Of a stretch of 64,000 bases of DNA, positions 1 to 64,000 are shown in pieces (within the stretch, counting starts at the first letter, position 1; the number at the start of each line of letters is the position of its first letter). The notes below the pieces were generated by a model. The model saw only the letters and a list, made by a program, of their open reading frames with translations. It was not told where the DNA came from and ran no database searches. Position numbers and translations under genes: made by a program. Where the stretch lies: assembly GCF_001888165.1 (NCBI RefSeq), contig NZ_CP015455.1, positions 3,032,001 through 3,096,000 of the forward strand, written 5' to 3'. Origin of the DNA: Syntrophotalea acetylenica (GTDB lineage: Bacteria > Desulfobacterota > Desulfuromonadia > Desulfuromonadales > Syntrophotaleaceae).

Positions 1-693
1 GTTGCCTCGAACTCCGATGTTGACCTCGGTAATTTCCGGATTGCCGTAGGCTTTGGTATTGGCCTCGTCCAGAAGCGCCATGGTGGTAACAGCGAATTCC
101 CCTGCTTTCAGGACCATGGCCACCATGTCATCGGTGGAAAGGTCGCTGGTGGTAGAGGCCAGAGCCTCCATCAAAAAACCGTAAATCTCTTCCTTTTCAT
201 GACCCAGAACAGCCGCATGATCGGCATAGGCTGCAATGCCTTTACAGCCGATGATTAACAGTTCCCGCAAGGAGCGCACATCCTGGTTCTGCGCCGCGGT
301 GATCCGTACCGTTTCGGATTGAGCCTTGGACTGCAGGTCGGACCGGTCCCGCGGCGTCCAGGTGGCACATTCAGGCAGATTGTCGGGCACGTTGTCACCG
401 AGCCTGGACTTGAGACGGCCTCGAACCTCTAGCGCTTCCTCGATGCGAGCAATAATGGCGTCATCGGCCCAGGCTACATTGGTAATGGTCGTGAAAAGAG
501 CCTGACACAAAAAACGTCCCGCATCCTTATCCACAGGGCCCTGCTGTTTCAACGCCTCCGCATAAACCGCAATGCCTTTACAGACAAAAATAAGCAGGTC
601 CTGAAGATCGGCAGTTGTTTCAGGCTTGCCGCAAACACCCTTTATGGTGCAGCCCTGATTTTTTGCCGTTTCCTGACATTGAAAACAAAACAT
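1..693 (-). CDS. hcp: Hybrid cluster protein (hydroxylamine reductase), N-terminal part
   Basis: Partial gene running off the left edge; 231 codons are present of a family usually about 550 residues long. The N-terminus MFCFQCQET carries Cys3, Cys6, Cys15 and Cys21 (CX2CX8CX5C), the spacing of class I Hcp from strict anaerobes, which ligates the proximal Fe-S cubane; the hybrid Fe-S-O cluster ligands lie beyond the window. Family members reduce hydroxylamine and NO and are made under nitrosative or nitrate stress in the cytoplasm. The start has a GGAG ribosome site seven bases upstream. A 23-bp dyad about 80 bp upstream could be an operator. Identification is firm; the physiological substrate is inferred from the family. 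Confidence 0.93.
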   Translation of the reverse strand, partial: MFCFQCQETAKNQGCTIKGVCGKPETTADLQDLLIFVCKGIAVYAEALKQQGPVDKDAGRFLCQALFTTITNVAWADDAIIARIEEALEVRGRLKSRLGDNVPDNLPECATWTPRDRSDLQSKAQSETVRITAAQNQDVRSLRELLIIGCKGIAAYADHAAVLGHEKEEIYGFLMEALASTTSDLSTDDMVAMVLKAGEFAVTTMALLDEANTKAYGNPEITEVNIGVRGN

Positions 694-769
694 GCCTTTT
701 CTCCTTTGTTGAGCTGCTACGACCGATGTCAGTGCAGAATGCCTGCATCCCGCCAGCAGCCATTCCCCT

Positions 770-792
770 GATAAACTGGAAAAAGTTTATCG
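770..792. promoter_or_regulatory. Inverted repeat upstream of hcp (possible operator)
   Basis: A perfect 8-bp inverted repeat, GATAAACT-N7-AGTTTATC, lies 77 bp upstream of the hcp start. Its 23-bp size and symmetry suit a dimeric regulator. It does not match the TTGT(G)A-type FNR/HcpR dyad that I would expect for hcp, so the cognate factor is unknown. It also abuts a repeat element that starts at about 799. Confidence 0.35.
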
Positions 793-798
793 AGTCTA

Positions 799-940
799 GT
801 TTTCATCCGGAAACGGCTTTTTTCCGCCGTGGCGGCGTCAATCCGCAGGCTTGCTTGTGCGGCGTACCGATGTACGCCTCCTCGCAACCCCTTGATTTCC
901 TTGCCACAACGAAAAATAGCTCGTTTCCCATATGAAAACC
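799..940. repeat. MITE-like intergenic repeat with imperfect terminal inverted repeats
   Basis: The left arm (about 799-825, core TTTTCATCCGGAAACGGC) is mirrored by an imperfect inverted copy at 911-940 (reverse complement core TTTTCATATGGGAAACG). Between them is about 85 bp of noncoding sequence with small GC-rich dyads. The left arm recurs as single copies at 20852-20882 and 58638-58671, both also just upstream of genes. No transposase is present; a small non-autonomous element or structured intergenic repeat family is inferred. Confidence 0.5.
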
Positions 941-945
941 ACGAT

Positions 946-974
946 GTATCCATCCGGAGTTTCCGGATGGATAC
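946..974. repeat. Perfect 13-bp-arm hairpin, CATCCGGA family
   Basis: GTATCCATCCGGA and its exact reverse complement are separated by GTT. The core CATCCGGA/TCCGGATG recurs at 5407-5423 and 33024-33042, always between genes. No clear T-run follows on either strand, so a normal intrinsic terminator is not supported. Confidence 0.5.
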
Positions 975-1058
975 GAGTCTATCTCTTTTCATAAACTACG
1001 CCCCAAGATTCAAGATGACCTGAAGCGGACTAAAAAAGTTATTTTTTGTAAATATTCT

Positions 1059-1391
1059 TTATTTTTGATCACGCCAATAGTTGTTTGCTGCCGCAACCGT
1101 CTGAAAATTGATAGCTATTACCTGCGAACATGCGATCAAGGCATCAGGATCTCGTGAATAGACCTCTCTAAGCATAAATAGAACATTTTTGTCTTTTTGT
1201 GTTGTGGTTACTCCTTTCCTGGAAAGTTTCACAGCAAGTTGAAATCCTTCTTCAGGTGTTTTTGTTATCAAGGTCAAGGGGGTCTCTTCTTTTTTTGCCG
1301 TGGCTTGAGAGTCGCTGGATTGCGCTGCCAATGCAGTCGTTACAATTAAAAAACCAAAGACAAGAAAAATAACCGTTCCATTAATTTTCAT
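1059..1391 (-). CDS. Small secreted protein of unknown function
   Basis: A 110-residue protein beginning with a typical Sec signal peptide: Lys at position 2, a hydrophobic core over residues 5-20 and a likely cleavage after ALA at about 22. The mature part of about 88 residues is polar, with one Cys, and matches no family I recognise. The start is supported by AAAGGAG eight bases upstream. It stands alone, minus strand, in an AT-richer area than its neighbours. Its product is probably periplasmic; function cannot be assigned. Confidence 0.65.
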   Translation of the reverse strand: MKINGTVIFLVFGFLIVTTALAAQSSDSQATAKKEETPLTLITKTPEEGFQLAVKLSRKGVTTTQKDKNVLFMLREVYSRDPDALIACSQVIAINFQTVAAANNYWRDQK

Positions 1392-1801
1392 GGCATTCTC
1401 CTTTGAGTTTATGCAGTGTGGTGCTGGCAGAATTTATCTTCAATATTTCCAAGACGTCATCAACACCATCCCGCGCCCCGGGCAATCATTCGCCGCTATA
1501 AACATCACCAGTCAACCACCACTCTCACTCTGCCGGTGGTCGGAATCCGCCGCGAAGAGAAGACAAGGGACTGTTGACAGTCAACGGTTGACAGGGGCTT
1601 GCTGCCATTAAAACTATCAGAATAAAAGCGATAAGCAACCGGTCCAGTGCCATCTCGAAATCGAGTCTCGATGCGTCTTCGAAATCCGTTCCAGAAAAGA
1701 AGATCGGAAAAAACAGAGCGGGAGGATTCCCACGGTACCGTGCGATGTAAACTCGGAAGGTCCTGTATTAAACGGACCCCCTTTCCTTCATTTTAATCAT
1801 A

Positions 1802-1830
1802 TTGAAAACACCATGCGGTTCTGATATCAT
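1802..1830 (+). promoter_or_regulatory. Sigma-70-like promoter of candidate sRNA
   Basis: TTGAAA at 1802-1807 and TATCAT at 1825-1830 are separated by 17 bp, each one base off consensus. Transcription would start near 1837. No protein-coding gene follows before an intrinsic terminator at 1977-2013. Confidence 0.5.
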
Positions 1831-1836
1831 TGTAGC

Positions 1837-2013
1837 ATGAAACTGAATATTATGCGGAAAAAGAAACTTATATTTACATCCACCCCCTTAGCGCACTGCA
1901 GGCCGGCAGTGGGCAACTTGGGGCGCGCTGCATTATTTTGATCTAGCGTTCATTTTTCCCAAGACTCATTTTCGCCAGGCCACAGACTTTCACAGTCTGT
2001 GGCCTTTTTCTTT
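1837..2013 (+). ncRNA. Candidate small RNA bounded by promoter and terminator
   Basis: About 177 nt lie between a good promoter (1802-1830) and a strong terminator (1977-2013) with no credible coding sequence. Internally, ACTGC and GCAGT around 1894-1910 can pair, within a larger GCGC/GCGC closing stem, followed by a less structured AU-rich stretch. The size resembles 6S RNA, but the two ends are not complementary, so 6S is unlikely. No known RNA family was recognised; the call rests on signals and the absence of a gene. Confidence 0.4.
1977..2013 (+). terminator. Intrinsic terminator
   Basis: AGGCCACAGACT and its exact reverse complement form a 12-bp stem with a 5-nt loop, followed by TTTTTCTTT on the plus strand. 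The minus strand has no T-run, so it works for a plus-strand transcript, the candidate sRNA. Confidence 0.85.
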
Positions 2014-2041
2014 GTGTCTGCACTTTATAAAGGAAAGCGCA

Positions 2042-2170
2042 ATGTTGGCCGAACCAACGCCGGAACAGGGGCTTCTGTCCATGTTGGTGGCTCCAATTCT
2101 GGTTTTTCTTGCTCGCATTCTCGCGGCCAGCATCGGCATCCTGCGGATTATTTTCGTCTCCGGGGACTGA
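2042..2170 (+). CDS. 42-residue hydrophobic small protein
   Basis: A short open frame (ATG to TGA) encodes MLAEPTPEQGLLSML followed by a hydrophobic, Pro-containing stretch to about residue 38 and ending VSGD. AAGGAAAG lies 6-7 bases before the ATG, a good ribosome site. One transmembrane or amphipathic helix is predicted by eye over residues 12-39, with Arg at 25 and 36. It sits right after the sRNA terminator and 97 bp before rnk, same strand, so it may be in the rnk leader or operon. It resembles no family I know; expression is unproven. Confidence 0.5.
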   Translation: MLAEPTPEQGLLSMLVAPILVFLARILAASIGILRIIFVSGD

Positions 2171-2267
2171 AGTCCCTTCAGGTTTTGTCGAATCGTTCAT
2201 CTGGATCCTGGCCTCCAATCAAATTTTCAGTAACCAGCAAAACACTTTTACTTATGGAGAAACCATC

Positions 2268-2684
2268 ATGAAAAAGAGAATGATCTATATCACCGAAACA
2301 GACTACGAGAAACTCGAAGAACTGATCGATGGCATGAAACGCAGTGGCGTCCGTGACCGAGACGATTTGAACAGCCTTGAGGAGGAGTTGGACAAATGCA
2401 AAATCGTCGACCAAAGGGAGGTCCCGTCCAATGTCGTCACCCTCAACTCCCGGATCAGATTCAGGGACCTGGACACCGGCCAGGAGACGATTACAACCCT
2501 GGTTTTTCCCAATAAGGCCAATTTTTCCGAAGGCCGAATTTCAGTAACCTCGCAAATAGGAACAGCGTTGCTCGGCTACACCGTGGGAGATGTTATTGAA
2601 TGGAAAGTTCGTGCCGGCAATAAAACCATTCGAATCGAGGAGATAATTTATCAGCCGGAAGCAGCGGGGGATTATCACTTGTAG
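2268..2684 (+). CDS. rnk: Nucleoside diphosphate kinase regulator (Rnk/GreA-B-like)
   Basis: 138 residues, the usual Rnk length. An N-terminal helical part (MIYITETDYEKLEEL, with DRDDLNSLEEELD) is followed by a GreA/GreB C-terminal-type domain with the family motif GTALLGYTVGDVIEW near residues 101-115. Rnk binds RNA polymerase near the secondary channel and was named for effects on nucleoside diphosphate kinase. The chosen ATG has GGAG nine bases upstream; an in-frame extension to 2109 lacks a ribosome site and overlaps the small hydrophobic peptide. No partner gene follows on this strand. Confidence 0.88.
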   Translation: MKKRMIYITETDYEKLEELIDGMKRSGVRDRDDLNSLEEELDKCKIVDQREVPSNVVTLNSRIRFRDLDTGQETITTLVFPNKANFSEGRISVTSQIGTALLGYTVGDVIEWKVRAGNKTIRIEEIIYQPEAAGDYHL

Positions 2685-2811
2685 ACGGGTTTATGCGGAA
2701 AAAGCTGCGAAGCGGGATGGATGAGGGTTGAGTTTGTCGGCCACCCCGTGCTTGACCAGAGTGAGGAAGAAGTGCAGATTGTCGTAAAGCTTGAGCGGCA
2801 ATTCCAGGAAC

Positions 2812-2852
2812 AAAAAAAGCAAAGGCCCAGCCGTTAACGGCCGGGCCTTTGC
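2812..2852 (-). terminator. Intrinsic terminator of the serS/tRNA island
   Basis: GCAAAGGCCCAGCCGT pairs with ACGGCCGGGCCTTTGC (one G-U type mismatch) and is followed on the minus strand by seven T's. It lies nine bases after the last tRNA of the island. Confidence 0.85.
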
Positions 2853-2860
2853 TATAAAAA

Positions 2861-2948
2861 TGGCGGAGGGGGTGGGATTCGAACCCACGGTACCTTGCGG
2901 TACAACAGATTTCGAGTCTGTCACCTTCGACCTCTCGGACACCCCTCC
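2861..2948 (-). tRNA. tRNA-Ser (anticodon CGA)
   Basis: An 88-nt class II tRNA. Acceptor GGAGGGG pairs with CCCCTCC; the anticodon loop is CTCGAAA; a long variable arm (GTACCGCAAGGTAC) and GTTCGAATC T-loop are present; CCA is encoded. It reads UCG codons and is last in the serS cluster. Confidence 0.95.
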
Positions 2949-2959
2949 GCTATTTGTTG

Positions 2960-3481
2960 CTACTTTTCGGGATTGAACGGATCGCCTTCGGCGTCCTGTT
3001 GCCTGCGCTGCTTTTTTTCGGCCCGCAATTGCCGAAAAAAACCGCTCAGCATCTCGCCGCATTGCTGTTTAAGTACGCCTTCGGTAACCGCGACCCGATG
3101 ATTGAAACGCTCGTCCTGCGAAAAATCGAAAACCGAACCGACGGCGCCGACGCGCGGGTCGCGACAGCCGAACACCAATCGCGGAATGCGGGCCAGGATG
3201 ATGGCTCCCATGCACATAACACAGGGTTCCAGTGTTACATACATGGTACAACCAATCAGCCGCCAGGAGCCGAGCGCCGCGGCCGCCTGCCGGATGGCGA
3301 TCATCTCGGCGTGGGTGGTGGGATCGTTGCTGGTTTCCCGCAGGTTGTGCCCGCGCCCGATAATTTCGCCGTCCTTAACGACAACAGCCCCGACGGGAAC
3401 CTCACCCAGCCTTGCGGCGGTTGAGGCCTCCACCAGGGCCTCTTGCATAAAGCCCCTGTCTTGCTCGTGATCAAGATCCAC
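2960..3481 (-). CDS. tadA: tRNA-specific adenosine deaminase
   Basis: Deaminates A34 to inosine in tRNA-Arg(ACG). The zinc site is complete: HAEM supplies the His ligand and catalytic Glu, and PCVMC the two Cys ligands (TLEPCVMCMGA). Length of 173 residues from GTG fits bacterial TadA; alignment to known N-termini (about 8-11 residues before the FMQEALVEA helix) favours GTG at 3481, although ATG at 3448 has a better AGGGG ribosome site. Longer frames read into the upstream tRNA and are not real. The gene lies 19 bp after its own substrate, tRNA-Arg(ACG), on the same strand, and before tRNA-Ser(CGA), so all are likely processed from one transcript. Confidence 0.93.
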   Translation of the reverse strand: MDLDHEQDRGFMQEALVEASTAARLGEVPVGAVVVKDGEIIGRGHNLRETSNDPTTHAEMIAIRQAAAALGSWRLIGCTMYVTLEPCVMCMGAIILARIPRLVFGCRDPRVGAVGSVFDFSQDERFNHRVAVTEGVLKQQCGEMLSGFFRQLRAEKKQRRQQDAEGDPFNPEK

Positions 3482-3500
3482 GGGGTCGGTATTTGTTAAA

Positions 3501-3577
<77 letters not shown>

Positions 3578-3661
3578 GTGTTCAAGAGGTGCTTTTATCG
3601 CCGATTTGGCTTTGTTTGTCAACTTTTTTTACCATGTCGGCATTATTTTTTTGGCATATTA

Positions 3662-3757
<96 letters not shown>

Positions 3758-3838
3758 GTATTGCTTCTTCGATTACGCTCTATTGAGCTGCCGTGTGGGA
3801 TATGCCATCCCATACAACGATCTTATACTATGTTTATA

Positions 3839-3859
3839 TGGCGGAGGAGGTAGGATTCG
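3839..3859 (-). repeat. Partial tRNA-Ser 3' end (direct repeat of 3999-4019)
   Basis: These 21 bp exactly repeat the 3' end (CCA, acceptor strand and part of the T-arm) of tRNA-Ser(TGA), 160 bp away in the same orientation. Similarity continues after a 2-base gap (CCCAC) and then fades. The 139 bp between the copies (3860-3998) hold no gene. Duplicated tRNA 3' ends are what site-specific integrases leave, but unequal recombination or decay of a duplicated tRNA also fit. Confidence 0.6.
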
Positions 3860-3998
3860 CCCACTCTGTCACCCACATCACGCGGGCTCCTGCGTAGGCT
3901 CCCCTGCACTCGCTGACGCGGACGTCCTGTCCGCTTTTCTGACATTGGGTCAGCGCTCGCTCCGCTTCGAATCCTTGTAATTCTTTGCGGTATTGTTT

Positions 3999-4084
3999 TG
4001 GCGGAGGAGGTAGGATTCGAACCCACGGTGCTTTCGCACAACGGTTTTCAAGACCGCCGCCTTAAACCACTCGGCCACTCCTCC
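3999..4084 (-). tRNA. tRNA-Ser (anticodon TGA)
   Basis: 86-nt class II tRNA directly downstream of serS (17 bp). Acceptor GGAGGAG/CTCCTCC, anticodon loop CTTGAAA, variable arm GTGCGAAAGCAC, encoded CCA. Reads UCA/UCG/UCU codons. Confidence 0.96.
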
Positions 4085-4101
4085 GTGGATCGAGTCCAAC
4101 C

Positions 4102-5373
4102 TTATCCGGCAATTCTTTCCATGCCGCCCATGTAGGGGCGCAACGCCTCGGGTATAAGCACCGAACCGTCCTGTTGCTGGTAATTTTCCAGTATCGCTAC
4201 CACCGTGCGACCCACGGCCAAGCCGGAACCGTTGAGGGTGTGCACCAACTCAGGCTTGCCCTTTTCTTCGCGACGGAAGCGAATTGCCGCGCGACGGGCC
4301 TGAAATTCACGAAAATTCGAACAGGAAGATATCTCCCTGTAAGTCTGCTGGCCCGGCAACCACACTTCGATATCGAAGGTCCGCGCTGCAGAGAATCCGA
4401 TATCGCCAGTGCACAGGTCAACCACCCGATAGGGCAGATTCAGACGGCGCAAGACTTCTTCGGCATTGTCCAGCAACTTGAGCAGCTCCCGATCCGAGTC
4501 TTCGGGGCGTACAAACTTGACCAGCTCGACCTTGTTGAACTGGTGCTGGCGGATCAGTCCGCGGGTATCGCGACCGTGGGAACCGGCCTCCTTGCGGAAA
4601 CAGGGCGTGTAGGCCGCGTAGCACAGGGGCAGTTCGCCATCCGCCAGAATCTCGTCGCGGTGAATATTGGTCACCGGCACTTCGGCGGTCGGGATCAGGA
4701 AAAAATCGGGATCGTCCAGATGAAAAAGATCGCTCTCAAACTTGGGGAGTTGTCCCGTCCCCGTCATGGTGTCCCTGTTTACCATAAAGGGCGGCAGAAT
4801 TTCAACATATTTGTGCTCGCAGGTGTGCAGGTCGAGCATGAAATTGATCAGCGCCCGTTCCAGGCGCGCTCCGGCTCCTTTGTACAGAGCAAAGCGGGCG
4901 CCGGTCAGTTTGCCGGCCCGCTCGAAATCGAGAATGCCGAGCCGTTCGCCGATATCCCAGTGAGCCTGGGGCTCGAAATCGAATACGGGCAACTGTCCCC
5001 AGCGTCTGACCTCGACGTTGTCATCCTCGGAAGCCCCTACGGGACATTCCTCATGGGGCAGGTTGGGCAGGGTCATGAGCAGATTGCGCAACTCGTCTTC
5101 GACCTGTTTGAGCTCGTCATCCAGATCCTTGATGCGCACCGACACGTCCTTCATGCGCGCGATCTCGCCCTGCACCTGGCTCTTGTCCCTGGTTTTGCCG
5201 ATAAGAGCCGATACCTGGTTCTTCTCGGCCTTGAGGGCTTCGCTCTCTCCCAGCAGATTGCGCCGACGGGCATCCAGATCGGAAAAGGTGGACAGATCGA
5301 CGGCACCGCCCCGGGTTGCGAGCCGAGTTTCGGCTTCAGCAAAATTTTCACGCACAAATTTCAGATCCAGCAT
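4102..5373 (-). CDS. serS: Seryl-tRNA synthetase
   Basis: Charges tRNA-Ser with serine. 423 residues, the normal class II SerRS size. An N-terminal antiparallel coiled coil (about residues 25-105, rich in Lys/Glu) binds the long variable arm; the catalytic core has motif 2 ([20 protein letters not shown], near 265-285) and motif 3 ([10 protein letters not shown], near 383-392). ATG start [10 protein letters not shown] is the conserved N-terminus. Three serine tRNA genes, all SerRS substrates, follow on the same strand. An upstream T-box is not evident. Confidence 0.98.
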
Positions 5374-5400
5374 GGGACTCTCCCGCTATCGGCGAAGGTA

Positions 5401-5430
5401 GTGTGCATCCGGAGGCTCCGGATAAAACAC
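5401..5430. repeat. CATCCGGA-family hairpin
   Basis: ATCCGGA-GGC-TCCGGAT (5407-5423) with outer GTGT/ACAC pairing, upstream of serS. It is the same core as at 946-974 and 33024-33042. Confidence 0.45.
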
Positions 5431-5449
5431 CCGGCAAGGGCCTTTTTAT

Positions 5450-6058
5450 CTAGCACTTATCATCAGGGCAGTCAACCGCATTTGCGCCGTGGCGGCCATT
5501 GACCCACCAGTCGCTATCGCCGTCGAACCACCAGCGCGTCGAATCGGTGCACCAGATATCCCCGGCCAGTTTGCGCGCCAGGTCGGTTTTGAGGCGCCGC
5601 ACGGCAAACGGGTACCATTCATCGGCGTATCGATTGCCGAGATCCTTGTACTCTTTGAGGGCCAGGATCATTTCTAGCTGATCGGCATCATGAGCCAGAA
5701 GGGCCTCGCGCGTCTGGCAATTGGAAAATTCCGCCAGGGTCCGGCGGTATTCTTCACCAAAAGGCAGGTTCGCCGCCAGATCATCGACAGCGGCCTGCTC
5801 GTTGGCCTGGACATATTTCTTGTTTACATAATTGAGATCACCGAGGCGCGCTTCGGGGACATCGTGAAACAGGCACAACTGCAATACCCGCCCGACATCC
5901 GCCTGTCCGTCGAGACGCGCCAGACTGAATCCGATCACCGCGGTGCGAAAGGAATGTTCTGCAACCGATTCGGCGCCGGAACCGAGAAACTGAAATCCGG
6001 TGCGGGGGGTTCGTTTGAGCATGCCGACTTCAAAAAAGAAATGTGCCAGATTCTTCAT
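5450..6058 (-). CDS. HD-domain phosphohydrolase (YfbR/HDDC2-like 5'-deoxynucleotidase)
   Basis: 202 residues. Metal-binding HD-superfamily signature: AEHSFRTAV (His about 33), LFHDVPEARLGD (His-Asp about 63-64) and the late Asp in HDADQLEMI. This order is typical of the YfbR/HDDC2 group that removes phosphate from deoxynucleoside 5'-monophosphates. The start MKNLAHFFFEVG follows an AGGACC site; longer in-frame versions to 6484 run into the fumC promoter and are rejected. The C-terminal tail after about residue 170 is Trp/Asp-rich and not part of the usual fold. Located between serS and fumC, probably a single-gene unit. Confidence 0.8.
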   Translation of the reverse strand: MKNLAHFFFEVGMLKRTPRTGFQFLGSGAESVAEHSFRTAVIGFSLARLDGQADVGRVLQLCLFHDVPEARLGDLNYVNKKYVQANEQAAVDDLAANLPFGEEYRRTLAEFSNCQTREALLAHDADQLEMILALKEYKDLGNRYADEWYPFAVRRLKTDLARKLAGDIWCTDSTRWWFDGDSDWWVNGRHGANAVDCPDDKC

Positions 6059-6124
6059 AGGGGTCCTGTCTTGAAATGGCTTTTCAGGTACCGGGACGCA
6101 GCCGTGTGCGATGCGGCGCAAGCG

Positions 6125-6153
6125 TTGACAGACTGCGAACGGTTGTCTATTCT
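6125..6153 (+). promoter_or_regulatory. Sigma-70-like promoter of fumC
   Basis: TTGACA (perfect -35) and TATTCT with a 17-bp spacer, about 68 bp before the fumC start; transcription start expected near 6160. Confidence 0.65.
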
Positions 6154-6220
6154 CAACATCAAAATTGCCACTATCCCGTTCTGCTACGGTTACGACTGCC
6201 TTGCAATGGAGACAATAATA

Positions 6221-7627
6221 ATGACTGCGACGAGAATTGAAAAGGATTCCATGGGCACCATGGAAGTTCCCGCGTCGGCCCTCTACGGTGCGCAGACGGC
6301 ACGGGCACTGGTGAATTTCCCCATTTCCGGCCAGCGTTTTTCGCGCCCTTTTATCCGCGCCCTGGGCCTCATCAAACGCTATGCCGCCCAGGCCAATCTG
6401 GAACTGGGCATGCTCGACGAACAACGCGCCAAAGCCATCATGCAGGCCGCCGACGAGGTCATAAACGGCGAACTGGATGAACACTTCGTGCTGGATATCT
6501 TTCAGACCGGATCGGGCACCAGCACCAACATGAATGCCAACGAAGTCATTGCCAACCGCGCCGCGCAGATTCTGGGCAAGGCGGTCGGATCAAGGGCGGT
6601 ACACCCCAACGATCATGTTAACCTCGGCCAGTCGAGCAATGACGTCATCCCGACCGCCATCCACATTGCCACGGCGCTGGAAACCCGCGCCACCCTGGTC
6701 AAGGCACTGTTCAGCATGCAGGAAGCCCTCGGTGAAAAAGCCCTGGCCTTCAACGACATTATCAAAATCGGCCGCACCCACCTGCAGGATGCCACGCCGG
6801 TGCGGCTGGGCCAGGTCTTTTCAGGCTATGCCCGGCAACTGGCGCTGGCCATCCGCAGCATCGAAAACGCCGCAGAGAACCTGCTGGAGCTGGCCCTGGG
6901 CGGCACCGCCGTCGGCACCGGCCTCAACACGCACCCGCGATTCGCCTCTCGCGTCATCGCGGCTATCGCGGACGAAACCGGACTTGCCTTCCGTGAAGCT
7001 AGCAACCACTTCGAGGCTCAGGCAGCCAAGGATGCGCTGGTTGAAGCCAGCGGCGCCCTGAAACGCACCGCCTGCGCCCTGTTCAAGATCGCCAACGACA
7101 TCCGCCTGCTCGGCAGCGGACCGCGCTGCGGCATCGGTGAGCTGTTGCTGCCACCGGTGCAGCCGGGCAGCTCGATCATGCCGGGCAAGGTCAACCCGGT
7201 CATGGCCGAAAGCCTGATGCAGGTCTGCGGTCAGGTGGTCGGCAACGATGCGGCCATCACCCTGGGAGGTTTGTCCGGCAACTTCGAGCTGAATGTCATG
7301 ATGCCCCTCATGGCCCACAACCTGCTGCAATCCATTGCCCTGCTGGCCGCCGCCGCCACCGAGTTCACGAAGCGCTGCCTGACCGGACTGGAAGCCGACC
7401 GCGGGCGTTGCGAATCGCTGGTGGAGCAGAGCCTGGCCATGTGCACGGCGCTGGCCCCGGTCATCGGCTACGACCGGGCGGCGGACATCGCCAAGCAGGC
7501 TTATGCCAGCGGCCGCACGGTGCGGGAAATCGCCATGGAGCAGCAGGTGCTGCCAGAAGAGAAACTGGCCCGCATCCTCGACCCGCGCCCCATGACCGAG
7601 GCAGGCATCCCGGGCAAGACCCGCTGA
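6221..7627 (+). CDS. fumC: Class II fumarate hydratase
   Basis: Interconverts fumarate and malate in the TCA cycle without an Fe-S cluster. 468 residues. Conserved blocks of the fumarase/aspartase superfamily are in order: ALYGAQTARALVNF near 20, GSGTSTNMNANEV near 95, QSSNDVIPTA near 137, GRTHLQDATPV near 185 and the signature GSSIMPGKVNPV near 317. GLSGNFELNVMMP rather than the aspartase-type sequence favours fumarase over aspartate ammonia-lyase. ATG follows TGGAG; an in-frame upstream extension into the HD-domain gene is not real. Monocistronic by context. Confidence 0.92.
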   Translation: MTATRIEKDSMGTMEVPASALYGAQTARALVNFPISGQRFSRPFIRALGLIKRYAAQANLELGMLDEQRAKAIMQAADEVINGELDEHFVLDIFQTGSGTSTNMNANEVIANRAAQILGKAVGSRAVHPNDHVNLGQSSNDVIPTAIHIATALETRATLVKALFSMQEALGEKALAFNDIIKIGRTHLQDATPVRLGQVFSGYARQLALAIRSIENAAENLLELALGGTAVGTGLNTHPRFASRVIAAIADETGLAFREASNHFEAQAAKDALVEASGALKRTACALFKIANDIRLLGSGPRCGIGELLLPPVQPGSSIMPGKVNPVMAESLMQVCGQVVGNDAAITLGGLSGNFELNVMMPLMAHNLLQSIALLAAAATEFTKRCLTGLEADRGRCESLVEQSLAMCTALAPVIGYDRAADIAKQAYASGRTVREIAMEQQVLPEEKLARILDPRPMTEAGIPGKTR

Positions 7628-7829
7628 CCGGTCTTTTCGACCCCACGTCGAGGGCGGCCGCGGCTTTCCTGTCCGGCCGTTCTCGACGCCGCGCCGCAAC
7701 CTGTGGATTGCCTGTGAATCGTCGCGCGCGCGACCTTCGAAAAACCCGCCAAACGCCTTCAATCCGGCACATCAGGCTTTTCAACAGCTGTGGACAGCGC
7801 CGCGGCAAGAGCGGCCGCCTGCCCCCCTG

Positions 7830-8957
7830 TCATGTCGTGATCAGTGCTCCCAGAAGCTGATCGCCGAGAGCTTCCCGCTGCCAGTTTTTGAGAATCCCCA
7901 ACTCACCGAGCTGCGCCGCATTGACCGGGCATTCTTTTGCCAGGGCTTCCAGCTGTGCATTGTTAACCAGAATGCCGGGATCCATGGCAAGCTGGCCGGC
8001 CATGTCGGCACGCACGGTTTTCAGTTTTTTGAGCCGCTCCTCCAGGGCAGGGTCACGCTCACGGCGCTCGCCCCGCGGATAAACCGGCCACTGTTCCCTG
8101 GGCATATCCAGGGCCTTGCCTACCGCCCCCAGCAGCACCCGACCGTAACGCTCCGCCAGCCGGGCCGAAAAGCCTTCGATTCCTTCCGCATCCTGCAGAT
8201 TGCGCGGCAGCCGCTGGGCAAATCCGAGCAGTGTCTTGTTGCCGATGATTTTGAATGGGGGACGGTCGCGGCGGCAGGCTTCCCCGTCGCGCCACTGCAG
8301 CAGCTCCTCCAGCGCGGCGAGTTGCCTGCGATCCAGCAACCCCGCCCCCTTGACCCGTAAAAACAGCGGGCCGCTGTTTTCGGAAGGGCGTACCTGTTCG
8401 AGCAGGGCAAATTCCTCCTCGGCCCAGTTCAGTCGCCCCATCTGCCGCAGCCGCTGTTCGAGGATTGCCGCCAAACGATGCAGATGACAGGTATCCTCCA
8501 TGGCATAGCGGACCATGCCTTCCTCGAGAGGGCGCTGGGACCAGTCGGCACGCTGATAACGCTTGTCCAGATGAATGTCGAGGTGTTTGGCCAGCACGTC
8601 GGCCAGGCCGACACGCTCCTCGCCGAGCATCTGGCTGGCGATCATGGTGTCGAAGAGACCGCGAACCTCCATGCCGAAATCGCGGTACAGGCAGCGAATA
8701 TCGTAATCCGCGGCGTGGAAAATCTTGCCAATGGCGGGATCGGCAAGAACCGGCGCCAAAGGCGACAGGTCTTTTACGGCCAACGGGTCGACCAGCACCG
8801 TCCGCGTCGGGGTGGAGATCTGCAGCAGACAGACCTTTTCCTGGTAGGAATGCAGGGAGTCCGCTTCGAGATCGACGGCTATGACAGGTTCCGACCGCAG
8901 GTCCCGCACCAGCCGGACTATGGCCGCGTCATCCGTCAGGATGGGGGGCAACGACAT
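7830..8957 (-). CDS. rnd: Ribonuclease D
   Basis: 375 residues. DEDD-family 3'-5' exonuclease domain (about 1-175): AVDLEADSLHSYQ (ExoI, DxE), HAADYDIRCL (ExoII), MRYAMED-type ExoIII seen as VRYAMEDTCHLH. An HRDC domain follows (about 205-290, DRRQLAALEELLQWRD) and a second HRDC-like part at the C-terminus. RNase D matures tRNA 3' ends and other stable RNAs. Start MSLPPILTD has AAGGAG seven bases upstream. Convergent with fumC across a 202-bp gap that shows no clear feature. Confidence 0.9.
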   Translation of the reverse strand: MSLPPILTDDAAIVRLVRDLRSEPVIAVDLEADSLHSYQEKVCLLQISTPTRTVLVDPLAVKDLSPLAPVLADPAIGKIFHAADYDIRCLYRDFGMEVRGLFDTMIASQMLGEERVGLADVLAKHLDIHLDKRYQRADWSQRPLEEGMVRYAMEDTCHLHRLAAILEQRLRQMGRLNWAEEEFALLEQVRPSENSGPLFLRVKGAGLLDRRQLAALEELLQWRDGEACRRDRPPFKIIGNKTLLGFAQRLPRNLQDAEGIEGFSARLAERYGRVLLGAVGKALDMPREQWPVYPRGERRERDPALEERLKKLKTVRADMAGQLAMDPGILVNNAQLEALAKECPVNAAQLGELGILKNWQREALGDQLLGALITT

Positions 8958-9090
8958 GAAAACTCCTTGGTAGTTTGTGTGAATCAGCGCTGTGCGCCAG
9001 ACGGCCCTGCCGGCCCCATGGGTCAGATGCCCGGCAAAACTTGCGCGGCATGGGGATCCTGCGAAATCGATAATGCCAGAGGCTTTTCCC

Positions 9091-10149
9091 TCAAAGCAAA
9101 CCAAGGGCCTTTTTATGTGAACCGTGCAGCGGCAGGTCGGCAAGTTGCCGCGGCGTAACCCAACGGCGCTCCGCATCGGCAACCATTGTCCCGACGCTCC
9201 CCCGACAGGCAAACACAGACAATTCCACGCGAAAGTGACTGTAGGCATGGCGTATCGCTCCCGCCGGTTCCGGCTCGCCAGCCAGCCCCTCAGTAGCCAT
9301 CAGCCGTCGGGCCGCCTCGTCGGCCGTGCGTCCCTCGGGCACGGCGGCCGACGGAAATTCCCACAATCCGCCGAGCATTCCGTCAAGGGGGCGTTTCTGC
9401 ACCAGATAGCGCCCGCCGCAATCGATCAGCAGGGCCACCTGTTGCACCAGCGGCACGGTTCTGCGTTCTCCCCGTTCGGGGAAGTTATCCTGCTCACCCC
9501 GCCAGAAAGCCTGGCACAAGCCGGACAGCGGGCAGGTCTCGCAACGGGGATAACGCGGCATGCAGACCGTTGCCCCCAGGTCCATGATGGCCTGAGCGTA
9601 ATCATGGGGATGGTGCTCGGGGGTGAAGACTTCGGCCCAGTGCCAGAGCTGTTTTTCCACCGGGCCGGAGCGGGGATTTCCCCGCAGGGCCAGCAACCGG
9701 CACAGCACGCGCCGCACATTGCCATCCAGAATCGGCGCCTTGCGATCAAAAGCGATGGAAACGATGGCACCAGCGGTCGAGCGCCCAACGCCTGGCAAAG
9801 CCATGACGGCTTCGAGCTGTTCCGGAAACCGTCCACCGAAATCGGCGACCACCTTGCGCGCGGCCTCGTGCAGGTGCCGGGCGCGACGGTAATAGCCAAG
9901 CCCGGCCCACAGTTCCAGCACCTGATCGAAGGATGCGGCAGCCAGTGCCTGCACCTCCGGGAAAGCCGCCAGAAATTTCTCGTAGTAGGGAACTACCGTC
10001 GTCACCCCGGTCTGCTGCAGCATGATTTCCGACAGCCAGATGCGGTACGGATCGCGGGTGCTGCGCCATGGCAGATGGCGGCCATGGGTCCCGTACCAGG
10101 CCAGCAGACGCTGGCCCACCTCCTCCGCGGCCCAGGGCAATTGCTGCAT
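9091..10149 (-). CDS. mutY: A/G-specific adenine DNA glycosylase
   Basis: Removes adenine mispaired with 8-oxoguanine. 352 residues: helix-hairpin-helix-GPD domain with LPGVGRSTAGAI and catalytic Asp (ILDGNVRRVL), an iron-sulfur loop CX6CX2CX5C (CMPRYPRCETCPLSGLC) and a C-terminal NUDIX-like domain (QKRPLDGMLGGLWEFP) that reads 8-oxoG. ATG at 10149 has an AAGGG site and lies 11 bp after the hisC stop; a TTG at 10164 overlaps hisC and is less likely. Cotranscribed with hisC. Confidence 0.94.
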   Translation of the reverse strand: MQQLPWAAEEVGQRLLAWYGTHGRHLPWRSTRDPYRIWLSEIMLQQTGVTTVVPYYEKFLAAFPEVQALAAASFDQVLELWAGLGYYRRARHLHEAARKVVADFGGRFPEQLEAVMALPGVGRSTAGAIVSIAFDRKAPILDGNVRRVLCRLLALRGNPRSGPVEKQLWHWAEVFTPEHHPHDYAQAIMDLGATVCMPRYPRCETCPLSGLCQAFWRGEQDNFPERGERRTVPLVQQVALLIDCGGRYLVQKRPLDGMLGGLWEFPSAAVPEGRTADEAARRLMATEGLAGEPEPAGAIRHAYSHFRVELSVFACRGSVGTMVADAERRWVTPRQLADLPLHGSHKKALGLL

Positions 10150-10160
10150 AGCGGCCCTTC

Positions 10161-11204
10161 TCAACCGATTTCGGCCAGTGCCGTCAGGGTCTTTTCCATA
10201 TCCTCGCGGGTTCCGATGGAAATACGCAGCCCGTGGGACAGTATCGGATCGCTGAAATAACGCACCAGAATGCGCCGCTCGAACAGGCTGTCATAAATCC
10301 GCTTGGCATCGCGGTCCGGCGGCGTGGCAAAGACGAAGTTGCCATGGGACGGAATCACTTCCCAGCCCAGCACCCGCAGCTCGGCGGAGAACCAATCGCG
10401 GGTTTCGCGGATTCTGGTTACACACTGGCGGAAATAGTCCTGGTCGGCGAGGGCCGCCACACAGGCCGCCTGCGCCAGCCGGTCGAGATTGTAGTGGTCG
10501 CGGATCTTGTTCAGTGCGGCGATCACTTCCGGTCGGGCGATGGCCATCCCCAGCCGCATGCCGGCCAGCGAATAGCTCTTGGAAAAGGTACGCGTCACCA
10601 CCACGTTGGGCAGACGCCGCACCAGGTCCAGAGAATTCTCTCTGGCAAAATCGGCATAAGCTTCATCGATCACCAGAACCCCGTCGATCCGCCCGGCCAA
10701 CGCCTCGATGAACTCCTGAGGGTAACAGAAACCCAGCGGCGCGTTTGGATTGGCCAGAAAGAACAGTTTGCCGGCATAGCGCGCGGGGAAATCCTTCAGC
10801 GCCCATCCCTCATCGAGCAAAAAAGTCCGCACCCTGGCGCCCTGCACTTCAGCCAGCGTGCTGTAATAGGAATAAGACGGATGAACGTAGGCTATCTCGT
10901 CTCCCTCGCTGGCAAACGCACGAATCAGATTATTGAGCACCTCATCCGAACCGTTGGCCATGATGACCCAATCGGGGTCAAAACCATACAGGCGCGCAGC
11001 CTGCTCGCAACCGGCGCGGCTGGCCGCATCGGGGTACTTGCGCAGATTGTCGCCGACTTCGGCGAGAATCGCTTCGATGACCTTCGGCGACGGCGGATAA
11101 GGATTTTCATTGGTATTGAGCTTGATATACCGATGCTCGTCACGGGGCTGAAACCCGGGCACGTAGCCGGCCATTTCAGCGATATTTCTGCGCAAGGGAA
11201 TCAT
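10161..11204 (-). CDS. hisC: Histidinol-phosphate aminotransferase
   Basis: PLP-dependent class II aminotransferase step of histidine synthesis (imidazole acetol phosphate to histidinol phosphate). 347 residues; NENPYPPSP near the N-terminus, [12 protein letters not shown] near 85, the aspartate of VIDEAYADF near 175, and the PLP lysine in [16 protein letters not shown] near 210. Start follows CAGGAG. It lies apart from other his genes; hisZ is 50 kb away in this window. Upstream, on the far side, is the heptamer repeat array. Confidence 0.94.
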
Positions 11205-11344
11205 GAGGTCTCCTGCCGGGTAAGATGAGTATCCGAAACCGATAACCTATAGGAAAATGCGGGAGGGTGCAAGAATGACGTTGTCATCCGTCACTTGCAG
11301 ATCAGGATAGTTTTCAACCTTCCACTTTGCACTCCCGCATTACG

Positions 11345-11533
11345 CGAACCTCGAACCTCGAACCTCGAACCTCGAACCTCGAACCTCGAACCTCGAACCT
11401 CGAACCTCGAACCTTGAACCTTGAACCTTGAACCTTGAACCTTGAACCTTGAACCTTGAACCTTGAACCTCGAACCTCGAACCTTGAACCTTGAACCTCA
11501 GGCCTCGGGCCTCGGGCCTCGGACCTCGGACCT
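11345..11533. repeat. 27-copy tandem heptamer array (YGAACCT)n
   Basis: An unbroken 7-bp-period array of 27 units: CGAACCT x10, TGAACCT x8, CGAACCT x2, TGAACCT x2, then CAGGCCT, CGGGCCT x2 and CGGACCT x2. It fills most of the 328-bp gap between mqnC and hisC and runs into the last base of the mqnC stop codon. Copy number is expected to vary by slippage. It is not a CRISPR array: there are no spacers. Confidence 0.95.
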
Positions 11534-12600
11534 CAGAAGTATTCTTCGAGAATGTCGTAGCCCGTGGTGCGCCGGGCCGGGATAAATCCGGCCTCCCGTA
11601 TCAGGGCGAGCAATTCCTCCCGGTCGAGGCGAAAACGGGCGCCAGCGGCGGCAACGACGTTCTCCTCAAGCATGGTGCCGCCCAGGTCGTTGGCGCCGAA
11701 GAACAGCGCCACCTGCGCCATTTTGCCGCCCTGGGTGACCCAGCTGGCCTGGAGATTGGGGATGTTGTGCAGCACCAGACGGGAAACGGCCAGCACCCGC
11801 AGGTAGTCCATGCCGGTGGCTTGCTCGCCGCCGAGCTCGGTATTGCCGGGCTGGTAGGACCAGGGGATAAAAGCGCTGAAGCCGCCGGTACGCTGCTGCA
11901 GAGCGCGAACCCGCAACAGGTGAGTAACAAGGTCTTCATCCGTTTCTCCAATACCGAACACCATGGTCGCGGTTCCCGGCAGGCCCAGACGGTGGGCCGT
12001 TTCCATAACCCCGACCCAGACGCGCCAGCTGATCTTGTCCGGCGAGACGCGCCGGCGCACCCGGTCGACCAGAATCTCGGCGCCGCCGCCCGGCAGAGAG
12101 GCCAGGCCAGCCGCCTTCAGCCGCAGCAGGCAGGTCTCCACCGACAACTCCGACTGCGCCGCCAGGTGAACTACCTCCGCGGGGGACAGGGAATGGATCT
12201 GCACCTGCGGAAAATGTCGCCGCAGGCTGCGAAACAGCTCCTCGAACCACGCGATACGCAACTCGGGATGCAGGCCGCCCTGCAACAGCAACTGGGTACC
12301 GCCAGAGGCCGCCAGTTCGGCAACCTTGTCGAGTATCTCCTGGTGGGAAAGCAGATAGGCATCGGCATGATCCGGTTTCCGGTAAAAGGCGCAGAAGCGG
12401 CAGCCGGTCACGCAAATGTTGGTGTAATTGACATTGCGGTCGACAACAAAAGTTACGCGACCCTGCGGATGCAACCGGCGGCGCATGGCGGCGGCCAGCC
12501 GCCCTGCCTCCAACAAGTCGGCCCGGCGCAACAGAAACAGGGCGTCCTGGCAATTGAGTTCCCGGCCGCTTTCGAGCTTCCCGGCAATGGTCTTCAACAT
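11533..12600 (-). CDS. mqnC: Cyclic dehypoxanthinyl futalosine synthase (radical SAM)
   Basis: Third step of the futalosine route to menaquinone, cyclising dehypoxanthine futalosine. 355 residues with the radical SAM motif CX3CX2C (CVTGCRFCAF, near 65-72) and family blocks GGTQLLLQGGLHPEL near 100, SLPGGGAEIL near 167 and FGIGETDEDLVTHL near 215. It overlaps mqnE by 7 bp. The two radical SAM paralogues are similar; the QGGLHPEL and GIGETDED blocks favour MqnC here. Confidence 0.92.
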   Translation of the reverse strand: MLKTIAGKLESGRELNCQDALFLLRRADLLEAGRLAAAMRRRLHPQGRVTFVVDRNVNYTNICVTGCRFCAFYRKPDHADAYLLSHQEILDKVAELAASGGTQLLLQGGLHPELRIAWFEELFRSLRRHFPQVQIHSLSPAEVVHLAAQSELSVETCLLRLKAAGLASLPGGGAEILVDRVRRRVSPDKISWRVWVGVMETAHRLGLPGTATMVFGIGETDEDLVTHLLRVRALQQRTGGFSAFIPWSYQPGNTELGGEQATGMDYLRVLAVSRLVLHNIPNLQASWVTQGGKMAQVALFFGANDLGGTMLEENVVAAAGARFRLDREELLALIREAGFIPARRTTGYDILEEYF

Positions 12601-13682
12601 GCGTCCGGCTCCCGCTTCAGTTCCCGGTACAGGCTGTCGCGCTCCACCGGGATACGGCCGGCTTTGCGGATCAGCCGCACCAGGCCCTCCCGGCTCAAGG
12701 CCTGGGGCGAAACGGCGCCGGCCCGGTGGCCGATCTGCTCCTCCACTACCGTGCCGTCCAGATCGTTGACGCCAAACGCGAGGGACACCTGGGCCAGTTT
12801 GACACCAAGCATCACCCAGTACGCCTTGATATGAGGAATATTGTCGAGAAACAGCCGTGCCACCGCCAGGGTTTTGAGGATATCCACCCCGCCCGGACCC
12901 CGCACCCCGTCGAGCCGCGTCGCCCTGTCCTGAAACGGCAAAGCCACAAAGGCCTGGAATCCGCCCGTTTCGTCCTGCAGGGCGCGCAGGCGGGCCATAT
13001 GCCCGATGCGTTCGGCGGGTGTCTCCAGGTGACCAAACAGCATGGTGGCATTGGAACGCAGGCCGGACCGATGGACCATGCCCATAACCTCCAGCCAGCG
13101 ATCGCCTGAAATTTTTTCCGGACAGAGTTGCAACCTGGCCCGTTCGGCAAAGATCTCGGCACCGCCGCCGGGCAGGGATTGCAGCCCCGCCGCCCGCAGA
13201 CGGTCGATAACCTCTTCCAGCGGCAATTGCGCAACGGTAGCGAAATGCGCGAGTTCCACAGCGGTAAAGGCCTTGATATGCAGACCCGGGCCGGACTTGT
13301 GAATGGTACGCAGCATCTCTTCGTAAAATTCCAGCGGCAGGTGCGGATGCAGCCCTCCCACCACGTGCACCTCGGTCGCTCCTGCGGCCGCTGCGGCTGC
13401 GGCCCGCGCCGCAACTTCCTCGAGGTCAAGACTATAACCGTCCACGTCCCCTTCATCGCGCCGGAAGGCACAGAAAGCACAGCGGTTCACGCACAGGTTG
13501 GTGTAATTGATATGCCGGTTGACATTGAAGTACACCCTGTTGCCGTGCATTCGATGGTTGGCCAGAGCCGCCAATCGGCCAACGGCCAGCAAATCCGGGC
13601 ACTGCAACAAAAAACCGGCCTCGGCTTCACCGAGACGCATGCCGGCATCGACTTTTGCCGCGATTTCGGGCAGAGACATCAT
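12594..13682 (-). CDS. mqnE: Aminofutalosine synthase (radical SAM)
   Basis: First committed radical SAM step after chorismate dehydration: joins SAM-derived adenosyl to 3-enolpyruvylbenzoate. 362 residues; CX3CX2C cluster motif CVNRCAFCAF near 64-71, HVVGGLHPHLPLEFYEEML near 103 and SLPGGGAEIF near 168. ATGATG start overlaps the (corrected) ubiX stop as ATGA, so translation is likely coupled. mqnA/mqnD and mqnB are not in the window. Confidence 0.92.
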   Translation of the reverse strand: MMSLPEIAAKVDAGMRLGEAEAGFLLQCPDLLAVGRLAALANHRMHGNRVYFNVNRHINYTNLCVNRCAFCAFRRDEGDVDGYSLDLEEVAARAAAAAAAGATEVHVVGGLHPHLPLEFYEEMLRTIHKSGPGLHIKAFTAVELAHFATVAQLPLEEVIDRLRAAGLQSLPGGGAEIFAERARLQLCPEKISGDRWLEVMGMVHRSGLRSNATMLFGHLETPAERIGHMARLRALQDETGGFQAFVALPFQDRATRLDGVRGPGGVDILKTLAVARLFLDNIPHIKAYWVMLGVKLAQVSLAFGVNDLDGTVVEEQIGHRAGAVSPQALSREGLVRLIRKAGRIPVERDSLYRELKREPDAC

Positions 13683-14283
13683 GATGCGTCATCCCCCAGC
13701 GCCGGAACAACCGGTGACCGATGCCGAGACCGTCGAGCACCTTGCCGACCATAAAATCGATCAGCTCCGCCATACTTTGCGGTTGCCCGTAAAAGGCCGG
13801 CATCGCCGGCACAATACGCGCCCCGGCACGGGACAGGTGCAGCAGGTTACGCAGATGGATGGTCGACAGCGGCGTTTCGCGAGGCACCAGCAGCAGCGTG
13901 TGCCCCTCCTTGAGAGCGACGTCGGCAGAACGCTCGATGAGGTTGCCGCTGATACCGGCCGCCAGGCGTCCGACCGTCCCCATGGAACAGGGCATGACCA
14001 CCATCGCCATCGGTGCGGCGGAGCCGCTGGCAGGCGGTGCGAACATGTCGTTTTCATCGTAATGCTCAAGGGCTTCGCCGCAACCGAAATGCCTGCGCAT
14101 TTTTTCCCGCCGTTCTTCAACGCTGCCCTGCCAATCGAGACCGGTTTCATGCTTCACCACCTGCCTTCCCGAGCGGCTCAAAAGCAGGGTTACACGGTAT
14201 TGCGACGCCAGCAGTTCTTCAACCAGCCGCAGTCCGTACACTGCGCCGGAAGCACCGGTTATGGCCACAAGGATCTGCCGCAT
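13627..14283 (-). CDS. ubiX: Flavin prenyltransferase UbiX (C-terminus probably frameshifted)
   Basis: Makes prenylated FMN for UbiD-type decarboxylases; in futalosine clusters it probably serves the menaquinone decarboxylase step. Flavoprotein motifs AITGASGAVYGLRL at the N-terminus, VMPCSMGTVGRLAAGIS near 97 and LLLVPRETPLSTIHLRNL near 130. As printed, it overlaps mqnE by 56 bp and ends in an atypical Arg-rich tail. Adding one G to the C5 run at 13693-13697 (plus strand) gives RWGDDAS and a TGA at 13679-13681 overlapping the mqnE ATG, the normal UbiX end. ATG at 14283 has AAGGGG upstream; the ATG at 14301 does not. Confidence 0.88.
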   Translation of the reverse strand: MRQILVAITGASGAVYGLRLVEELLASQYRVTLLLSRSGRQVVKHETGLDWQGSVEERREKMRRHFGCGEALEHYDENDMFAPPASGSAAPMAMVVMPCSMGTVGRLAAGISGNLIERSADVALKEGHTLLLVPRETPLSTIHLRNLLHLSRAGARIVPAMPAFYGQPQSMAELIDFMVGKVLDGLGIGHRLFRRWGMTHHDVSARNRGKSRCRHASR

Positions 14284-14466
14284 ATAAACAACCCCTTCCA
14301 TGGAAACATCCGTGCTGCCAAAAATCCTTAATAACGACCACGCATCTCATCTGCGGCCTGTGATTGCCAACAATTTTACGGCCTGTCTGCCCGGCTGACA
14401 CAAGAAGCCCCCGGCACTCGCCCAGCGCCCCTGAAAAAACCGCGGGCAGCGCCCCCACATTGAGGC

Positions 14467-15359
14467 TTATGCCCTCCATACCTGCATCAAAACATCCCCA
14501 AGAGCAAAAACAAACAACAACACGCTGATCAGCCCGTTCATGGTGAAAAAAGCCTGATTCAATCGGCTCAGATCATCCGCCCGCACCAGACAATGTTCCC
14601 ATGCCAGCAGAACGGCCGTCACCAGCACACCGCACAGAAAAATCCCCCCAAACCGCCACCGGCAGCGACTCCGAGCAACAGCGGCAGCACCAGGGCATGG
14701 AGCAGACGCGCCAGCTGCAGGGCGCGGCGCGTGCCGAGGCGCACCGGCAGCGAATGCAGACCAACCTGGCGATCGTGCCCTTCGTCCTGCAACGCGTAAA
14801 GAATATCGAAACCCGCCACCCACAGCAAAACGGCGCCCCCCAACAGCACTACCGGCCAGCGCACATCGCCACGCAAGGCGATCCACGCCCCGACCGGGGC
14901 CGCGCCGAGGCACATCCCCAGCACCGCATGGCACAGACTGGTAAATCGTTTGCAGTAGGGGTAAAGAACGAACAGGGCGATAACAGCCGGAGCCAGCGTC
15001 AGACAGAGTGGATTGAGCATGCCGGCCGCTACCAAAAACGCGGCGAAGGATCCCGCGACCAACAACCAGGCGCTGCGGCGCGAAACCCTTCCGGCAGGGA
15101 TATGGCGTCCGCGGGTGCGCGGGTTTTCGGCATCGAGCCGGGCATCGATGATGCGGTTGAGACCCATGGCGCCGGAGCGGGCCCCGACCATGGCCACGCA
15201 AATCCAGCCCAGTTGCCCGGGAGTCGGCCATTGATCGCTGGCCAATACCGCCAGCAGAGCGCCCAGCAACGCAAAGGGAAAGGCAAAAACCGAGTGGGAA
15301 AATGCGATCATTTCCAGCAGGGCATGGATATAACCCAGTTTTTTTCGGAAAATTTGCAA
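14467..15359 (-). pseudogene. mqnP: UbiA-family prenyltransferase of menaquinone synthesis, frameshifted as printed
   Basis: Membrane enzyme attaching the polyprenyl tail (4-hydroxybenzoate octaprenyltransferase-like). The first 240 residues have UbiA features: GLNRIIDARLDAENPRTRGR (NDxxD-type site) near 65 and FDILYALQDEGHDRQVGLHS (second Asp motif) near 185. The frame ends early at 14619, but another frame continues with two hydrophobic helices to a stop at 14467. One extra G in the G6 run (C6 at 14644-14649, plus strand) would fuse them into a normal-length protein of about 297 residues. TTG start at 15359 with GGAGG upstream. Sequencing error, real mutation or slippage are all possible. 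Confidence 0.8.
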
Positions 15360-15516
15360 GCAGCGCCCCCCTCCGGACGGATATCATGACTCGAGGAGCG
15401 GATTATACCCCGCAGGAGGGGAAAGATAAAGGGCAAGGGGCAAGCGCTTCAGATACAGACGTCAACAAACAAACGCGGGCACTTATCGATTACCTGCACG
15501 CCGATTATTACATCAG

Positions 15517-16812
15517 CTAAACGGCATGATGCTGCATTCGCATCGCCTCGGCGGCATTGGCCGCCTCGCAGAGAAAATAGGCACCTCCTTCGTACAGAAG
15601 ATCGTTTTTCAATTGATTGCCGATCATCTCCCAGCAGGGGAAACCCCGCGGCACCAGAGCCTTGCCGTACCGGCGAGCAAGGGCTTCGGCGTGGAAGTTG
15701 CCGATGATAAGATCGTATTCGGACTGCAGTTTTTCCGCGTCCTCCAGATCTCCGACCACGACCCGTTCCGCTTCGATGCGACCAAGCTGCGGCGAATCGA
15801 CGCTTGACAGAACGAGGCCGATACGCGCCCCGGCCTCGGTCAGGGACTGACAGGCACCGGCCAGAAAATCAGGTTCTCCAGTGACCATGATCCGGGTCTG
15901 CCCCAGGGCAAAATGGCTGTCGAGCATGACGTCCTGCAGACGCTTGCGCCAGCGTACCACCGTTGGTGACGGCTGTTGCAATCCGGCATAATCCATCAAT
16001 TTTTCCACCAGGTTATCTGTTGCCACCAGCCCCTGCACATGATCGAGGTGCATATGCCGCATAGCGGGGTTTTTCTTCAACAGGGCCGCGGCGCTGAATT
16101 TCACTGACTCGCCGATAGAGATAACCGCCCCGGCCTCCGCCAGGGAGAAGATCTCGTCGACGGTGACACCGCCGCTGCTCAAGGCGCCCTGTTTATGGCC
16201 CAGGTGGCCATCCAGGGCGGTGGACAGATCCGGCAGAGCGACGACCTGCAGGCCGAACGATCCGATAAACTCCTTGAGTTTTTCCACCTCGATCGGCTGC
16301 ATGGAAATATGCGGCAACAATACCACTTTGTCGGACCGGAGCTCCGACCGGTCTTCCACCAGCTGCTCGATCATGGCTGTGACGGTTTTACCCCATCCAC
16401 TCTCCAGTCCGCCTTCAAAGTCGGCAGTGTGCACATGAACGATGGGGAATTTGATCTGCTTGGCGGCGCCACGGATATCGTCCCCCTTGGTTTCGGTGAT
16501 GCCGGTGGAATGCAGCCCGATGAGGCTGGGGGTGACCTTTCTGGTGATATTGTGCACCGCCTCGACGATGCTGCCATCACCGCCATCGAGCACCGCGGCA
16601 ACGTCGGTGACGGCGGTGGTCTGAATAGCGATCGGCTCACAGAAATGGCGTGTAAAGAACACCTTCGTAAAAGAAGTGCAACCCATGCCACCGTGCATCA
16701 GCGGCATGCAACGGTCGACCCCGAGAAACGCGAGGGCGGCACCCATGGGCTGTGACAGGCGGATCGGGTTGATTTCCAACGGTTTTTCTCTGTGGCGGTT
16801 CAGTTCTCCCAT
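15517..16812 (-). CDS. nifN: Nitrogenase FeMo-cofactor assembly protein NifN
   Basis: Beta-like subunit of the NifEN scaffold on which the FeMo-cofactor precursor matures. 431 residues. The N-terminus has the family block LSQPMGAALAFLGVDRCMPLMHGG with GCTSF, including the P-cluster-type cysteine, and CEPIAIQTT. The middle and C-terminal Rossmann-like domains follow (GEPDFLAGACQSL near 310, PRGFPCWEMIG near 390). It lacks the length and extra cysteines of NifK. Overlaps nifE by 13 bp, so translation is likely coupled. No nifHDK or nifB is in the window. Confidence 0.93.
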   Translation of the reverse strand: MGELNRHREKPLEINPIRLSQPMGAALAFLGVDRCMPLMHGGMGCTSFTKVFFTRHFCEPIAIQTTAVTDVAAVLDGGDGSIVEAVHNITRKVTPSLIGLHSTGITETKGDDIRGAAKQIKFPIVHVHTADFEGGLESGWGKTVTAMIEQLVEDRSELRSDKVVLLPHISMQPIEVEKLKEFIGSFGLQVVALPDLSTALDGHLGHKQGALSSGGVTVDEIFSLAEAGAVISIGESVKFSAAALLKKNPAMRHMHLDHVQGLVATDNLVEKLMDYAGLQQPSPTVVRWRKRLQDVMLDSHFALGQTRIMVTGEPDFLAGACQSLTEAGARIGLVLSSVDSPQLGRIEAERVVVGDLEDAEKLQSEYDLIIGNFHAEALARRYGKALVPRGFPCWEMIGNQLKNDLLYEGGAYFLCEAANAAEAMRMQHHAV

Positions 16813-18152
16813 GGGGCCCTCCGTGCGACATTTTTAAACACTGGATTTTCCAGTGCGTTCTTCAGATCCTCGGCAAGGTTGAGCAAGCCTTGGTAACCGC
16901 CGTAACTTTTCTTTTTCTCCTGGTTGACATCGGCGAAGGCAATTTTTTTCTTGATAGCCGTATAAAGGCTGCGCCCGCCGGCCAGCAGCAGGTCGGCACC
17001 GGTTTCGTCGATGATCCTGGCCTGCTGAGAGCCCGGATCAGTCATCAGCACCGCCTGTTCTCCCAGATACCGACGTGCCTTTTCCTTGTCCGCCTCGGTG
17101 GATTTGCGAACCGAGGTCGCCACTACTTCGAAACCCAGGTCCTGCAGAGCCGAAGCGATAGACCAGGATTTGTTGCCACCGGTATTCAACACAGCCTTTC
17201 TGCCATGAAAAATCTTCCGGAAGGGCGCCAGCCGCGCCTGCAACCGGGCCTCTTCGCATGCAATGAGCTGCCTGGTACGGGTGATCAGATCCGCATCCCC
17301 CAGCGCTTCGGCTATGGCCAGGATCGCGGCGCTTGTGTCGCGCTTGCCGTAAAACGAAACGGAGATAAAAGGAATGCCGTAACGCTCCTGCATCTTGCGC
17401 GGCATCGAAACCAGCGACTTGGCACACACCAGCACATTGAGGCGAGCACGATGGGCGGTGCGGATACGGGCTATCCGCCCGTCACCGCTGAGGGTGGAAA
17501 GCACCCGGATCCCGAGCTTTTCGAGCAGCGGAGTATATTGCCACATATCGCCGGTGACGTTGTATTCGCCGATCAGGTTGATATCGAAAGGGGTGATTTC
17601 CGCCGGTTCAAGGGTGCCGACAAGATGGGTCAGCACCGCTTCGCCGGCCAGCCGGCTGCCAAGGTTCTTGCTGCCGACAAAGCCCGGAGCATGCACCGGT
17701 ATCATGGGTATGCCATGGTCCTGCTGCGCCTGTCGGCAGACCGCGTCAATGTCGTCGCCGATCATCGCCGTAACGCAGGTACTGTAGACAAACACCGCCT
17801 GAGGCGCGTACTGCGCTACGATGTAATCGATCGATGCCCGCAGCTTCGCCTCGCCGCCGAAAACCACGTCGTTGCTGCAGACACCGGTGGTGAGACCCAT
17901 CTGCGTCATGTCCCGCCCCGGCCAGCTCGTATGGCTGAGGCGGGTCTGCCAGGAAGCGCCGATGCAGGTTATCGGGCCGTGCACCAGATGGGCGGCGTCG
18001 GCATAGGGGAATAGCGTTATCTGCGCCCCTTCAAAAGCGCAGCCGCCGCTGGTGGCGCCGGGCACCGTCACATGGCAACCGGCCTTTCTGGTGCTGTTAT
18101 GCGCGCAGGCGCTCTCGTCGAGCAGTTCACGAATTTTGGGTTTGGTTGCCAA
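16800..18152 (-). CDS. nifE: Nitrogenase FeMo-cofactor assembly protein NifE
   Basis: Alpha-like scaffold subunit. 450 residues with PGATSGGCAFEGAQ near 31 and LVHGPITCIGASWQTR near 56 (cluster cysteines), VYSTCVTAMIGDDI near 120 and LNTGGNKSWSIASAL near 325. The N-terminal Cys pair (SACAHNSTRKAGC) fits NifE rather than NifD. TTG start with AAAGGA upstream; no ATG of the right frame fits. A strong sigma-54 promoter and a NifA-type site lie upstream, so expression should follow nitrogen status. Confidence 0.93.
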   Translation of the reverse strand: MATKPKIRELLDESACAHNSTRKAGCHVTVPGATSGGCAFEGAQITLFPYADAAHLVHGPITCIGASWQTRLSHTSWPGRDMTQMGLTTGVCSNDVVFGGEAKLRASIDYIVAQYAPQAVFVYSTCVTAMIGDDIDAVCRQAQQDHGIPMIPVHAPGFVGSKNLGSRLAGEAVLTHLVGTLEPAEITPFDINLIGEYNVTGDMWQYTPLLEKLGIRVLSTLSGDGRIARIRTAHRARLNVLVCAKSLVSMPRKMQERYGIPFISVSFYGKRDTSAAILAIAEALGDADLITRTRQLIACEEARLQARLAPFRKIFHGRKAVLNTGGNKSWSIASALQDLGFEVVATSVRKSTEADKEKARRYLGEQAVLMTDPGSQQARIIDETGADLLLAGGRSLYTAIKKKIAFADVNQEKKKSYGGYQGLLNLAEDLKNALENPVFKNVARRAPWEN

Positions 18153-18220
18153 GGCCTGATTCCTTTTCGTAACACAGAAAAAACCGGAAGGGGTCGTTGG
18201 ACGTCTTCAGGGAAGCAAAC

Positions 18221-18236
18221 AGCAATATCCCTGCCA
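18221..18236 (-). promoter_or_regulatory. Sigma-54 (-24/-12) promoter of nifEN
   Basis: On the minus strand TGGCAGGGATATTGCT matches TGGCAC-R-N4-TTGCW with exact spacing; GG at -24 and GC at -12 are intact. It lies 69 bp before the nifE start. Confidence 0.85.
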
Positions 18237-18379
18237 GCATGAAACCCCCACATTCAGGCCGTTACCAATGAACAAAAGAGATAAAATGCGGATAAAATGA
18301 CAGGCCGTGACGTTTTTTCAGGCAGATAAAGCGTGCAAAAACGGGGTGATGATTTTTTGATGTTGATCTATCCATCGCA

Positions 18380-18395
18380 TGTCAACACAAGCACA
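18380..18395 (-). promoter_or_regulatory. NifA-type upstream activator site (TGT-N10-ACA)
   Basis: An exact TGT-N10-ACA sits about 145 bp upstream of the -24 element, within the usual range for NifA binding. A chance hit in a 200-bp search is about 5%, so the placement with the sigma-54 promoter is what makes it credible. Confidence 0.6.
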
Positions 18396-18430
18396 AAAAC
18401 CGGCACGGCCGGCTGATGGTCAGCCGGCCG
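18395..18430 (-). terminator. Terminator hairpin after the surface-antigen gene
   Basis: Perfect 11-bp arms (CGGCCGGCTGA with its complement, loop of three) followed, after six bases on the minus strand, by TTTTT. It would insulate nifEN from the upstream minus-strand gene. Confidence 0.65.
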
Positions 18431-18471
18431 CAACAAATGACAAGCAAAAATCCTGGGACATCCCCTTTTTC

Positions 18472-19596
18472 TCAGCGGCTGCGCTGCCGGGCGCCAAACC
18501 CACCAGGCTGAGAGCCCGATCCCTGCTGACGCGTCCGGTTGACGGAACGCTCTGCCTGCCGGGTTGCGCGCTCCTGCCCGGCAGAAGGGGAACGCTGATC
18601 GGTTCGGGGGCTGCGCCGCTCGGCTTTGAAACCTTGCTGACGCTGCTCGATTCCGCTCTGGCGGGAGCCCTGGTTCTGCTGCCTGACCGGGGTACGATAA
18701 TGCCTATCCGTGCCCGCCTGATCCGGGGCGATGACCGGTCGGCGGTAAGAAGTGCGGTGCTGCTCGGATCGTTGCTGCCTCTCCGGCGAGCGGTATATGT
18801 TCGGCTCACGACGCTGAACAGGCTGGCGTAACTCCGGGGACCTGCGGGGTGCCTGCCTTACAGGCTCCTGCCTGTGGTATGTCCGGCGCCGGTCATAGCG
18901 TTCCCTGTGCGCCGGCGCCGGCACGGAAACGCGATGACGGTAATGTTCGGTCGGCCGGTAATACCAGCGGTGACGCTCGAAAAAACGCGACCCCATATAA
19001 ACCCGGGAACGGATATGCACCGGGTGACGATAGCGGAAGCGTGGACCATCCAGATAATAGAGCCCGTAGTGCAGATGTCCGCTTCGATAAATGTAACTGA
19101 AGCTCAGATAGATATTGAAGGGATAGTAAAAACTCGACGGATAGTAGTAATAGGCACTCGGGTAATAAGGATAGTACCCATAGGCATAAGACGCCGGAGG
19201 CGAAACTACATAAACGTCGGTTTGCGGGGGCGGGTCCTGAACACCGTCATTGCTGTCCGCGACAATCTGCCATGAACCGTCGGCCTGGCGGCAAGCTGTT
19301 CCGAAGCCCTGCTCCTCTCGGCCCCCAATCACGATGGTGGTAACGAATTCACGGCACGGCTGTCCTGCTTCGTTGGTATAAGTCTGCAACGGCACCACCG
19401 AACCGGAATGCCCCGTATCCGGGTTGACCCACTGCGCGACCTCGTTGGCGGGATTGTTTTCCAGAGAATACTGCAGAGTGTCCGACATGGCCAGCTGCTC
19501 CGACTGGTGAAGACCTTCGGCGGGCTGGCCGAAACTTGCGGTGGCGCTGCCTGCAATCGCCAGCACAATAGCCAATAGTGATGCCTTCCTTAACAT
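18472..19596 (-). CDS. Exported protein with RT0821/Lpp0805-type surface-antigen domain and long Arg/Gln/Pro tail
   Basis: 374 residues. A Sec signal peptide (MLRKASLLAIVLAIAG, cleavage near 23) is followed by a compact domain (about 40-110) with QWVNPDTGHSGSVVP, PCREFVTTIVIGG and GTACRQADGSWQIV, typical of outer-membrane surface-antigen family proteins. Residues about 125-180 are extremely Tyr-rich, and the last 170 residues are a low-complexity Arg/Gln/Ser/Pro/His tail. The start has GGGAGG seven bases upstream. The tail would be strongly cationic; binding to nucleic acid, LPS or metal is conceivable but unproven. Minus strand, alone between nifEN and the crcB pair. Confidence 0.75.
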   Translation of the reverse strand: MLRKASLLAIVLAIAGSATASFGQPAEGLHQSEQLAMSDTLQYSLENNPANEVAQWVNPDTGHSGSVVPLQTYTNEAGQPCREFVTTIVIGGREEQGFGTACRQADGSWQIVADSNDGVQDPPPQTDVYVVSPPASYAYGYYPYYPSAYYYYPSSFYYPFNIYLSFSYIYRSGHLHYGLYYLDGPRFRYRHPVHIRSRVYMGSRFFERHRWYYRPTEHYRHRVSVPAPAHRERYDRRRTYHRQEPVRQAPRRSPELRQPVQRREPNIYRSPERQQRSEQHRTSYRRPVIAPDQAGTDRHYRTPVRQQNQGSRQSGIEQRQQGFKAERRSPRTDQRSPSAGQERATRQAERSVNRTRQQGSGSQPGGFGARQRSR

Positions 19597-19758
19597 AACC
19601 GACCTCCCCGGCGCCCCTGAACTATCCAACCTTGCCCGAGCCTGTTGATGACGGGTGATTTCCCGCGCAGGGCCTGTCCCGGTTCGCGAAAAACGCCCCT
19701 GATGCTTTGCTCTTTTCTTTAAGACGCATTTTCCACCGATCGGTTTACAATCCCCGAC

Positions 19759-19802
19759 AAAAAAACGGGCGGAGAGGTCAGCCCTCTTCCGCCCGTTTTA
19801 AC
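19759..19802. terminator. Bidirectional terminator downstream of the DUF190 gene
   Basis: AAAACGGGCGGAGAGG faces CCTCTTCCGCCCGTTTT with a single bulge; A- and T-rich flanks allow use in both directions. It ends the crcB-DUF190 transcript (minus). The rest of the gap 19597-19897 shows nothing else. Confidence 0.75.
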
Positions 19803-19897
19803 CGGCAGACAAACTCCAGACAGCCCTTTATTACCGAGGCCCGTTCCAAAACCAAACAGCGTAAGGTATTCGACGGCAAACCAGGGGGTTTGTCTGA

Positions 19898-20245
19898 TCA
19901 GCTACAGGAATTTTCATTTTTGCGGTAACGGATCACGTGCACATTCTCCAGGGTGACCATGCCGCCGGACATCATATCGTCGATACGAGGCATGATAGCC
20001 TTGATTTTCTCCGGGGTGTCGACCACCTCGACAATCACCGGAAGATCGGCGGAAAAGCGCAGCAGCTTGTCGGTATGGGTTACGCTGTGGCAGCCAAACC
20101 CCATAATGCCCTTGATCACCGTCGCGCCGGCAAAACCCTCGCGGCGCAACATCTCGACAAGCGCCTCATGCAGGGGCTGGGATTTCCAGCGATCACTCTC
20201 ACCGATGAAAACCCGCATTAACGTCTGTTCTCCTTCGAGCTTCAT
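19898..20245 (-). CDS. DUF190 (PII-like) protein
   Basis: 115 residues of the DUF190 family: MRVFIGESDRWKSQPLHEAL near 10, GFAGATVIKGIMGFG near 37 and LPVIVEVVDTPEKIK near 68. The fold resembles PII signalling proteins and members are often encoded with CrcB; the biochemical role is not established. ATG at 20245 has GGGGAG eight bases upstream. It is 33 bp after crcB and ends in a terminator, so the two form an operon. Confidence 0.85.
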   Translation of the reverse strand: MKLEGEQTLMRVFIGESDRWKSQPLHEALVEMLRREGFAGATVIKGIMGFGCHSVTHTDKLLRFSADLPVIVEVVDTPEKIKAIMPRIDDMMSGGMVTLENVHVIRYRKNENSCS

Positions 20246-20278
20246 ATGCCAATCTCCCCTCATTGCTTTTCGTAAGCA

Positions 20279-20650
20279 TCATATCTGCCGCGCCAGCCAT
20301 ATTCCGAGCGCGGCAAACAGCACAGATACAATAACATTCAACAGGATATTCGCACCGGCGGCAATAACACTGCCATCTTCGAGCAAACGCACTGTTTCGT
20401 AGGAAAAGGTTGAAAAAGTTGTGAATCCGCCCATAAAGCCCGTGGTAATGCCCATGCGCAGCTCAGCCGGAAGCACCGCACTGCGCAAGCCACCCTCCAT
20501 GATCAGGCCAAGCAGCAGCGAACCGATCATATTGACAGCCAGCGTTCCGTAGGGCAGCCCCCTCCCCACCAGCGCATAAACCCAGCCGGAAACCAGATAC
20601 CGCGATATGCAGCCACACGCACCGAAAACAGCTATAAAAACTACTTGCAT
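20279..20650 (-). CDS. crcB: Fluoride channel CrcB/Fluc
   Basis: 123 residues with four hydrophobic helices. Family motifs: GACGCISRYLVS near 10, GTLAVNMIGSLLLG near 35 (Asn of the pore) and GFMGGFTTFSTFSYE near 71 (Phe box and central Na site). Dimeric channel that exports fluoride across the inner membrane. Forms an operon with the DUF190 gene. A fluoride riboswitch was looked for upstream and not recognised; a TTGACA-N18-AATAAT promoter lies 54 bp before the gene. Confidence 0.93.
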   Translation of the reverse strand: MQVVFIAVFGACGCISRYLVSGWVYALVGRGLPYGTLAVNMIGSLLLGLIMEGGLRSAVLPAELRMGITTGFMGGFTTFSTFSYETVRLLEDGSVIAAGANILLNVIVSVLFAALGIWLARQI

Positions 20651-20703
20651 TACACCCTCCCTGAATATGACATATCAATCCTGATCAGACCCGCTGCCGG
20701 CCA

Positions 20704-20733
20704 ATTATTCCGCGCAACCATGAAAATTGTCAA
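20704..20733 (-). promoter_or_regulatory. Sigma-70-like promoter of crcB
   Basis: TTGACA at 20733-20728 and AATAAT at 20709-20704 with an 18-bp spacer on the minus strand. A second TTGACAATTG lies about 28 bp further upstream. Confidence 0.55.
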
Positions 20734-20851
20734 TTTTTTCCTGTGGCAGCCGCAAACAATTGTCAAGACCAAAAAGCCGCCGACCATCATGCGGCGCTTT
20801 ATCCTTCGGAATGGCGGCGCGCCTTTCCCAAACCGGCGTTCAACTGCTAAA

Positions 20852-20882
20852 CTGGTTTTTATCCGGAAACGGTTCTTTTTCC
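20852..20882. repeat. Copy of the ATCCGGAAACGG intergenic repeat arm
   Basis: CTGGTTTTTATCCGGAAACGGTTCTTTTTCC-type core, matching the left arm of the element at 799-940 and the copy at 58638-58671. It lies between the divergent crcB and amrS genes (20651-20966). Confidence 0.45.
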
Positions 20883-20966
20883 ATACGAAAATTGCGTTGT
20901 GCCCATTGGAATTTTCCGGCTGAACGCCAAACCGGCACCCCTGAATCCACGGAAGGAGGCTTAACG

Positions 20967-21989
20967 ATGCATGAGGCGATGCTTTACGACAAAATGCCGG
21001 ATAACCGGGTACGCTGCCGCCTGTGCGCGCACCGCTGCATCATAGACGACGGCCACCGGGGAATCTGCCAGGTCCGGGAAAATCGCGAAGGAGTTCTCTG
21101 CACCCTGGTGTACGGCCGCACCATCAGTCAGTCGGTCGACCCGATAGAAAAAAAACCGCTGTTTCACTTTTATCCGGGGTCCCGGTCTTTTTCCATCGCT
21201 ACCCCGGGGTGCAATTTCCGCTGCGCCTGGTGCCAGAACTGGGAGATCTCCCAGATGCCCCGCGAACGGCACCTCATCGGTGGACATCCCGCCACGCCGG
21301 ACCAACTCGTCGAAGAAGCCAGGCGCACCGGCTGCCGTTCCATCGCCTATACCTACACCGAACCGACGGTCTTCTTCGAGTACGCCCAGGATACCGCCCG
21401 CCTGGCCAGGGCCGCCGGCCTGGGCAATGTTTTTGTCACCAATGGCTACATGACCTGCGAAACACTGGATATCGCCGCCTCCTGGCTCGATGCCGCCAAT
21501 GTTGACCTGAAAGCGTTCCGGGACGCGACCTACCGCCGCCACATCGGCGCCAGACTGCAGCCGGTACTCGACAGTCTGAAAAAAATGAAGGATCTCGGCA
21601 TCTGGCTCGAAGTGACTACCCTGGTCATGCCGGGGCTTAACGACGATCCGGCGGAACTCAGGGAGCTGGTCGAGTACATTGTCCGGGAGCTGGGTTGCGA
21701 CACTCCCTGGCACATCAGCCGCTTTTTCCCCGGATACCGGATGCGCGATGTACCGCCAACGCCGGTCGCCACCTTGCGCCAGGCGGAGGAAATCGGCCGC
21801 ACCGCGGGCCTGCGCTACATCTACCTGGGCAACGTGGCGGAAAGCGCCGACACCTTGTGCCCCGGCTGCGGCAGGGAGCTGATCCGCCGCCTCGGGTTCC
21901 AGGTAGCGGAAAACGCCATCCCGCGGAATGGGTGTTGCCCGGCCTGCGGCGAAACCGTGGCGGGGGTCGGCATGGCCGGAATGGATTAG
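20967..21989 (+). CDS. amrS: AmmeMemoRadiSam-system radical SAM enzyme (PflA-like)
   Basis: 340 residues. N-terminal Cys-rich segment CRLCAHRCIIDDGHRGICQVR, then the radical SAM cluster motif CNFRCAWC near 86-93 with NWEIS after it, and a C-terminal zinc-ribbon-like part CPGCG...CCPACG. This matches the AmrS family, a pyruvate-formate-lyase-activase relative usually linked with MEMO and AMMECR1 proteins; neither partner is in the window. The reaction is unknown. Strong AAGGAGG site precedes ATG at 20967; longer in-frame starts lie in the repeat-bearing intergenic region. Confidence 0.88.
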   Translation: MHEAMLYDKMPDNRVRCRLCAHRCIIDDGHRGICQVRENREGVLCTLVYGRTISQSVDPIEKKPLFHFYPGSRSFSIATPGCNFRCAWCQNWEISQMPRERHLIGGHPATPDQLVEEARRTGCRSIAYTYTEPTVFFEYAQDTARLARAAGLGNVFVTNGYMTCETLDIAASWLDAANVDLKAFRDATYRRHIGARLQPVLDSLKKMKDLGIWLEVTTLVMPGLNDDPAELRELVEYIVRELGCDTPWHISRFFPGYRMRDVPPTPVATLRQAEEIGRTAGLRYIYLGNVAESADTLCPGCGRELIRRLGFQVAENAIPRNGCCPACGETVAGVGMAGMD

Positions 21990-21994
21990 GCAGG

Positions 21995-24820
21995 TCAGGC
22001 GATCTTGATGGTCTTGTACAAAAAGTTCTTGAACTTGTAGAACAGCCGGCGGTCATCACCCTCGCCGTTGGCATGCTCACAGGCTCCTAGCATTTCCGCG
22101 ATTTGCGGCATGCTGGCGGCGCCTTGTTTTTTCGCCAGTTCGACAACCTCGGTGACAACGTCGCGGGAAATGCGTTTTTCCGTAAAAGGGCCGTGCAGAC
22201 CGGTCCAGAAGTCCTCCTTGCCACTTTTGATGCGGTCGAAAACATCCTGTGCCACCTGACTGGTCAGCTTGCGGGCGGCTGGTTCGTCAACATGCCGTCC
22301 CAACGAAGCCAGCACGCGGGCGATATCCGCCTCTTCGATGTTGCGCCCCTTGCGGAAAAACAGGGCCCGCACCAGGATGGTGCGCAGTTCGCGGATGTTG
22401 CCGACAAAGTGATGCCGTGCCAGCAACTGCTGGGCGGCGCGGCTCAGCGCCGGAGTTTCCTGTTCGGACTCGTCGGTTTTTTTGTAAACCTGGTGCAATT
22501 TGCCCAGAAAGTGCAGGGCCAGGTCGGGAATATCCTCGCGGCGCTCGTTGAGGGAGGGCACCTCCACGGATAGCTCCGAAAGCCGGTGATAAAGATCCTC
22601 GCGGAACCGCCCTTCCCGAATCAGCTGGCCGAGATCCTTGTTGGTGGCCGCCACCAGCAGTACCCGCGCATAACGGGTATGATTCTCCCCAAGGCGCACA
22701 AAACCGCCATTGTCCAGAAAGCGCAGCAGCTGCACCTGGGTTTTGGGGTCGGCGTCGCCGATCTCATCGAGAAATACCAGGCCGCCATGCGCTTCTTCGA
22801 GGATCCCCCTGCGGTCGGCGTGGGCGCCGGTAAAAGCGCCGCGTTTGTGCCCGAACAGCTCGGAATAGGTCAACTCCCCGCTGTAGGCGGCGATATTGGT
22901 CTTTTTTACCGGCAGCTCATTCTTGCCGCCGATATTCTGCTGATACATCTGGTTGAGGCGAGAATAGATATTGTTGAACAGAAACTCCTTGCCACTGCCG
23001 GTGTCCCCGGTGATGAGGATGGAAGGCAGCCCCAGGGTCGCCTCCTGCACTTCGCTGTTGAACCACATGGTGATACGATTGAACAGTGGTGGCGTAACCT
23101 TCTGGATGAATTCGACGATATCGCTCGCCTTGGCAGAATTGCCGATAATATTGCCAAGCTTGTAGGATGACACATTGGGATCCCGATAGCCGTAATCCCC
23201 GCCCAGGCGGCTGACTTCCCCGGTCAGTTTTTCGATGTAGAGCAGATCCGAAACATGGCGCGCGATCATGCGACTGATGATCTGCAGAATACGCTTGTGC
23301 TCGTCGGTGAAATAATACGGGCGCAGGCTGTCCATGCAGATGACGGCAATGACCTCGTCGTCACACACCACCGGAACGCCAAGTTCGCTTTTGATGATGT
23401 TGGTGACCTCGTGGTAGAAGCCGCCGGCATGTTTTTCCTCCATGGTATCGGCGACCATGTACGGCCGGCCGCTATGGGCGACATAGCCTGTCAGGCTGCG
23501 CTGCTCCGGGGGCAGATCGGTGCTGCCGATGCGCAGCGGCGGAATGTATTTTTTGAGGCGTTGTTTGCTCTTGGCGCCTATCAGCTTGCCATCCGGGTCT
23601 TCCACCACAAGCCAGCGCTGGCTCTGATCCTTTCGCACCAGGGCGATGCTGCCGGTATCGGCGCCGATAAGCTCGGTCGCCTTGGACAGCACCCGATTCA
23701 GGAAGGAAGGCAGACCCTGGAACTTCTCGTGCAGCAGATCGTTGATTTCCGACAGAACCTTGATTTCCACATGCTCGTCGCCGATTTCCTGGATGACCCG
23801 CTGGGCCATCTCCGCGTGGGCTTCGAGCAGTCCCTTCTCAAAATCGCTGAAACGGTGGGCTCCGCGGGTATAGTAGTTGACCAGGCAAATGACACGGCGG
23901 GTACGGGCATCATAACGCGGCACCACGTAAAGCGATTTTAGTCCGAGCTGTTCGGTCAGATAGCGCTTCTGCAGCATTTCCGAAGACAGGGTCGGGAAAT
24001 AGAGTGGTTCAAGAAGAGTTTCGTCCACGATAACGCCGGCACTGCTGATGTAGCGGGACAACAGGGAAGTGCCGGGACCGAGGTTGACCATCGGCTGGTT
24101 TTCATAGGCCCGCTTGTCCTCCAGAACATCGGCGTAGGAAGCCAGAATCTGAAGACATTCCTCGCTGCTGTCGGGGCCAAGGGGGGTCGGCACCAGCACC
24201 GCGGCAAGGGCCAGCTTGTCGATGAGCTTGACGGCCGATTTGACCATGCACAATGCCGCTTCTTTCTTTTTCGCTTCGTCGACCCAGCGCGACAGCGCCA
24301 GTTGTTGATGATAAAGGCGGGCCTGGTCGATGGCGGCCGCCACCGCACCGTCAAGAAAACCGCGCAGCTGACGGGCCTGAGCGTCATTGAGCACCGCTCC
24401 GGGGCGGCTGGAGTCGACCGCCAGAACGCCTACGGCGCGACCGTGATGCATCAGAGGCAGGTGAAAGGTGGCGCGAATATCGAACAGGTCACCCAACTCG
24501 CGGACCGTAATGTTGTCGGCTGCGGACATATCCGGCATGTGCAGCTCTTCGTGGGTGTGGTAGACCAGGGATACGGGAAACTCGGTATTGTTGATGGGGA
24601 AAAACCTTGCCCGGATACGCTCGGCCTGGCGGCCGGTGGCCATGGCGCAACTCAGCGCCCCCCTGGTAAGGTCTTCGAGATAGATGCGAATGGTATTGCG
24701 GCCCGTAACAAGGTGCACCGCCTTGGCCAGCGCATGCAGGATATCGTCAAGGTCCTCCTTGCCGTAGATGAGAATTTTATCGGTGAGCAGCTTCAACTGG
24801 GCGTTTACAAAGGGGTCCAT
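21995..24820 (-). CDS. Sigma-54-dependent activator with multiple GAF domains
   Basis: 941 residues, unusually long. Three GAF-like sensory regions (about 10-165, 190-340, 360-540) precede an AAA+ domain: Walker A GDTGSGKE near 606, the sigma-54-contact loop GAFTGA near 660, Walker B LVFLDEIGD near 680 and sensor GRFREDLYHRL near 735. The C-terminus (about 870-941) is not a standard Fis-type helix-turn-helix, so DNA targeting may be atypical. No receiver domain, so it is probably activated by a ligand or partner. Start follows GGAG. Targets are unknown; it ends 5 bp from amrS, convergent. Confidence 0.88.
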   Translation of the reverse strand: MDPFVNAQLKLLTDKILIYGKEDLDDILHALAKAVHLVTGRNTIRIYLEDLTRGALSCAMATGRQAERIRARFFPINNTEFPVSLVYHTHEELHMPDMSAADNITVRELGDLFDIRATFHLPLMHHGRAVGVLAVDSSRPGAVLNDAQARQLRGFLDGAVAAAIDQARLYHQQLALSRWVDEAKKKEAALCMVKSAVKLIDKLALAAVLVPTPLGPDSSEECLQILASYADVLEDKRAYENQPMVNLGPGTSLLSRYISSAGVIVDETLLEPLYFPTLSSEMLQKRYLTEQLGLKSLYVVPRYDARTRRVICLVNYYTRGAHRFSDFEKGLLEAHAEMAQRVIQEIGDEHVEIKVLSEINDLLHEKFQGLPSFLNRVLSKATELIGADTGSIALVRKDQSQRWLVVEDPDGKLIGAKSKQRLKKYIPPLRIGSTDLPPEQRSLTGYVAHSGRPYMVADTMEEKHAGGFYHEVTNIIKSELGVPVVCDDEVIAVICMDSLRPYYFTDEHKRILQIISRMIARHVSDLLYIEKLTGEVSRLGGDYGYRDPNVSSYKLGNIIGNSAKASDIVEFIQKVTPPLFNRITMWFNSEVQEATLGLPSILITGDTGSGKEFLFNNIYSRLNQMYQQNIGGKNELPVKKTNIAAYSGELTYSELFGHKRGAFTGAHADRRGILEEAHGGLVFLDEIGDADPKTQVQLLRFLDNGGFVRLGENHTRYARVLLVAATNKDLGQLIREGRFREDLYHRLSELSVEVPSLNERREDIPDLALHFLGKLHQVYKKTDESEQETPALSRAAQQLLARHHFVGNIRELRTILVRALFFRKGRNIEEADIARVLASLGRHVDEPAARKLTSQVAQDVFDRIKSGKEDFWTGLHGPFTEKRISRDVVTEVVELAKKQGAASMPQIAEMLGACEHANGEGDDRRLFYKFKNFLYKTIKIA

Positions 24821-25070
24821 GATATCTCCGGCAGCGATTGAGTAAGGTTTTTACTCGGGGAGTATATCTTTTCGAGCATCTCCGTGTCAAAAGCCTCATT
24901 GCAAAGACGCGGCGCGGACGGTAACCGCCCGGAGCTCCCGCATCGGACAGAAAAGCCTTGCTCCGGACAGGTAAACATTGTATTCCCTATAGCCCGGTTC
25001 GGTCATGGAGGATCTTTTTCGACATCCTGGCCGGAAAATGGCACACGATTCATCGACAAAGGAGGATCCC

Positions 25071-26228
25071 ATGGGTCTGTTATCCAATACGGTAAGTATC
25101 TGTCAGTTCAATGTGGTCGGCGAAACACCGCCGGAGGATTTCATCGAGTGGGCCGGCCGCTGCCTGGCCGGACAGGCTTTCCAGAGTATCGAGGGCAGCA
25201 GCGAGGAGCAATCCGTGGGATGGGTCCATCTGGACGACTTCGAATCCTGCGATTTCACTTCCCCCGAGGCGTATGCGCGGGACCACTATCTCACCTTCAG
25301 TCTGCGACGCGATCGCCGGCGCATTCCCGGCGGGCTGCTCAAGGCCCACCTGGAACGGGCCGAGCAGAAATTTCTTGCCGACCATCCCGGCCTGCAGCGG
25401 GTTCCCAAAAACAAGCGCGAGGAATTGCGCGAAGCGGTACGCGGCACCCTGCTTTCCCGCACCCTGCCGTCGCCGGCCACCTTCGACGCGGTCTGGGATA
25501 CACGCAACGGCCGCCTGACGCTGACCACCCTCAATGGTCAGGTCATCGAACTGTTCGAAAATTTGTTCAAAACCTCCTTCGAAGGCTTGCGCCTGGTCGC
25601 GGTACATCCCATGGCCCGGGCAGAAGCGGTGCTTGACGAAAGCCTCAAGCCGGCATTCCAGAACCTCAACCGGGCAGTGAACGATGCCGTGCTCGACCAG
25701 ATCAGGGACAACCTGTGGCTGGGGTGGGATTTTCTTCGCTGGCTGGTCGACCGCACCCTCCACTCCGGGTCCGAATACCGCGTCAGCCAGCCGGGACCGG
25801 CCCTCGACGGAGAGGGTTTCACCGCCTATCTCAACGACCGGCTGGTCCTGAGCGGCGGCAACGATGAAGGCACCCAGAAAATTACCGTCGCCGGCCCCCA
25901 GGACCATTTTGACGAAACCCTGGCGGCGCTCGAAACGGGCAAGGACATCGGAGAGGGAACCCTGTACCTCGAAAAAGGCGAACTGCAATGGAAACTGACT
26001 CTCAAGGGAGAATTGTTCCAGTTCGGCGGCTACCGCTGCCCTGCGGTCAAACTGGAAAAGGATGCGTTGACAGACGAAAGCAGTGAACGCCTGGCGGTCT
26101 TTTTTGAACGCATGTATGTCCTGGAAGAAGGCCTGCAACTGTTTGACAGCCTGTTGCGCGCATTTCTCGAAGCGCGCCTGTCGGAGCAGTGGTGCCCCCC
26201 TCTGACTGAGCCCCCTGCCGTCGGTTGA
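25071..26228 (+). CDS. rdgC: RdgC-like recombination-associated protein
   Basis: 385 residues. The N-terminal SICQFNVVG, SVGWVHLDD and the Arg-rich SLRRDRRRIPGGLLKAHLE segments fit the RdgC family, a ring-shaped DNA-binding protein that modulates RecA; the putative exonuclease label in databases is historical. The protein is longer than E. coli RdgC (303) and the fit is at family level only. AAAGGAGGATCCC precedes the ATG. Transcribed alone; a 9-bp GC hairpin at 26243-26274 follows but has no T-run. Confidence 0.72.
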   Translation: MGLLSNTVSICQFNVVGETPPEDFIEWAGRCLAGQAFQSIEGSSEEQSVGWVHLDDFESCDFTSPEAYARDHYLTFSLRRDRRRIPGGLLKAHLERAEQKFLADHPGLQRVPKNKREELREAVRGTLLSRTLPSPATFDAVWDTRNGRLTLTTLNGQVIELFENLFKTSFEGLRLVAVHPMARAEAVLDESLKPAFQNLNRAVNDAVLDQIRDNLWLGWDFLRWLVDRTLHSGSEYRVSQPGPALDGEGFTAYLNDRLVLSGGNDEGTQKITVAGPQDHFDETLAALETGKDIGEGTLYLEKGELQWKLTLKGELFQFGGYRCPAVKLEKDALTDESSERLAVFFERMYVLEEGLQLFDSLLRAFLEARLSEQWCPPLTEPPAVG

Positions 26229-26482
26229 TGGCAAACAGTACCCCGGCGGGATCCGTTTAAACGTGTCCCGCCGGACTCCGAAGGCTCTTTCCTGCCGGTT
26301 CCGCCGCCCCTCCAGCCGCTTTGGCTGCCTATAAAATACCAGAGACGAACGAGCAAGTACCCTTTACCACAAATGGTAGATTTTTATGTCTTTCTAATGT
26401 CGGAAATCAGGCGTATAAGTAATAAATCGTTTGCCGCCGACACCTTCCGCCTGATCCGCCGACAAAGGGATGACTTATTACC

Positions 26483-28732
26483 ATGACCAAACCATCCATT
26501 TTTCAACGGCTCTTTTGCCATCTTCCCGACATGCTGGCCGTCATCGACCGCGATCATCGCCTGATCATGTGCAATTGGCGCAGCGGCTACGATTATGTCC
26601 CCGAAGAACAGCGGCAGGGGCGGCCGCGCTGCTATGAAGTTTTTTACCCCGGCCAGGGCAGGCCCTGTGATCCTTGCCATGCCATGGAGGTGTTCCGCAG
26701 CGGCAAGCCGCTGGTCACCGAAAAATACAACGCCCGTGTCGGCCACCTTGAAGTACGCTGCTTTCCGATCCACGATGAGCACGGCAAGCTGACCATGGTG
26801 GCGGAACAACTCTGCGATATCAACCAACGCAAAGCCGCGCTGGAAAACCTGGCCACCCGTGAAGCGCAGTACCGCACCCTGGTGGAAAGCCAGGTCGATC
26901 TGATCTGCCGCTGGCGACCCGACACCACCCTGACCTTCGTCAACGCCGCCTATTGCCGTTTTTTCGGGAAAACTCGCGAGCAGCTGATTGGCGCAAAATT
27001 TCTGGATATCACCCCCCCGAAGATGCGCCCTCCCGTCGAGGCTCATGCCGTGTCGCAGATGGAAAACCCGCGTGTGACAACGGTCGAGATCGAAATCTGC
27101 AACCCCGAGGGCGAGGTGCGCTGGCAGAGCTGGACCGACTGCCCCATTTTTGACGAACAGGGCCAACTCCTGGAGTTTCAGTCGGTGGGAAGGGACATCA
27201 CCCAGGAAAAACACGCCCTTGAGCGCGTGCGTGAAAGTCAGACCCGGTACCGAAATTTTTTCGAAAACGACCTGACCGGAGATTTCATCGCAACCACCGA
27301 CGGCTATCTCGTCGACTGCAATCCCGCCTTTTTGCGCATCTTCGGCTTCCCCTCCCGTGAACAGGCGATGAAAAAAAACCTGCTGGAACTGTTTTTTCAG
27401 GATGACAGGCCTGCCGAATTTTTCGACACGCTGCAGCAGCAGGGAAAAATGGAATACATCGATATTACCACCTGCAAATGCGATGGAACCCCTTTGCACC
27501 TGATTGCCAATCTGGTCGGTGAGTACGACGGGGATGGACAACTTAAAGCCGTCGAGGGGTTTCTTTTCGACAACACCGATCTCAAAAACCTGCAGAAGCA
27601 GTTTCTGCATGCCCAGAAGATGGAAGCCATGGGCCGACTTGCCGGCGGTGTGGCGCATGACTTCAACAATCTGCTGACGGTGATCAGCGGCTACAGCCAG
27701 TACCTGCTTCAGAAATACCCCGATGAAACCCTGCAGGGCTGTCTGGAGCAGATTGTCAAGGCCGGGGAACAGGCAGCCTCCCTGACCAGCCAACTGCTGG
27801 CTTTCAGCCGCCGGCAGGTGATGCAGACCAGGGAAATGGATCTCAATGCGGTCACCGCCGACATGCAGAAAATGCTGCGCCGCATCCTCGGGGCGGATGT
27901 CGAACTGGTGGTGATGCGCGACCCTCGGCTCGGGCTGATCAATGCCGACCGCGGCCAGATCGAGCAGGTGATTGTCAACCTGGCCGTCAATGCAAGGGAT
28001 GCCATGCCCAACGGCGGTAAACTGACCATCGAGACCATCAATATCGAACTCGATGAAATCTACTCCAGCTGGCATGCCGGACTGGCTCCGGGCTATTACG
28101 TCATGATGTCGGTTACCGATACCGGCTGCGGCATGGATACCGAAACCATAAACCAGATCTTCGAGCCGTTCTTTACCACCAAGGAAACGGGCAAAGGCAC
28201 CGGACTGGGTTTGTCCACGGTCTACGGCATTGTGCAGCAGAGCGGCGGGCATATTCATGTCTACAGCGAGCCGGGACTGGGCACCACCTTCAAGATCTAC
28301 CTGCCCCGCATCGACAGCCCCTTACATGACACGACCCGCGAAACGGCCGCAAGCCCGGTTCAGAGGGGCACCGAAACCATCCTGCTGGTGGAAGACAACG
28401 AATCGGTGCGCGATCTCGCCCACATGGTACTGAAAGGCAACGGCTACAGAATCCTCGAGGCATCCGGCCCCCAGGAAGCCCTGAAAGTCTTCGACGGTCA
28501 CGACGGTCACGTTCACCTGCTGCTGACCGACGTGGTCATGCCCGGCGGGAGCGGCCCCACCCTGGCCGAGGAACTGCGCAACCGCCAGCAGGACCTAAAG
28601 GTGCTCTATGTTTCCGGCTACCCCCAGGATACCCATGCCATCCGGGATCTCGACACGCAAAAGGGCGCCTTTCTGGCCAAGCCCTTCACGCCCGTTTCCC
28701 TCGGGCTGAAAGTCCGGGAAATCCTGGGCTGA
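26483..28732 (+). CDS. PAS-domain hybrid histidine kinase with C-terminal receiver
   Basis: 749 residues, no membrane segment, so cytoplasmic. Three PAS regions (about 8-110, 125-250, 255-370), then HisKA with GGVAHDFNNLLTVISGYSQ (His392), HATPase_c with N-box NLAVNARDAMPNGG near 510, G1 DTGCGMD and G2 GKGTGLGLSTVYG, and a receiver domain from about 635 with phospho-acceptor Asp683 in LLTDVVMPGG. The first PAS contains CDPCHAMEVF, a possible Fe-S or heme-type Cys pair. The HDFNN type usually passes phosphate to its own receiver. No separate response regulator is adjacent. Confidence 0.92.
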   Translation: MTKPSIFQRLFCHLPDMLAVIDRDHRLIMCNWRSGYDYVPEEQRQGRPRCYEVFYPGQGRPCDPCHAMEVFRSGKPLVTEKYNARVGHLEVRCFPIHDEHGKLTMVAEQLCDINQRKAALENLATREAQYRTLVESQVDLICRWRPDTTLTFVNAAYCRFFGKTREQLIGAKFLDITPPKMRPPVEAHAVSQMENPRVTTVEIEICNPEGEVRWQSWTDCPIFDEQGQLLEFQSVGRDITQEKHALERVRESQTRYRNFFENDLTGDFIATTDGYLVDCNPAFLRIFGFPSREQAMKKNLLELFFQDDRPAEFFDTLQQQGKMEYIDITTCKCDGTPLHLIANLVGEYDGDGQLKAVEGFLFDNTDLKNLQKQFLHAQKMEAMGRLAGGVAHDFNNLLTVISGYSQYLLQKYPDETLQGCLEQIVKAGEQAASLTSQLLAFSRRQVMQTREMDLNAVTADMQKMLRRILGADVELVVMRDPRLGLINADRGQIEQVIVNLAVNARDAMPNGGKLTIETINIELDEIYSSWHAGLAPGYYVMMSVTDTGCGMDTETINQIFEPFFTTKETGKGTGLGLSTVYGIVQQSGGHIHVYSEPGLGTTFKIYLPRIDSPLHDTTRETAASPVQRGTETILLVEDNESVRDLAHMVLKGNGYRILEASGPQEALKVFDGHDGHVHLLLTDVVMPGGSGPTLAEELRNRQQDLKVLYVSGYPQDTHAIRDLDTQKGAFLAKPFTPVSLGLKVREILG

Positions 28733-28757
28733 ACCCCTTTTCGGTTTCACCTTTCAA

Positions 28758-28791
28758 AAAAAACCGCCTAAATACATCCAGGCGGTTTTTT
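28758..28791. terminator. Bidirectional terminator between hybrid kinase and queH
   Basis: AAAAAACCGCCT and AGGCGGTTTTTT form a perfect 12-bp stem with a 10-nt loop between two convergent genes. Confidence 0.9.
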
Positions 28792-28825
28792 CAGGGAAAC
28801 AGCAAATCACAGCTTATTGTTTTTG

Positions 28826-29482
28826 TCAGGCATCGCATTCGCTGATATCGCGGTCGATAATCTCCTGACCCTTTTCCACGCGTCGGCGGTTGGCGTCGCG
28901 CAGGCTGAAGACACATCCGCAGTATGGCTGCTGGTAAAATCCTTCACGGCGCGTCACTTCGAGCATGCGCTGCGCGCCACCCTGTTTTCGCCAATTCACC
29001 GGCCAGAAGCTCACTCCGGCATGCCGGGCGGCAACCGCATGGCCGGCGGCATTGACCTGCTCCAGATCCTTCCAGCGGGAAATGCCCAGGGTTGTGGCAA
29101 AAACCTCAAAACCGTGAAACTCCGCATATTCGGCCGTGGCCTCCAGGCGCATCCGGAAACAGGTCTGGCAGCGCTCGCCGCGCTCGGGTGTATCCTCAAG
29201 ACCATCCACCGCACCGAACCAGGCCTCCGGAGCATAATCGGCATCCACAACCACCACGCCGAGTCTGGCCGCAAAGGCCTTCATCTCCTCCTTGCGCCTG
29301 AGATACTCGTCGCGCGGATGAATGTTCGGGTTGTAGAAAAACAGAAACACCTCGACGCCGGACCCGGTCAGTGTTTCCAGGATGCCCCCGGCACAGGGCG
29401 CGCAACAGCAGTGCAGCACCAGGCGGCGCGCGCCGCCGGGAATCCGAAGATCGCCAGAAGTTTTTCGATTTTCCAGAGTCAC
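28826..29482 (-). CDS. queH: Epoxyqueuosine reductase QueH
   Basis: Last step of queuosine synthesis on tRNA by the non-cobalamin QueH family (formerly DUF208). 218 residues; the N-terminal LHCCCAPC, the CQTCFRMRLE motif near 105 and PYCGC near 190 supply the Cys ligands of the Fe-S cluster and adjacent metal. FFYNPNIHPRDEY is the family signature. GTG at 29482 has GGAGGTGAG at good spacing; the GTG three codons earlier overlaps that site and is less likely. No other que gene is adjacent. Confidence 0.9.
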   Translation of the reverse strand: MTLENRKTSGDLRIPGGARRLVLHCCCAPCAGGILETLTGSGVEVFLFFYNPNIHPRDEYLRRKEEMKAFAARLGVVVVDADYAPEAWFGAVDGLEDTPERGERCQTCFRMRLEATAEYAEFHGFEVFATTLGISRWKDLEQVNAAGHAVAARHAGVSFWPVNWRKQGGAQRMLEVTRREGFYQQPYCGCVFSLRDANRRRVEKGQEIIDRDISECDA

Positions 29483-29600
29483 CGGACTCACCTCCGTTGG
29501 ATGTCATGTCGGAAAACAGCCTCTGCCGACCAGTATATCCTCGGGGCGGGCTTCACACAAGCACCACGCCGGCCCGACGCGCCCTCCGACAAAACAACTC

Positions 29601-29637
29601 TTGACAACAGCTGGTATTTGGTTAATTGTACAAATAC
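29601..29637 (+). promoter_or_regulatory. Promoter and ArsR-type operator of the arsR operon
   Basis: TTGACA at 29601 with AATTGT 17 bp later. A perfect inverted repeat GTATTTG-N10-CAAATAC (29614-29637) overlaps the -10 region, where an autorepressing ArsR dimer would be expected to bind. Gene start is 24 bp further on. Confidence 0.6.
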
Positions 29638-29661
29638 ACAAGTTCCAGAAAGGAGAACGAT

Positions 29662-29976
29662 TTGCCTAGCGAAAGTGAAAGGCTGCTGTTTTTCAGCGAT
29701 TTTTTCAAGGCCCTCGCGCATCCCACCCGCATTCATCTTGTTGAAGATCTGGCGGAAGGCGAAAAATGCGTCTGCGACCTGGCCGCGAAAATCGACGCGG
29801 ATATTTCAACCGTGTCACGCCACCTGCGCGAACTGCGCAATGTCGGTATTGTCGCCTGCGAAAAACGCGGCAATCAGGTTTTTTACCGCCTGCGCGCCCC
29901 CTGCATCCTCAATTTCCTGCAGTGCCTGTGCAGACTCGGCCAACAGCCCGCATCAGGCCGCAGACAAGGAGTCTGA
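29662..29976 (+). CDS. arsR: ArsR-family metalloregulator
   Basis: 104-residue winged-helix repressor. Motifs: FFKALAHPTRIHLVEDL near 11, the metal-sensing EKCVCDL (CxC, alpha-3 site, As/Sb type) near 33, and STVSRHLRELRNVGIV recognition helix. Extra Cys residues near the C-terminus (CILNFLQCLC) could contribute to binding. TTG start with AAAGGAG is favoured over an in-frame TTG at 29626 that lies in the operator. First gene of a three-gene operon. Confidence 0.88.
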   Translation: MPSESERLLFFSDFFKALAHPTRIHLVEDLAEGEKCVCDLAAKIDADISTVSRHLRELRNVGIVACEKRGNQVFYRLRAPCILNFLQCLCRLGQQPASGRRQGV

Positions 29977-29978
29977 CC

Positions 29979-31292
29979 ATGGATTGGAAAAAGGAATGGA
30001 AACCGCTGGCCTGGATCGTTGGCGGGTTCGTGCTCTGCTACTATCTGCCTGTCGACTGGCTGCGGGGTCTTGAGCGCCTGCAGAACGCAGTATGGGAATC
30101 CCTGTACCTGGTTCGCTGGTATGCCCGGGAGCATGTGCTGCTGTGCCTGGTGCCGGCTTTTTTTATCGCCGGCGCCGTCGGCGTTTTTGTCAGCCAGGCC
30201 TCGGTCATGAAATATCTCGGCGCCCGCGCCAACAAGGTGCTCGCCTATGGTGTCGCCTCCGTCTCCGGTGCAATACTGGCGGTTTGCTCCTGCACCATCC
30301 TGCCGCTGTTTGCCGGCATTTACCGCATGGGCGCCGGGCTTGGACCGGCCTGCGCCTTTCTCTACTCCGGCCCCGCCATCAATATCCTGGCCGTCATTCT
30401 GACGGCGCGGATCCTTGGGCCGGAACTCGGCATTGCCCGCGCCATCGGAGCGGTGCTGTTCAGTATTATCATCGGTCTGTGCATGCATCTGCTGTTCCGC
30501 CACGAAGAACTGGAAAAAAACCCTGCGAACATGGCCATGCCGGAACCGGAAGTGACCCGGCCGCTGTGGCAGAATGCAGTCTACTTCGCTGCGATGGTCG
30601 GTATCCTGGTATTTGCAAACTGGGGGCGACCGTCCTCCGAAACCGGCCTGTGGCATAGCATCTATGCGTCCAAATGGATGATCACGGCGGGTTTTGCCGC
30701 ACTGCTGGGACTGATCCTGGTGCGCTGGTTCCAGCTTCGCTGGTGGAAAATCGCACTCGCAGCATTGCCGGTGGCGCTTCTGGCCCTGGCTTTTCCGGAA
30801 ACCCCGGGCATTGCCTTCGTGGTCGGCATCCTCGAATTATCGTTCATCCTGCAGACCGAAGGAGAGGAAATGCGGGAGTGGTTCGATGTTTCCTGGGGAT
30901 TCGCCAAGCAGATTCTGCCCCTGCTGCTGATCGGAGTGGTCATCGCCGGGGCGCTGCTCGGACAACCGGGATCCGAAGGCCTGATCCCCTCGGAATGGGT
31001 TGCGCGCTCGGTCGGCGGCAACTCGCTGAGCGCCAATTTGTTCGCGTCCGTGGCCGGTGCCTTCATGTATTTCGCCACCCTGACGGAGGTCCCGATTCTG
31101 GAAGGATTGCTCGGCTCCGGCATGGGCAAGGGTCCGGCCCTGGCCCTGCTGCTGGCCGGTCCGGCACTGAGCCTGCCGAACATGCTTGTAATCCGCAGCG
31201 TGATGGGGACCAAAAAAACCCTGGCATTTGTCACGCTGGTGGTGATCATGGCCACCGCAAGCGGTTTGATTTTCGGCACGTTCTGGGGCTGA
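29979..31292 (+). CDS. ArsP/DUF318-type permease
   Basis: 437 residues with about 10 hydrophobic segments. VCSCTILPLFAGIYRMGAGLGPA near 105 and SGPAINILAV match the DUF318/ArsP (YraQ-like) permeases, in which conserved Cys residues take part in substrate export. Known members export trivalent organoarsenicals or Cu/Zn; the substrate here cannot be told from sequence. Two bases after arsR, with AAGGA upstream; followed by the thioredoxin-like gene. Confidence 0.85.
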   Translation: MDWKKEWKPLAWIVGGFVLCYYLPVDWLRGLERLQNAVWESLYLVRWYAREHVLLCLVPAFFIAGAVGVFVSQASVMKYLGARANKVLAYGVASVSGAILAVCSCTILPLFAGIYRMGAGLGPACAFLYSGPAINILAVILTARILGPELGIARAIGAVLFSIIIGLCMHLLFRHEELEKNPANMAMPEPEVTRPLWQNAVYFAAMVGILVFANWGRPSSETGLWHSIYASKWMITAGFAALLGLILVRWFQLRWWKIALAALPVALLALAFPETPGIAFVVGILELSFILQTEGEEMREWFDVSWGFAKQILPLLLIGVVIAGALLGQPGSEGLIPSEWVARSVGGNSLSANLFASVAGAFMYFATLTEVPILEGLLGSGMGKGPALALLLAGPALSLPNMLVIRSVMGTKKTLAFVTLVVIMATASGLIFGTFWG

Positions 31293-31340
31293 CCGGAATC
31301 GGGCCAAAGCAACGGATGTGTTACCTATAGAAAGGAAATC

Positions 31341-31577
31341 ATGATGAAAAAGATTCAGATTCTCGGCAGCGGCTGCAAAAAATGCCAGACCCTTTACGAG
31401 CAGGCCCAGGCGGTCGCCGATGCGCTCGGCATCGAATACGAGATGGTCAAAGTCACCGATATCAAGGAAATCACCGCGTTTGGTGTCATGATGACGCCGG
31501 CGCTGGCCGTCGACGGCGAAGTCAAGGTCTCTGGCAAGATACCCAAACCGGACGAGTTAAAAAAGTATCTGTCCTGA
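31341..31577 (+). CDS. Thioredoxin-like redox-active disulfide protein
   Basis: 78 residues of the small TM0996/MTH895 thioredoxin family: IQILGSGCKKCQTLYEQA with the CKKC active site and MMTPALAVDG with the cis-Pro. These small proteins commonly follow ArsP-type permeases after an ArsR gene, suggesting a role in keeping substrate or permease thiols reduced. Start after AGAAAGG. Ends the operon; a GC-rich hairpin without a clear T-run follows at about 31606-31645. Confidence 0.86.
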   Translation: MMKKIQILGSGCKKCQTLYEQAQAVADALGIEYEMVKVTDIKEITAFGVMMTPALAVDGEVKVSGKIPKPDELKKYLS

Positions 31578-31661
31578 AACGGCTCTTCGTCGGCAATCAT
31601 TTTTGTGCCGGGGGCCTTCGGCCGTCAAGGCCGTCGCCCCCCGGACAGGTGCCGACGACAA

Positions 31662-32864
31662 TCAACACACCGGGTACTTGCCCTCGATCAACTCCCCGCA
31701 CAGCCTACCCACCTTCGCCAGCGCATCTTCCAGGATAGTCCGCGCTGTCCGGCTGACCATGTCAAACGGCTGCCCCGGAGCGGGCAGGATCCGGGCCGCC
31801 ATCATCTGCGGACGATCGACGGGCATACCGATCCGGCTGACCAGAAACACGTAAACCTCCTGCAATGCCGGAATCTGTTCGTAAATCGCCCGCGCCGCCT
31901 GATGCGCCAGCACGTTGTAGATTTTTCCGACATGGCTTACCGGATTTTTGCCCGCCACCGCTTCGGTTCCGATGGGGCGGCCGACGGGGATCAGTCCGTT
32001 GACGCGATTGCCCCTGCCGACCTGGCCGGAATCGGCATCTTCCGCTGAAGTCCCGAGCAGGCTCAGATAAACACCCCCAAGACCGCGGCCGGGGACATCC
32101 AGGGCATTGAGACGGACGCGAACCGCCTCGAACCCCGGCCACCTTGCCGCGTAATGTTGCAGATCCGCCAGCAGCATCCGTTTGCGTTCGAAATAGCTCC
32201 CCTCGCTGGCAACCTGCAGGGCCAGCAATGGCATGGCGACGGTAAAGTCGACCTGCCGGCCGCGGCGCACCCCCATGACCTTGACATCCTCGCCGGTGTC
32301 GGGAAACCGGGTCTTGAAATCGACACCGTTGACATACCGTTCCAGATCCAGCACGGCCTGTTCCGTCGGGCTCAAGGGATAATAGCCGACGGCCGCTGAG
32401 CTGTCGTTGGCGCACCTTAGGGCTTCGGACCTGGCAAAAATATCGGTCAGTTCTTCCGATCCCGGGGACAGAACCACCCGACAGTCGAGATGCCGCTCCG
32501 GATCGACGAACCGCATGTGGCCTCTCAGCCAGTCTTTGGCCGCGGTCGTTGCGATTTCGTTAACGGGAATCCTCTTGCCTTTTGCCAGGACGGTGGCGCG
32601 ATCACCGATCGTCAACTCCATCGGTTTGAGAATTCGGCCGCCGCCAAACCATTTTTCGGTGCTGCCGGCAGTCAGCAACCCCTTATCGATATTGTGGTGC
32701 AACACCGCCCCGAATTCTTCCAGATAATAGCGCGACAGTTGCAGGGACACTTCCTCCAGCATGGCATCGCACATGCTGTCGGGATGACCCAGCCCCTTGC
32801 GTTCCACGATTTCGAAAGCCTGATCGGCCACCGCCGGGCACTGCAAAGGTTCCACCAGAATCAT
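31662..32864 (-). CDS. mat: Archaeal-type methionine adenosyltransferase
   Basis: Makes S-adenosylmethionine from ATP and methionine. 400 residues, matching the archaeal MAT family, not bacterial MetK: ERKGLGHPDSMCDAMLEE near 17, HNIDKGLLTAGS near 50, VGYYPLSPTEQAVLDLERYV near 160, and GRGNRVNGLIPVGRPIGTEAVAGKNPVSHVGK-type block near 275-305. ATG at 32864 has AAGGAGG; an in-frame start 19 codons upstream is not needed. Sporadic in bacteria, so transfer is likely. It is alone, convergent with the arsR operon; whether a metK exists elsewhere is unknown. Confidence 0.9.
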   Translation of the reverse strand: MILVEPLQCPAVADQAFEIVERKGLGHPDSMCDAMLEEVSLQLSRYYLEEFGAVLHHNIDKGLLTAGSTEKWFGGGRILKPMELTIGDRATVLAKGKRIPVNEIATTAAKDWLRGHMRFVDPERHLDCRVVLSPGSEELTDIFARSEALRCANDSSAAVGYYPLSPTEQAVLDLERYVNGVDFKTRFPDTGEDVKVMGVRRGRQVDFTVAMPLLALQVASEGSYFERKRMLLADLQHYAARWPGFEAVRVRLNALDVPGRGLGGVYLSLLGTSAEDADSGQVGRGNRVNGLIPVGRPIGTEAVAGKNPVSHVGKIYNVLAHQAARAIYEQIPALQEVYVFLVSRIGMPVDRPQMMAARILPAPGQPFDMVSRTARTILEDALAKVGRLCGELIEGKYPVC

Positions 32865-33023
32865 TTGCCGCCTCCTTGCATCAGAGTCTCGGACCCATGC
32901 ATCTCGACCTTCCGCTTTCAATTGTACAGTGCTTTTTCCCGGAAGCCATTCGGCCGTGTCTGCCTTGCGGGCCTCAACTTGATTCCGGAGGGGGAAATAT
33001 GTTAGGCCTCAAGGGCATGTGCT

Positions 33024-33042
33024 CATCCGGAAGCGCCGGATG
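33024..33042. repeat. CATCCGGA-family hairpin
   Basis: CATCCGG-AAGCG-CCGGATG, seven-base perfect arms, in the divergent gap upstream of the MarC-family gene. Same core as at 946-974 and 5407-5423. Confidence 0.45.
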
Positions 33043-33093
33043 GAACCGCCTTGACCATAAGAAATTCAGACCAGAGCCCCTGGCCAGAGAGGA

Positions 33094-33711
33094 ATGATGC
33101 TCGAATTTTTAAGCGCTTCGACACTGTTGTTCATGTTGCTGAACCCGTTTTTACTGGTGGTTTACCTCATCGATGTGTTCCAGAAATTGTCCACCGCCAT
33201 TTTCGCGCGGGTTATCCTGCGCGCCGGTTGCATCAGCATCGGGGTATTCACATTTTCCGCACTGCTGGGGGAGATGGTTTTTCGGGACATCCTGCAGGCC
33301 CGCTTCGCGGCGTTTCAGATCTTCGGAGGGATCGTTTTTTTGCTGATCGGCTTGCGCTTCGTGTTCCATGGCAATGCCGCCATCGAGGCACTGCGCGGTG
33401 AATCCCGGTACATTGCCGGCGCCATTGCCATGCCGCTGATGATCGGTCCCGGCACTATCGGCGCCAGCATCCTGATCGGCAAGCGCCTGGGACCGGGGCT
33501 GGCCGTGTTGTCCATTTTTCTCACGGTACTGCTGAGCGCGGCGGTCATGATCCTTCTCAAGCGTATACATGATGTGGTGCGATCCCACAACGAACCGATG
33601 CTGGAGCGTTATATCGAAGTCGCGGGCCGGATTACCGCCCTTGTGGTGGGGACCTTTGCGCTGGAAATGATTATGCAGGGTGCGGAGGGCTGGTTGCGGA
33701 CCTTTTTCTGA
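33094..33711 (+). CDS. MarC-family integral membrane protein
   Basis: 205 residues, six hydrophobic segments. LMLLNPFLLVVYLID at the start, FQIFGGIVFLLIGLRFV near 73 and AIAMPLMIGPGTIGASI near 110 (the MPL-x-GPG motif) are MarC (UPF0056) hallmarks. Function is unknown; early links to multiple antibiotic resistance were not sustained. ATGATG start with GAGAGGA upstream. Convergent with tamB, nine bases between the two stops. Confidence 0.87.
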   Translation: MMLEFLSASTLLFMLLNPFLLVVYLIDVFQKLSTAIFARVILRAGCISIGVFTFSALLGEMVFRDILQARFAAFQIFGGIVFLLIGLRFVFHGNAAIEALRGESRYIAGAIAMPLMIGPGTIGASILIGKRLGPGLAVLSIFLTVLLSAAVMILLKRIHDVVRSHNEPMLERYIEVAGRITALVVGTFALEMIMQGAEGWLRTFF

Positions 33712-33722
33712 TTCGCCGCGCA

Positions 33723-36700
33723 TCAGCGGAATTCGATCTTGTAAAACAGATCGACACCACTTTCCTCACCGGTGGCCGACTCCAGTTCCCAGTGCTTGCC
33801 GAGACTGTAGCGCAGGCGGAACTCCTGTGTATTGCTGAACAGCGACTGCCCGATGCTGACATACAGACTGGGACTGAGGTATTTTCCGATGGTCAGCATG
33901 GAGCCGGCAACATCGTCCACGCCGGAACCGCCGCCGGCTTCAAATCCCAGCACATCGACCCCCAGCTGGCGTTTGAGGCGGTCGCGCATCACCACCGACT
34001 CCCCCTGCGACAGCAGCAGACCGCCGGCGGTCATCAGCAGGTCGGCTTCCCCGGCGTTGCGGGCCGAGGCACGCCCGAGGATGATGTAGGCCAGCCGGTC
34101 GCTGTCGGACATGGCCGGATCGGAAGTGAGCTTGACCACCGGCGCGCGGGGGGTGCCGCTGACCTGGACGCCGGCCTTGACCTTGCCAACCGTGCGCAAG
34201 GCAACGATATCCAGGGCGGGTTGATCGAGAGGTCCATGGAAAAGCAGATTGCCGCGGGTAATATCGAGACGGGTGCCGTAGGCGGCATACAGACCCTCGG
34301 CCACGCTGATGCGCCCTTCGGCAGTCATCGCCTCGGCGCCGATATCGGTCAGGCGCAGCTCGCCGGTCAGACGGGCATCGAGCCCGTAGGCCTTGACCAG
34401 CACATGGTCCCCCAGCAGCAGCCGGATATCGCTCCGGATATGAAAATCACCGGCGGTTTTTTCCGGAACCGGCTGCCCTACCAGCACCACATCATCGCTG
34501 GGGGTGATGACCGAGGGTTTCTTGTTGTCCCGGATCAGCACCTCGGGCAGCTTCACCGTGCCGGTGAGCCGGAGTCCCGAAGCGGTGCCATGCAGTTGCA
34601 GATCGGGATCGGCCATGACCTGCAGTTCCGGCAGATTGATCAGCTGCACGCGGTGGCCCTTCAGGGTCAGGTCATAATCAGCCGGCTTCCAGTCGCGCAA
34701 CTGCAGGGAACCCTGCCCCTGCAGGGTTCCTTCACCCGACTGCAGCGCCAGGTTATCGATCAGGACACGATCTTTGTCAAGTCGTGCCAGCAACGCCACC
34801 TTCCTCAGTTCGATGCCGGCGACGGGCAGATAGGCACCAGCATCGAGCAGACGTGCGGTACCGCTCAGCTGCGGCTGTGCCCAGGTCCCCCGGCCACGCA
34901 GTTCAAGTTCCAGGCGGCCGCGGCTTTCCTGCACCGCTCCCGGCAGCAAGGCCGTAAGCAGCCCCAGCTCGCTGCTGCGACCGTCAACGGCGATATCCAG
35001 TTCACCCTCCGGTGAAATTCGTACCGGCAGCCGTGCCGGCACCGGCAAACGGAAGGTGCCGTGCAGCCGGCCGTATTCCCCCAGTTGCAGATCGGTGCGG
35101 CCACGCAACCAGGCCTCGCGCCAGTGCAGGGCGATGGTGGCGTTCTGCACCGGGATGCGAATCTGCCCGTGGTCGCCGCGACCGACAATCTCACCGTCGG
35201 CGATGGCCAGCTCTCCGTCCGCGGCCAGCTGACGACCGCCGGACAGGTCCCCCTGCAAACGGCCCGTCAGCCTTCCTTTGACGACAGTCCCGGCGGGCAG
35301 CAGGGACGCAAACGGCTGCAGGTTCAGATCCTGCCAGGAGACCTGCCAACGGGCCTGTCCGGGCAGGGAAAAAGCCTTGCCGGGACCACCCTGAAGGGTT
35401 CCCTCAAGCCGCCCCCCCTGCTTGAAAACCGCCTCCATGGCGGCTTGCAGGCGGGCGGGCGTCCAGGACAGGCTGGTTTCGGCAGCGGTCCATTCCAGAC
35501 GCAGACCCTCGCCTTCGAAGCTGCCGACGGCCTGCAGCTCGGCGCGCGCCTCGAAATCCGTAGCGCTTCGTTGCCGCCAGGAGGCCCTGCCGCTGGTGCG
35601 GCCTGCAATCCGGCTTGCCGGAAGCCAGTCCTGCGCATGGGCCAGCCGCAGGTTCCGCCAATCCAGCTGGGCCTGACCGGTCAGGGGCGTAAAATGGATC
35701 TTTGCCGAAGCCGACAGCTGTTCCTGCCCCCCCCCTTCCAGTTGCATGGGGGCAAGGCTCAGATCCTTTCCGGACAAGGCCAGTGCCGCAGGGGTGGCCA
35801 ACCGCAGGACCCCGACGGCGTCCCGCAGAGTCAGATCGGTCAGCCGTCCCTGCCAGCGGGATGACGCGTAGCCCCCGTCCAGAGCCAGCGCCAGCTCTGC
35901 CTGACGCGGGAGCGCCAGTCGCGCCGTCAGGTTGTGCCGCTCCAGGCTGCCCTGTCCGCTCAGGGCCAGCGAGGGGACGAGAAAGCCCCCATGGTTCAAA
36001 CCCTGCACGCGGATATCGACCTGGCCGGCGCGCTGTTGCGCAAGGCTGGCAGCAAGCTGCATCTGCTGAATCGCCAGCTCCTGGCGTTGCAGCGCGCGTG
36101 CCGTTGCATCGAGCTTTCCTTCCACTTGCCCGTCGCGCCAGCGCAGCCAGCCCCGCCCCTGCAGCGCCCCTCTCACACCCGGCAGCAGTCCCGCCAGGTC
36201 CTCCACGGCAGCACGAAAATCGATGCGCTGCCGCAACCGTCCCCGTGCAGCGAGATCGACTCCGCGACTTTTCAGTTCCAGCGACGCGACATCGACATCG
36301 CCATCCTGCATGCTGGCTTCGATGCGACCTCGCAGCGGATAGCCGCGCAGCGTGCTTGGCAACAACCGAACCTGGACCGCGGCGACGTCCTGCCCGGCGT
36401 CGCGGCGGCTCCATGAGGCTTGCCCCTGCAGGTTGATATCGCCCGGCCAGGCCAGGCCGGCCGCCTCGGGATTCAGATTCCGGCCGTTGAATGTACCCCT
36501 TGCCTCCAGCTGCGGCGTCCAGCGCAGGACGCCGCTTCCTTCGATAACGCCTTCCAGACCGGACAGACGGAGGCTGGTGAGGCTCAGGGTTTCCCGATCA
36601 CCACTGAAAGCCGTTTCCAGGCGCAGGTTGCGCCAGTCGGCGCCGTTATTGCTCAACGCCAGCCTACCGCCGAAGGCCTCCGGATCGGCGTGCAAAGCGA

Positions 36701-37652
36701 GGCTGCCGCTCAGACGGGTTTGTTGGCCCGCGATGTACGCCAGATCCATATCCTTGAAATCGCCGGTAAAGTCCGCTCGCGGTCTGGTCTCCGCCCAGTC
36801 GATGGTCGCCTTGCCATGCAGGGACCCGCGTGCCGACAACAGGCTCAAATCCACGTTGTCAAAGCTCAGAGCGGTCGGCGCCAGGACGAAAGGCGTTGTA
36901 AGCAGCACGCCGCCGGCTACCGGCGCATGCCCGCCGAGCCGCAAGCTTCCGGTCAGCTTTCCAAAATCTCCGGGACGAGCCCCCAGGGCCAGCAGCACGG
37001 GGAGGTCGGTCCTTGAATCCGGCCTGGCCAGGCTTGCAGCCTGCAGCCACAGGCCGGGTTCGCGCCAGTCGATCCGCGCCCTGGCGGTCAGGGCTCCGGC
37101 CTCGCACAAACCGACAAGCAAAGGGATATGCAGCCGACGCCGGGCCCATTTGGCCCTGGCCGCCAGGCCTTCCAGATAAAAGCTCTGCGTATCCGAAAAT
37201 TTCCAGGAGAGGCGCCGTATTTGCAGATCTTCCAGGGTTATGCGCACCCGGCCCAACCAGTCGGGCAGCGCCGGCCAGCTCAGATTAAGCGGTTGCAGCG
37301 GCTGGTCCTGTTCGGCGGCGGTGACAAGGTGTACTTCTTCCAGATGCAAAGCACGGATCCGCAAATGACGGGGCAGCAGGCCGGTTGCACGCCAGCGCCA
37401 TGCCAGTCGCTTGATGGAGGCCTGCCCGCCCTCCCAGCGCACCGTCACCCCCGACAGCACCATGGCATCAGAAAGCCGGCCCTCGATGGACTGCACCGCG
37501 ACCGTCTCTGGCATGCGACCCACCAGGGTACGAACCAGCCACGCCGATCCCCGGGAGGTGGCCATGACCCAGTAACTTCCGGCCGTCAGACCAAGAAAAA
37601 CCAGCAACCCCAGGCCGACGAGAAGATAAAGGATATTCCGCTTACCAGCCAT
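33723..37652 (-). CDS. tamB: Translocation and assembly module protein TamB
   Basis: 1309 residues. An N-terminal signal anchor (about residues 5-27) is followed by a very long, repetitive beta-rich region typical of AsmA/TamB lipid-bridge proteins, and the conserved C-terminal TamB (DUF490) domain (about 1000-1309: LLFHGPLDQPALDIVALRTVG, VSGTPRAPVVKLTSDPAMSD, DRLAYIILGR). Spans the periplasm and works with TamA in outer-membrane protein or phospholipid transport. Overlaps the tamA stop by 11 bp. The amino-acid count includes many Gly/Leu/Arg/Gln, as in other GC-rich relatives. Confidence 0.94.
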   Translation of the reverse strand: MAGKRNILYLLVGLGLLVFLGLTAGSYWVMATSRGSAWLVRTLVGRMPETVAVQSIEGRLSDAMVLSGVTVRWEGGQASIKRLAWRWRATGLLPRHLRIRALHLEEVHLVTAAEQDQPLQPLNLSWPALPDWLGRVRITLEDLQIRRLSWKFSDTQSFYLEGLAARAKWARRRLHIPLLVGLCEAGALTARARIDWREPGLWLQAASLARPDSRTDLPVLLALGARPGDFGKLTGSLRLGGHAPVAGGVLLTTPFVLAPTALSFDNVDLSLLSARGSLHGKATIDWAETRPRADFTGDFKDMDLAYIAGQQTRLSGSLALHADPEAFGGRLALSNNGADWRNLRLETAFSGDRETLSLTSLRLSGLEGVIEGSGVLRWTPQLEARGTFNGRNLNPEAAGLAWPGDINLQGQASWSRRDAGQDVAAVQVRLLPSTLRGYPLRGRIEASMQDGDVDVASLELKSRGVDLAARGRLRQRIDFRAAVEDLAGLLPGVRGALQGRGWLRWRDGQVEGKLDATARALQRQELAIQQMQLAASLAQQRAGQVDIRVQGLNHGGFLVPSLALSGQGSLERHNLTARLALPRQAELALALDGGYASSRWQGRLTDLTLRDAVGVLRLATPAALALSGKDLSLAPMQLEGGGQEQLSASAKIHFTPLTGQAQLDWRNLRLAHAQDWLPASRIAGRTSGRASWRQRSATDFEARAELQAVGSFEGEGLRLEWTAAETSLSWTPARLQAAMEAVFKQGGRLEGTLQGGPGKAFSLPGQARWQVSWQDLNLQPFASLLPAGTVVKGRLTGRLQGDLSGGRQLAADGELAIADGEIVGRGDHGQIRIPVQNATIALHWREAWLRGRTDLQLGEYGRLHGTFRLPVPARLPVRISPEGELDIAVDGRSSELGLLTALLPGAVQESRGRLELELRGRGTWAQPQLSGTARLLDAGAYLPVAGIELRKVALLARLDKDRVLIDNLALQSGEGTLQGQGSLQLRDWKPADYDLTLKGHRVQLINLPELQVMADPDLQLHGTASGLRLTGTVKLPEVLIRDNKKPSVITPSDDVVLVGQPVPEKTAGDFHIRSDIRLLLGDHVLVKAYGLDARLTGELRLTDIGAEAMTAEGRISVAEGLYAAYGTRLDITRGNLLFHGPLDQPALDIVALRTVGKVKAGVQVSGTPRAPVVKLTSDPAMSDSDRLAYIILGRASARNAGEADLLMTAGGLLLSQGESVVMRDRLKRQLGVDVLGFEAGGGSGVDDVAGSMLTIGKYLSPSLYVSIGQSLFSNTQEFRLRYSLGKHWELESATGEESGVDLFYKIEFR

Positions 37653-39426
37653 AACCGATACTCAGATGAATGCGGCAGGACGGGTCGTCTTCCCCGACCT
37701 GCCGGGCGATGTCCAGTCGCACCGGGCCAACCGGCGTATAATAACGCACCCCCAGCCCCGCACCCTGGGCCAGCCGGATGTGGCCGGGATCGTCAAAAGC
37801 GTTGCCGACATCGTAAAATACCGCCAATCCCCATTTTTCACCAAGAGCCCGTTCCAGCTCAAGACTGCCAACCAACAGATATTCGCCGCCGACAACGTCG
37901 CCGTTGTCGTCCCTGGGACCGAGGGACTGGTAGGCATAACCGCGCACGCTCTGGTCACCGCCGGCGAAAAAGCGCAGCGATGCCGGTATCTTTTCCAGCG
38001 GCTCGTTCTGCAGGGACCATCCGGCATTGATACGGGACAGCAGCGACAACTGCCCCGGCAGTCCCAGCAGAATGTTGCCGGAAGCCATAAACTGCAGCAG
38101 CCCGATATCGGAACCGAGATAAGGATGCCCGCCACGCACCTCGATGCTGTAATGGTAACCGTTTTTTGGCCGGATCAGGCTGCGATAGTGACGGTGGGAA
38201 AAGCGCGCCCCCGGCAGCACCATGCGCATGCCATCGGAGGCCTCACCCACGGTGTAATCTTCGTGGAAAATCTGCAGATAGGTGGAGAATTTTCGGCCGT
38301 TTTTAAGATCCCACATTCGTTCCGCCTCAACGCCGAGCTTGCTGGACAGAAAGGTGTCGGCATCCTCCCGCTCATAGGTGAGCCGCAGGGCGGTAAAACT
38401 GTTGAGACTCTCCGCATCGGGCCAGACATAGGAAGCGCCGACCGTCTGCGCCTTTTGGGCCAGATTGGCCTTGAGATTCAGTTCGTGGCCGCGATTGAAA
38501 ATGTTCAGGTCCCGATATAGCAGCGACATGCGTGCGCCGGTATCGGTGCCGTACCCGATACCGGGACGCAGCCGCCGCGACGGCGACGGTTCAAGCAGTA
38601 CATTCACGGGGATGCGCCGATCCTTGGCATTCTCGCGATCGGCAACCAGCCGGATGTCGCTGAAACGGTCGGAATCGAGCAGTTGCAGCTGCGTTTCGCC
38701 AAGACTGGCATGGGAGAAGATATCGCCGGGCTCGAATGTCAGAAACCGCCGCAAGAAAGCCTCGGGGTAATCCTGCGCGCCGACAAAACGCCCCTCACCG
38801 AAATAGTATCGAGGCCCGGTATCCATCTCCAGGGCGATTTCCGTCGCAAGGGCAGCGACATCGACACGAATTTCATGTACCGAAAAAGCCGCGTCCAAAT
38901 AGCCGAGTTCCAGCGCCTTATCGAGTAATTCCTTCTTGAATTCTTCATAAACGGCCTGATCCAGAGGATCACCAACCTTCAGCGGAAAAGAATCCGCCAG
39001 CCTGGTCAAGGCGCCCCGTGCGCTACCCGGGCCGACAACAGCCACCCGCCGTTTCGTCACCCGCACCGGCTCACCGGGAGAAATGTTCACCTTGATCAAC
39101 TGGCCGTCGGCGGCTTCTTCCAGATGGCTTTCGACCTGTGGGGTGAAATATCCGAAAGGCTGCATGGCCAGCGCGACCTGCTGCGGAATTTGCGCCATAT
39201 ACCGTTCCATCCAGCGCCGATCGATCTGGCCATCGCGGACCAGTCCCGGCGGCAGAGCCAGCGCCGCTTCCACATTGGCACGCACCGCACCTTCAAGTCC
39301 CGCTAGCTGCAAACGCAACGGTTCGGCAGCATGGGCCCATCCCGCAACAACGAAAAACAGCAACAGCAGCCCGCCCGCGGCCGCCGCAAATTTCACGGAG
39401 ATTCCATGTCGCCTTGCTTGCCGCAT
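37642..39426 (-). CDS. tamA: Outer-membrane assembly factor TamA (Omp85 family)
   Basis: 594 residues: signal peptide (hydrophobic 15-32, cleavage near AHA), three POTRA-type domains (about 40-270) and a C-terminal Omp85 16-stranded barrel with FFAGGDQSVRGYAYQSLGP (the VRGF/Y loop-6 motif) near 500 and GPVRLDIA near 572, ending in an aromatic (GYGW). ATG at 39426 has a weak ribosome site; GTG ten codons in also leaves a full signal peptide. Operon with tamB. Confidence 0.93.
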   Translation of the reverse strand: MRQARRHGISVKFAAAAGGLLLLFFVVAGWAHAAEPLRLQLAGLEGAVRANVEAALALPPGLVRDGQIDRRWMERYMAQIPQQVALAMQPFGYFTPQVESHLEEAADGQLIKVNISPGEPVRVTKRRVAVVGPGSARGALTRLADSFPLKVGDPLDQAVYEEFKKELLDKALELGYLDAAFSVHEIRVDVAALATEIALEMDTGPRYYFGEGRFVGAQDYPEAFLRRFLTFEPGDIFSHASLGETQLQLLDSDRFSDIRLVADRENAKDRRIPVNVLLEPSPSRRLRPGIGYGTDTGARMSLLYRDLNIFNRGHELNLKANLAQKAQTVGASYVWPDAESLNSFTALRLTYEREDADTFLSSKLGVEAERMWDLKNGRKFSTYLQIFHEDYTVGEASDGMRMVLPGARFSHRHYRSLIRPKNGYHYSIEVRGGHPYLGSDIGLLQFMASGNILLGLPGQLSLLSRINAGWSLQNEPLEKIPASLRFFAGGDQSVRGYAYQSLGPRDDNGDVVGGEYLLVGSLELERALGEKWGLAVFYDVGNAFDDPGHIRLAQGAGLGVRYYTPVGPVRLDIARQVGEDDPSCRIHLSIGYGW

Positions 39427-39810
39427 CTTTGCCCGCCGTCACAGCATCGTGGGATCACATTTATTCTGCAGACCGCAGAAACTGCCCTGAAAAACGCCAT
39501 CATGCACCAATGCCAGCCCCGCGTCCATAAGCATTTGATATATCACATCACTTTTTGGAAAACCTTGCCGCGGCACAGGTGTTTATTACCGATGATATCG
39601 CAAAAAACGTCCAACATGTAGAGCCGCGAGCAGGATTTTCGGCCCCGTGGCGCCGCCCCTTTCGGCAATGGTTATTATGGAAAAAAATCCCCTTTGCGGT
39701 ATGAAAAATCGTGCTAGAATGGCTGCTTGTTTTTGCGTGCGGGATGGATAGCTGGTACCCGGACATACCGGCAGCGGTCCCTCCTGGCGAAAAGCTTCAA
39801 GGAGGCGCGA
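39427..39810. other. Intergenic region upstream of tamA and the ThDP enzyme
   Basis: 384 bp between divergent genes. A weak TTTGCG-N16-TAGAAT pair near 39693-39720 may be the plus-strand promoter. No RNA, repeat or small gene could be supported. Confidence 0.3.
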
Positions 39811-41532
39811 ATGACTTTAAGCGATCTTATCGTCCATTATCTCGAAAAACTTGGCGTCGAATATGTCTTCGGCATCCCGGGCAGCCCCCTGGGCCCCTTG
39901 TTCGACGCCCTCAGGCGCAGCGAGCAACGCGGCGGGCCGCGCATGGTACTGACCCGCCATGAGGCCGGCGCCGCCTTCATTGCCGACGGCTATGCCCGAG
40001 AGAGCGGCAAACTCGGCGTCTGCTGTGCCACCACCGGTCCCGGCGTTACCAACCTGATTACCGGCGTGGCGTCGGCCTGTGCCGAACAGGTTCCCATGCT
40101 GGTCCTCACCCCCCAGACGCGCCTGCGTGATCTCGGGTCCGGATGTTTTCAGGACTCGTCGCGCAACGGCATCGACGTGGTGAGCATGCTCGAACCATGC
40201 ACGGTCTACAATGCAACCGTAACCCATCCCGATCAGTTGGAAAGAAAGCTGGCGGCGGCCTTGACCGCGGCCCTCGGCAACCCCGGCGGCCCCGCACACC
40301 TGAGCATCCCCATCGATATATTCGCCGCCGAAGCCGATTGGCCGCCCCGGTTTTCCCTGCTGCCACAACTCCTGGCCAGGCCGCACGCGACACTGGATAT
40401 CGCGGGGCTGGAAAACCTGTGCGCGGAGATCTCCGCAACGCTCGGTCGCGGAGCAGGACTCTGCGTACTGGTGGGACACGGCGCTGCCGATGCCGGGCAC
40501 GATATCGAGCGCTTCGCCGAACTGACCGGCGCGACCCTGATCACCACGCCCCGTGGCAAGTCGGTCATCAATCCCTACCATGGCCAGGCACGGGGAGTGT
40601 TCGGCATGTCCGGACACGCTTCGTCCCGCGCCGCCCTGACCGACCCGAAAGTCGAGCTGATCCTGGCTGCCGGCAGCAATCTCGGAGAATGGTCAACCGG
40701 CAAATGGGATGCGGTGCTCATGAACGACAGGCTGGTGCACCTGCACAGCGAGCGCCGCTGGTTCGAGCGTTCGCCCATGGCCCGGCTGCAGGTGGAAGGC
40801 GATCTGGTCACCCTGTTCCGCGAGCTCAACAACCGCATTGAACAATGGCAGAGCGAAGGTCGCCTGCCGGTGCCGGAAAAACCCGCACAAAGCGGCACGG
40901 CCGCACCCGCCGCTTACATTCCTGCCGGCATCGAGGTCGCCGATCCGGCCTGTTGCGCTACGGACCGAGGCGACACCCCGATCAAGGCGCCACAGGTCTA
41001 TGCCGAACTGCTCAGACGGTTGCCGCAGGCAACCCGCTATTTTATCGACAACAGCAACAGCGTGCCCTGGTCCATCCATTATTTCTTCCATCCCCGTCCG
41101 CGCCATTACCACCTGTCCATCGAGTTCGCCACCATGGCCTGGGCGGTGGGTGCCGCGGTCGGCGGCGCTTTCGGCAACCCGGACGCGCCCTCGGTCTGCA
41201 TTGCCGGAGACGGCTGCTACCTTATGAGCGGCCAGGAAATCACCGTCGCGGTGGAACGGCGGCTGCCGGTGCTGTTCGTGATCCTCAACGACCGGGCCTA
41301 TGGACTGATCCGGCATGGCCACCGCATCGCCGGCAAGGAAGACGCCGATTTCTCCATACCGCCGGTCGATTTCGCCATGCTGGGACGTGCCGCGGGCGCG
41401 GAGGCTTTCACCATCCGCTCCCTGCAGGATTTTGACCGGCTCGACTGGCAGGCCCTCGCCGAACGCCAAGGGCCGACAGTGCTTGAGGTCATGATCGATG
41501 CGGAGGCAGAGCCGCCTATCGCCATGGCCTGA
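39811..41532 (+). CDS. ThDP-dependent enzyme, acetolactate-synthase-like
   Basis: 573 residues with the three ThDP-enzyme domains. The N-terminal PYR domain has VFGIPGSPLGPLFDAL and RHEAGAAFIADGYARESGK (catalytic Glu in RHE); the C-terminal PP domain has GDGCYLMSGQEITVAVERRLPVLFVILND, the GDG...N diphosphate motif. It is closest to the acetolactate synthase large-subunit/benzoylformate decarboxylase group, but no regulatory subunit is adjacent, so classical IlvB function is doubtful; the N-terminal SPL in place of the usual GGA-type signature points to a divergent substrate. AAGGAGG precedes the ATG. Confidence 0.75.
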   Translation: MTLSDLIVHYLEKLGVEYVFGIPGSPLGPLFDALRRSEQRGGPRMVLTRHEAGAAFIADGYARESGKLGVCCATTGPGVTNLITGVASACAEQVPMLVLTPQTRLRDLGSGCFQDSSRNGIDVVSMLEPCTVYNATVTHPDQLERKLAAALTAALGNPGGPAHLSIPIDIFAAEADWPPRFSLLPQLLARPHATLDIAGLENLCAEISATLGRGAGLCVLVGHGAADAGHDIERFAELTGATLITTPRGKSVINPYHGQARGVFGMSGHASSRAALTDPKVELILAAGSNLGEWSTGKWDAVLMNDRLVHLHSERRWFERSPMARLQVEGDLVTLFRELNNRIEQWQSEGRLPVPEKPAQSGTAAPAAYIPAGIEVADPACCATDRGDTPIKAPQVYAELLRRLPQATRYFIDNSNSVPWSIHYFFHPRPRHYHLSIEFATMAWAVGAAVGGAFGNPDAPSVCIAGDGCYLMSGQEITVAVERRLPVLFVILNDRAYGLIRHGHRIAGKEDADFSIPPVDFAMLGRAAGAEAFTIRSLQDFDRLDWQALAERQGPTVLEVMIDAEAEPPIAMA

Positions 41533-41549
41533 AGGTCCTTTTTCACACA

Positions 41550-41589
41550 AACAGACAGGGCGGATGCCGCAACCTCCGCCCTGTCTGTT
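41550..41589. terminator. Terminator-like hairpin between convergent genes
   Basis: AACAGACAGGGCGGA and its exact complement form a 15-bp stem with a 10-nt loop. T-runs on either side are weak (TTGTTTC on plus, TTGTGTG on minus). Confidence 0.65.
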
Positions 41590-41592
41590 GTT

Positions 41593-42378
41593 TCAGGCCA
41601 GGTCGCCGGCGATGAGGGCGGCGCCGATGGCACCGTTGAGCTGGGGATGCGCGGCAGTATGCACGTCGCGCTGCAGCTCATCTTCGAAAGCGGCTACCAG
41701 TCCTGGGTTGAGACCGCCGCCGCCGGTCAGCAGCACCTCGCCGTACAAACCGGCCTTGCGGGCCATGACCGCAATGCGTTTGGCCATGGCCACGTGAATA
41801 CCCGCCACGATGTCAACCGGGTCCTGCCGCCTTGCCAGCAGCGATATCACCTCCGATTCAGCAAATACCACGCACATGCTGTTGATCTGGCACGGCAGTC
41901 TGGAACGCAGGGCCATGGGGCCGATATCCCGCACCGGCAAATCGAGCACCCGCGCCAGCGCCTCCAGAAAACGCCCCGTACCGGCGGCGCACTTGTCATT
42001 CATGACAAAATTTTTGATACCGCCATCCTCTTCAAGCACAATCACCTTGCTGTCCTGGCCGCCGACGTCGATCACCGTGCGGATATCGACTCCGGCCGGT
42101 GCCGCCCACCGCGCACCGGCGGCATGGGCGCGAATCTCCGTCACGTGGTCATGGGCGATATCGATCTGCCGGCGGCTGTAGCCGGTGGCGAAAATGCCGG
42201 TCACGGCTTCGACGGCACAATCTTTCTCCCGACACGACTCCTGCAGAACCTGGCGCGCGGTTTCCCGCGCATCGATTCCGGTCGGTGCGGTTTTCGTGCC
42301 ACACAGATTGCCCCCTGCGTCCACCAGCGCCACCTTGAGATAGGTGGATCCGGCATCAATCCCTGCGAACAGGCTCAT
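41593..42378 (-). CDS. ATP-dependent activator/reductase of 2-hydroxyacyl-CoA-dehydratase type (HgdC/DCCP-R-like)
   Basis: 261-residue ASKHA ATPase. GIDAGSTYLKVAL (phosphate 1), DVGGQDSKVI (phosphate 2) and LLTGGGGLNPGLV (adenosine) are all present. Cys in NDKCAAGTGRF and in MCVVFAESEV are the two ligands per monomer for the bridging [4Fe-4S] cluster of the dimer. Such proteins use ATP to push a low-potential electron into a partner. Its start overlaps the stop of the partner gene (ATGA). Name assigned by family; the double-cubane reductase assignment is inferred from the single-partner context. Confidence 0.87.
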   Translation of the reverse strand: MSLFAGIDAGSTYLKVALVDAGGNLCGTKTAPTGIDARETARQVLQESCREKDCAVEAVTGIFATGYSRRQIDIAHDHVTEIRAHAAGARWAAPAGVDIRTVIDVGGQDSKVIVLEEDGGIKNFVMNDKCAAGTGRFLEALARVLDLPVRDIGPMALRSRLPCQINSMCVVFAESEVISLLARRQDPVDIVAGIHVAMAKRIAVMARKAGLYGEVLLTGGGGLNPGLVAAFEDELQRDVHTAAHPQLNGAIGAALIAGDLA

Positions 42379-43652
42379 CGGCCGACTCCCTTCCGTTTTT
42401 TTTCCCGGATCATCTCGACAAAGGCCTCGACCCGGGTACGCAGCTGCTCGATATCCTCGGGGTTATAATCGGTTTCGATGCGCAGCACCGGCACCCCCAG
42501 TTCCGCCATCAGCGCCTCCACCCGCAGCAGTTCAAAATCGTAAATGACACAGCCCTTCAGGACATGGTAGAGCACCCCTTCAATACGGAAATCGGCAACT
42601 GCCTGGCGCAAGCGAAACAGCCGGTCCTCGTTGGGAGCGAAACTGGGACAGGTGCAGGGCATCAGATAACGCGACGCCAGGGCCACCATCATGTCCTCCA
42701 TGGTGTTTTCCACCGCCCCCACCGGATCGTACAGATAGCGGTCACCGATACAGGACTCATCGGTCACCAGCATGCCGCCCATCTCTTCGATCAGAAGCGG
42801 CAGTTTCCAGTTGGGAAATACCGGCGGCGCACCAGCCAGCATGATACGCGGCGCGCGCCGGTCGAAAGCCGAGCGGCCATCGGCCTGACGCTGCGCAATT
42901 TCATCATTCAGCAAAGTCATGGCCTCGCACCAGCTTTCGGCCCGGTCGTAGGCAAAAGCATGCAGCGCCAACGCGGCTTCGCTGCCCCGCACCGCCGGCA
43001 AATCCCCCTGGCGCAGTTCGTAGAGACGCCGGGCCTGGTGCCGGGCACGGCCGAGCAGAGCGATGGCCTGCGCCAGACCGCGGCGGCCGATGCGGTTTCC
43101 GGTGAGGCGTTCCAGATCACTCTTGAAGCCATACAGCTGCTCGAGCCACTGGCGCCGCGCCCCCTCGCTTTCCTTGACATGAGGCACCTCCAGCACCCGC
43201 ACATTCTGATGGCGGGACAGTTCCTCGGCCATCTTGCGCTTGGCGTCGCAGGTGGTCGGCACCACCACCATATCGCACAGCGCATAGAGCGATGGCGCGC
43301 CAAGGACGGTGCTTCCCAGGGACGCCTTGACCACCGGGCAGGCATCGCGCGGGGCCAGCTCGTCACCCGCGCAGGAAGCCTCGTAGCTGCCACCGCACAA
43401 ACGCAGCGGCAAGGCGCCCGCCGCATAAACGAGCTCCTCGGGCGCCATGACACAGTACAAACCGACCACCCCGGGGCGCCCGGCAGGTTCTTCCGGAAGC
43501 TGTGGCAGACAATCCTCCACGTAAACGGAACGCATCAGGTCGATGAAATAACCAAGCCGCGCCGGACGTTCGGCAGCGGCTTCCATACCGCGCAGCACCG
43601 CCTCGGAGGAGCGCCCCAGGGCGCGCAGAAATCGTTGCTTGCGTTTACTCAT
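42375..43652 (-). CDS. HgdB-family protein, probable double-cubane cluster protein
   Basis: 425 residues of the 2-hydroxyglutaryl-CoA dehydratase D-component family. LYCVMAPEELVYAAGALPLRL near 61, DACPVVKASLGST near 100, VPTTCDAKRKMAEEL near 130 and GVLYHVLKGCVIYDFELL near 365 contain the conserved Cys positions. Only one such subunit is present, with an activator but no CoA-transferase or second dehydratase subunit. That is the arrangement of double-cubane proteins, which reduce small substrates such as acetylene in vitro, rather than of true dehydratases. GGGAGGAGAG precedes the ATG. Confidence 0.8.
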   Translation of the reverse strand: MSKRKQRFLRALGRSSEAVLRGMEAAAERPARLGYFIDLMRSVYVEDCLPQLPEEPAGRPGVVGLYCVMAPEELVYAAGALPLRLCGGSYEASCAGDELAPRDACPVVKASLGSTVLGAPSLYALCDMVVVPTTCDAKRKMAEELSRHQNVRVLEVPHVKESEGARRQWLEQLYGFKSDLERLTGNRIGRRGLAQAIALLGRARHQARRLYELRQGDLPAVRGSEAALALHAFAYDRAESWCEAMTLLNDEIAQRQADGRSAFDRRAPRIMLAGAPPVFPNWKLPLLIEEMGGMLVTDESCIGDRYLYDPVGAVENTMEDMMVALASRYLMPCTCPSFAPNEDRLFRLRQAVADFRIEGVLYHVLKGCVIYDFELLRVEALMAELGVPVLRIETDYNPEDIEQLRTRVEAFVEMIREKKRKGVGR

Positions 43653-44616
43653 GGCTCTCCTCCCGGGGACCGGTTTGGCTAGCATCGATGCCGCGCCGGC
43701 GGGAAAAGGCGGCACGACTCGAACGCAACAGGGTTATACCGCCGTAAGTCAGGCGCAGGGCATCGTTCTCCGGACAGTGTTCGACACACTCCATGCACAA
43801 AACGCAGTCAGGAAAGGTGACGTCCTCCCGCTGCCTCTCCAGAAACACCTGTTCGATATCCATGGGACAGACGTTATAGCAGATCTCGCAACGGGTACAG
43901 CGGGTCACATCCTTCTTCAGTTTCGGCAGGCTGATACGCCTGAAAAAGGACAGCAGCAAGACCATCGGACAATAGGCACACCAGAAGCGCCGCTTGAAAA
44001 AGGCCCCGACCAATGTGAAACCGGCAAACAGCACCCCAAGAGCACTCAGAACAAAAGTGGTGATACTGCCGAAAGAGACCCCCATATACCCGGCTCTTTC
44101 CGTGAACAGCGGCATTATGTACCGTACCGGGCAGAGTTCGCAGAAAGGGATGCCGAGGTGGCGGGCAACCGCCGGTACCAGCAGCGGAAAAGCGGCCCAC
44201 AAAGGCAGCACAAACAAAATGACAAGAAAGATCCAGCGCAAAGGCCGCAAATTTCTGCGCAGCGTTTCAGGGAAACGCACATAGCCTATGCCCAGCTTGC
44301 GGCGTAGCACATCCAGGACATCCTGAATAAAGGCAAAGGGACAGATCCAGCCGCACCAGGCGCCACCCAAAGGGATGATCAGCAGCACCGCCACCACCAG
44401 AATGGTCAGGGCCGCGAACAGCCCCGCCAGGTTGCCTTCAGCCAGAGCCATCTGCAGGGTTGCAACAAAACAGGCGCCCCCGTAGGTATCGGAGCCCACG
44501 AAATAACAGGCAAAAGTCGGCAGATAGGAACCAAGATGCACCCCCGCAAGGCCACCAAAAGTCAGCAACACAAAAGACAGGGTCAATACCAGCCAGCGCC
44601 AGCGACTCACGGGCAT
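43645..44616 (-). CDS. NapH/NosR-type membrane polyferredoxin
   Basis: 323 residues. About five membrane helices (near 8-28, 60-85, 130-155, 190-215 and a short one) carry two cytoplasmic-edge CxxxCP motifs (CGWICPFAF and CAYCPM, with CELCP), and the C-terminus has two [4Fe-4S] sets CTRCEICYNVCP and CVLCMECVEHCP. These proteins pass electrons between the quinone pool and Fe-S partners. Overlaps both neighbours (10 and 8 bp); it is the obvious electron source for the ATPase/double-cubane pair downstream, which is inference from position. Confidence 0.85.
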   Translation of the reverse strand: MPVSRWRWLVLTLSFVLLTFGGLAGVHLGSYLPTFACYFVGSDTYGGACFVATLQMALAEGNLAGLFAALTILVVAVLLIIPLGGAWCGWICPFAFIQDVLDVLRRKLGIGYVRFPETLRRNLRPLRWIFLVILFVLPLWAAFPLLVPAVARHLGIPFCELCPVRYIMPLFTERAGYMGVSFGSITTFVLSALGVLFAGFTLVGAFFKRRFWCAYCPMVLLLSFFRRISLPKLKKDVTRCTRCEICYNVCPMDIEQVFLERQREDVTFPDCVLCMECVEHCPENDALRLTYGGITLLRSSRAAFSRRRGIDASQTGPREESHE

Positions 44617-45641
44617 GACGCACCTCCCGGCTGTCTTGCCGCTTCGAAACGGGCCAGCTGCAAACGTTGGCGGCGACGGCGGCGCGCAACCAGCAAGGCG
44701 ATAAAACCGGCGGCGAAGGCGGTTCCGGCGAAGGCCCACAACACGAAACTGGTTATGCAGTGGGTCCACTCGGGCCAGGGCGGATCGACAATCATCGGCA
44801 TGCTGGCACAGTGGTATTCTCCACGCTGCCGGTCAAGGTGACGGACCGTGTAAAGGCATATTTCCCAATTATGCTTTGCACCGCGACTTTCATGCGGCAC
44901 CGCCACAAACCGGCCCGCCGCGTCGGTGCGCACCTTATTGCGCCAGCCGCGCTCGGTGAGAGCCGTGACCTCCGCGCCCGCCAGCGGTTTCCCGCGGTAA
45001 AAGACCGCCATCTCGCTGGGCCGGTGGGCAATCTGAATAATGCCGCTGTAACGACCTGCCTGCACCGGCCCGATTTCAAGGGGCATGCGCGGCGAATGGA
45101 AAAAGGTATTCTGCTCCCCGCCGTGGGACAGACTGTCACGCACGTGACGCAGCAGAAACTTGCCGTACAGATGCACCGACTCGACCCGGCCGTCCCCGTC
45201 CACATCCCGGCGTCCCGCCGCGACATGGCTGCCGAGCAGGTAGATGCCCTGCGGGGCGTTTCCGGCGGGTACTTCGCTGACGGTTTTTCCCGGCGCCGCG
45301 CAAAAAGGCCCTTCTTCGATGCCGCCGTCAGGCCTTTGCAGCCAGACGCGGGCCAGTCGCAACAACGCTTCTTCGCCGCGCGACCGCGTACCGGCGGGAA
45401 ATTGCCCGTAGCGCAGCGCCAGACGCCGGGGCTGGCCAAGGCGCTGCCGCAACAGTTCGGCATCGTTTCGGATTTCCCAGATATCGCGATCCGGATCGTT
45501 GTAGCCGTTGATATACCAGCCGGGGTTCTGCAGGTCCCACCACAGCAACAGATCATCCTCCGCCAGCGCGGAATGTGAATCGCAGGCGACCGCCATGACA
45601 AGCAGCAACAGTATTGCCGCATGGTTCAACAGGTGTCTCAT
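44607..45641 (-). CDS. Exported, membrane-anchored protein of unknown function
   Basis: 344 residues. Signal peptide with a Cys (AILLLLVMAVAC), a periplasmic part with WWDLQNPGWYINGY, DVDGDGRVES (calcium-type loop) and a carboxypeptidase-regulatory-like beta domain GKPLAGAEVTALTERGWRNK...DAAGRFVAVPHE (about 220-265, as in DUF4198 proteins), one C-terminal membrane helix near 300-322 and a basic cytosolic tail. DUF4198 relatives are linked with metal or gas uptake, which is only a hint. First gene of the overlapping four-gene operon; AGGA before ATG. Confidence 0.7.
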   Translation of the reverse strand: MRHLLNHAAILLLLVMAVACDSHSALAEDDLLLWWDLQNPGWYINGYNDPDRDIWEIRNDAELLRQRLGQPRRLALRYGQFPAGTRSRGEEALLRLARVWLQRPDGGIEEGPFCAAPGKTVSEVPAGNAPQGIYLLGSHVAAGRRDVDGDGRVESVHLYGKFLLRHVRDSLSHGGEQNTFFHSPRMPLEIGPVQAGRYSGIIQIAHRPSEMAVFYRGKPLAGAEVTALTERGWRNKVRTDAAGRFVAVPHESRGAKHNWEICLYTVRHLDRQRGEYHCASMPMIVDPPWPEWTHCITSFVLWAFAGTAFAAGFIALLVARRRRRQRLQLARFEAARQPGGASCP

Positions 45642-45694
45642 TGTATCCTCGTCATGCCTTTTCTCCGGATCCAGCCCGCCAGCTTCCGACCGGA

Positions 45695-47067
45695 TCAGAG
45701 AGTTGATTTCGAAACAGGTTTGGCGCCACAACCATCGGCGTCATGCCCGGAGCACTCTGCCGGCCGGGGATGACGGCGCCCCCAAAGATAAAACGGTACA
45801 CCGGTCAGGGTCATCAGAACCCCCATAGCGAAGACCATGGCTGGCCGCGGCCGATCTGCACCAGTACCAGCAGATAACTGCCCACGAACAGCAGTGGTAC
45901 CAGGGGGTAGCACGGCGTGCGGTAGGAGCGTGCCAGACCCGGCCGGCGCCAGCGCAGCAACATCAGGGCCACGCCACTGGCGATGGATGTCAGCACCATG
46001 ACGAACACCACGCAGCTCAGCAGCTGACCAAAGGTACCGAACGTCACCAGCAGAATGGCCAGCAGCGCCTGGCAGGCAATAGCCACCGCGGGGGTACGAT
46101 AACCGGCGTGGACACGCCGCAGGGCGCGGCAGACGCCGCCGTTCTCGCCCAGCGCCCAGGCGACGCGCGCGCCGGTCATGACGGTGGCGTTGATCCCGGC
46201 GGCGATCGCCAGCATGATGGGCACGGAGATCCAGCGGGCGGCGCCTGAACCATACAGTCCTTCAAGAGCGAGCTGCCCGACATTCTCCGCCCCGGCCAGT
46301 TCGTGCAGCGGCCGGGCGTAGAGATAGACAAGATTGATAGCCAGATAAAGAACCGTCACACACAAGGTGCCAAGAATCAGGGAACGGGGCAGATTGCGTC
46401 GCGCATCACGGATTTCACCACCGATATAGGCCGACGCAAACCAGCCGCTGAAGGTGAAAATCACCGCGATCATGGGACCGCCGAACAGATGGCTCCAGGC
46501 TATCTTCGGCATCGGTCCCGGAGCGCTCAGCCGGTTCCAGTCGCCGTTGGCGGACAGCAGACCGGCAAGGATCACGACCACCAGCAAAACAATGGTGCCG
46601 AAGGTAAACAGATTCTGAGTGGTCCCCCCCGGGCGGATACCTCGATAATTGATCCAGGAAAACACCAGAATGAAGGCTGCCGCCAGCAGCTTGCCGGAAA
46701 TCGCGCCGAGAATGGGAAGAAACCCCTGCAGGTAGCTGGCCAGAGCGATGGACATGGCGGCGATGGAGCCGGGATTGATCACCCAGACGGCCAGCCACCC
46801 CAGAAGAAAACCGGCCCAGGGCCCGTAGGCGGCCTTGAGGAACTGATAATCGCCGCCGGCCAGCGGAAACATGCCCGCCAGTTCGGCATAAGTCAATGCT
46901 CCGCACAGGGTCAGCAGACCGCCCAACCCCCAGATGCCCAGAAACAGCCAGGGGTGCGAAAGCTGTTCGGCCAGGAAGCCGCTGGTGGTAAAGATCCCGG
47001 CACCGATAACATTGCCGATGATCAGCAGCACCGCATCCGTCAGACTGAGTTGTCGGTTGAGTTGCAC
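45695..47067 (-). CDS. APC-family amino acid permease, C-terminus frameshifted as printed
   Basis: Inner-membrane amino acid transporter. As printed, 417 residues (stop at 45814) with 11 helices; the APC signature VLLIIGNVIGAGIFTTSGFL lies at the N-terminus. The stop falls just before the last expected helix, which continues in another frame (MVFAMGVLMTLTGVPFYLWGRR) to 45695. One extra C in the GGCC run at about 45840-45852 would join them into about 457 residues, normal for the LAT-type subfamily. GTG start with AGGTGA upstream. Separate transcription unit: a terminator lies between it and the next minus-strand operon. Confidence 0.78.
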
Positions 47068-47174
47068 AGGTCACCTGCCTTTTCGGCACCGCGGCGGGGA
47101 AACCCTCCGTCCCGAGGAAGCCCGCTTCGATGGCGGCCGGGCTCGGGCACCCGATGCACCGATATTGTGCCGAT

Positions 47175-47226
47175 AAAAAGGGCAGGCCCCGCCGTGGTTC
47201 GATCGTGAACGGCTCAAGCCTGCCCT
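47175..47226 (-). terminator. Terminator of the TonB/CcsA/ResB/fusion operon
   Basis: AGGGCAGGC and GCCTGCCCT enclose a 30-nt loop with further pairing; TTTTT follows on the minus strand. Confidence 0.7.
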
Positions 47227-47272
47227 GTGTTATGCATCCTGTTCGTCCGAAGTCTTTATCAATCCTGCCGGA

Positions 47273-49075
47273 TCAGGGACACTCGCCGAAGCGCACATCC
47301 AGACGCGGACCCATGTAGATGAGGCCGAGAAATTTTTCCGGATCGGCATTCAGCCGGGTGACCGCGTCCTTGAGCGTGCTGCGCACCAGGCGTTCGCTGC
47401 CGGCAATGCCGGCACTGTAGACCAGATTGACCGGCGTCTCACCGGGATAATAGCGATCGAACAGGGGCCGCATTTCGCTGAATTCCTTCAATCCCATGAA
47501 AATGGCCAGGGTGTCGCCGCTTTTAGCCACGGAAGCCAGCAGTTGCGGATGTTCCTTGAGGCCGCTCGGCACCGTGATGACGATCGAACCACCGGCGCCG
47601 ACATCGCGCTGGATCATGGCGTTGGCTGCATTGAAGGCGCTCAGGGCGGGAATGGTTTCCAGCTGGTCGTCACTGAAAAAGGCCCGGATCCAGCGGGTGC
47701 TGCCGTAGACCATCGGATCGCCCCAGTCGAGAAATGCCACAGTCTGGCCCCGCTCCAGAGCCTGTCGGATTTTGGCCACACCGGCCTCGCGCTGCTGGTT
47801 GCAGAGCCGCTCCGCCTCGGCCGGCGCCAGGTCGGGGTGTTCCTTGCGGAACATGTGCTTGATGAGCTTGAGGGGATCGAACAAGACCGGCTTGCCCTGC
47901 AGGTAGGTGGCGAAGCGCTTGACGATATCCTCCGGGGCCACCACCACGTCGGCTCGGGCCAAAGCGCTTACCGCCTCGAGGGTGACAAGATCGGTATCGC
48001 CGGGGCCGACGCCGATGATGGATATTTTGGGGATTGCTTTAAGATCCACCACCTCGATGCGCTGCACCGCCAGCACGTCCCGGTCATCCACCAGTTCCTC
48101 GGGGACGATCAGCCGGTATCTGCCGCCGCGCTGTCCCAGCAACGGTTTGCCGTTGTCGCTTTCGGCAAGCATGATGCGCCTGCCGGCGTGGGACAAAAAC
48201 AGTTCGCCAAAGGAAAACAGTGCCCGGTACCCGTCCGGCGCGGAAATCATCACGGCCTTGGTCAAGGAGTCATCGACACCGGCTTTTTCCAGGATCCTGA
48301 CCAGGGACACCCCTTTATAGCGGTGCAGGCCGTGGTAACCCATATGCACCCCGACCACTTTCTTGGACATCTCCATGCGCGGATAGTCCCTCAGGTCGGA
48401 CAGCTTCAACTCCCGGGCCACCGCGCCGGTCACCAGAATCTGCCTGGACTCGAGTTTGACGTTGCGATCAACCTTGATGTCCGGATAAAGATCGATGACT
48501 TCGATGCGGGTCACATTTTCCAGATAGCGGTCGGTATAAAAATCGCTGCGAATCACCAGTTTCGGCATCGTCGCTGGCCGTTCGTACTGCTCCAGGGACT
48601 GGCGGTAGATTTCCGGGCCGTGGCATTTCAGGCACCGCTCCTCGCTCATCATGGGTTTTACGGACTGCGCGGCATAGGCGATGGCCACTTCGGCGGCGTT
48701 GCTGTAGTAAACTTCCGCCCACGACAGGACTACCTGCTTGCCGGCGGCATCGGTTACCCGGATAGCCAGGTCGGTTTGCTTGGTAAAGGCCTGATCCTGC
48801 TTGATGATTTCCGCCATGTCCAGAAGGACGCGCAACGGCACGGCCTTGTGCAGATAAACACCGTGAAAACTGCCGTCGCGGCTGACCTCGTTAAGCTGGA
48901 TTTCCACCGACTGGAAACGGGCCAGATCATCCACGGTCAACTTGAGGGGACGCTTCACCTCGCCGGAAATGGTCATGGCCGGCTTGGCAGGCGCGGCCAT
49001 ACTGTCGGCCAGAGCCGGGTTGTTGCCGAAGCACAATGCCATCAGCATGAAAACCGTCGACAGGATGTATTTCAT
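47273..49075 (-). CDS. Exported fusion: sulfite-oxidase-fold-like domains, CxxCH site, tetrapyrrole methylase
   Basis: 600 residues. A Sec signal peptide (MKYILSTVFMLMALCFG, cleavage after ALA near 24) is followed by two repeats of a sulfite-oxidase-type oxidoreductase fold (about 33-165 and 205-325: GEVKRPLKLTVDDLARF, then GAVARELKLSDLRDY). Between them is CLKCH at about 146-150, a c-type heme motif. The C-terminal third (about 345-600) is a tetrapyrrole methylase: IIGVGPGDTDLVTLEAV, LDWGDPMVYGSTRWI and SAFNAANAMIQR. A SAM-dependent fold on an exported protein is very odd; it may bind a tetrapyrrole without catalysis. Overlaps the ResB-like stop (ATGA). Confidence 0.8.
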   Translation of the reverse strand: MKYILSTVFMLMALCFGNNPALADSMAAPAKPAMTISGEVKRPLKLTVDDLARFQSVEIQLNEVSRDGSFHGVYLHKAVPLRVLLDMAEIIKQDQAFTKQTDLAIRVTDAAGKQVVLSWAEVYYSNAAEVAIAYAAQSVKPMMSEERCLKCHGPEIYRQSLEQYERPATMPKLVIRSDFYTDRYLENVTRIEVIDLYPDIKVDRNVKLESRQILVTGAVARELKLSDLRDYPRMEMSKKVVGVHMGYHGLHRYKGVSLVRILEKAGVDDSLTKAVMISAPDGYRALFSFGELFLSHAGRRIMLAESDNGKPLLGQRGGRYRLIVPEELVDDRDVLAVQRIEVVDLKAIPKISIIGVGPGDTDLVTLEAVSALARADVVVAPEDIVKRFATYLQGKPVLFDPLKLIKHMFRKEHPDLAPAEAERLCNQQREAGVAKIRQALERGQTVAFLDWGDPMVYGSTRWIRAFFSDDQLETIPALSAFNAANAMIQRDVGAGGSIVITVPSGLKEHPQLLASVAKSGDTLAIFMGLKEFSEMRPLFDRYYPGETPVNLVYSAGIAGSERLVRSTLKDAVTRLNADPEKFLGLIYMGPRLDVRFGECP

Positions 49076-49839
49076 GATTTCTGTCCTCCATTGCGGATCT
49101 TGCGGATCTGAGGGAAGTACCAGAGCATCAGCAGACACAGCACCGTGTTTCCAAGCAGAATCAGAAGCAGGCCGGGATCCTTCTTGACCATGATTTCCAG
49201 CGGCGGCAAGGTATCGGTACCCGGCTTGCCCGCCATGCCCAGATGCAGGGTATAGCCCTGCCAGTAGACCGGTTCCAGAATGCCGATTCGGCGCTGCTCG
49301 ACTCCGGCATCGCTTTGCAGCTCCAGGATCGCCGTGCATTGCCGCATGACCCCCTGCAGGGCCGGCGCCTGCCAGTAATCGTAATGGCGATCGACAAGAG
49401 TGATCTGCCGATCCCCCACCGCGATCTTTTCCCCCACTACCGCCGGCAGACGCGTCTTGGTGCCGGTAAATTCGGTCAAAGCGTGCCCGCCGACAATGAA
49501 CAGAAAACAGAAGTGCATCAGTGAAGGGGCCAGCAGCAACACGAACATCGCACGCCGGTAACCGCCACGGCGGCTCCAGAGAAAAGTCACGCGCTGCAGA
49601 GTACAGGCCAGGGTATTGGCAAACAGCAGAAACAGCAGACCGAACAGGGTAAAAAGCCACCAGCTGTGCAGATTGCTGCGGGTCAGAAACCAGGTCGGGA
49701 ACAGGGTGCTGTTGAGTTCGCCGAACACGGCCATGTATTTGGCGTAAAAACTGCCGATAAACAGGTTGACGGTGAGCAGCACCAGCAACCACAGCGTGAG
49801 CCGGATACTCGACAGCGCGTTCCATATGCGATCAATCAT
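49072..49839 (-). CDS. ResB-like membrane protein
   Basis: 255 residues. Three N-terminal helices (near 12-35, 60-82, 98-118), a periplasmic beta-rich part (about 120-220: VGEKIAVGDRQITLVDRHYDYW, ILEPVYWQGYTLHLGMAGKPGTD) and one C-terminal helix, the ResB (cytochrome c synthetase, system II) layout but about half the length of full ResB. Family proteins hand heme to apocytochrome together with CcsA. It overlaps the CcsA-like gene (8 bp) and the fusion gene (4 bp). GGAGG before ATG. Confidence 0.78.
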   Translation of the reverse strand: MIDRIWNALSSIRLTLWLLVLLTVNLFIGSFYAKYMAVFGELNSTLFPTWFLTRSNLHSWWLFTLFGLLFLLFANTLACTLQRVTFLWSRRGGYRRAMFVLLLAPSLMHFCFLFIVGGHALTEFTGTKTRLPAVVGEKIAVGDRQITLVDRHYDYWQAPALQGVMRQCTAILELQSDAGVEQRRIGILEPVYWQGYTLHLGMAGKPGTDTLPPLEIMVKKDPGLLLILLGNTVLCLLMLWYFPQIRKIRNGGQKS

Positions 49840-50689
49840 GACCAGCCTCCATCAGTTCGGGATTGCGGCAGGCGTTCGGCTCCGCACCGTGCACCTGCTG
49901 CTGGGCCGTAGCGCGGGCCGCGCCTTTGCCGGAGCCGGCTCCCGGATTGAGTATGGTCAGGTGCGCCGCGATCTGCAGGGCATAGGCGACCACCAGCACC
50001 ACCAGCGCGCCGGTCACGGCCCAGCGGGCCTTGTTGCGCAGGTGGAAAGAGCGGTCGAAGTGCGTATGCAGATAGCCGCAGTACAGACACCAGATAGCGG
50101 CGGACTGCAGATGCCGTTCCCCCCAGTGGAAGGGACCGCCCCACCCCAGATAACTCCAGACCGCGCCGATCACCTGAGCCAGGCTGTAAAGGATGAATCC
50201 CCAGATGGCCAGAAGGTTGAACAGCTGGTCGCCGCCACGAATGCGCAGCTGCCGCCAGGCAAACCAGCCCGCCGCCAGAAAACAACCGATGGCCAGCACC
50301 TCGAAGAAGAAAAACATGGGGGAGGACCAGGTGGCCGTAAAAGGGCCCGGCGGCGGGAGATCGACCGGCAGCGCCAGGGTGACCAGCATCGCCAGGGTCG
50401 CCAGCCAGCTCATGGAAGCCGCGTCCTCCGCACGACCCCGCCACCACAGGAGCAAGCCCAGCGCAGCCAGACACCAGGGCAGGAAATACGCTCCGTTGAA
50501 AACCCCGTCGAGGGAAAATATCCCCCAGCGCCAGCTACTGGCGACCAGGCTGGCGGTGTGCAAGGCGAAGGCGACGCCAAGCAGCCAGCAGCTGCACCTG
50601 TAACGCTTTAAAAGGTAAAAGAGAAGGCTGCCGGCGTAAACGCCGGCAGCCGCATTGAATGACATGATGGAGGTCGTAGCAATGGTCAT
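49832..50689 (-). CDS. CcsA/CcmC-like membrane protein with degenerate WWD motif
   Basis: 285 residues, about eight helices. The tract GWGGPFHWGERHL (near 185-197) sits where CcsA has its tryptophan-rich heme-handling motif WGxxWxWD, followed by the family YLHT motif, but the middle Trp and the Asp are replaced. This suggests a relative that no longer performs ordinary heme ligation or handles another tetrapyrrole. The start has GGAG-N7-ATG. 43 bp after the TonB receptor gene; coupled to the ResB-like gene. Confidence 0.75.
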   Translation of the reverse strand: MTIATTSIMSFNAAAGVYAGSLLFYLLKRYRCSCWLLGVAFALHTASLVASSWRWGIFSLDGVFNGAYFLPWCLAALGLLLWWRGRAEDAASMSWLATLAMLVTLALPVDLPPPGPFTATWSSPMFFFFEVLAIGCFLAAGWFAWRQLRIRGGDQLFNLLAIWGFILYSLAQVIGAVWSYLGWGGPFHWGERHLQSAAIWCLYCGYLHTHFDRSFHLRNKARWAVTGALVVLVVAYALQIAAHLTILNPGAGSGKGAARATAQQQVHGAEPNACRNPELMEAGHD

Positions 50690-50732
50690 GCAGAAACTCC
50701 TTGCGGAGGACAGTCAAACTTGCCGCAATTTA

Positions 50733-52715
50733 TCAGTAAGTAAAAGAAAGTCCCGCCAGGAAATTGCGCCCGGGCATCAATTCGCCACTTTCTTCGTAAT
50801 CACGGTCGGTAAGGTTGGTCACTTCAACAAAGGCCTTGCCGCTGACTCCCCAGAGCTCGCCAAGGGACTGCTCGGCACGGGCATTCAACAGCAGAAAATC
50901 GGTTCCTTTGGTCCATTCATAGGTCCTGCGGGCGACCTCTTTCTCATAGTAGTAGCGATTTACATAGGACAGCTGCGTCGAGACCGCCAGGCCGAAGGGG
51001 AAGCGGTAACGCATGTCGAGGTTGGCGCGGTGACGGGCGCGTTCGGCCAGTTCGCGATCCAGCTCTTCGTCTTCGGTATTGAGATAAGTATAGTTGACCC
51101 CAACCCAGAAGCGCTCGGTGATATCGGCGCCCAGAGAGAATTCCACGCCCAGGATGTTGGCCTTGCCGACGTTGTAGTAGACCCTGTCGTCATACCCGGC
51201 TACGTAATCCCGCACGATCAGGTCCTTGATGTCGTTATAGAAAAAAGCCACCGAGCCGCTGACCGCATCGTTGAAGGCATGACTTACGCCAACTTCATAG
51301 GCGATGGTTTCCTGGGGATCGAGATCCGGATTGCCGCCGACGGATTCACTGAAAAGTTCCTTGAGATGCGGGAAACGGATCTTTTTGCCGACCGAGCCGT
51401 GCAGCATGGTGCTGTCGGTAAGGTTGACGATTACGCCAAGCTGCGGGTTGAAGGCGTCGACGCTGTCAGGTACCGGCTGGCCGCTGGCCTTGCGGGGATC
51501 GAAATAGTCGTAGCTGGCGCCGACCGTGAATGCCAGCCAGTCGCTGACCCTGATTTCATCCTCCACACCGAAGGAGTAGGTGTCGGACTCGTATTCACCG
51601 GCATCTTCCCAGGAGCCACCCGGCGCCAGAATCTCCTCCTGTTTGGTATTGTCCCTCAGATAGCTCACGCCGACTTTGAGAAAGCTCCACTTGCCGAAAT
51701 CCATGAAGGCCTGCAGCTCGCCACCAACGGAGTAGCCGTCATAGCTGGATTTATAAAACCAATCACGGTCATCCCACTCCGTTTCCAGCAGGGTGTCCTT
51801 GTGATCGACGTAAAAGCCGCGCGCCTTGACGCGCAGCATGTCATTGAAGCGGTGTTCGCCGACCAGGCTGATCTGCCATTGGCGCCACTCGTCAAAATAC
51901 CAGCCGTCGGAAGGGATGCCTTTTTCGTTGTCGTGGTAATCGAAGGTGAGGTACAGCTTGGTATCATTGTTCGGCTCAAAGCCGAACTTGGTGTTGAAGG
52001 TATGCTGGAGATAGCCGCTGTCGTCCCGCAGGCCGCCGTCATCCTTGGTGTAGGTGCTGTATTGAGCCGCCCAGTAGTCCTCGTCGTAATCATCGGACAG
52101 GCGCCAGCCGTTGGAATGGCGGTAGGTATAGCCCAACCAGTAGTTGAACTTGCCGGCCGGCCCGCTGACGCTGGCACTGTAACGCTCCGTTCCGTAATCG
52201 CCCCAGGCCCCGGAAACGGTCGCACTTGGCTTGGCGCCCGCTTTTTTGGTGATGATGTTGATAACCCCGCCCATGGTATTGGAACCGTACAGCACCGAGG
52301 ACGCACCTTTGGTGACCGTTATTTTAGCGATTGAATCGACGGGAATCTGGTCGAGGTCGAGGGTCCGGTAGTACTGTTCATGAACCGGCACGCCGTCGAC
52401 CAGCACCTTGACGTCGCTCTGGTCAAAGCCGCGGATGCTCACGTAGTTCTGCGATTTACCCCCTTTTTGCACATCCACGCCCGGCAGCTGCTCAAGGGCC
52501 TCGGCCACGGTCTGCGCACCGCGCTGCTTGATGTCCTCCGCGGTGACTTCGGTGACCGTCGTCGCCAGGTTGACGACCTGCTCCTCGCCGCTGACAATAA
52601 CCTCACCGAGAGTAAACACCTCATCGCTGGCGACCGTTTCCGCCGCCGCCGGGAAAAGCGGCATCAGGCAGACGGATAGCACCCAAGCCGCCATCCAGAC
52701 TCGACTTTTTCTCAT
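50733..52715 (-). CDS. TonB-dependent outer-membrane receptor
   Basis: 660 residues. Signal peptide to about AAA-E27; a TonB-box-like EVIVSGEE near 38; plug domain (about 45-165: AEALEQLPGVDVQKGG, VSIRGFDQSDVKVLVDGVPV, GSNTMGGVINIITKK); then a 22-strand barrel ending in a C-terminal Tyr/Phe strand (FLAGLSFTY). The substrate class (cobalamin, heme, siderophore) cannot be told. First gene of a four-gene cluster with heme-handling proteins, so a tetrapyrrole is a reasonable guess. AAGGAGGAG before ATG. Confidence 0.9.
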   Translation of the reverse strand: MRKSRVWMAAWVLSVCLMPLFPAAAETVASDEVFTLGEVIVSGEEQVVNLATTVTEVTAEDIKQRGAQTVAEALEQLPGVDVQKGGKSQNYVSIRGFDQSDVKVLVDGVPVHEQYYRTLDLDQIPVDSIAKITVTKGASSVLYGSNTMGGVINIITKKAGAKPSATVSGAWGDYGTERYSASVSGPAGKFNYWLGYTYRHSNGWRLSDDYDEDYWAAQYSTYTKDDGGLRDDSGYLQHTFNTKFGFEPNNDTKLYLTFDYHDNEKGIPSDGWYFDEWRQWQISLVGEHRFNDMLRVKARGFYVDHKDTLLETEWDDRDWFYKSSYDGYSVGGELQAFMDFGKWSFLKVGVSYLRDNTKQEEILAPGGSWEDAGEYESDTYSFGVEDEIRVSDWLAFTVGASYDYFDPRKASGQPVPDSVDAFNPQLGVIVNLTDSTMLHGSVGKKIRFPHLKELFSESVGGNPDLDPQETIAYEVGVSHAFNDAVSGSVAFFYNDIKDLIVRDYVAGYDDRVYYNVGKANILGVEFSLGADITERFWVGVNYTYLNTEDEELDRELAERARHRANLDMRYRFPFGLAVSTQLSYVNRYYYEKEVARRTYEWTKGTDFLLLNARAEQSLGELWGVSGKAFVEVTNLTDRDYEESGELMPGRNFLAGLSFTY

Positions 52716-52783
52716 AACTCCTCCTTGTAAGATGCTGAAAATGCTTCAAACGCTTTTCAGTCGAAATGCAGCACATGGAAATA

Positions 52784-52827
52784 TCCCGAGGAACGCTGGC
52801 TCCGCGCCAAGCGACAAATCCCTGGGA
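52784..52827 (-). promoter_or_regulatory. Structured leader candidate upstream of the TonB receptor
   Basis: On the minus strand CGCTTGGC and GCCAGCG form a hairpin enclosed by TCCC-A-GG pairing with CC-TC-GGGA. It lies 70-110 nt before the receptor start, and the leader has no gene. No known riboswitch family was recognised with confidence. The rest of 52716-53207 is AT-rich, with nothing else supported. Confidence 0.3.
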
Positions 52828-53207
52828 GTTAATTTTTGGTTGTCACGGTCAATACATAACGATAAGCATCGATAATGCCAAATCCAACGGTGTCTAACAG
52901 CCAAGGGAGAGAATTCAGATCGTCATAGCATTGAATAAGTCATGAGTGTGGAAGAATGGAAGCAAACCTGCGGCCGCCCCGGGGAGGTGGAGCGACCGCA
53001 AGCCCTCGCAAAAAATCTCCCAGTTCTCGCTGTATAGCAACATGAATAACGCAATACAAGTAAAATTTTTTTAAGTTTAGATCATTTTGCGTTTACAGGC
53101 TCGCCGTATTAACGACCCACCAATTTAAGGTTGTGTGATTTCAGCGCAGGTGTCCGATGGCCGCAACCTGATAGAATGGATCAAAACCCCCGGACCAGGA
53201 GGATGCC

Positions 53208-53564
53208 ATGCCTGACAAACGGTTTTTATGGACGATGGGATTGCTGGCACTGCTATTGCTGGCAAGTGCCTGCGCGGCAGGATCTTCCGCCCGCGCCTTG
53301 CTGCAGGAGGATTACGCCGCCATGAACAACCAGGAATTGCTGATTTACTACGACCAGCTCAACGCCGCGATCGCGAAACAGGAAGGCGGCGCGGGCGGTT
53401 TCGGCTTTGGGGTGGGGCTGGGAGTGGGCAGCGGCTCCTTCTCGGTGGGAGCCAGCCAGGGAACCTACATTGAAGATCCGACGGAGGCCCTGCGCCAGCA
53501 GCGCAACCGGGTGCGGCTCGAACTGGCGCGACGGGGGCTGCAACCGGCGGATTCCACGCCCTGA
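53208..53564 (+). CDS. Small lipoprotein with Gly-rich segment
   Basis: 118 residues. Lipobox LASAC with Cys22 after a hydrophobic signal ([16 protein letters not shown]), then a helical stretch ([20 protein letters not shown]) and a Gly-rich run ([19 protein letters not shown]), ending in a short charged helix. AGGAGG seven bases before the ATG. Probably anchored in the outer membrane. No family recognised. Plus strand; its tail lies opposite the printed (frameshifted) end of the EF-G frame. Confidence 0.72.
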
Positions 53565-53605
53565 CCGGTATGGGCCACGGCGAATCCTGAAAACCGGGGG
53601 CCTTT

Positions 53606-55671
53606 TCAGCCAAGGCCGAAGAGTTTCTGGATCTCCTCGGGGGCCTGATCGTAATGGGAGAATTCCATGACAAAGGTGCCCCGCCCCGGGTAACGCCACG
53701 CAACTCGCCCATATAATCGAACAGTTCGGACAAGGGAACCCGGCCCTGGATCAGTTCGGATTCGGCCCGCGGTTCGAGGCCGTCGATGCGGCCGCGCTTC
53801 TGCTGCAGGGAGCTGATGACCTGGCCGGCGCACTCGGCGGGCACCGTCAACTCCAGCGCCATGACCGGTTCGAGCAACATCAGCCGGGCCTGTTCAGCAG
53901 CCAGGCTCAGACCGCGCTGAGCGGCGGCCCGCAGGCCGATTTCGGTGGTGATGCCTGGCTGATAGGGCGCCTCGGTCACCGTCACCTCGACGTCGGTCAA
54001 CGGATAGCCGGTACGCAGGCCTGTCGCACAGGCCTGCAGCAGACATTTGCGCAATTCCTCCCCCAAAAGCCCGGGCAGGGCGTCGCCTCCTTCCGGCAAA
54101 ACAACCCGCGCCCCCTTGCCGCGCTGCAGCGGCGCGATTTCCAGAGTGACATCGCCCGACTGCACCCGCCCTTCGGTTTCCCGATGAAATGTTTCGTGAT
54201 GCCGCGCCCTGCCGCGAACGGTTTCGCGATAAACCACCTGCGGACGGCCGGTACGCACCTCGACGCCGAATTCCCGCCGCAGGCGGTCGGTAATGATTTC
54301 AAGATGCAGCTGTCCCATGCCGGTAAGAATGGTCTGGCCGGTATCGGCATCCTCCCGTACCCGGAAGGTCGGATCCTCCCATAGCAATTTTTCCAGAGCG
54401 GCCGGCAGCCTGTCCCGATCGTCAACACGACAGGGTTCCACGGCCAGCGACACCACCGGCTCCGGAATACGCAGCCCCTCCAGTTGCAAGGGCTGTTCCG
54501 CGCGGCACAGGGTATCGCCGGTCAGGGCGTGCTTGAGACCCACCGCCGCCCCGATGTCGCCGGCCTGAATCTCCTCGATCCGTTCGCGTTTGTGGGCGTG
54601 CATGCGAAACAGCCGGGCCACCTTCTCGGGTACCCGGCGGGTGCCGTTGAACAGATCGTCTCCGGCATGCACGGTCCCGGAATAAACCCGGACATAGGTC
54701 AGCTTGCGGCCCTCGTCGGACAAGACCTTGAAAGCCATGGCACAGACCGGCCCAGCGGGATCACAGGGCAGCGGTATCCCGGCATCCTCCCCATCCAGCG
54801 AGCGGGCCGTCACCGGAGGAACATCGAGGGGTGAAGGTAGATAGTCGACAACGGCATCGAGAATCGGCTGAATCCCTTTGTTGCGCAGTGCCGAACCGAG
54901 GAATACGGGAAACAGGCGACAGGCAAGGGTGCCAAGGCGCAGGGCACTTCGCAGGCGTTCGGCGGAGATTGGCCGCCCCTCGAGGAAATCGGCCAGTATT
55001 GCCTCGTCGAAATCGGCGGCGGCTTCCACAACCCGTTCGCGGGCCCTGTCCGCCTCCTCGCGCAACGCTGCGGGAATAGCGGAAACCTCCATCGTAACCC
55101 CGAGATCGGCTTCAGTGAAAATGAGACAGCGCTCCTCCAGCAGATCGACGACCCCGGCGAATTCGCCCTCCAGCCCCAAAGGCAGCTGCATCAGCACCGG
55201 CTGGGCGGCAAAACGCTTGCGCACCTGGTCGAGCACCCGCCGGTGGTCACAGCCTACGCGATCCATCTTGTTGATCATGCAGATGCGCGGCACCGCATAG
55301 CGGTCGGCCTGGCGCCATACCGATTCGGTCTGGGCCTGCACTCCCTCGACGGCACTGAAAATCACCAATGCCCCGTCGAGCACCCGCAACGATCGTTCAA
55401 CTTCGATGGTAAAGTCGATATGACCGGGAGTATCGACAAGATTGATCCGCACATCCCGCCAGTAGCAACAGGTCGTGGTGGCGGTGATGGTTATGCCGCG
55501 CTCCTGCTCCTGCTGCATCCAGTCCATGATAGCCGTACCGTCATGCACTTCGCCGAGACGATGACTTTCACCGGTATAAAACAGAATCCGTTCGGAAACG
55601 GTGGTCTTGCCGGCATCGATGTGGGAGATGATTCCCATGTTGCGCAGGTTCTGGAGTTTTTGCCGGGCCAT
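53606..55671 (-). CDS. fusA: Elongation factor G (paralogue), C-terminus frameshifted as printed
   Basis: Ribosomal translocation GTPase. G1 [10 protein letters not shown]2 [10 protein letters not shown]3 DTPGHIDF and G4 NKMD are all present, then domains II-V, totalling about 688 residues. In the last domain the frame GELRGVTR changes: as printed it runs on to 53359 with a Pro/Arg-rich non-EF-G tail, whereas the next frame continues [20 protein letters not shown] to a stop at 53606, the normal EF-G end. One extra base in CCCCGGG at 53684-53690 restores it. No rpsL/rpsG or tuf neighbours, so this may be the second EF-G. Start after GAGGTG. Confidence 0.85.
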
Positions 55672-55697
55672 GACACCTCACGCCAGCGGAGTTGGTT

Positions 55698-57518
55698 TCA
55701 ATTCTCGTTTAACCGGGACAAAAGTTCCATGTCCAGGCCGTTGTACTCGAAATATTCCCGCTCGAGCTCTTCAACGTAAAAGCGGTCCAGGCCGCTGTTG
55801 TTGAGAAAATCGTCGCGCAGAGCACGGTTGTTTCCGGCGACAACGCGGGGCAGAAGATTGTGCAGATACAGTTCCTCCATCTGCACATGATGGACAACGC
55901 GGCGGAAAAGCTTGTTCAGCAGCTCATCGTCGACGGTACCGTTGAGTCCCGTCTCCCGCACCACCTCCGCCAGCAGCATCTGCTGCTCCGAGGGAGTGCC
56001 GTAGCGGGAATAAAAATTGCGGATGCGTTCCTTAGTGTGGGTCAGCAGCATATTGAACTGTTCTTCCTGCCGACAGATATCGCTGATCAGACGTTGCATC
56101 CCCTGCAGGGTCAAGCGTCCCTCTTCGATGGCGGTCAACCCCTTGCGCAGCGCCAGGAGCTTGCGCCGGCCGAACTGGCCGAGATAACGGTTCTGCAGGA
56201 TGCCGGTGAAAAACAGGTCGTCAAACAGGTCCTTGCCAAGGGTATCGAATTCTTTCTTGTTGTTGAGAAGGCTGCGCACCAGCTCTTCGGAAAACCGGAT
56301 CTTGTCCATGAAGGCAAGCTGATTGATATGCTCCGAAGTGCTGTCGAACAGATCGAAATAAGTAATGATGCGCGAGAAATTCTCCACCAGAAAAACGTCG
56401 GCTCCGTCGCGCACCTTTTCGTCGCAGGCTTTGGCCGCCTCCAGCAGCATCTGCTCAAAAGCGTAATCCCGGTTTTCCACGGCGCGGCGCTTGGCTTTCA
56501 GCAACTGTACCAGATCTTCACGATCGATACGGGCGTCGATCTGCCGTTCATGCAAAAAGATGCCTTCGAGTATCTGGCGGGTCTCCGAAAGATAGTCCTG
56601 CTCCTGGGTACTGACCAGCAATTCCGGCTTGAGCACCTCATCAAGGGCATAGAACAGGGCCGAGGGGATCTTGCTGCGCACGGACAGGGTTTTGAGCCGG
56701 GTCAGGCGGGCGCTTTCGGTGGCGCCCATGCGGCCCTTGAGCTTGCAGTCAACAAGGATGTTCTTGTATTCATCGACGATAGGACGGTTGGCGGCATGCT
56801 TGTACATGACATCGATGCGGATGCGCTCCTGCTGGTAACTGTCGATGCCGAGGTCTTCGGCCAGCTGCACCAGCCGTGCGAATTCCGGATCCGGAATGTT
56901 CTGGTGGGCGTGGTAAAGCTCGCGAAAGGTGTCGCGGTAGCGCTTGTGCTTGGTGTTGATCAGTTTGATCAGGTACAGGGCGCTGCGGTGTCCGAGCAGT
57001 GGCAGCAGCTCCTCAACCAGGCGGCCGTCATCCCCCTCGCCAACAAACGGAAAGCGCTTCAGGTCCTTGCCGGCGAGGCGCAGAATCTCTTCCTGCTGGT
57101 CCTGCAGCGGGCCCGACACAGAGCCGAAAATGAAAAAGAAGTAGTTATGCACCGCATTGCCTTCAAGAAAGACGCGGTCGTATTCCTCATAACCATCGGT
57201 GCGGTTGGAAAACAGCAGCGATCCGTCATTGCGGCTGCTGGCGCCGAACATGACCAGCCGGTTGCGCACCTCTTCCTTGATGAGGTCGGCAAGAGGCTGC
57301 TCGACGCCGAACATGTATTCGCAGAAGGAGCCGCCGTTGCCCCGGTGAGAAAGGCCCTCGGCATCGATAATCAGCTCATTGCCCGGCGAGAAGATGCGCA
57401 GAGACGCTCCGGACACCTCGTAAAAATAACTGCGGTAAGCTTCGGCCGAGGCGACGGTAACGTAGTATTCGATGCTGTCGGTGGCCTGGCCGTGCAGGCG
57501 CACTTCCTGATGCTTCAT
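55698..57518 (-). CDS. Conserved protein of unknown function, coupled to MBL hydrolase
   Basis: 606 residues with no signal peptide or membrane segment; mostly helical by composition, rich in Leu, Arg and Glu. The first 170 residues look more beta-like (DSIEYYVTVASAEAYRSYFYEV, NDGSLLFSNRTDGYEEYDRV); the rest is long alpha-helical, with YHAHQNIPDPEFARLVQLAEDLG and EELYLHNLLPRVVAGNNRALRDDF. I do not recognise a catalytic motif. ATG overlaps the upstream MBL gene stop as ATGA, so the two are translated together. Likely cytoplasmic. Confidence 0.7.
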   Translation of the reverse strand: MKHQEVRLHGQATDSIEYYVTVASAEAYRSYFYEVSGASLRIFSPGNELIIDAEGLSHRGNGGSFCEYMFGVEQPLADLIKEEVRNRLVMFGASSRNDGSLLFSNRTDGYEEYDRVFLEGNAVHNYFFFIFGSVSGPLQDQQEEILRLAGKDLKRFPFVGEGDDGRLVEELLPLLGHRSALYLIKLINTKHKRYRDTFRELYHAHQNIPDPEFARLVQLAEDLGIDSYQQERIRIDVMYKHAANRPIVDEYKNILVDCKLKGRMGATESARLTRLKTLSVRSKIPSALFYALDEVLKPELLVSTQEQDYLSETRQILEGIFLHERQIDARIDREDLVQLLKAKRRAVENRDYAFEQMLLEAAKACDEKVRDGADVFLVENFSRIITYFDLFDSTSEHINQLAFMDKIRFSEELVRSLLNNKKEFDTLGKDLFDDLFFTGILQNRYLGQFGRRKLLALRKGLTAIEEGRLTLQGMQRLISDICRQEEQFNMLLTHTKERIRNFYSRYGTPSEQQMLLAEVVRETGLNGTVDDELLNKLFRRVVHHVQMEELYLHNLLPRVVAGNNRALRDDFLNNSGLDRFYVEELEREYFEYNGLDMELLSRLNEN

Positions 57519-58375
57519 AGTCGGATCCGGTCGGCGGCCTCGCGCGGCAAACGCGGCTCGGGTTTGGGAAGACAGCCGGTTCTCCCGGCGGCCTCGACAA
57601 AAAGATGGAAACACTGGCCGTCATAAGCCAGCTCGATTCCCGGGGGCAGTTCCCGATTGTGTCGTGCGTGGCTGACCTCGTGACACAAATGAGTCAGCAG
57701 GGTGCGACGGGCGCCGATACGGCTCGCCACTTCGATGGCTTCACCAATGGAGAAATGGCTCGGATGGGAACGAAACCGCAAGCCGTCAAGCACCAGCAGC
57801 TCAAGTCCTCCGAGGCGCTCCATGGAAGTTTCGGGCACCCCGTTGCAATCGGTCAGATAAGCGAAAGGACCAATGCGATAGCCGCTGGATGCGCCTGAGC
57901 CGTGCCGCAACGGGATCGGCTCGACGGGAAGGCCGAACAGACTGAAAGGACCATGAATGTCCCAGGGGTCGAGCCGGGGACGGAACCCCTCCTGAATCCC
58001 GCGGTCAAATATGTAGCTGAAATTGCGCCGGATCACCGCCATGGTGGCGGCGGAGCCGAAAATCGGAATGGATTGTCTGCTGACCATGTTGAAGGCCCGC
58101 AAATCATCGATGCCATGCACATGGTCGGCGTGAGCATGGGTATAAAGCACCGCGTCCACCCGGGCAACTCCCTCGCGCAGAGCCTGGTGATACAGGTCGG
58201 CGCCGGTATCGATCAGGATATTGCGATCGCCCCAGGAAATCAGGGCACTGCAGCGTGTGCGCCGGTCGCGGGGATCGCACGAACGGCAGACATCACAGCA
58301 GCACCCGAGCATGGGGACCCCGGTGCTGGTGCCTGTGCCGAGCAGCACAATGTTCATGGTTTGAGGGCTTGCCAC
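57515..58375 (-). CDS. MBL-fold metallohydrolase, PhnP-like
   Basis: 286 residues. LLGTGTSTGVPMLGC at the start, a Cys-rich zinc-binding insert (CCCDVCRSC), then metal ligands HAHADHVHG near 82-90, LTDCNG near 175 and HLCHEVSH near 243. This is the PhnP-type phosphodiesterase layout (cyclic phosphate hydrolases), but no phn genes are near. The ATG at 58357 has no ribosome site; GTG at 58375 has GGAG-N7 and is preferred. Overlaps the next gene by 4 bp. Confidence 0.82.
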   Translation of the reverse strand: MASPQTMNIVLLGTGTSTGVPMLGCCCDVCRSCDPRDRRTRCSALISWGDRNILIDTGADLYHQALREGVARVDAVLYTHAHADHVHGIDDLRAFNMVSRQSIPIFGSAATMAVIRRNFSYIFDRGIQEGFRPRLDPWDIHGPFSLFGLPVEPIPLRHGSGASSGYRIGPFAYLTDCNGVPETSMERLGGLELLVLDGLRFRSHPSHFSIGEAIEVASRIGARRTLLTHLCHEVSHARHNRELPPGIELAYDGQCFHLFVEAAGRTGCLPKPEPRLPREAADRIRL

Positions 58376-58637
58376 GATGGACTCCGAAACGGTCCCGGTC
58401 CCGAATTGCATACCGGGCTGACAGAAAGATCCTTTCGATGCGGCGTGAATACATTGTAGTGCGCAGGCAAAATAGCATTTTTCCCGCGGATGAGGCAACA
58501 ACCACTTGCCTTTTCATGAAGGGGCACAGAAGACGGCGCCGCTAAACACCAGGGGGCAGTAGCATAAAATCGGCGACCCGGCGTTGCCGGAGACCTTGCT
58601 TCAGCATGGCGTTGCATCCTTCGGCAAAGGGCATTAG

Positions 58638-58671
58638 ACTCGTTTTCACCCGGAAACGGCTCTTTTCCGCC
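58638..58671. repeat. Copy of the ACCCGGAAACGG intergenic repeat arm
   Basis: ACTCGTTTTCACCCGGAAACGGCTCTTTTCCGCC-type sequence, closely matching the left arm of the element at 799-940, including the CCGCC..GGCGG dyad after it. 43 bp upstream of pepA; the rest of 58376-58713 shows nothing further. Confidence 0.5.
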
Positions 58672-58713
58672 CTGGCGGGAAAAACATTACCGACTTTCAC
58701 GAAAGGAAATATC

Positions 58714-60213
58714 ATGCAAATCGCCGCTGTCTGTGCTCCTGCCCTGACCCTGGAAACCGACTGTCTGATCCTCGGCGTCTGGCAGGAACACACCGATGCC
58801 CTGCCGCTCAGGGAGCTCGACGTGTCTCTGCGAGGCGCCTTGCGTCAAGCCCTGGACAGCAAGGCTTTTTCCGGCAAAGAGGGCGAGACCCTGCTGTTCC
58901 CGACTGGTGACACGCTCCCTGCCGCACGGGTGCTGCTGGTTGGCCTGGGATTTCGCGCCAAAGCATCCGCGGCAGCCTTGCGCCGGGCAACCGCCGAAGC
59001 CGCCCTCATCCTGCAGCAGCAGCGGCTCTCCGAAGCCTGCGTGGCGCTGTCCGAACCGCCGCCCGCCGACCTCGCCGCGGACCTGGCAATGCAGGCTCTG
59101 GTGGAGGGATTGATACTCGCAGGCTACCGGTTTGATCGCTACCGCACTCAAAAACGCGATGAATTGCCGCCCCGATGGGAAAGCCTGCGTCTGCTCGTTG
59201 CGGAAAAGGAGTTCCTGGAACCCTCCGCAAAAGGTCTCGACAGGGCGCGGCGGATCTGCGCCGGCGTGACCCTGGCCCGCGACCTGGTCAATGAACCGGG
59301 AAACGTCAAGTCCCCGGAATTCCTTGCGGAACAGTCTCGGCAACTGGCCGCGAAACACGGCCTTAGATGCACTGTGCTGGATCAGCAGGATCTGTCTCGC
59401 GAGAAGTTTGGCGCCCTGCTCGCCGTAGCCGGGGGTAGCGCCCGGCCGCCACGCCTGATTATCATGGAATACACTGGCGGCAACCCGTCCGACAAACCTC
59501 TGGCGCTGATCGGCAAGGGCGTGGTCTTTGACTCCGGAGGGATCTCCCTGAAACCCGGAGAAAAAATGGATGAAATGAAAATGGACATGGCCGGCGCCGC
59601 CGCCGTGCTCGGCACCCTGGATGCCGCGGCCGCGCTGCGACTGCCGGTAAATCTGGTTGGCATCATTCCGGCAGTGGAAAACCTGCCGTCGGCCACGGCA
59701 TACCGACCCGGCGACATCGTCACCGCGCTGTCCGGGCGCACCATCGAAATACTCAACACCGACGCCGAGGGCCGGCTGATTCTCGCCGACGCTCTGAGCT
59801 ATGCCGCACGTTTCGAACCCCGCGCCATCATCGACCTGGCCACCCTTACCGGTGCCTGTATCATCGCCCTGGGGCACGAAGCGTCAGCCGTTCTCAGCAA
59901 TCGGGATGAATTGGCCCGGCAACTGATCGCCGCCGGAGAAGACAGCGCGGAACGAGTCTGGCAACTGCCCCTGTGGGAAGACTACGCCAGGCAGATCCGA
60001 AGCGATATCGCCGACGTGAAAAACACCGGCGGACGCCCTGCCGGCACCATCACCGCCGCGGCATTCCTGCAGCAGTTCGTCCCCGATTGTCCCTGGGCCC
60101 ATATCGATATCGCCGGCACCGCATGGGAAGAAAAAGGCACCGCCTTACGTCCCAAGGGGGCCACAGGGGTTGGGGTCCGGCTGCTGATCGCGTTCTTGAT
60201 GCGGAACGGATAA
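58714..60213 (+). CDS. pepA: Leucyl aminopeptidase (cytosol, M17)
   Basis: 499 residues, the normal M17 length. The C-terminal catalytic domain has the di-zinc ligands in GKGVVFDSGGISLKP (Lys, Asp) near 268, MKMDMAGAAAVLGTLDAA near 290, and the signature NTDAEGRLILADALSYA near 347. Forms a hexamer that removes N-terminal residues in peptide turnover; some homologues bind DNA. AAAGGA upstream of the ATG. Monocistronic by context. Confidence 0.96.
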   Translation: MQIAAVCAPALTLETDCLILGVWQEHTDALPLRELDVSLRGALRQALDSKAFSGKEGETLLFPTGDTLPAARVLLVGLGFRAKASAAALRRATAEAALILQQQRLSEACVALSEPPPADLAADLAMQALVEGLILAGYRFDRYRTQKRDELPPRWESLRLLVAEKEFLEPSAKGLDRARRICAGVTLARDLVNEPGNVKSPEFLAEQSRQLAAKHGLRCTVLDQQDLSREKFGALLAVAGGSARPPRLIIMEYTGGNPSDKPLALIGKGVVFDSGGISLKPGEKMDEMKMDMAGAAAVLGTLDAAAALRLPVNLVGIIPAVENLPSATAYRPGDIVTALSGRTIEILNTDAEGRLILADALSYAARFEPRAIIDLATLTGACIIALGHEASAVLSNRDELARQLIAAGEDSAERVWQLPLWEDYARQIRSDIADVKNTGGRPAGTITAAAFLQQFVPDCPWAHIDIAGTAWEEKGTALRPKGATGVGVRLLIAFLMRNG

Positions 60214-60285
60214 GGGCCCTTGCGTAACCGAGCAGGCCCGCATGCGAAAATTTTACGGAAAACCCGAAAAAATGACGCCAGCCGT

Positions 60286-60314
60286 TTGCACACCCCCGGA
60301 GCCTGTGTTATTAG
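60286..60314 (+). promoter_or_regulatory. Sigma-70-like promoter of csp
   Basis: TTGCAC and TATTAG separated by 17 bp, giving an expected start near 60321 and a leader of about 137 nt before the cold-shock gene; long leaders are usual for csp genes. Confidence 0.5.
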
Positions 60315-60457
60315 GTTTGGCTGATTATGCCACGCCTATGCAGCGGAGCGCGACCGCGAATCAGGACCTCGGCGGTGGCGCCAGCAGCGTGGCCAACGCG
60401 CAATGGAAGGTCCGCATGACTCCGGCAGGGCCGGAACAACACAAGGAGTAAACAGGT

Positions 60458-60657
60458 ATGACGCAGGGTACGGTAAAATGGTTCAACGATGCCAAAGGTT
60501 ACGGTTTTATCACTCCGGATGACGGGCCTGACGTGTTTGTCCACTACTCCGCCATCCTGGCCGACGGTTACAAATCCCTTGCTGAAGGCGACCGGGTCAG
60601 CTTCGAAGTGACGCAAGGCAGCAAAGGCCCCAGGCTTCCAGCGTCGCCAAGGTCTGA
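60458..60657 (+). CDS. Cold-shock protein (CspA family), last codons frameshifted as printed
   Basis: OB-fold RNA chaperone. [23 protein letters not shown] (RNP1 KGYGFI) and DVFVHYSAI (RNP2 VFVHY) are intact. As printed, the frame leaves the family after GSKGP and runs to 60787, 109 residues, far too long. One extra C in the CCCC run at 60628-60631 gives [10 protein letters not shown] and a TGA at 60657: 66 residues, the canonical end. Followed by a strong terminator at 60679. Start after AAGGAG. Confidence 0.9.
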
Positions 60658-60678
60658 TCCTTTCGCAAAACGATCTCC

Positions 60679-60711
60679 AGGGTTCCACGCCTGCCGTGGA
60701 ACCCTTTTTTC
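60679..60711 (+). terminator. Intrinsic terminator of csp
   Basis: AGGGTTCCACG and CGTGGAACCCT form a near-perfect stem with a 5-nt loop, followed by TTTTTT. Its place 21 bp after the corrected csp stop supports the shorter csp reading. Confidence 0.9.
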
Positions 60712-60851
60712 ATGCCTGCCGATTCACAACCACCCTGCCCTGCATCTTGACTTTCTCCGGGGGATTGATAGTTTCACAGTTTGGTGATTTTCGTCAATTG
60801 TCCAGACCCGTCGCCGGACCCGATCTTCCCGGAAAGGAATGCCCATTGCCC

Positions 60852-62138
60852 ATGAACCGCCAATCAACCGTCCCGGATGCAACGCTGCCGAGGGGGGTCA
60901 AGGACTTTCTGCCCAACAAGGCTGCCAAGATAGAGTTTCTGCAGCACTCCCTCAAACGGGTTTTTCACCGCTGGGCCTTCCGCCCCATCATCCCTCCGAC
61001 CCTGGAATATCTCGATGTTCTCGAGCGCGGCCTGGGCGCGGACCTGCGGGAGAAAACCTTCCGCTTCGACGACCGGCAGAACGGCAAACTTGTCGCTTTC
61101 ACGCCCGACATTACACCGCAGGTCGCCCGCATTGTTGCCACTCGGATGCAGGGCGCGCCCCTGCCTCTGCGCCTCTGCTATAGCGGCAAGGTACTGCGGC
61201 ACACCGAGCAGCAGGCAGGCAAGGACCGGGAGATCATTCAGGCAGGGGTCGAACTGATCGGCCTGCGGGGACCGGAAGCCGATGCGGAAATGATTGCCAT
61301 GGCCATCGAGTGCCTGCAATCCCTCGGAGCCACCGAATTCACCGTGGATATCGGACAGGTGGAATTTTTCCATGGCGTAATGGGCAACCTCGACCTGCCC
61401 GCCGACCGGGCCATGGCCGTGCAGCAGGCCATTGCCCGCAAGGACGCCTCGGGGCTGGCGGAGGTGCTCGCCGATCTGCATCTCGAAGAGCGCAAATACG
61501 CGGAAATCATGGCCCTGCCACGCCTGTTCGGAGGACCGGAAGTACTGGACCGGGCGGCGGACATCGTCGCCAACGACCGCTCACGCCAGGCACTGGAAAA
61601 CCTGCGCCAGATTCTTGCGGTGCTTGAAGCCTACGGCGTCGAGCAGCACGTCACTTTCGACCTGGGCGAACTGCGCGGGCTCGGTTATCATACCGGCGTA
61701 ACCTTTCAGGGGTTTCTCAGCGGCATGGGCAGCGACGTCTGCTCCGGCGGCAGATACGACACGCTCACGGAGCGATACGGCATGTCCGCCCCCGCAACAG
61801 GATTCGCCTTCAACCTGCTCAATCTGCTGACCGCCCTCGATCGGGACCTGGAGCAGACCGCCACGCAGAAGCTCGATGTGCTGATCCTGCAGAGCGGGCC
61901 GGACAAGCGAACCGCCCAGCAGCTGGCACGCACCCTGCGTGGCCGCGGGTACGCCTGTGCCCGCGACATCATCGAGCGCCCCCTGCAGGACAGCCTTGAT
62001 TACGGCCGCAAAATGAATTTCCGTCATGTCATGATCGTGACGGCCCAAACCGGTGAGGTGCGGTTGATCAAGCTTGCGGACAACAGCGAACAGATGATTT
62101 CACTGCAAGCGATTCTCGCCGGAGACTTTCGCCTGTAA
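60852..62138 (+). CDS. hisZ: ATP phosphoribosyltransferase regulatory subunit HisZ
   Basis: 428 residues, class II aminoacyl-tRNA synthetase-like (HisRS paralogue) that partners the short form of HisG. Motifs: LPRGVKDFLPNKAAKIEFLQ near 12, FTPDITPQVARIVATRM near 80, YSGKVLRHTEQQAGKDREIIQAG near 109 and GRYDTLTERYG near 300. It lacks a full HisRS anticodon-binding domain. AAGGA fits a TTG two codons before the ATG, so that start is possible. Directly upstream of purA (21 bp), probably one transcript. Confidence 0.9.
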   Translation: MNRQSTVPDATLPRGVKDFLPNKAAKIEFLQHSLKRVFHRWAFRPIIPPTLEYLDVLERGLGADLREKTFRFDDRQNGKLVAFTPDITPQVARIVATRMQGAPLPLRLCYSGKVLRHTEQQAGKDREIIQAGVELIGLRGPEADAEMIAMAIECLQSLGATEFTVDIGQVEFFHGVMGNLDLPADRAMAVQQAIARKDASGLAEVLADLHLEERKYAEIMALPRLFGGPEVLDRAADIVANDRSRQALENLRQILAVLEAYGVEQHVTFDLGELRGLGYHTGVTFQGFLSGMGSDVCSGGRYDTLTERYGMSAPATGFAFNLLNLLTALDRDLEQTATQKLDVLILQSGPDKRTAQQLARTLRGRGYACARDIIERPLQDSLDYGRKMNFRHVMIVTAQTGEVRLIKLADNSEQMISLQAILAGDFRL

Positions 62139-63470
<1,332 letters not shown>

Positions 63471-63567
63471 AAATCCATCCATTCGGCGGCAGTATGCGAG
63501 TCGCTTTCCCGCCTTGGGGCAAACATCCGGGGCACGGGAGAAAAAATGACAAACCTGAAAAAAAGGG

Positions 63568-63596
63568 TTGACTCGCAAAAAGCTTTCAAGTATAAA
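63568..63596 (+). promoter_or_regulatory. Promoter of the tRNA-Lys/Glu unit
   Basis: TTGACT and TATAAA with a 17-bp spacer, followed by tRNA-Lys 17 bp after the -10. Confidence 0.8.
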
Positions 63597-63613
63597 GTGG
63601 CCTCCGTAGCAAG

Positions 63614-63689
63614 GAGCCGCTAGCTCAGTTGGTAGAGCATCTGACTTTTAATCAGATGGTCGTAGGTTCGAATCCTACGCGGCTCACCA
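63614..63689 (+). tRNA. tRNA-Lys (anticodon TTT)
   Basis: 76 nt; acceptor GAGCCGC/GCGGCTC, anticodon loop CTTTTAA, T-loop TTCGAAT, encoded CCA. Confidence 0.96.
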
Positions 63690-63694
63690 TTTAA

Positions 63695-63772
<78 letters not shown>

Positions 63773-63778
63773 GAGTCA

Positions 63779-63814
63779 ACAGCCCCACTGCCATAAGGCG
63801 GTGGGGCTGTTTTC
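63779..63814 (+). terminator. Terminator after tRNA-Lys/Glu
   Basis: ACAGCCCCAC and GTGGGGCTGT form a perfect 10-bp stem, followed by TTTTCGTT. Confidence 0.85.
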
Positions 63815-63851
63815 GTTCCGGCCTCCGGCGGCCGTCCGATGAAAGGTCAGC

Positions 63852-64000
63852 ATGTCCGAATCCCGCCCCGTAGTTGAAATTTTCAGTGACGGTGCCTGCT
63901 CAGGCAACCCCGGCCCCGGCGGGTGGGGTACGCTGCTGCGCTGCGGAGGCCATGTGCGTGAACTGTCAGGTTTCGATCCGCAGACCACCAACAACCGCAT
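63852..64000 (+). CDS. rnhA: Ribonuclease HI, N-terminal part
   Basis: About 50 codons before the right edge. [18 protein letters not shown] holds the first catalytic Asp (DGACSGNPG), and TTNNRM leads to the Glu/Met motif (ELxA) just off the window. Degrades the RNA strand of RNA-DNA hybrids. AAAGGT six bases before the ATG. Confidence 0.92.

Follow-up and report, generated by a model that had tools for sequence, protein, structure and literature searches.

A conserved TonB-receptor operon of Syntrophotalea acetylenica with a probable role in molybdenum and/or tungsten acquisition

The window analysed here is a stretch of 64,000 nucleotides of the Syntrophotalea acetylenica genome, and all coordinates refer to it. 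Read from the sequence, positions 47273-52715 hold four minus-strand genes, for a TonB-dependent receptor, a CcsA-like and a ResB-like membrane protein and a fusion protein that starts at an ATG after GGAGGA (Table 1). The ccsA- and resB-like genes overlap by 8 nt and the resB-like and fusion genes by 4 nt, and a gap of 43 nt separates the receptor gene from the ccsA-like gene, which bears out the original prediction of four same-strand genes with overlaps. Its statement that the operon ends in a terminator was not upheld: the sole match from the fusion gene to its downstream neighbour is a stem of 5 bp (47193-47181), and the terminator scan found 13 sites versus 7.5 from shuffles. Of 33 loci, 16 have a same-strand gene for an APC-family amino-acid permease at most 6.5 kb away; the window has one too, which is probably a distal member of the operon.

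Table 1. Features of the operon and its surroundings (window positions).
Feature	Position	Strand	Basis
TonB-dependent outer-membrane receptor, first operon gene, 660 aa	50733..52715	-	Pfam Plug and TonB_dep_Rec_b-barrel
Divergent CcsA-like membrane protein, 285 aa, altered WWD loop	49832..50689	-	Cytochrom_C_asm, TIGR03144, alignment
Divergent short ResB-like membrane protein, 255 aa	49072..49839	-	Relatives in other loci, alignment
Fusion protein (600 aa, predicted to be exported) with signal peptide, SUOX-fold domains 1 and 2, CxxCH and TP-methylase	47273..49075	-	
SUOX-fold domain 1, about residues 31-200	48476..48985	-	AlphaFold2 model and fold matches
CLKCH, residues 148-152 of fusion	48620-48634	-	
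SUOX-fold domain 2, residues 209-346, PruR-like, without Mo-ligand Cys	48038..48451	-	Pfam Oxidored_molyb and VIA-align
TP-methylase domain, residues 349-594, CbiF-like	47294..48031	-	Pfam PF00590, 135 bits
ModE-type box CGTTATTCATGTTGCTATACAGCG	53028..53051	-	Overlaps -10-like TATACA (by eye)
Conserved leader hairpin	52964..53005	-	RNAalifold, 4 congeneric genomes
APC-family amino-acid permease, probable distal member	45814..47067	-	Pfam AA_permease_2

The four genes form a conserved module. Among 33 loci of the phylum, 30 have a same-strand TonB receptor gene no more than 6.5 kb from the SUOX gene, 26 a CcsA-like gene and 25 a ResB-like gene; ExbB/ExbD/TonB genes are found in 11-12 of the 33. 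Gene order is kept across the order and less strictly across the phylum, so the grouping is not due to chance. The set thus belongs together, as had been proposed, and the neighbourhoods of the homologues are not random. In the genus g215 the operons are SUOX-only and lack the TP-methylase domain. Sister loci, conversely, encode a TP-methylase that is also predicted to be exported but lacks the SUOX part, and most of them have a TonB receptor gene nearby. Among 28 such SUOX-less loci the TP-methylase has a signal-like segment in 27 and a TonB receptor is present in 21.

All elements described earlier for the last product, namely a signal segment, SUOX regions, a CxxCH (CLKCH) and a TP-methylase with GVGPGDTDL, are present in its sequence. 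The N-terminus is signal-like, with a maximum 12-residue hydropathy of 2.46 at residue 4, and a hydrophobic N-terminal segment recurs in 44/46 family proteins of one set and 19/20 of another. The computation therefore agrees with the proposed export of the methylase-like domain and speaks against a cytoplasmic fusion, the finding named beforehand as fatal to the idea. The Pfam model Oxidored_molyb (PF00174) matches the SUOX part with 51 bits, the sole match in this genome. AlphaFold2 modelled residues 31-346 with pLDDT 78 and pTM 0.78; for the whole fusion, 7 sequences gave a poor model (pLDDT 61, pTM 0.32), which for that reason was left out of the fold searches. The SUOX model matched sulfite dehydrogenases, PruR and Moco enzymes in fold, rows below Z 8 in the VIA-align list being taken as common topology. 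Domain 2 aligned with PruR (7rkb) over 124 residues with Z 14.8 and rmsd 2.5.

By sequence profile, the SUOX part has only a weak link to solved structures (SorA, E 0.026). In the alignment to SorA, a weak match, a Val occupies the Cys position of NQCSGN, and the conserved columns of the SUOX part contain no Cys outside CxxCH. We therefore did not class the protein with the sulfite-oxidase-type Moco enzymes, as the Mo-ligating Cys is absent. The closer likeness is to PruR (PDB 7kos, 7kom, 7rkb), a periplasmic pterin binder in which an SUOX fold without Mo-ligand Cys is likewise combined with (here predicted) export. PruR, however, is a single domain of about 170 aa, whereas the fusion has two SUOX domains, a CxxCH and a TP-methylase, and its operon has a TonB receptor instead of DcpA. 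The CxxCH occurs in the window protein and 28 of 37 aligned relatives and is missing in 9 of the 37; the fusion may carry a covalent c-type heme at this motif.

The CcsA-like protein exceeds the Cytochrom_C_asm cut-off only barely (32 versus 29.9 bits) and scores 36-37 with the CcsB model TIGR03144, for which the cut-off is 187.6. Its WWD loop is altered in the alignment, GWGGPFHWGERH, as the original prediction had it. The ResB-like protein gave no Pfam match and no ResB domain match. We therefore set aside CcsA and ResB of System II proper (37 versus 187.6 bits, changed loop, no full ResB domain). The operon pair resembles the System II cytochrome-maturation proteins as distant membrane-protein relatives, but falls far under the model cut-offs, with a changed WWD loop and a shortened ResB. 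The canonical maturation pair of this genome sits elsewhere (ResB 248 bits, CcsA 290 bits), in line with the earlier view that the operon pair does not serve cytochrome maturation and looks like part of an uptake system instead. Since relatives of CcsA and ResB adjoin a CxxCH protein, the set could be a specialised maturation system for the fusion's own CxxCH. We find this scarcely credible: besides the canonical pair elsewhere, loci L067, L071 and L077 have CcsA/ResB and no CxxCH, while L062, L063 and L075 have CxxCH and no pair in the locus, so that the presence of CxxCH does not track that of CcsA/ResB.

The TP-methylase domain matches PF00590 with 135 bits against a gathering score of 27.8, and its closest solved relatives are CbiF/CobM (4e16, 2cbf, 1cbf). 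The SAM-loop motifs are present, and the GxGPGD, GDP, TPV and IYxG stretches are largely kept across 25 domains linked to SUOX and 11 that are not. The domain thus shares fold, motifs and nearest solved relatives with the precorrin-4 C11-methyltransferase CbiF/CobM but is predicted to be exported and is fused; with 77-81 bits against an equivalog cut-off of 259.65, and a signal peptide where a cytoplasmic enzyme would have none, CbiF/CobM proper was rejected. The retained motifs would suit an active enzyme that methylates the ligand in the periplasm, with SAM delivered by the APC permease, which adjoins SUOX-linked and SUOX-less versions alike. This is very unlikely, as the SUOX-only operons of g215 manage without the domain and the periplasm is not known to contain a SAM pool.

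Evidence on the cargo comes from the control elements. The box CGYTATN9TATANARCG lies upstream of the operon, once per locus, in 12/12 testable Desulfuromonadales genomes, with 0 occurrences in 3.75 Mb of shuffled loci; the window copy, CGTTATTCATGTTGCTATACAGCG, is the sole match in 64 kb, with 0 in 100 shuffles. The operon box fits the ModE consensus atCGnTATATA-N6-TATATAnCGat given in the available text of PMC545781, the window copy at 13 of 16 fixed positions (by eye). By its sequence the box would be bound by ModE. The window genome has a ModE protein (G000:C1:2642670-2642930; 98.8 bits against a required 98.5), and ModE-like genes are present in 19/19 genomes searched of the f1 family and genus g215 and in 35 of all 42 genomes searched; six SUOX-bearing genomes gave no ModE match (G260, G253, G107, G194, G008, G046). 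A palindromic box with one mismatch precedes the window genome's WtpA gene (457 versus a cut-off of 355) by about 85 nt, and a WtpB-like permease gene (296 versus 340) follows; six of the ten near-box places in this genome are without a shown Mo/W link (three of the six fetched).

The strict box is absent from all 19 distant SUOX-bearing loci (L062-L080). Palindromes of the E. coli ModE type with at most 3 mismatches number 2 in these loci versus 0.30 expected, and both sit just upstream of the operon. Those with 4 mismatches, including one in L071, were treated as noise (10 found versus 4.3 expected), and Desulfovibrio-type sites were not used, giving just matches with 3-4 mismatches. In the sister genus (g202) a Moco riboswitch (RF01055) lies upstream of the receptor gene in 3/3 testable genomes, with 63-69 versus 36 bits; in L035, the one alignment read, it lacks P3, and a terminator-like hairpin follows the g202 riboswitch (by eye). 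The riboswitch is absent in the window's own genus, with no match to E 1 at 44000-54000 of the window. The leader hairpin there has 5 pairs with two-sided changes and a small covariation term (-0.19).

Neighbouring genes point the same way. In the distant genome G184, WtpA (421 versus 355) lies between the SUOX and TonB genes; in G254 the operon is surrounded by TupABC-like genes together with two ModE-like ones, G192 has TupABC-like genes and G132 a TupA-like gene, the matches in these three genomes all being under equivalog cut-offs. Relatives of TupA, TupB or WtpA occur in just 4 of the 19 distant SUOX-bearing loci, and ModE-like genes in 1.

On the strength of the ModE-type boxes, the Moco riboswitch and these Mo/W neighbours we read the cargo as Mo/W, contrary to the tetrapyrrole (corrinoid, heme or F430) whose uptake or sorting had been proposed. 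The receptor itself (PF07715 104 bits, PF00593 150 bits), a TonB-dependent receptor by its domains, has the colicin I receptor and BtuB as its closest solved relatives, which indicate no cargo. Models for hemin and B12 receptors also give it scores, under their cut-offs. These scores, the CbiF-like domain, the heme-handling relatives of the CcsA/ResB-like pair and CbiM in 2 of the 28 SUOX-less sister loci (one on the same strand, one on the opposite) would suit a tetrapyrrole. Heme or corrinoid control was rejected: Rfam scans of the window region and 36 loci, which left out L091, L093, L096, L100 and L135-L154, found no operon preceded by a cobalamin riboswitch, and among the scanned loci just two cobalamin-type riboswitches, at the far end of L090. 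Together with the Mo/W signals above, this makes a tetrapyrrole cargo unlikely.

In our judgement the operon probably serves the TonB-dependent acquisition of molybdenum and/or tungsten. From the computed features, namely the operon and its conservation, export signals, boxes, riboswitches, neighbours and SUOX fold, we infer the cargo, ModE binding, heme attachment, an electron path and a release step. When Mo/W is scarce, ModE would leave the promoter site and the operon would be expressed, with the Moco/tungsten-cofactor riboswitch as a second control in the sister genus. The receptor would bring a Mo/W complex across the outer membrane, and the exported protein would capture it in the periplasm, its PruR-like SUOX domains and CbiF-like domain serving as binding or processing modules. 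A c-type heme, perhaps served by the CcsA/ResB-like pair, could give redox-assisted release, and the oxyanion would then pass to WtpABC or TupABC.

In the cargo the metal may be bound to a pterin or to a tetrapyrrole-like ligand. One version of the Mo/W reading is salvage, in which molybdopterin or tungstopterin from outside the cell, or what it breaks down to, is captured intact by the SUOX domains. Periplasmic pterins and PruR are treated in the available portion of a review (PMC13259868). The modelled SUOX fold is nearest to pterin-binding PruR and Moco enzymes, in g202 a Moco riboswitch controls the operon, and L073 has a gene for a FecCD permease and none for a TupA/WtpA relative. Moco, however, is labile outside proteins, partners of the WtpA/TupABC type carry oxyanions, no sequence alignment of the SUOX part to PruR was obtained in which to compare the pterin-pocket Trp/Tyr, and repression by Mo/W fits oxyanion uptake equally well; we consider this version rather improbable. 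Another has a Mo/W metallophore, such as a catecholate molybdophore, self- or foreign-made, from which the exported protein strips the metal in the periplasm. Mo forms catecholate complexes in Azotobacter, and the colicin I receptor is among the best solved relatives of our receptor. An Azotobacter Mo gene cluster includes a TonB receptor called 'potentially for molybdate' in the text seen of PMC4465626. No synthesis genes were recognised in the partly annotated loci, and this version is possible, if doubtful.

Molybdenum and tungsten are mostly left to porins for crossing the outer membrane. For other scarce metals, the accessible parts of the literature describe TonB-dependent uptake of nickel by FrpB4, FecA3 and CntO (cited in PMC11247825), of manganese by MnoT and of copper by OprC (PMC8602904). 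The operon resembles these systems in its receptor under metal-type control, its ExbB/ExbD/TonB genes and, in some loci, an ABC transporter; it differs in its proposed metal, Mo/W, and in the added SUOX-cytochrome-TP-methylase protein and CcsA/ResB-like pair, of which the parts seen make no mention for those systems. The precedents found for Mo, in sources seen in part, were the Azotobacter annotation and a Pseudomonas route. In the former, known from annotation, a TonB receptor gene, an ABC transporter, modE/G and modABC stand side by side, and no partner of the SUOX, TP-methylase or CcsA/ResB kind is mentioned in the text seen. In the latter, P. aeruginosa acquires molybdate at the outer membrane with ModA and its outer-membrane partner IcmP (PMC11734730, PMC8602904, in part), but ModA leaves by type VI secretion and IcmP is of metalloproteinase type. 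WtpABC, TupABC and ModABC with the ModE regulon share the type of control element and gene company with the operon, but act at the inner membrane. In the portions available, PMC545781 names no TonB receptor in the ModE regulon, and neither it nor PMC2408646, PMC5317091, PMC4275255 or PMC12226641 ties one to Mo/W; in term searches PMC11658791 gave no hit for molybd/tungst, and PMC6147048 none for TonB or the outer membrane. The terms 'tetrapyrrole methylase' and 'TonB' were co-mentioned in one listed paper, on stress in Porphyromonas.

More broadly, and at a low level of confidence, the loci might represent a phylum-wide class of TonB metal-acquisition systems in which a CbiF-type fold, recruited to the periplasm, binds or processes a metal chelate, with SUOX-heme for Mo/W and DUF4198 for cobalt/nickel as exchangeable partners, the Mo/W cargo being an organic pterin-type complex salvaged as cofactor from the surroundings. 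The cobalt/nickel reading of the SUOX-less branch rests on CbiM and DUF4198, the NikR box scan of 8 SUOX-less loci having given nothing better than 3 mismatches. A regulated, conserved TonB-dependent Mo/W module would, if true, add a new system to bacterial metal nutrition and bear on tungsten-using anaerobes. It would also offer a first testable setting for exported tetrapyrrole-methylase-like proteins, which annotation would tend to label as B12-synthesis enzymes.

The original prediction had described four same-strand genes acting as a set and ending in a terminator. The four genes and their overlaps (8 nt for CcsA-like/ResB-like and 4 nt for ResB-like/fusion) are real; after the operon, a scan of the window gave only a weak terminator candidate.

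Coordinates of the operon and associated features
Feature	Position	Strand	Remarks
TonB receptor	52715-50733	-	read from sequence
CcsA-like	50689-49832	-	read from sequence
ResB-like	49839-49072	-	read from sequence
Fusion gene	49075-47273	-	read from sequence
APC permease	47067-45814	-	same strand, downstream of fusion gene
DUF4198-like gene	44607-45731	-	downstream of APC permease
ModE-type box	53028-53051	-	upstream of receptor gene
Leader hairpin	52964-53005	-	directly after ModE-type box
Moco riboswitches, own genome	G000:C1 579313, 2638509, 2934544		loci L123, L124, L125

To follow the set across genomes we used the fusion as the query, which matched 37 of 297 genomes of the phylum (E <= 1e-20) and 17 of 136 genomes of the order (E <= 1e-15), both counts including our own genome and mixing proteins with the sulfite-oxidase-fold (SUOX) part with those that carry only the tetrapyrrole-methylase (TP-methylase) domain. 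When the searches were pooled and our own genome counted once, 36 genomes were SUOX-bearing; G113, G324 and G070, which held fragments only, were excluded, leaving 33 loci for analysis. Over these loci of the phylum the four genes form a conserved module. In 30 of the 33, a TonB receptor gene on the same strand is no more than 6.5 kb away; two of the others (L088, L089) are truncated by a contig end, while L077 has none across its 9.5-kb contig. CcsA-like genes are found in 26 loci, ResB-like genes in 25, the APC permease in 16, ExbB in 12, and ExbD and TonB in 11 each. The operon of genus g215 reads receptor-CcsA-ResB-SUOX protein, without the TP-methylase, and several genomes of family f1 have a second, tandem fusion lacking the CxxCH. 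One locus (L072, genome G224) contains three SUOX/TP-methylase family genes within 12 kb, accompanied by genes for two DUF364 proteins, FmdE, a methyltransferase-like protein and components of the TonB system.

Several independent lines of evidence support acquisition of molybdenum or tungsten (Mo/W) by the operon; a tetrapyrrole, the cargo originally proposed, is unlikely. Alignment of the upstream regions revealed a conserved inverted repeat that overlies a -10-like TATACA. Upstream of the operon, the pattern CGYTATN9TATANARCG is present once per locus in all 12 Desulfuromonadales genomes with a locus long enough to include this region, and the loci scanned with those genomes contain no further copy; the pattern was absent from 100 shuffles of the window and from 3.75 Mb of first-order resampled loci. 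Its spacing is that of the ModE consensus, the Geobacter modDABC site included, in passages of PMC545781. Allowing one mismatch, 10 places were found in our own genome and 1 in the reversed control. One of the 10 is the operon itself; a near-palindromic one is ~85 nt upstream of a WtpA gene (457 bits, cut-off 355) that has a WtpB-like gene beside it (296 bits, cut-off 340), and others precede a DUF364 gene (~210 nt, L117) and another TonB receptor gene (~100 nt, L121). Three of the six remaining places were fetched (L118, L120, L122), and none of them showed a clear Mo/W link. The L121 receptor gene (G000:C1 ~720814-725310; L121 4815-9310) is split into two frames, and downstream of it are a fused ECF-type double ATPase and an EcfT-like gene. 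A ModE-like gene (a 285-aa frame in our own genome) occurs in 19/19 genomes of f1 and g215 and in 35/42 of all genomes searched. Palindromes of the E. coli ModE type, with no more than three mismatches, were found twice in 268,535 bp of the distant loci, compared with 0.30 by resampling; both (L065, L079) are upstream of the operon and no more than ~110 nt away from it.

In the sister genus, g202, a molybdenum cofactor (Moco) riboswitch, RF01055, precedes the receptor gene in all three testable genomes (63.2, 67.9 and 69.2 against 36 bits), with a terminator-like hairpin and T run seen by eye downstream. The one g202 alignment read (L035) lacks the P3 stem, and such RNAs are linked with tungsten-cofactor genes in a passage of PMC2408646. 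In the window's genus no RF01055 was found at the operon. Our own genome has three Moco riboswitches before aldehyde:ferredoxin-oxidoreductase-type genes, two of which were identified by eye; the gene at L125 is seemingly split, and a TonB receptor gene follows it. The ~300-nt leader of the operon contains a strong hairpin that four genomes of the genus share, some of its pairs having changed on both sides; in the sister genus the leader holds the Moco riboswitch. Two cobalamin-type riboswitches (1-165, -; 1480-1627, +) lie near, not upstream of, the operon in L090 (G332).

WtpA or Tup-like genes, of Mo/W transporter type, are present in 4 of the 19 distant SUOX-bearing loci. In G184 a WtpA gene (421 against 355 bits) sits between the SUOX and TonB genes on the same strand. 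In G254 the operon is flanked by TupA-like (249.5 against 400), TupB-like (150 against 320) and ABC ATPase genes, and by two ModE-like genes (74 and 76 against 98.5). G192 has divergent TupA-TupB-TupC-like genes (TupA, 259 against 400), and G132 a TupA-like gene downstream (116 against 400). Within the order, a weakly matching WtpA relative (5e-8) is encoded downstream in L089. The distant locus L073 contains a FecCD permease.

In the fusion protein the N-terminus is signal-like, two domains have the SUOX fold, a CLKCH occupies residues 148-152, and the TP-methylase domain starts at ~residue 349. A signal-like segment is predicted in 44 of 46 family proteins, counted after L077_7977, L076_10391 and L095_6064 (fragments or cytoplasmic controls) were set aside. 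The AlphaFold2 model of the SUOX part (pLDDT 78, pTM 0.78) gave 18 Foldseek matches at E <= 0.001, every one of SUOX fold. In VIA-align, PruR (7rkb; Z 14.8, rmsd 2.5, 124 residues) tied with chicken sulfite oxidase (3hbg; Z 15.1, rmsd 3.7, 142 residues). PruR is described in a passage of PMC13259868 as a periplasmic pterin-binding protein without the Mo-ligand Cys, which the SUOX part of the fusion likewise lacks. The CxxCH is retained in 28 of 37 aligned sequences, and from this motif we infer that heme may be attached. The closest solved relatives of the TP-methylase part are CbiF/CobM. All 25 aligned domains match the CbiF model, and since the window's domain scores 80.9 against 259.65 it is a relative of CbiF rather than CbiF. 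The GxGPGD, GDP, TPV and IYxG stretches are mostly retained, which makes it likely, judging from sequence, that the SAM site binds a ligand. Literature searches, which reached sources in part, returned no account of exported TP-methylases in TonB operons, and the passages on precedents, the Azotobacter one included, make no mention of SUOX, TP-methylase or CcsA/ResB partners.

We propose that Mo/W scarcity would lift ModE repression, the receptor would take in a Mo/W complex, and the exported protein would capture it. The heme and the CcsA/ResB-like pair, in which alignment shows the conserved His residues retained, may give electrons for release, and the oxyanion would be passed to WtpA or TupA.

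Sister systems without the SUOX part were represented by 28 TP-methylase-only loci, some sharing one genome; eight further matches (G227, G065, G253, G159, G282, G323, G332, G331) were left out. TonB receptors are present in 21 of the 28, DUF4198 in 15, the APC permease in 11, CbiM in 2, TupA in 1 and ModE in none. The window's DUF4198-like gene (E 0.001, below cut-off), whose product has a C-terminal membrane segment, resembles the DUF4198 partner of these loci. The exported TP-methylase-only gene of L150 (G033; 7056-8881) adjoins a TupA-like gene, the sole tungsten link among the 28. L081 has a same-strand CbiM-CbiQ-CbiO set, and in L135 (2413-3975) a single 520-aa frame matched by both queries (2e-57, 2e-61) is a DUF4198-TP-methylase fusion that parallels the SUOX-TP-methylase fusion. 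These results suggest that a periplasmic TP-methylase module is common to TonB systems, with partner modules that vary with the metal.
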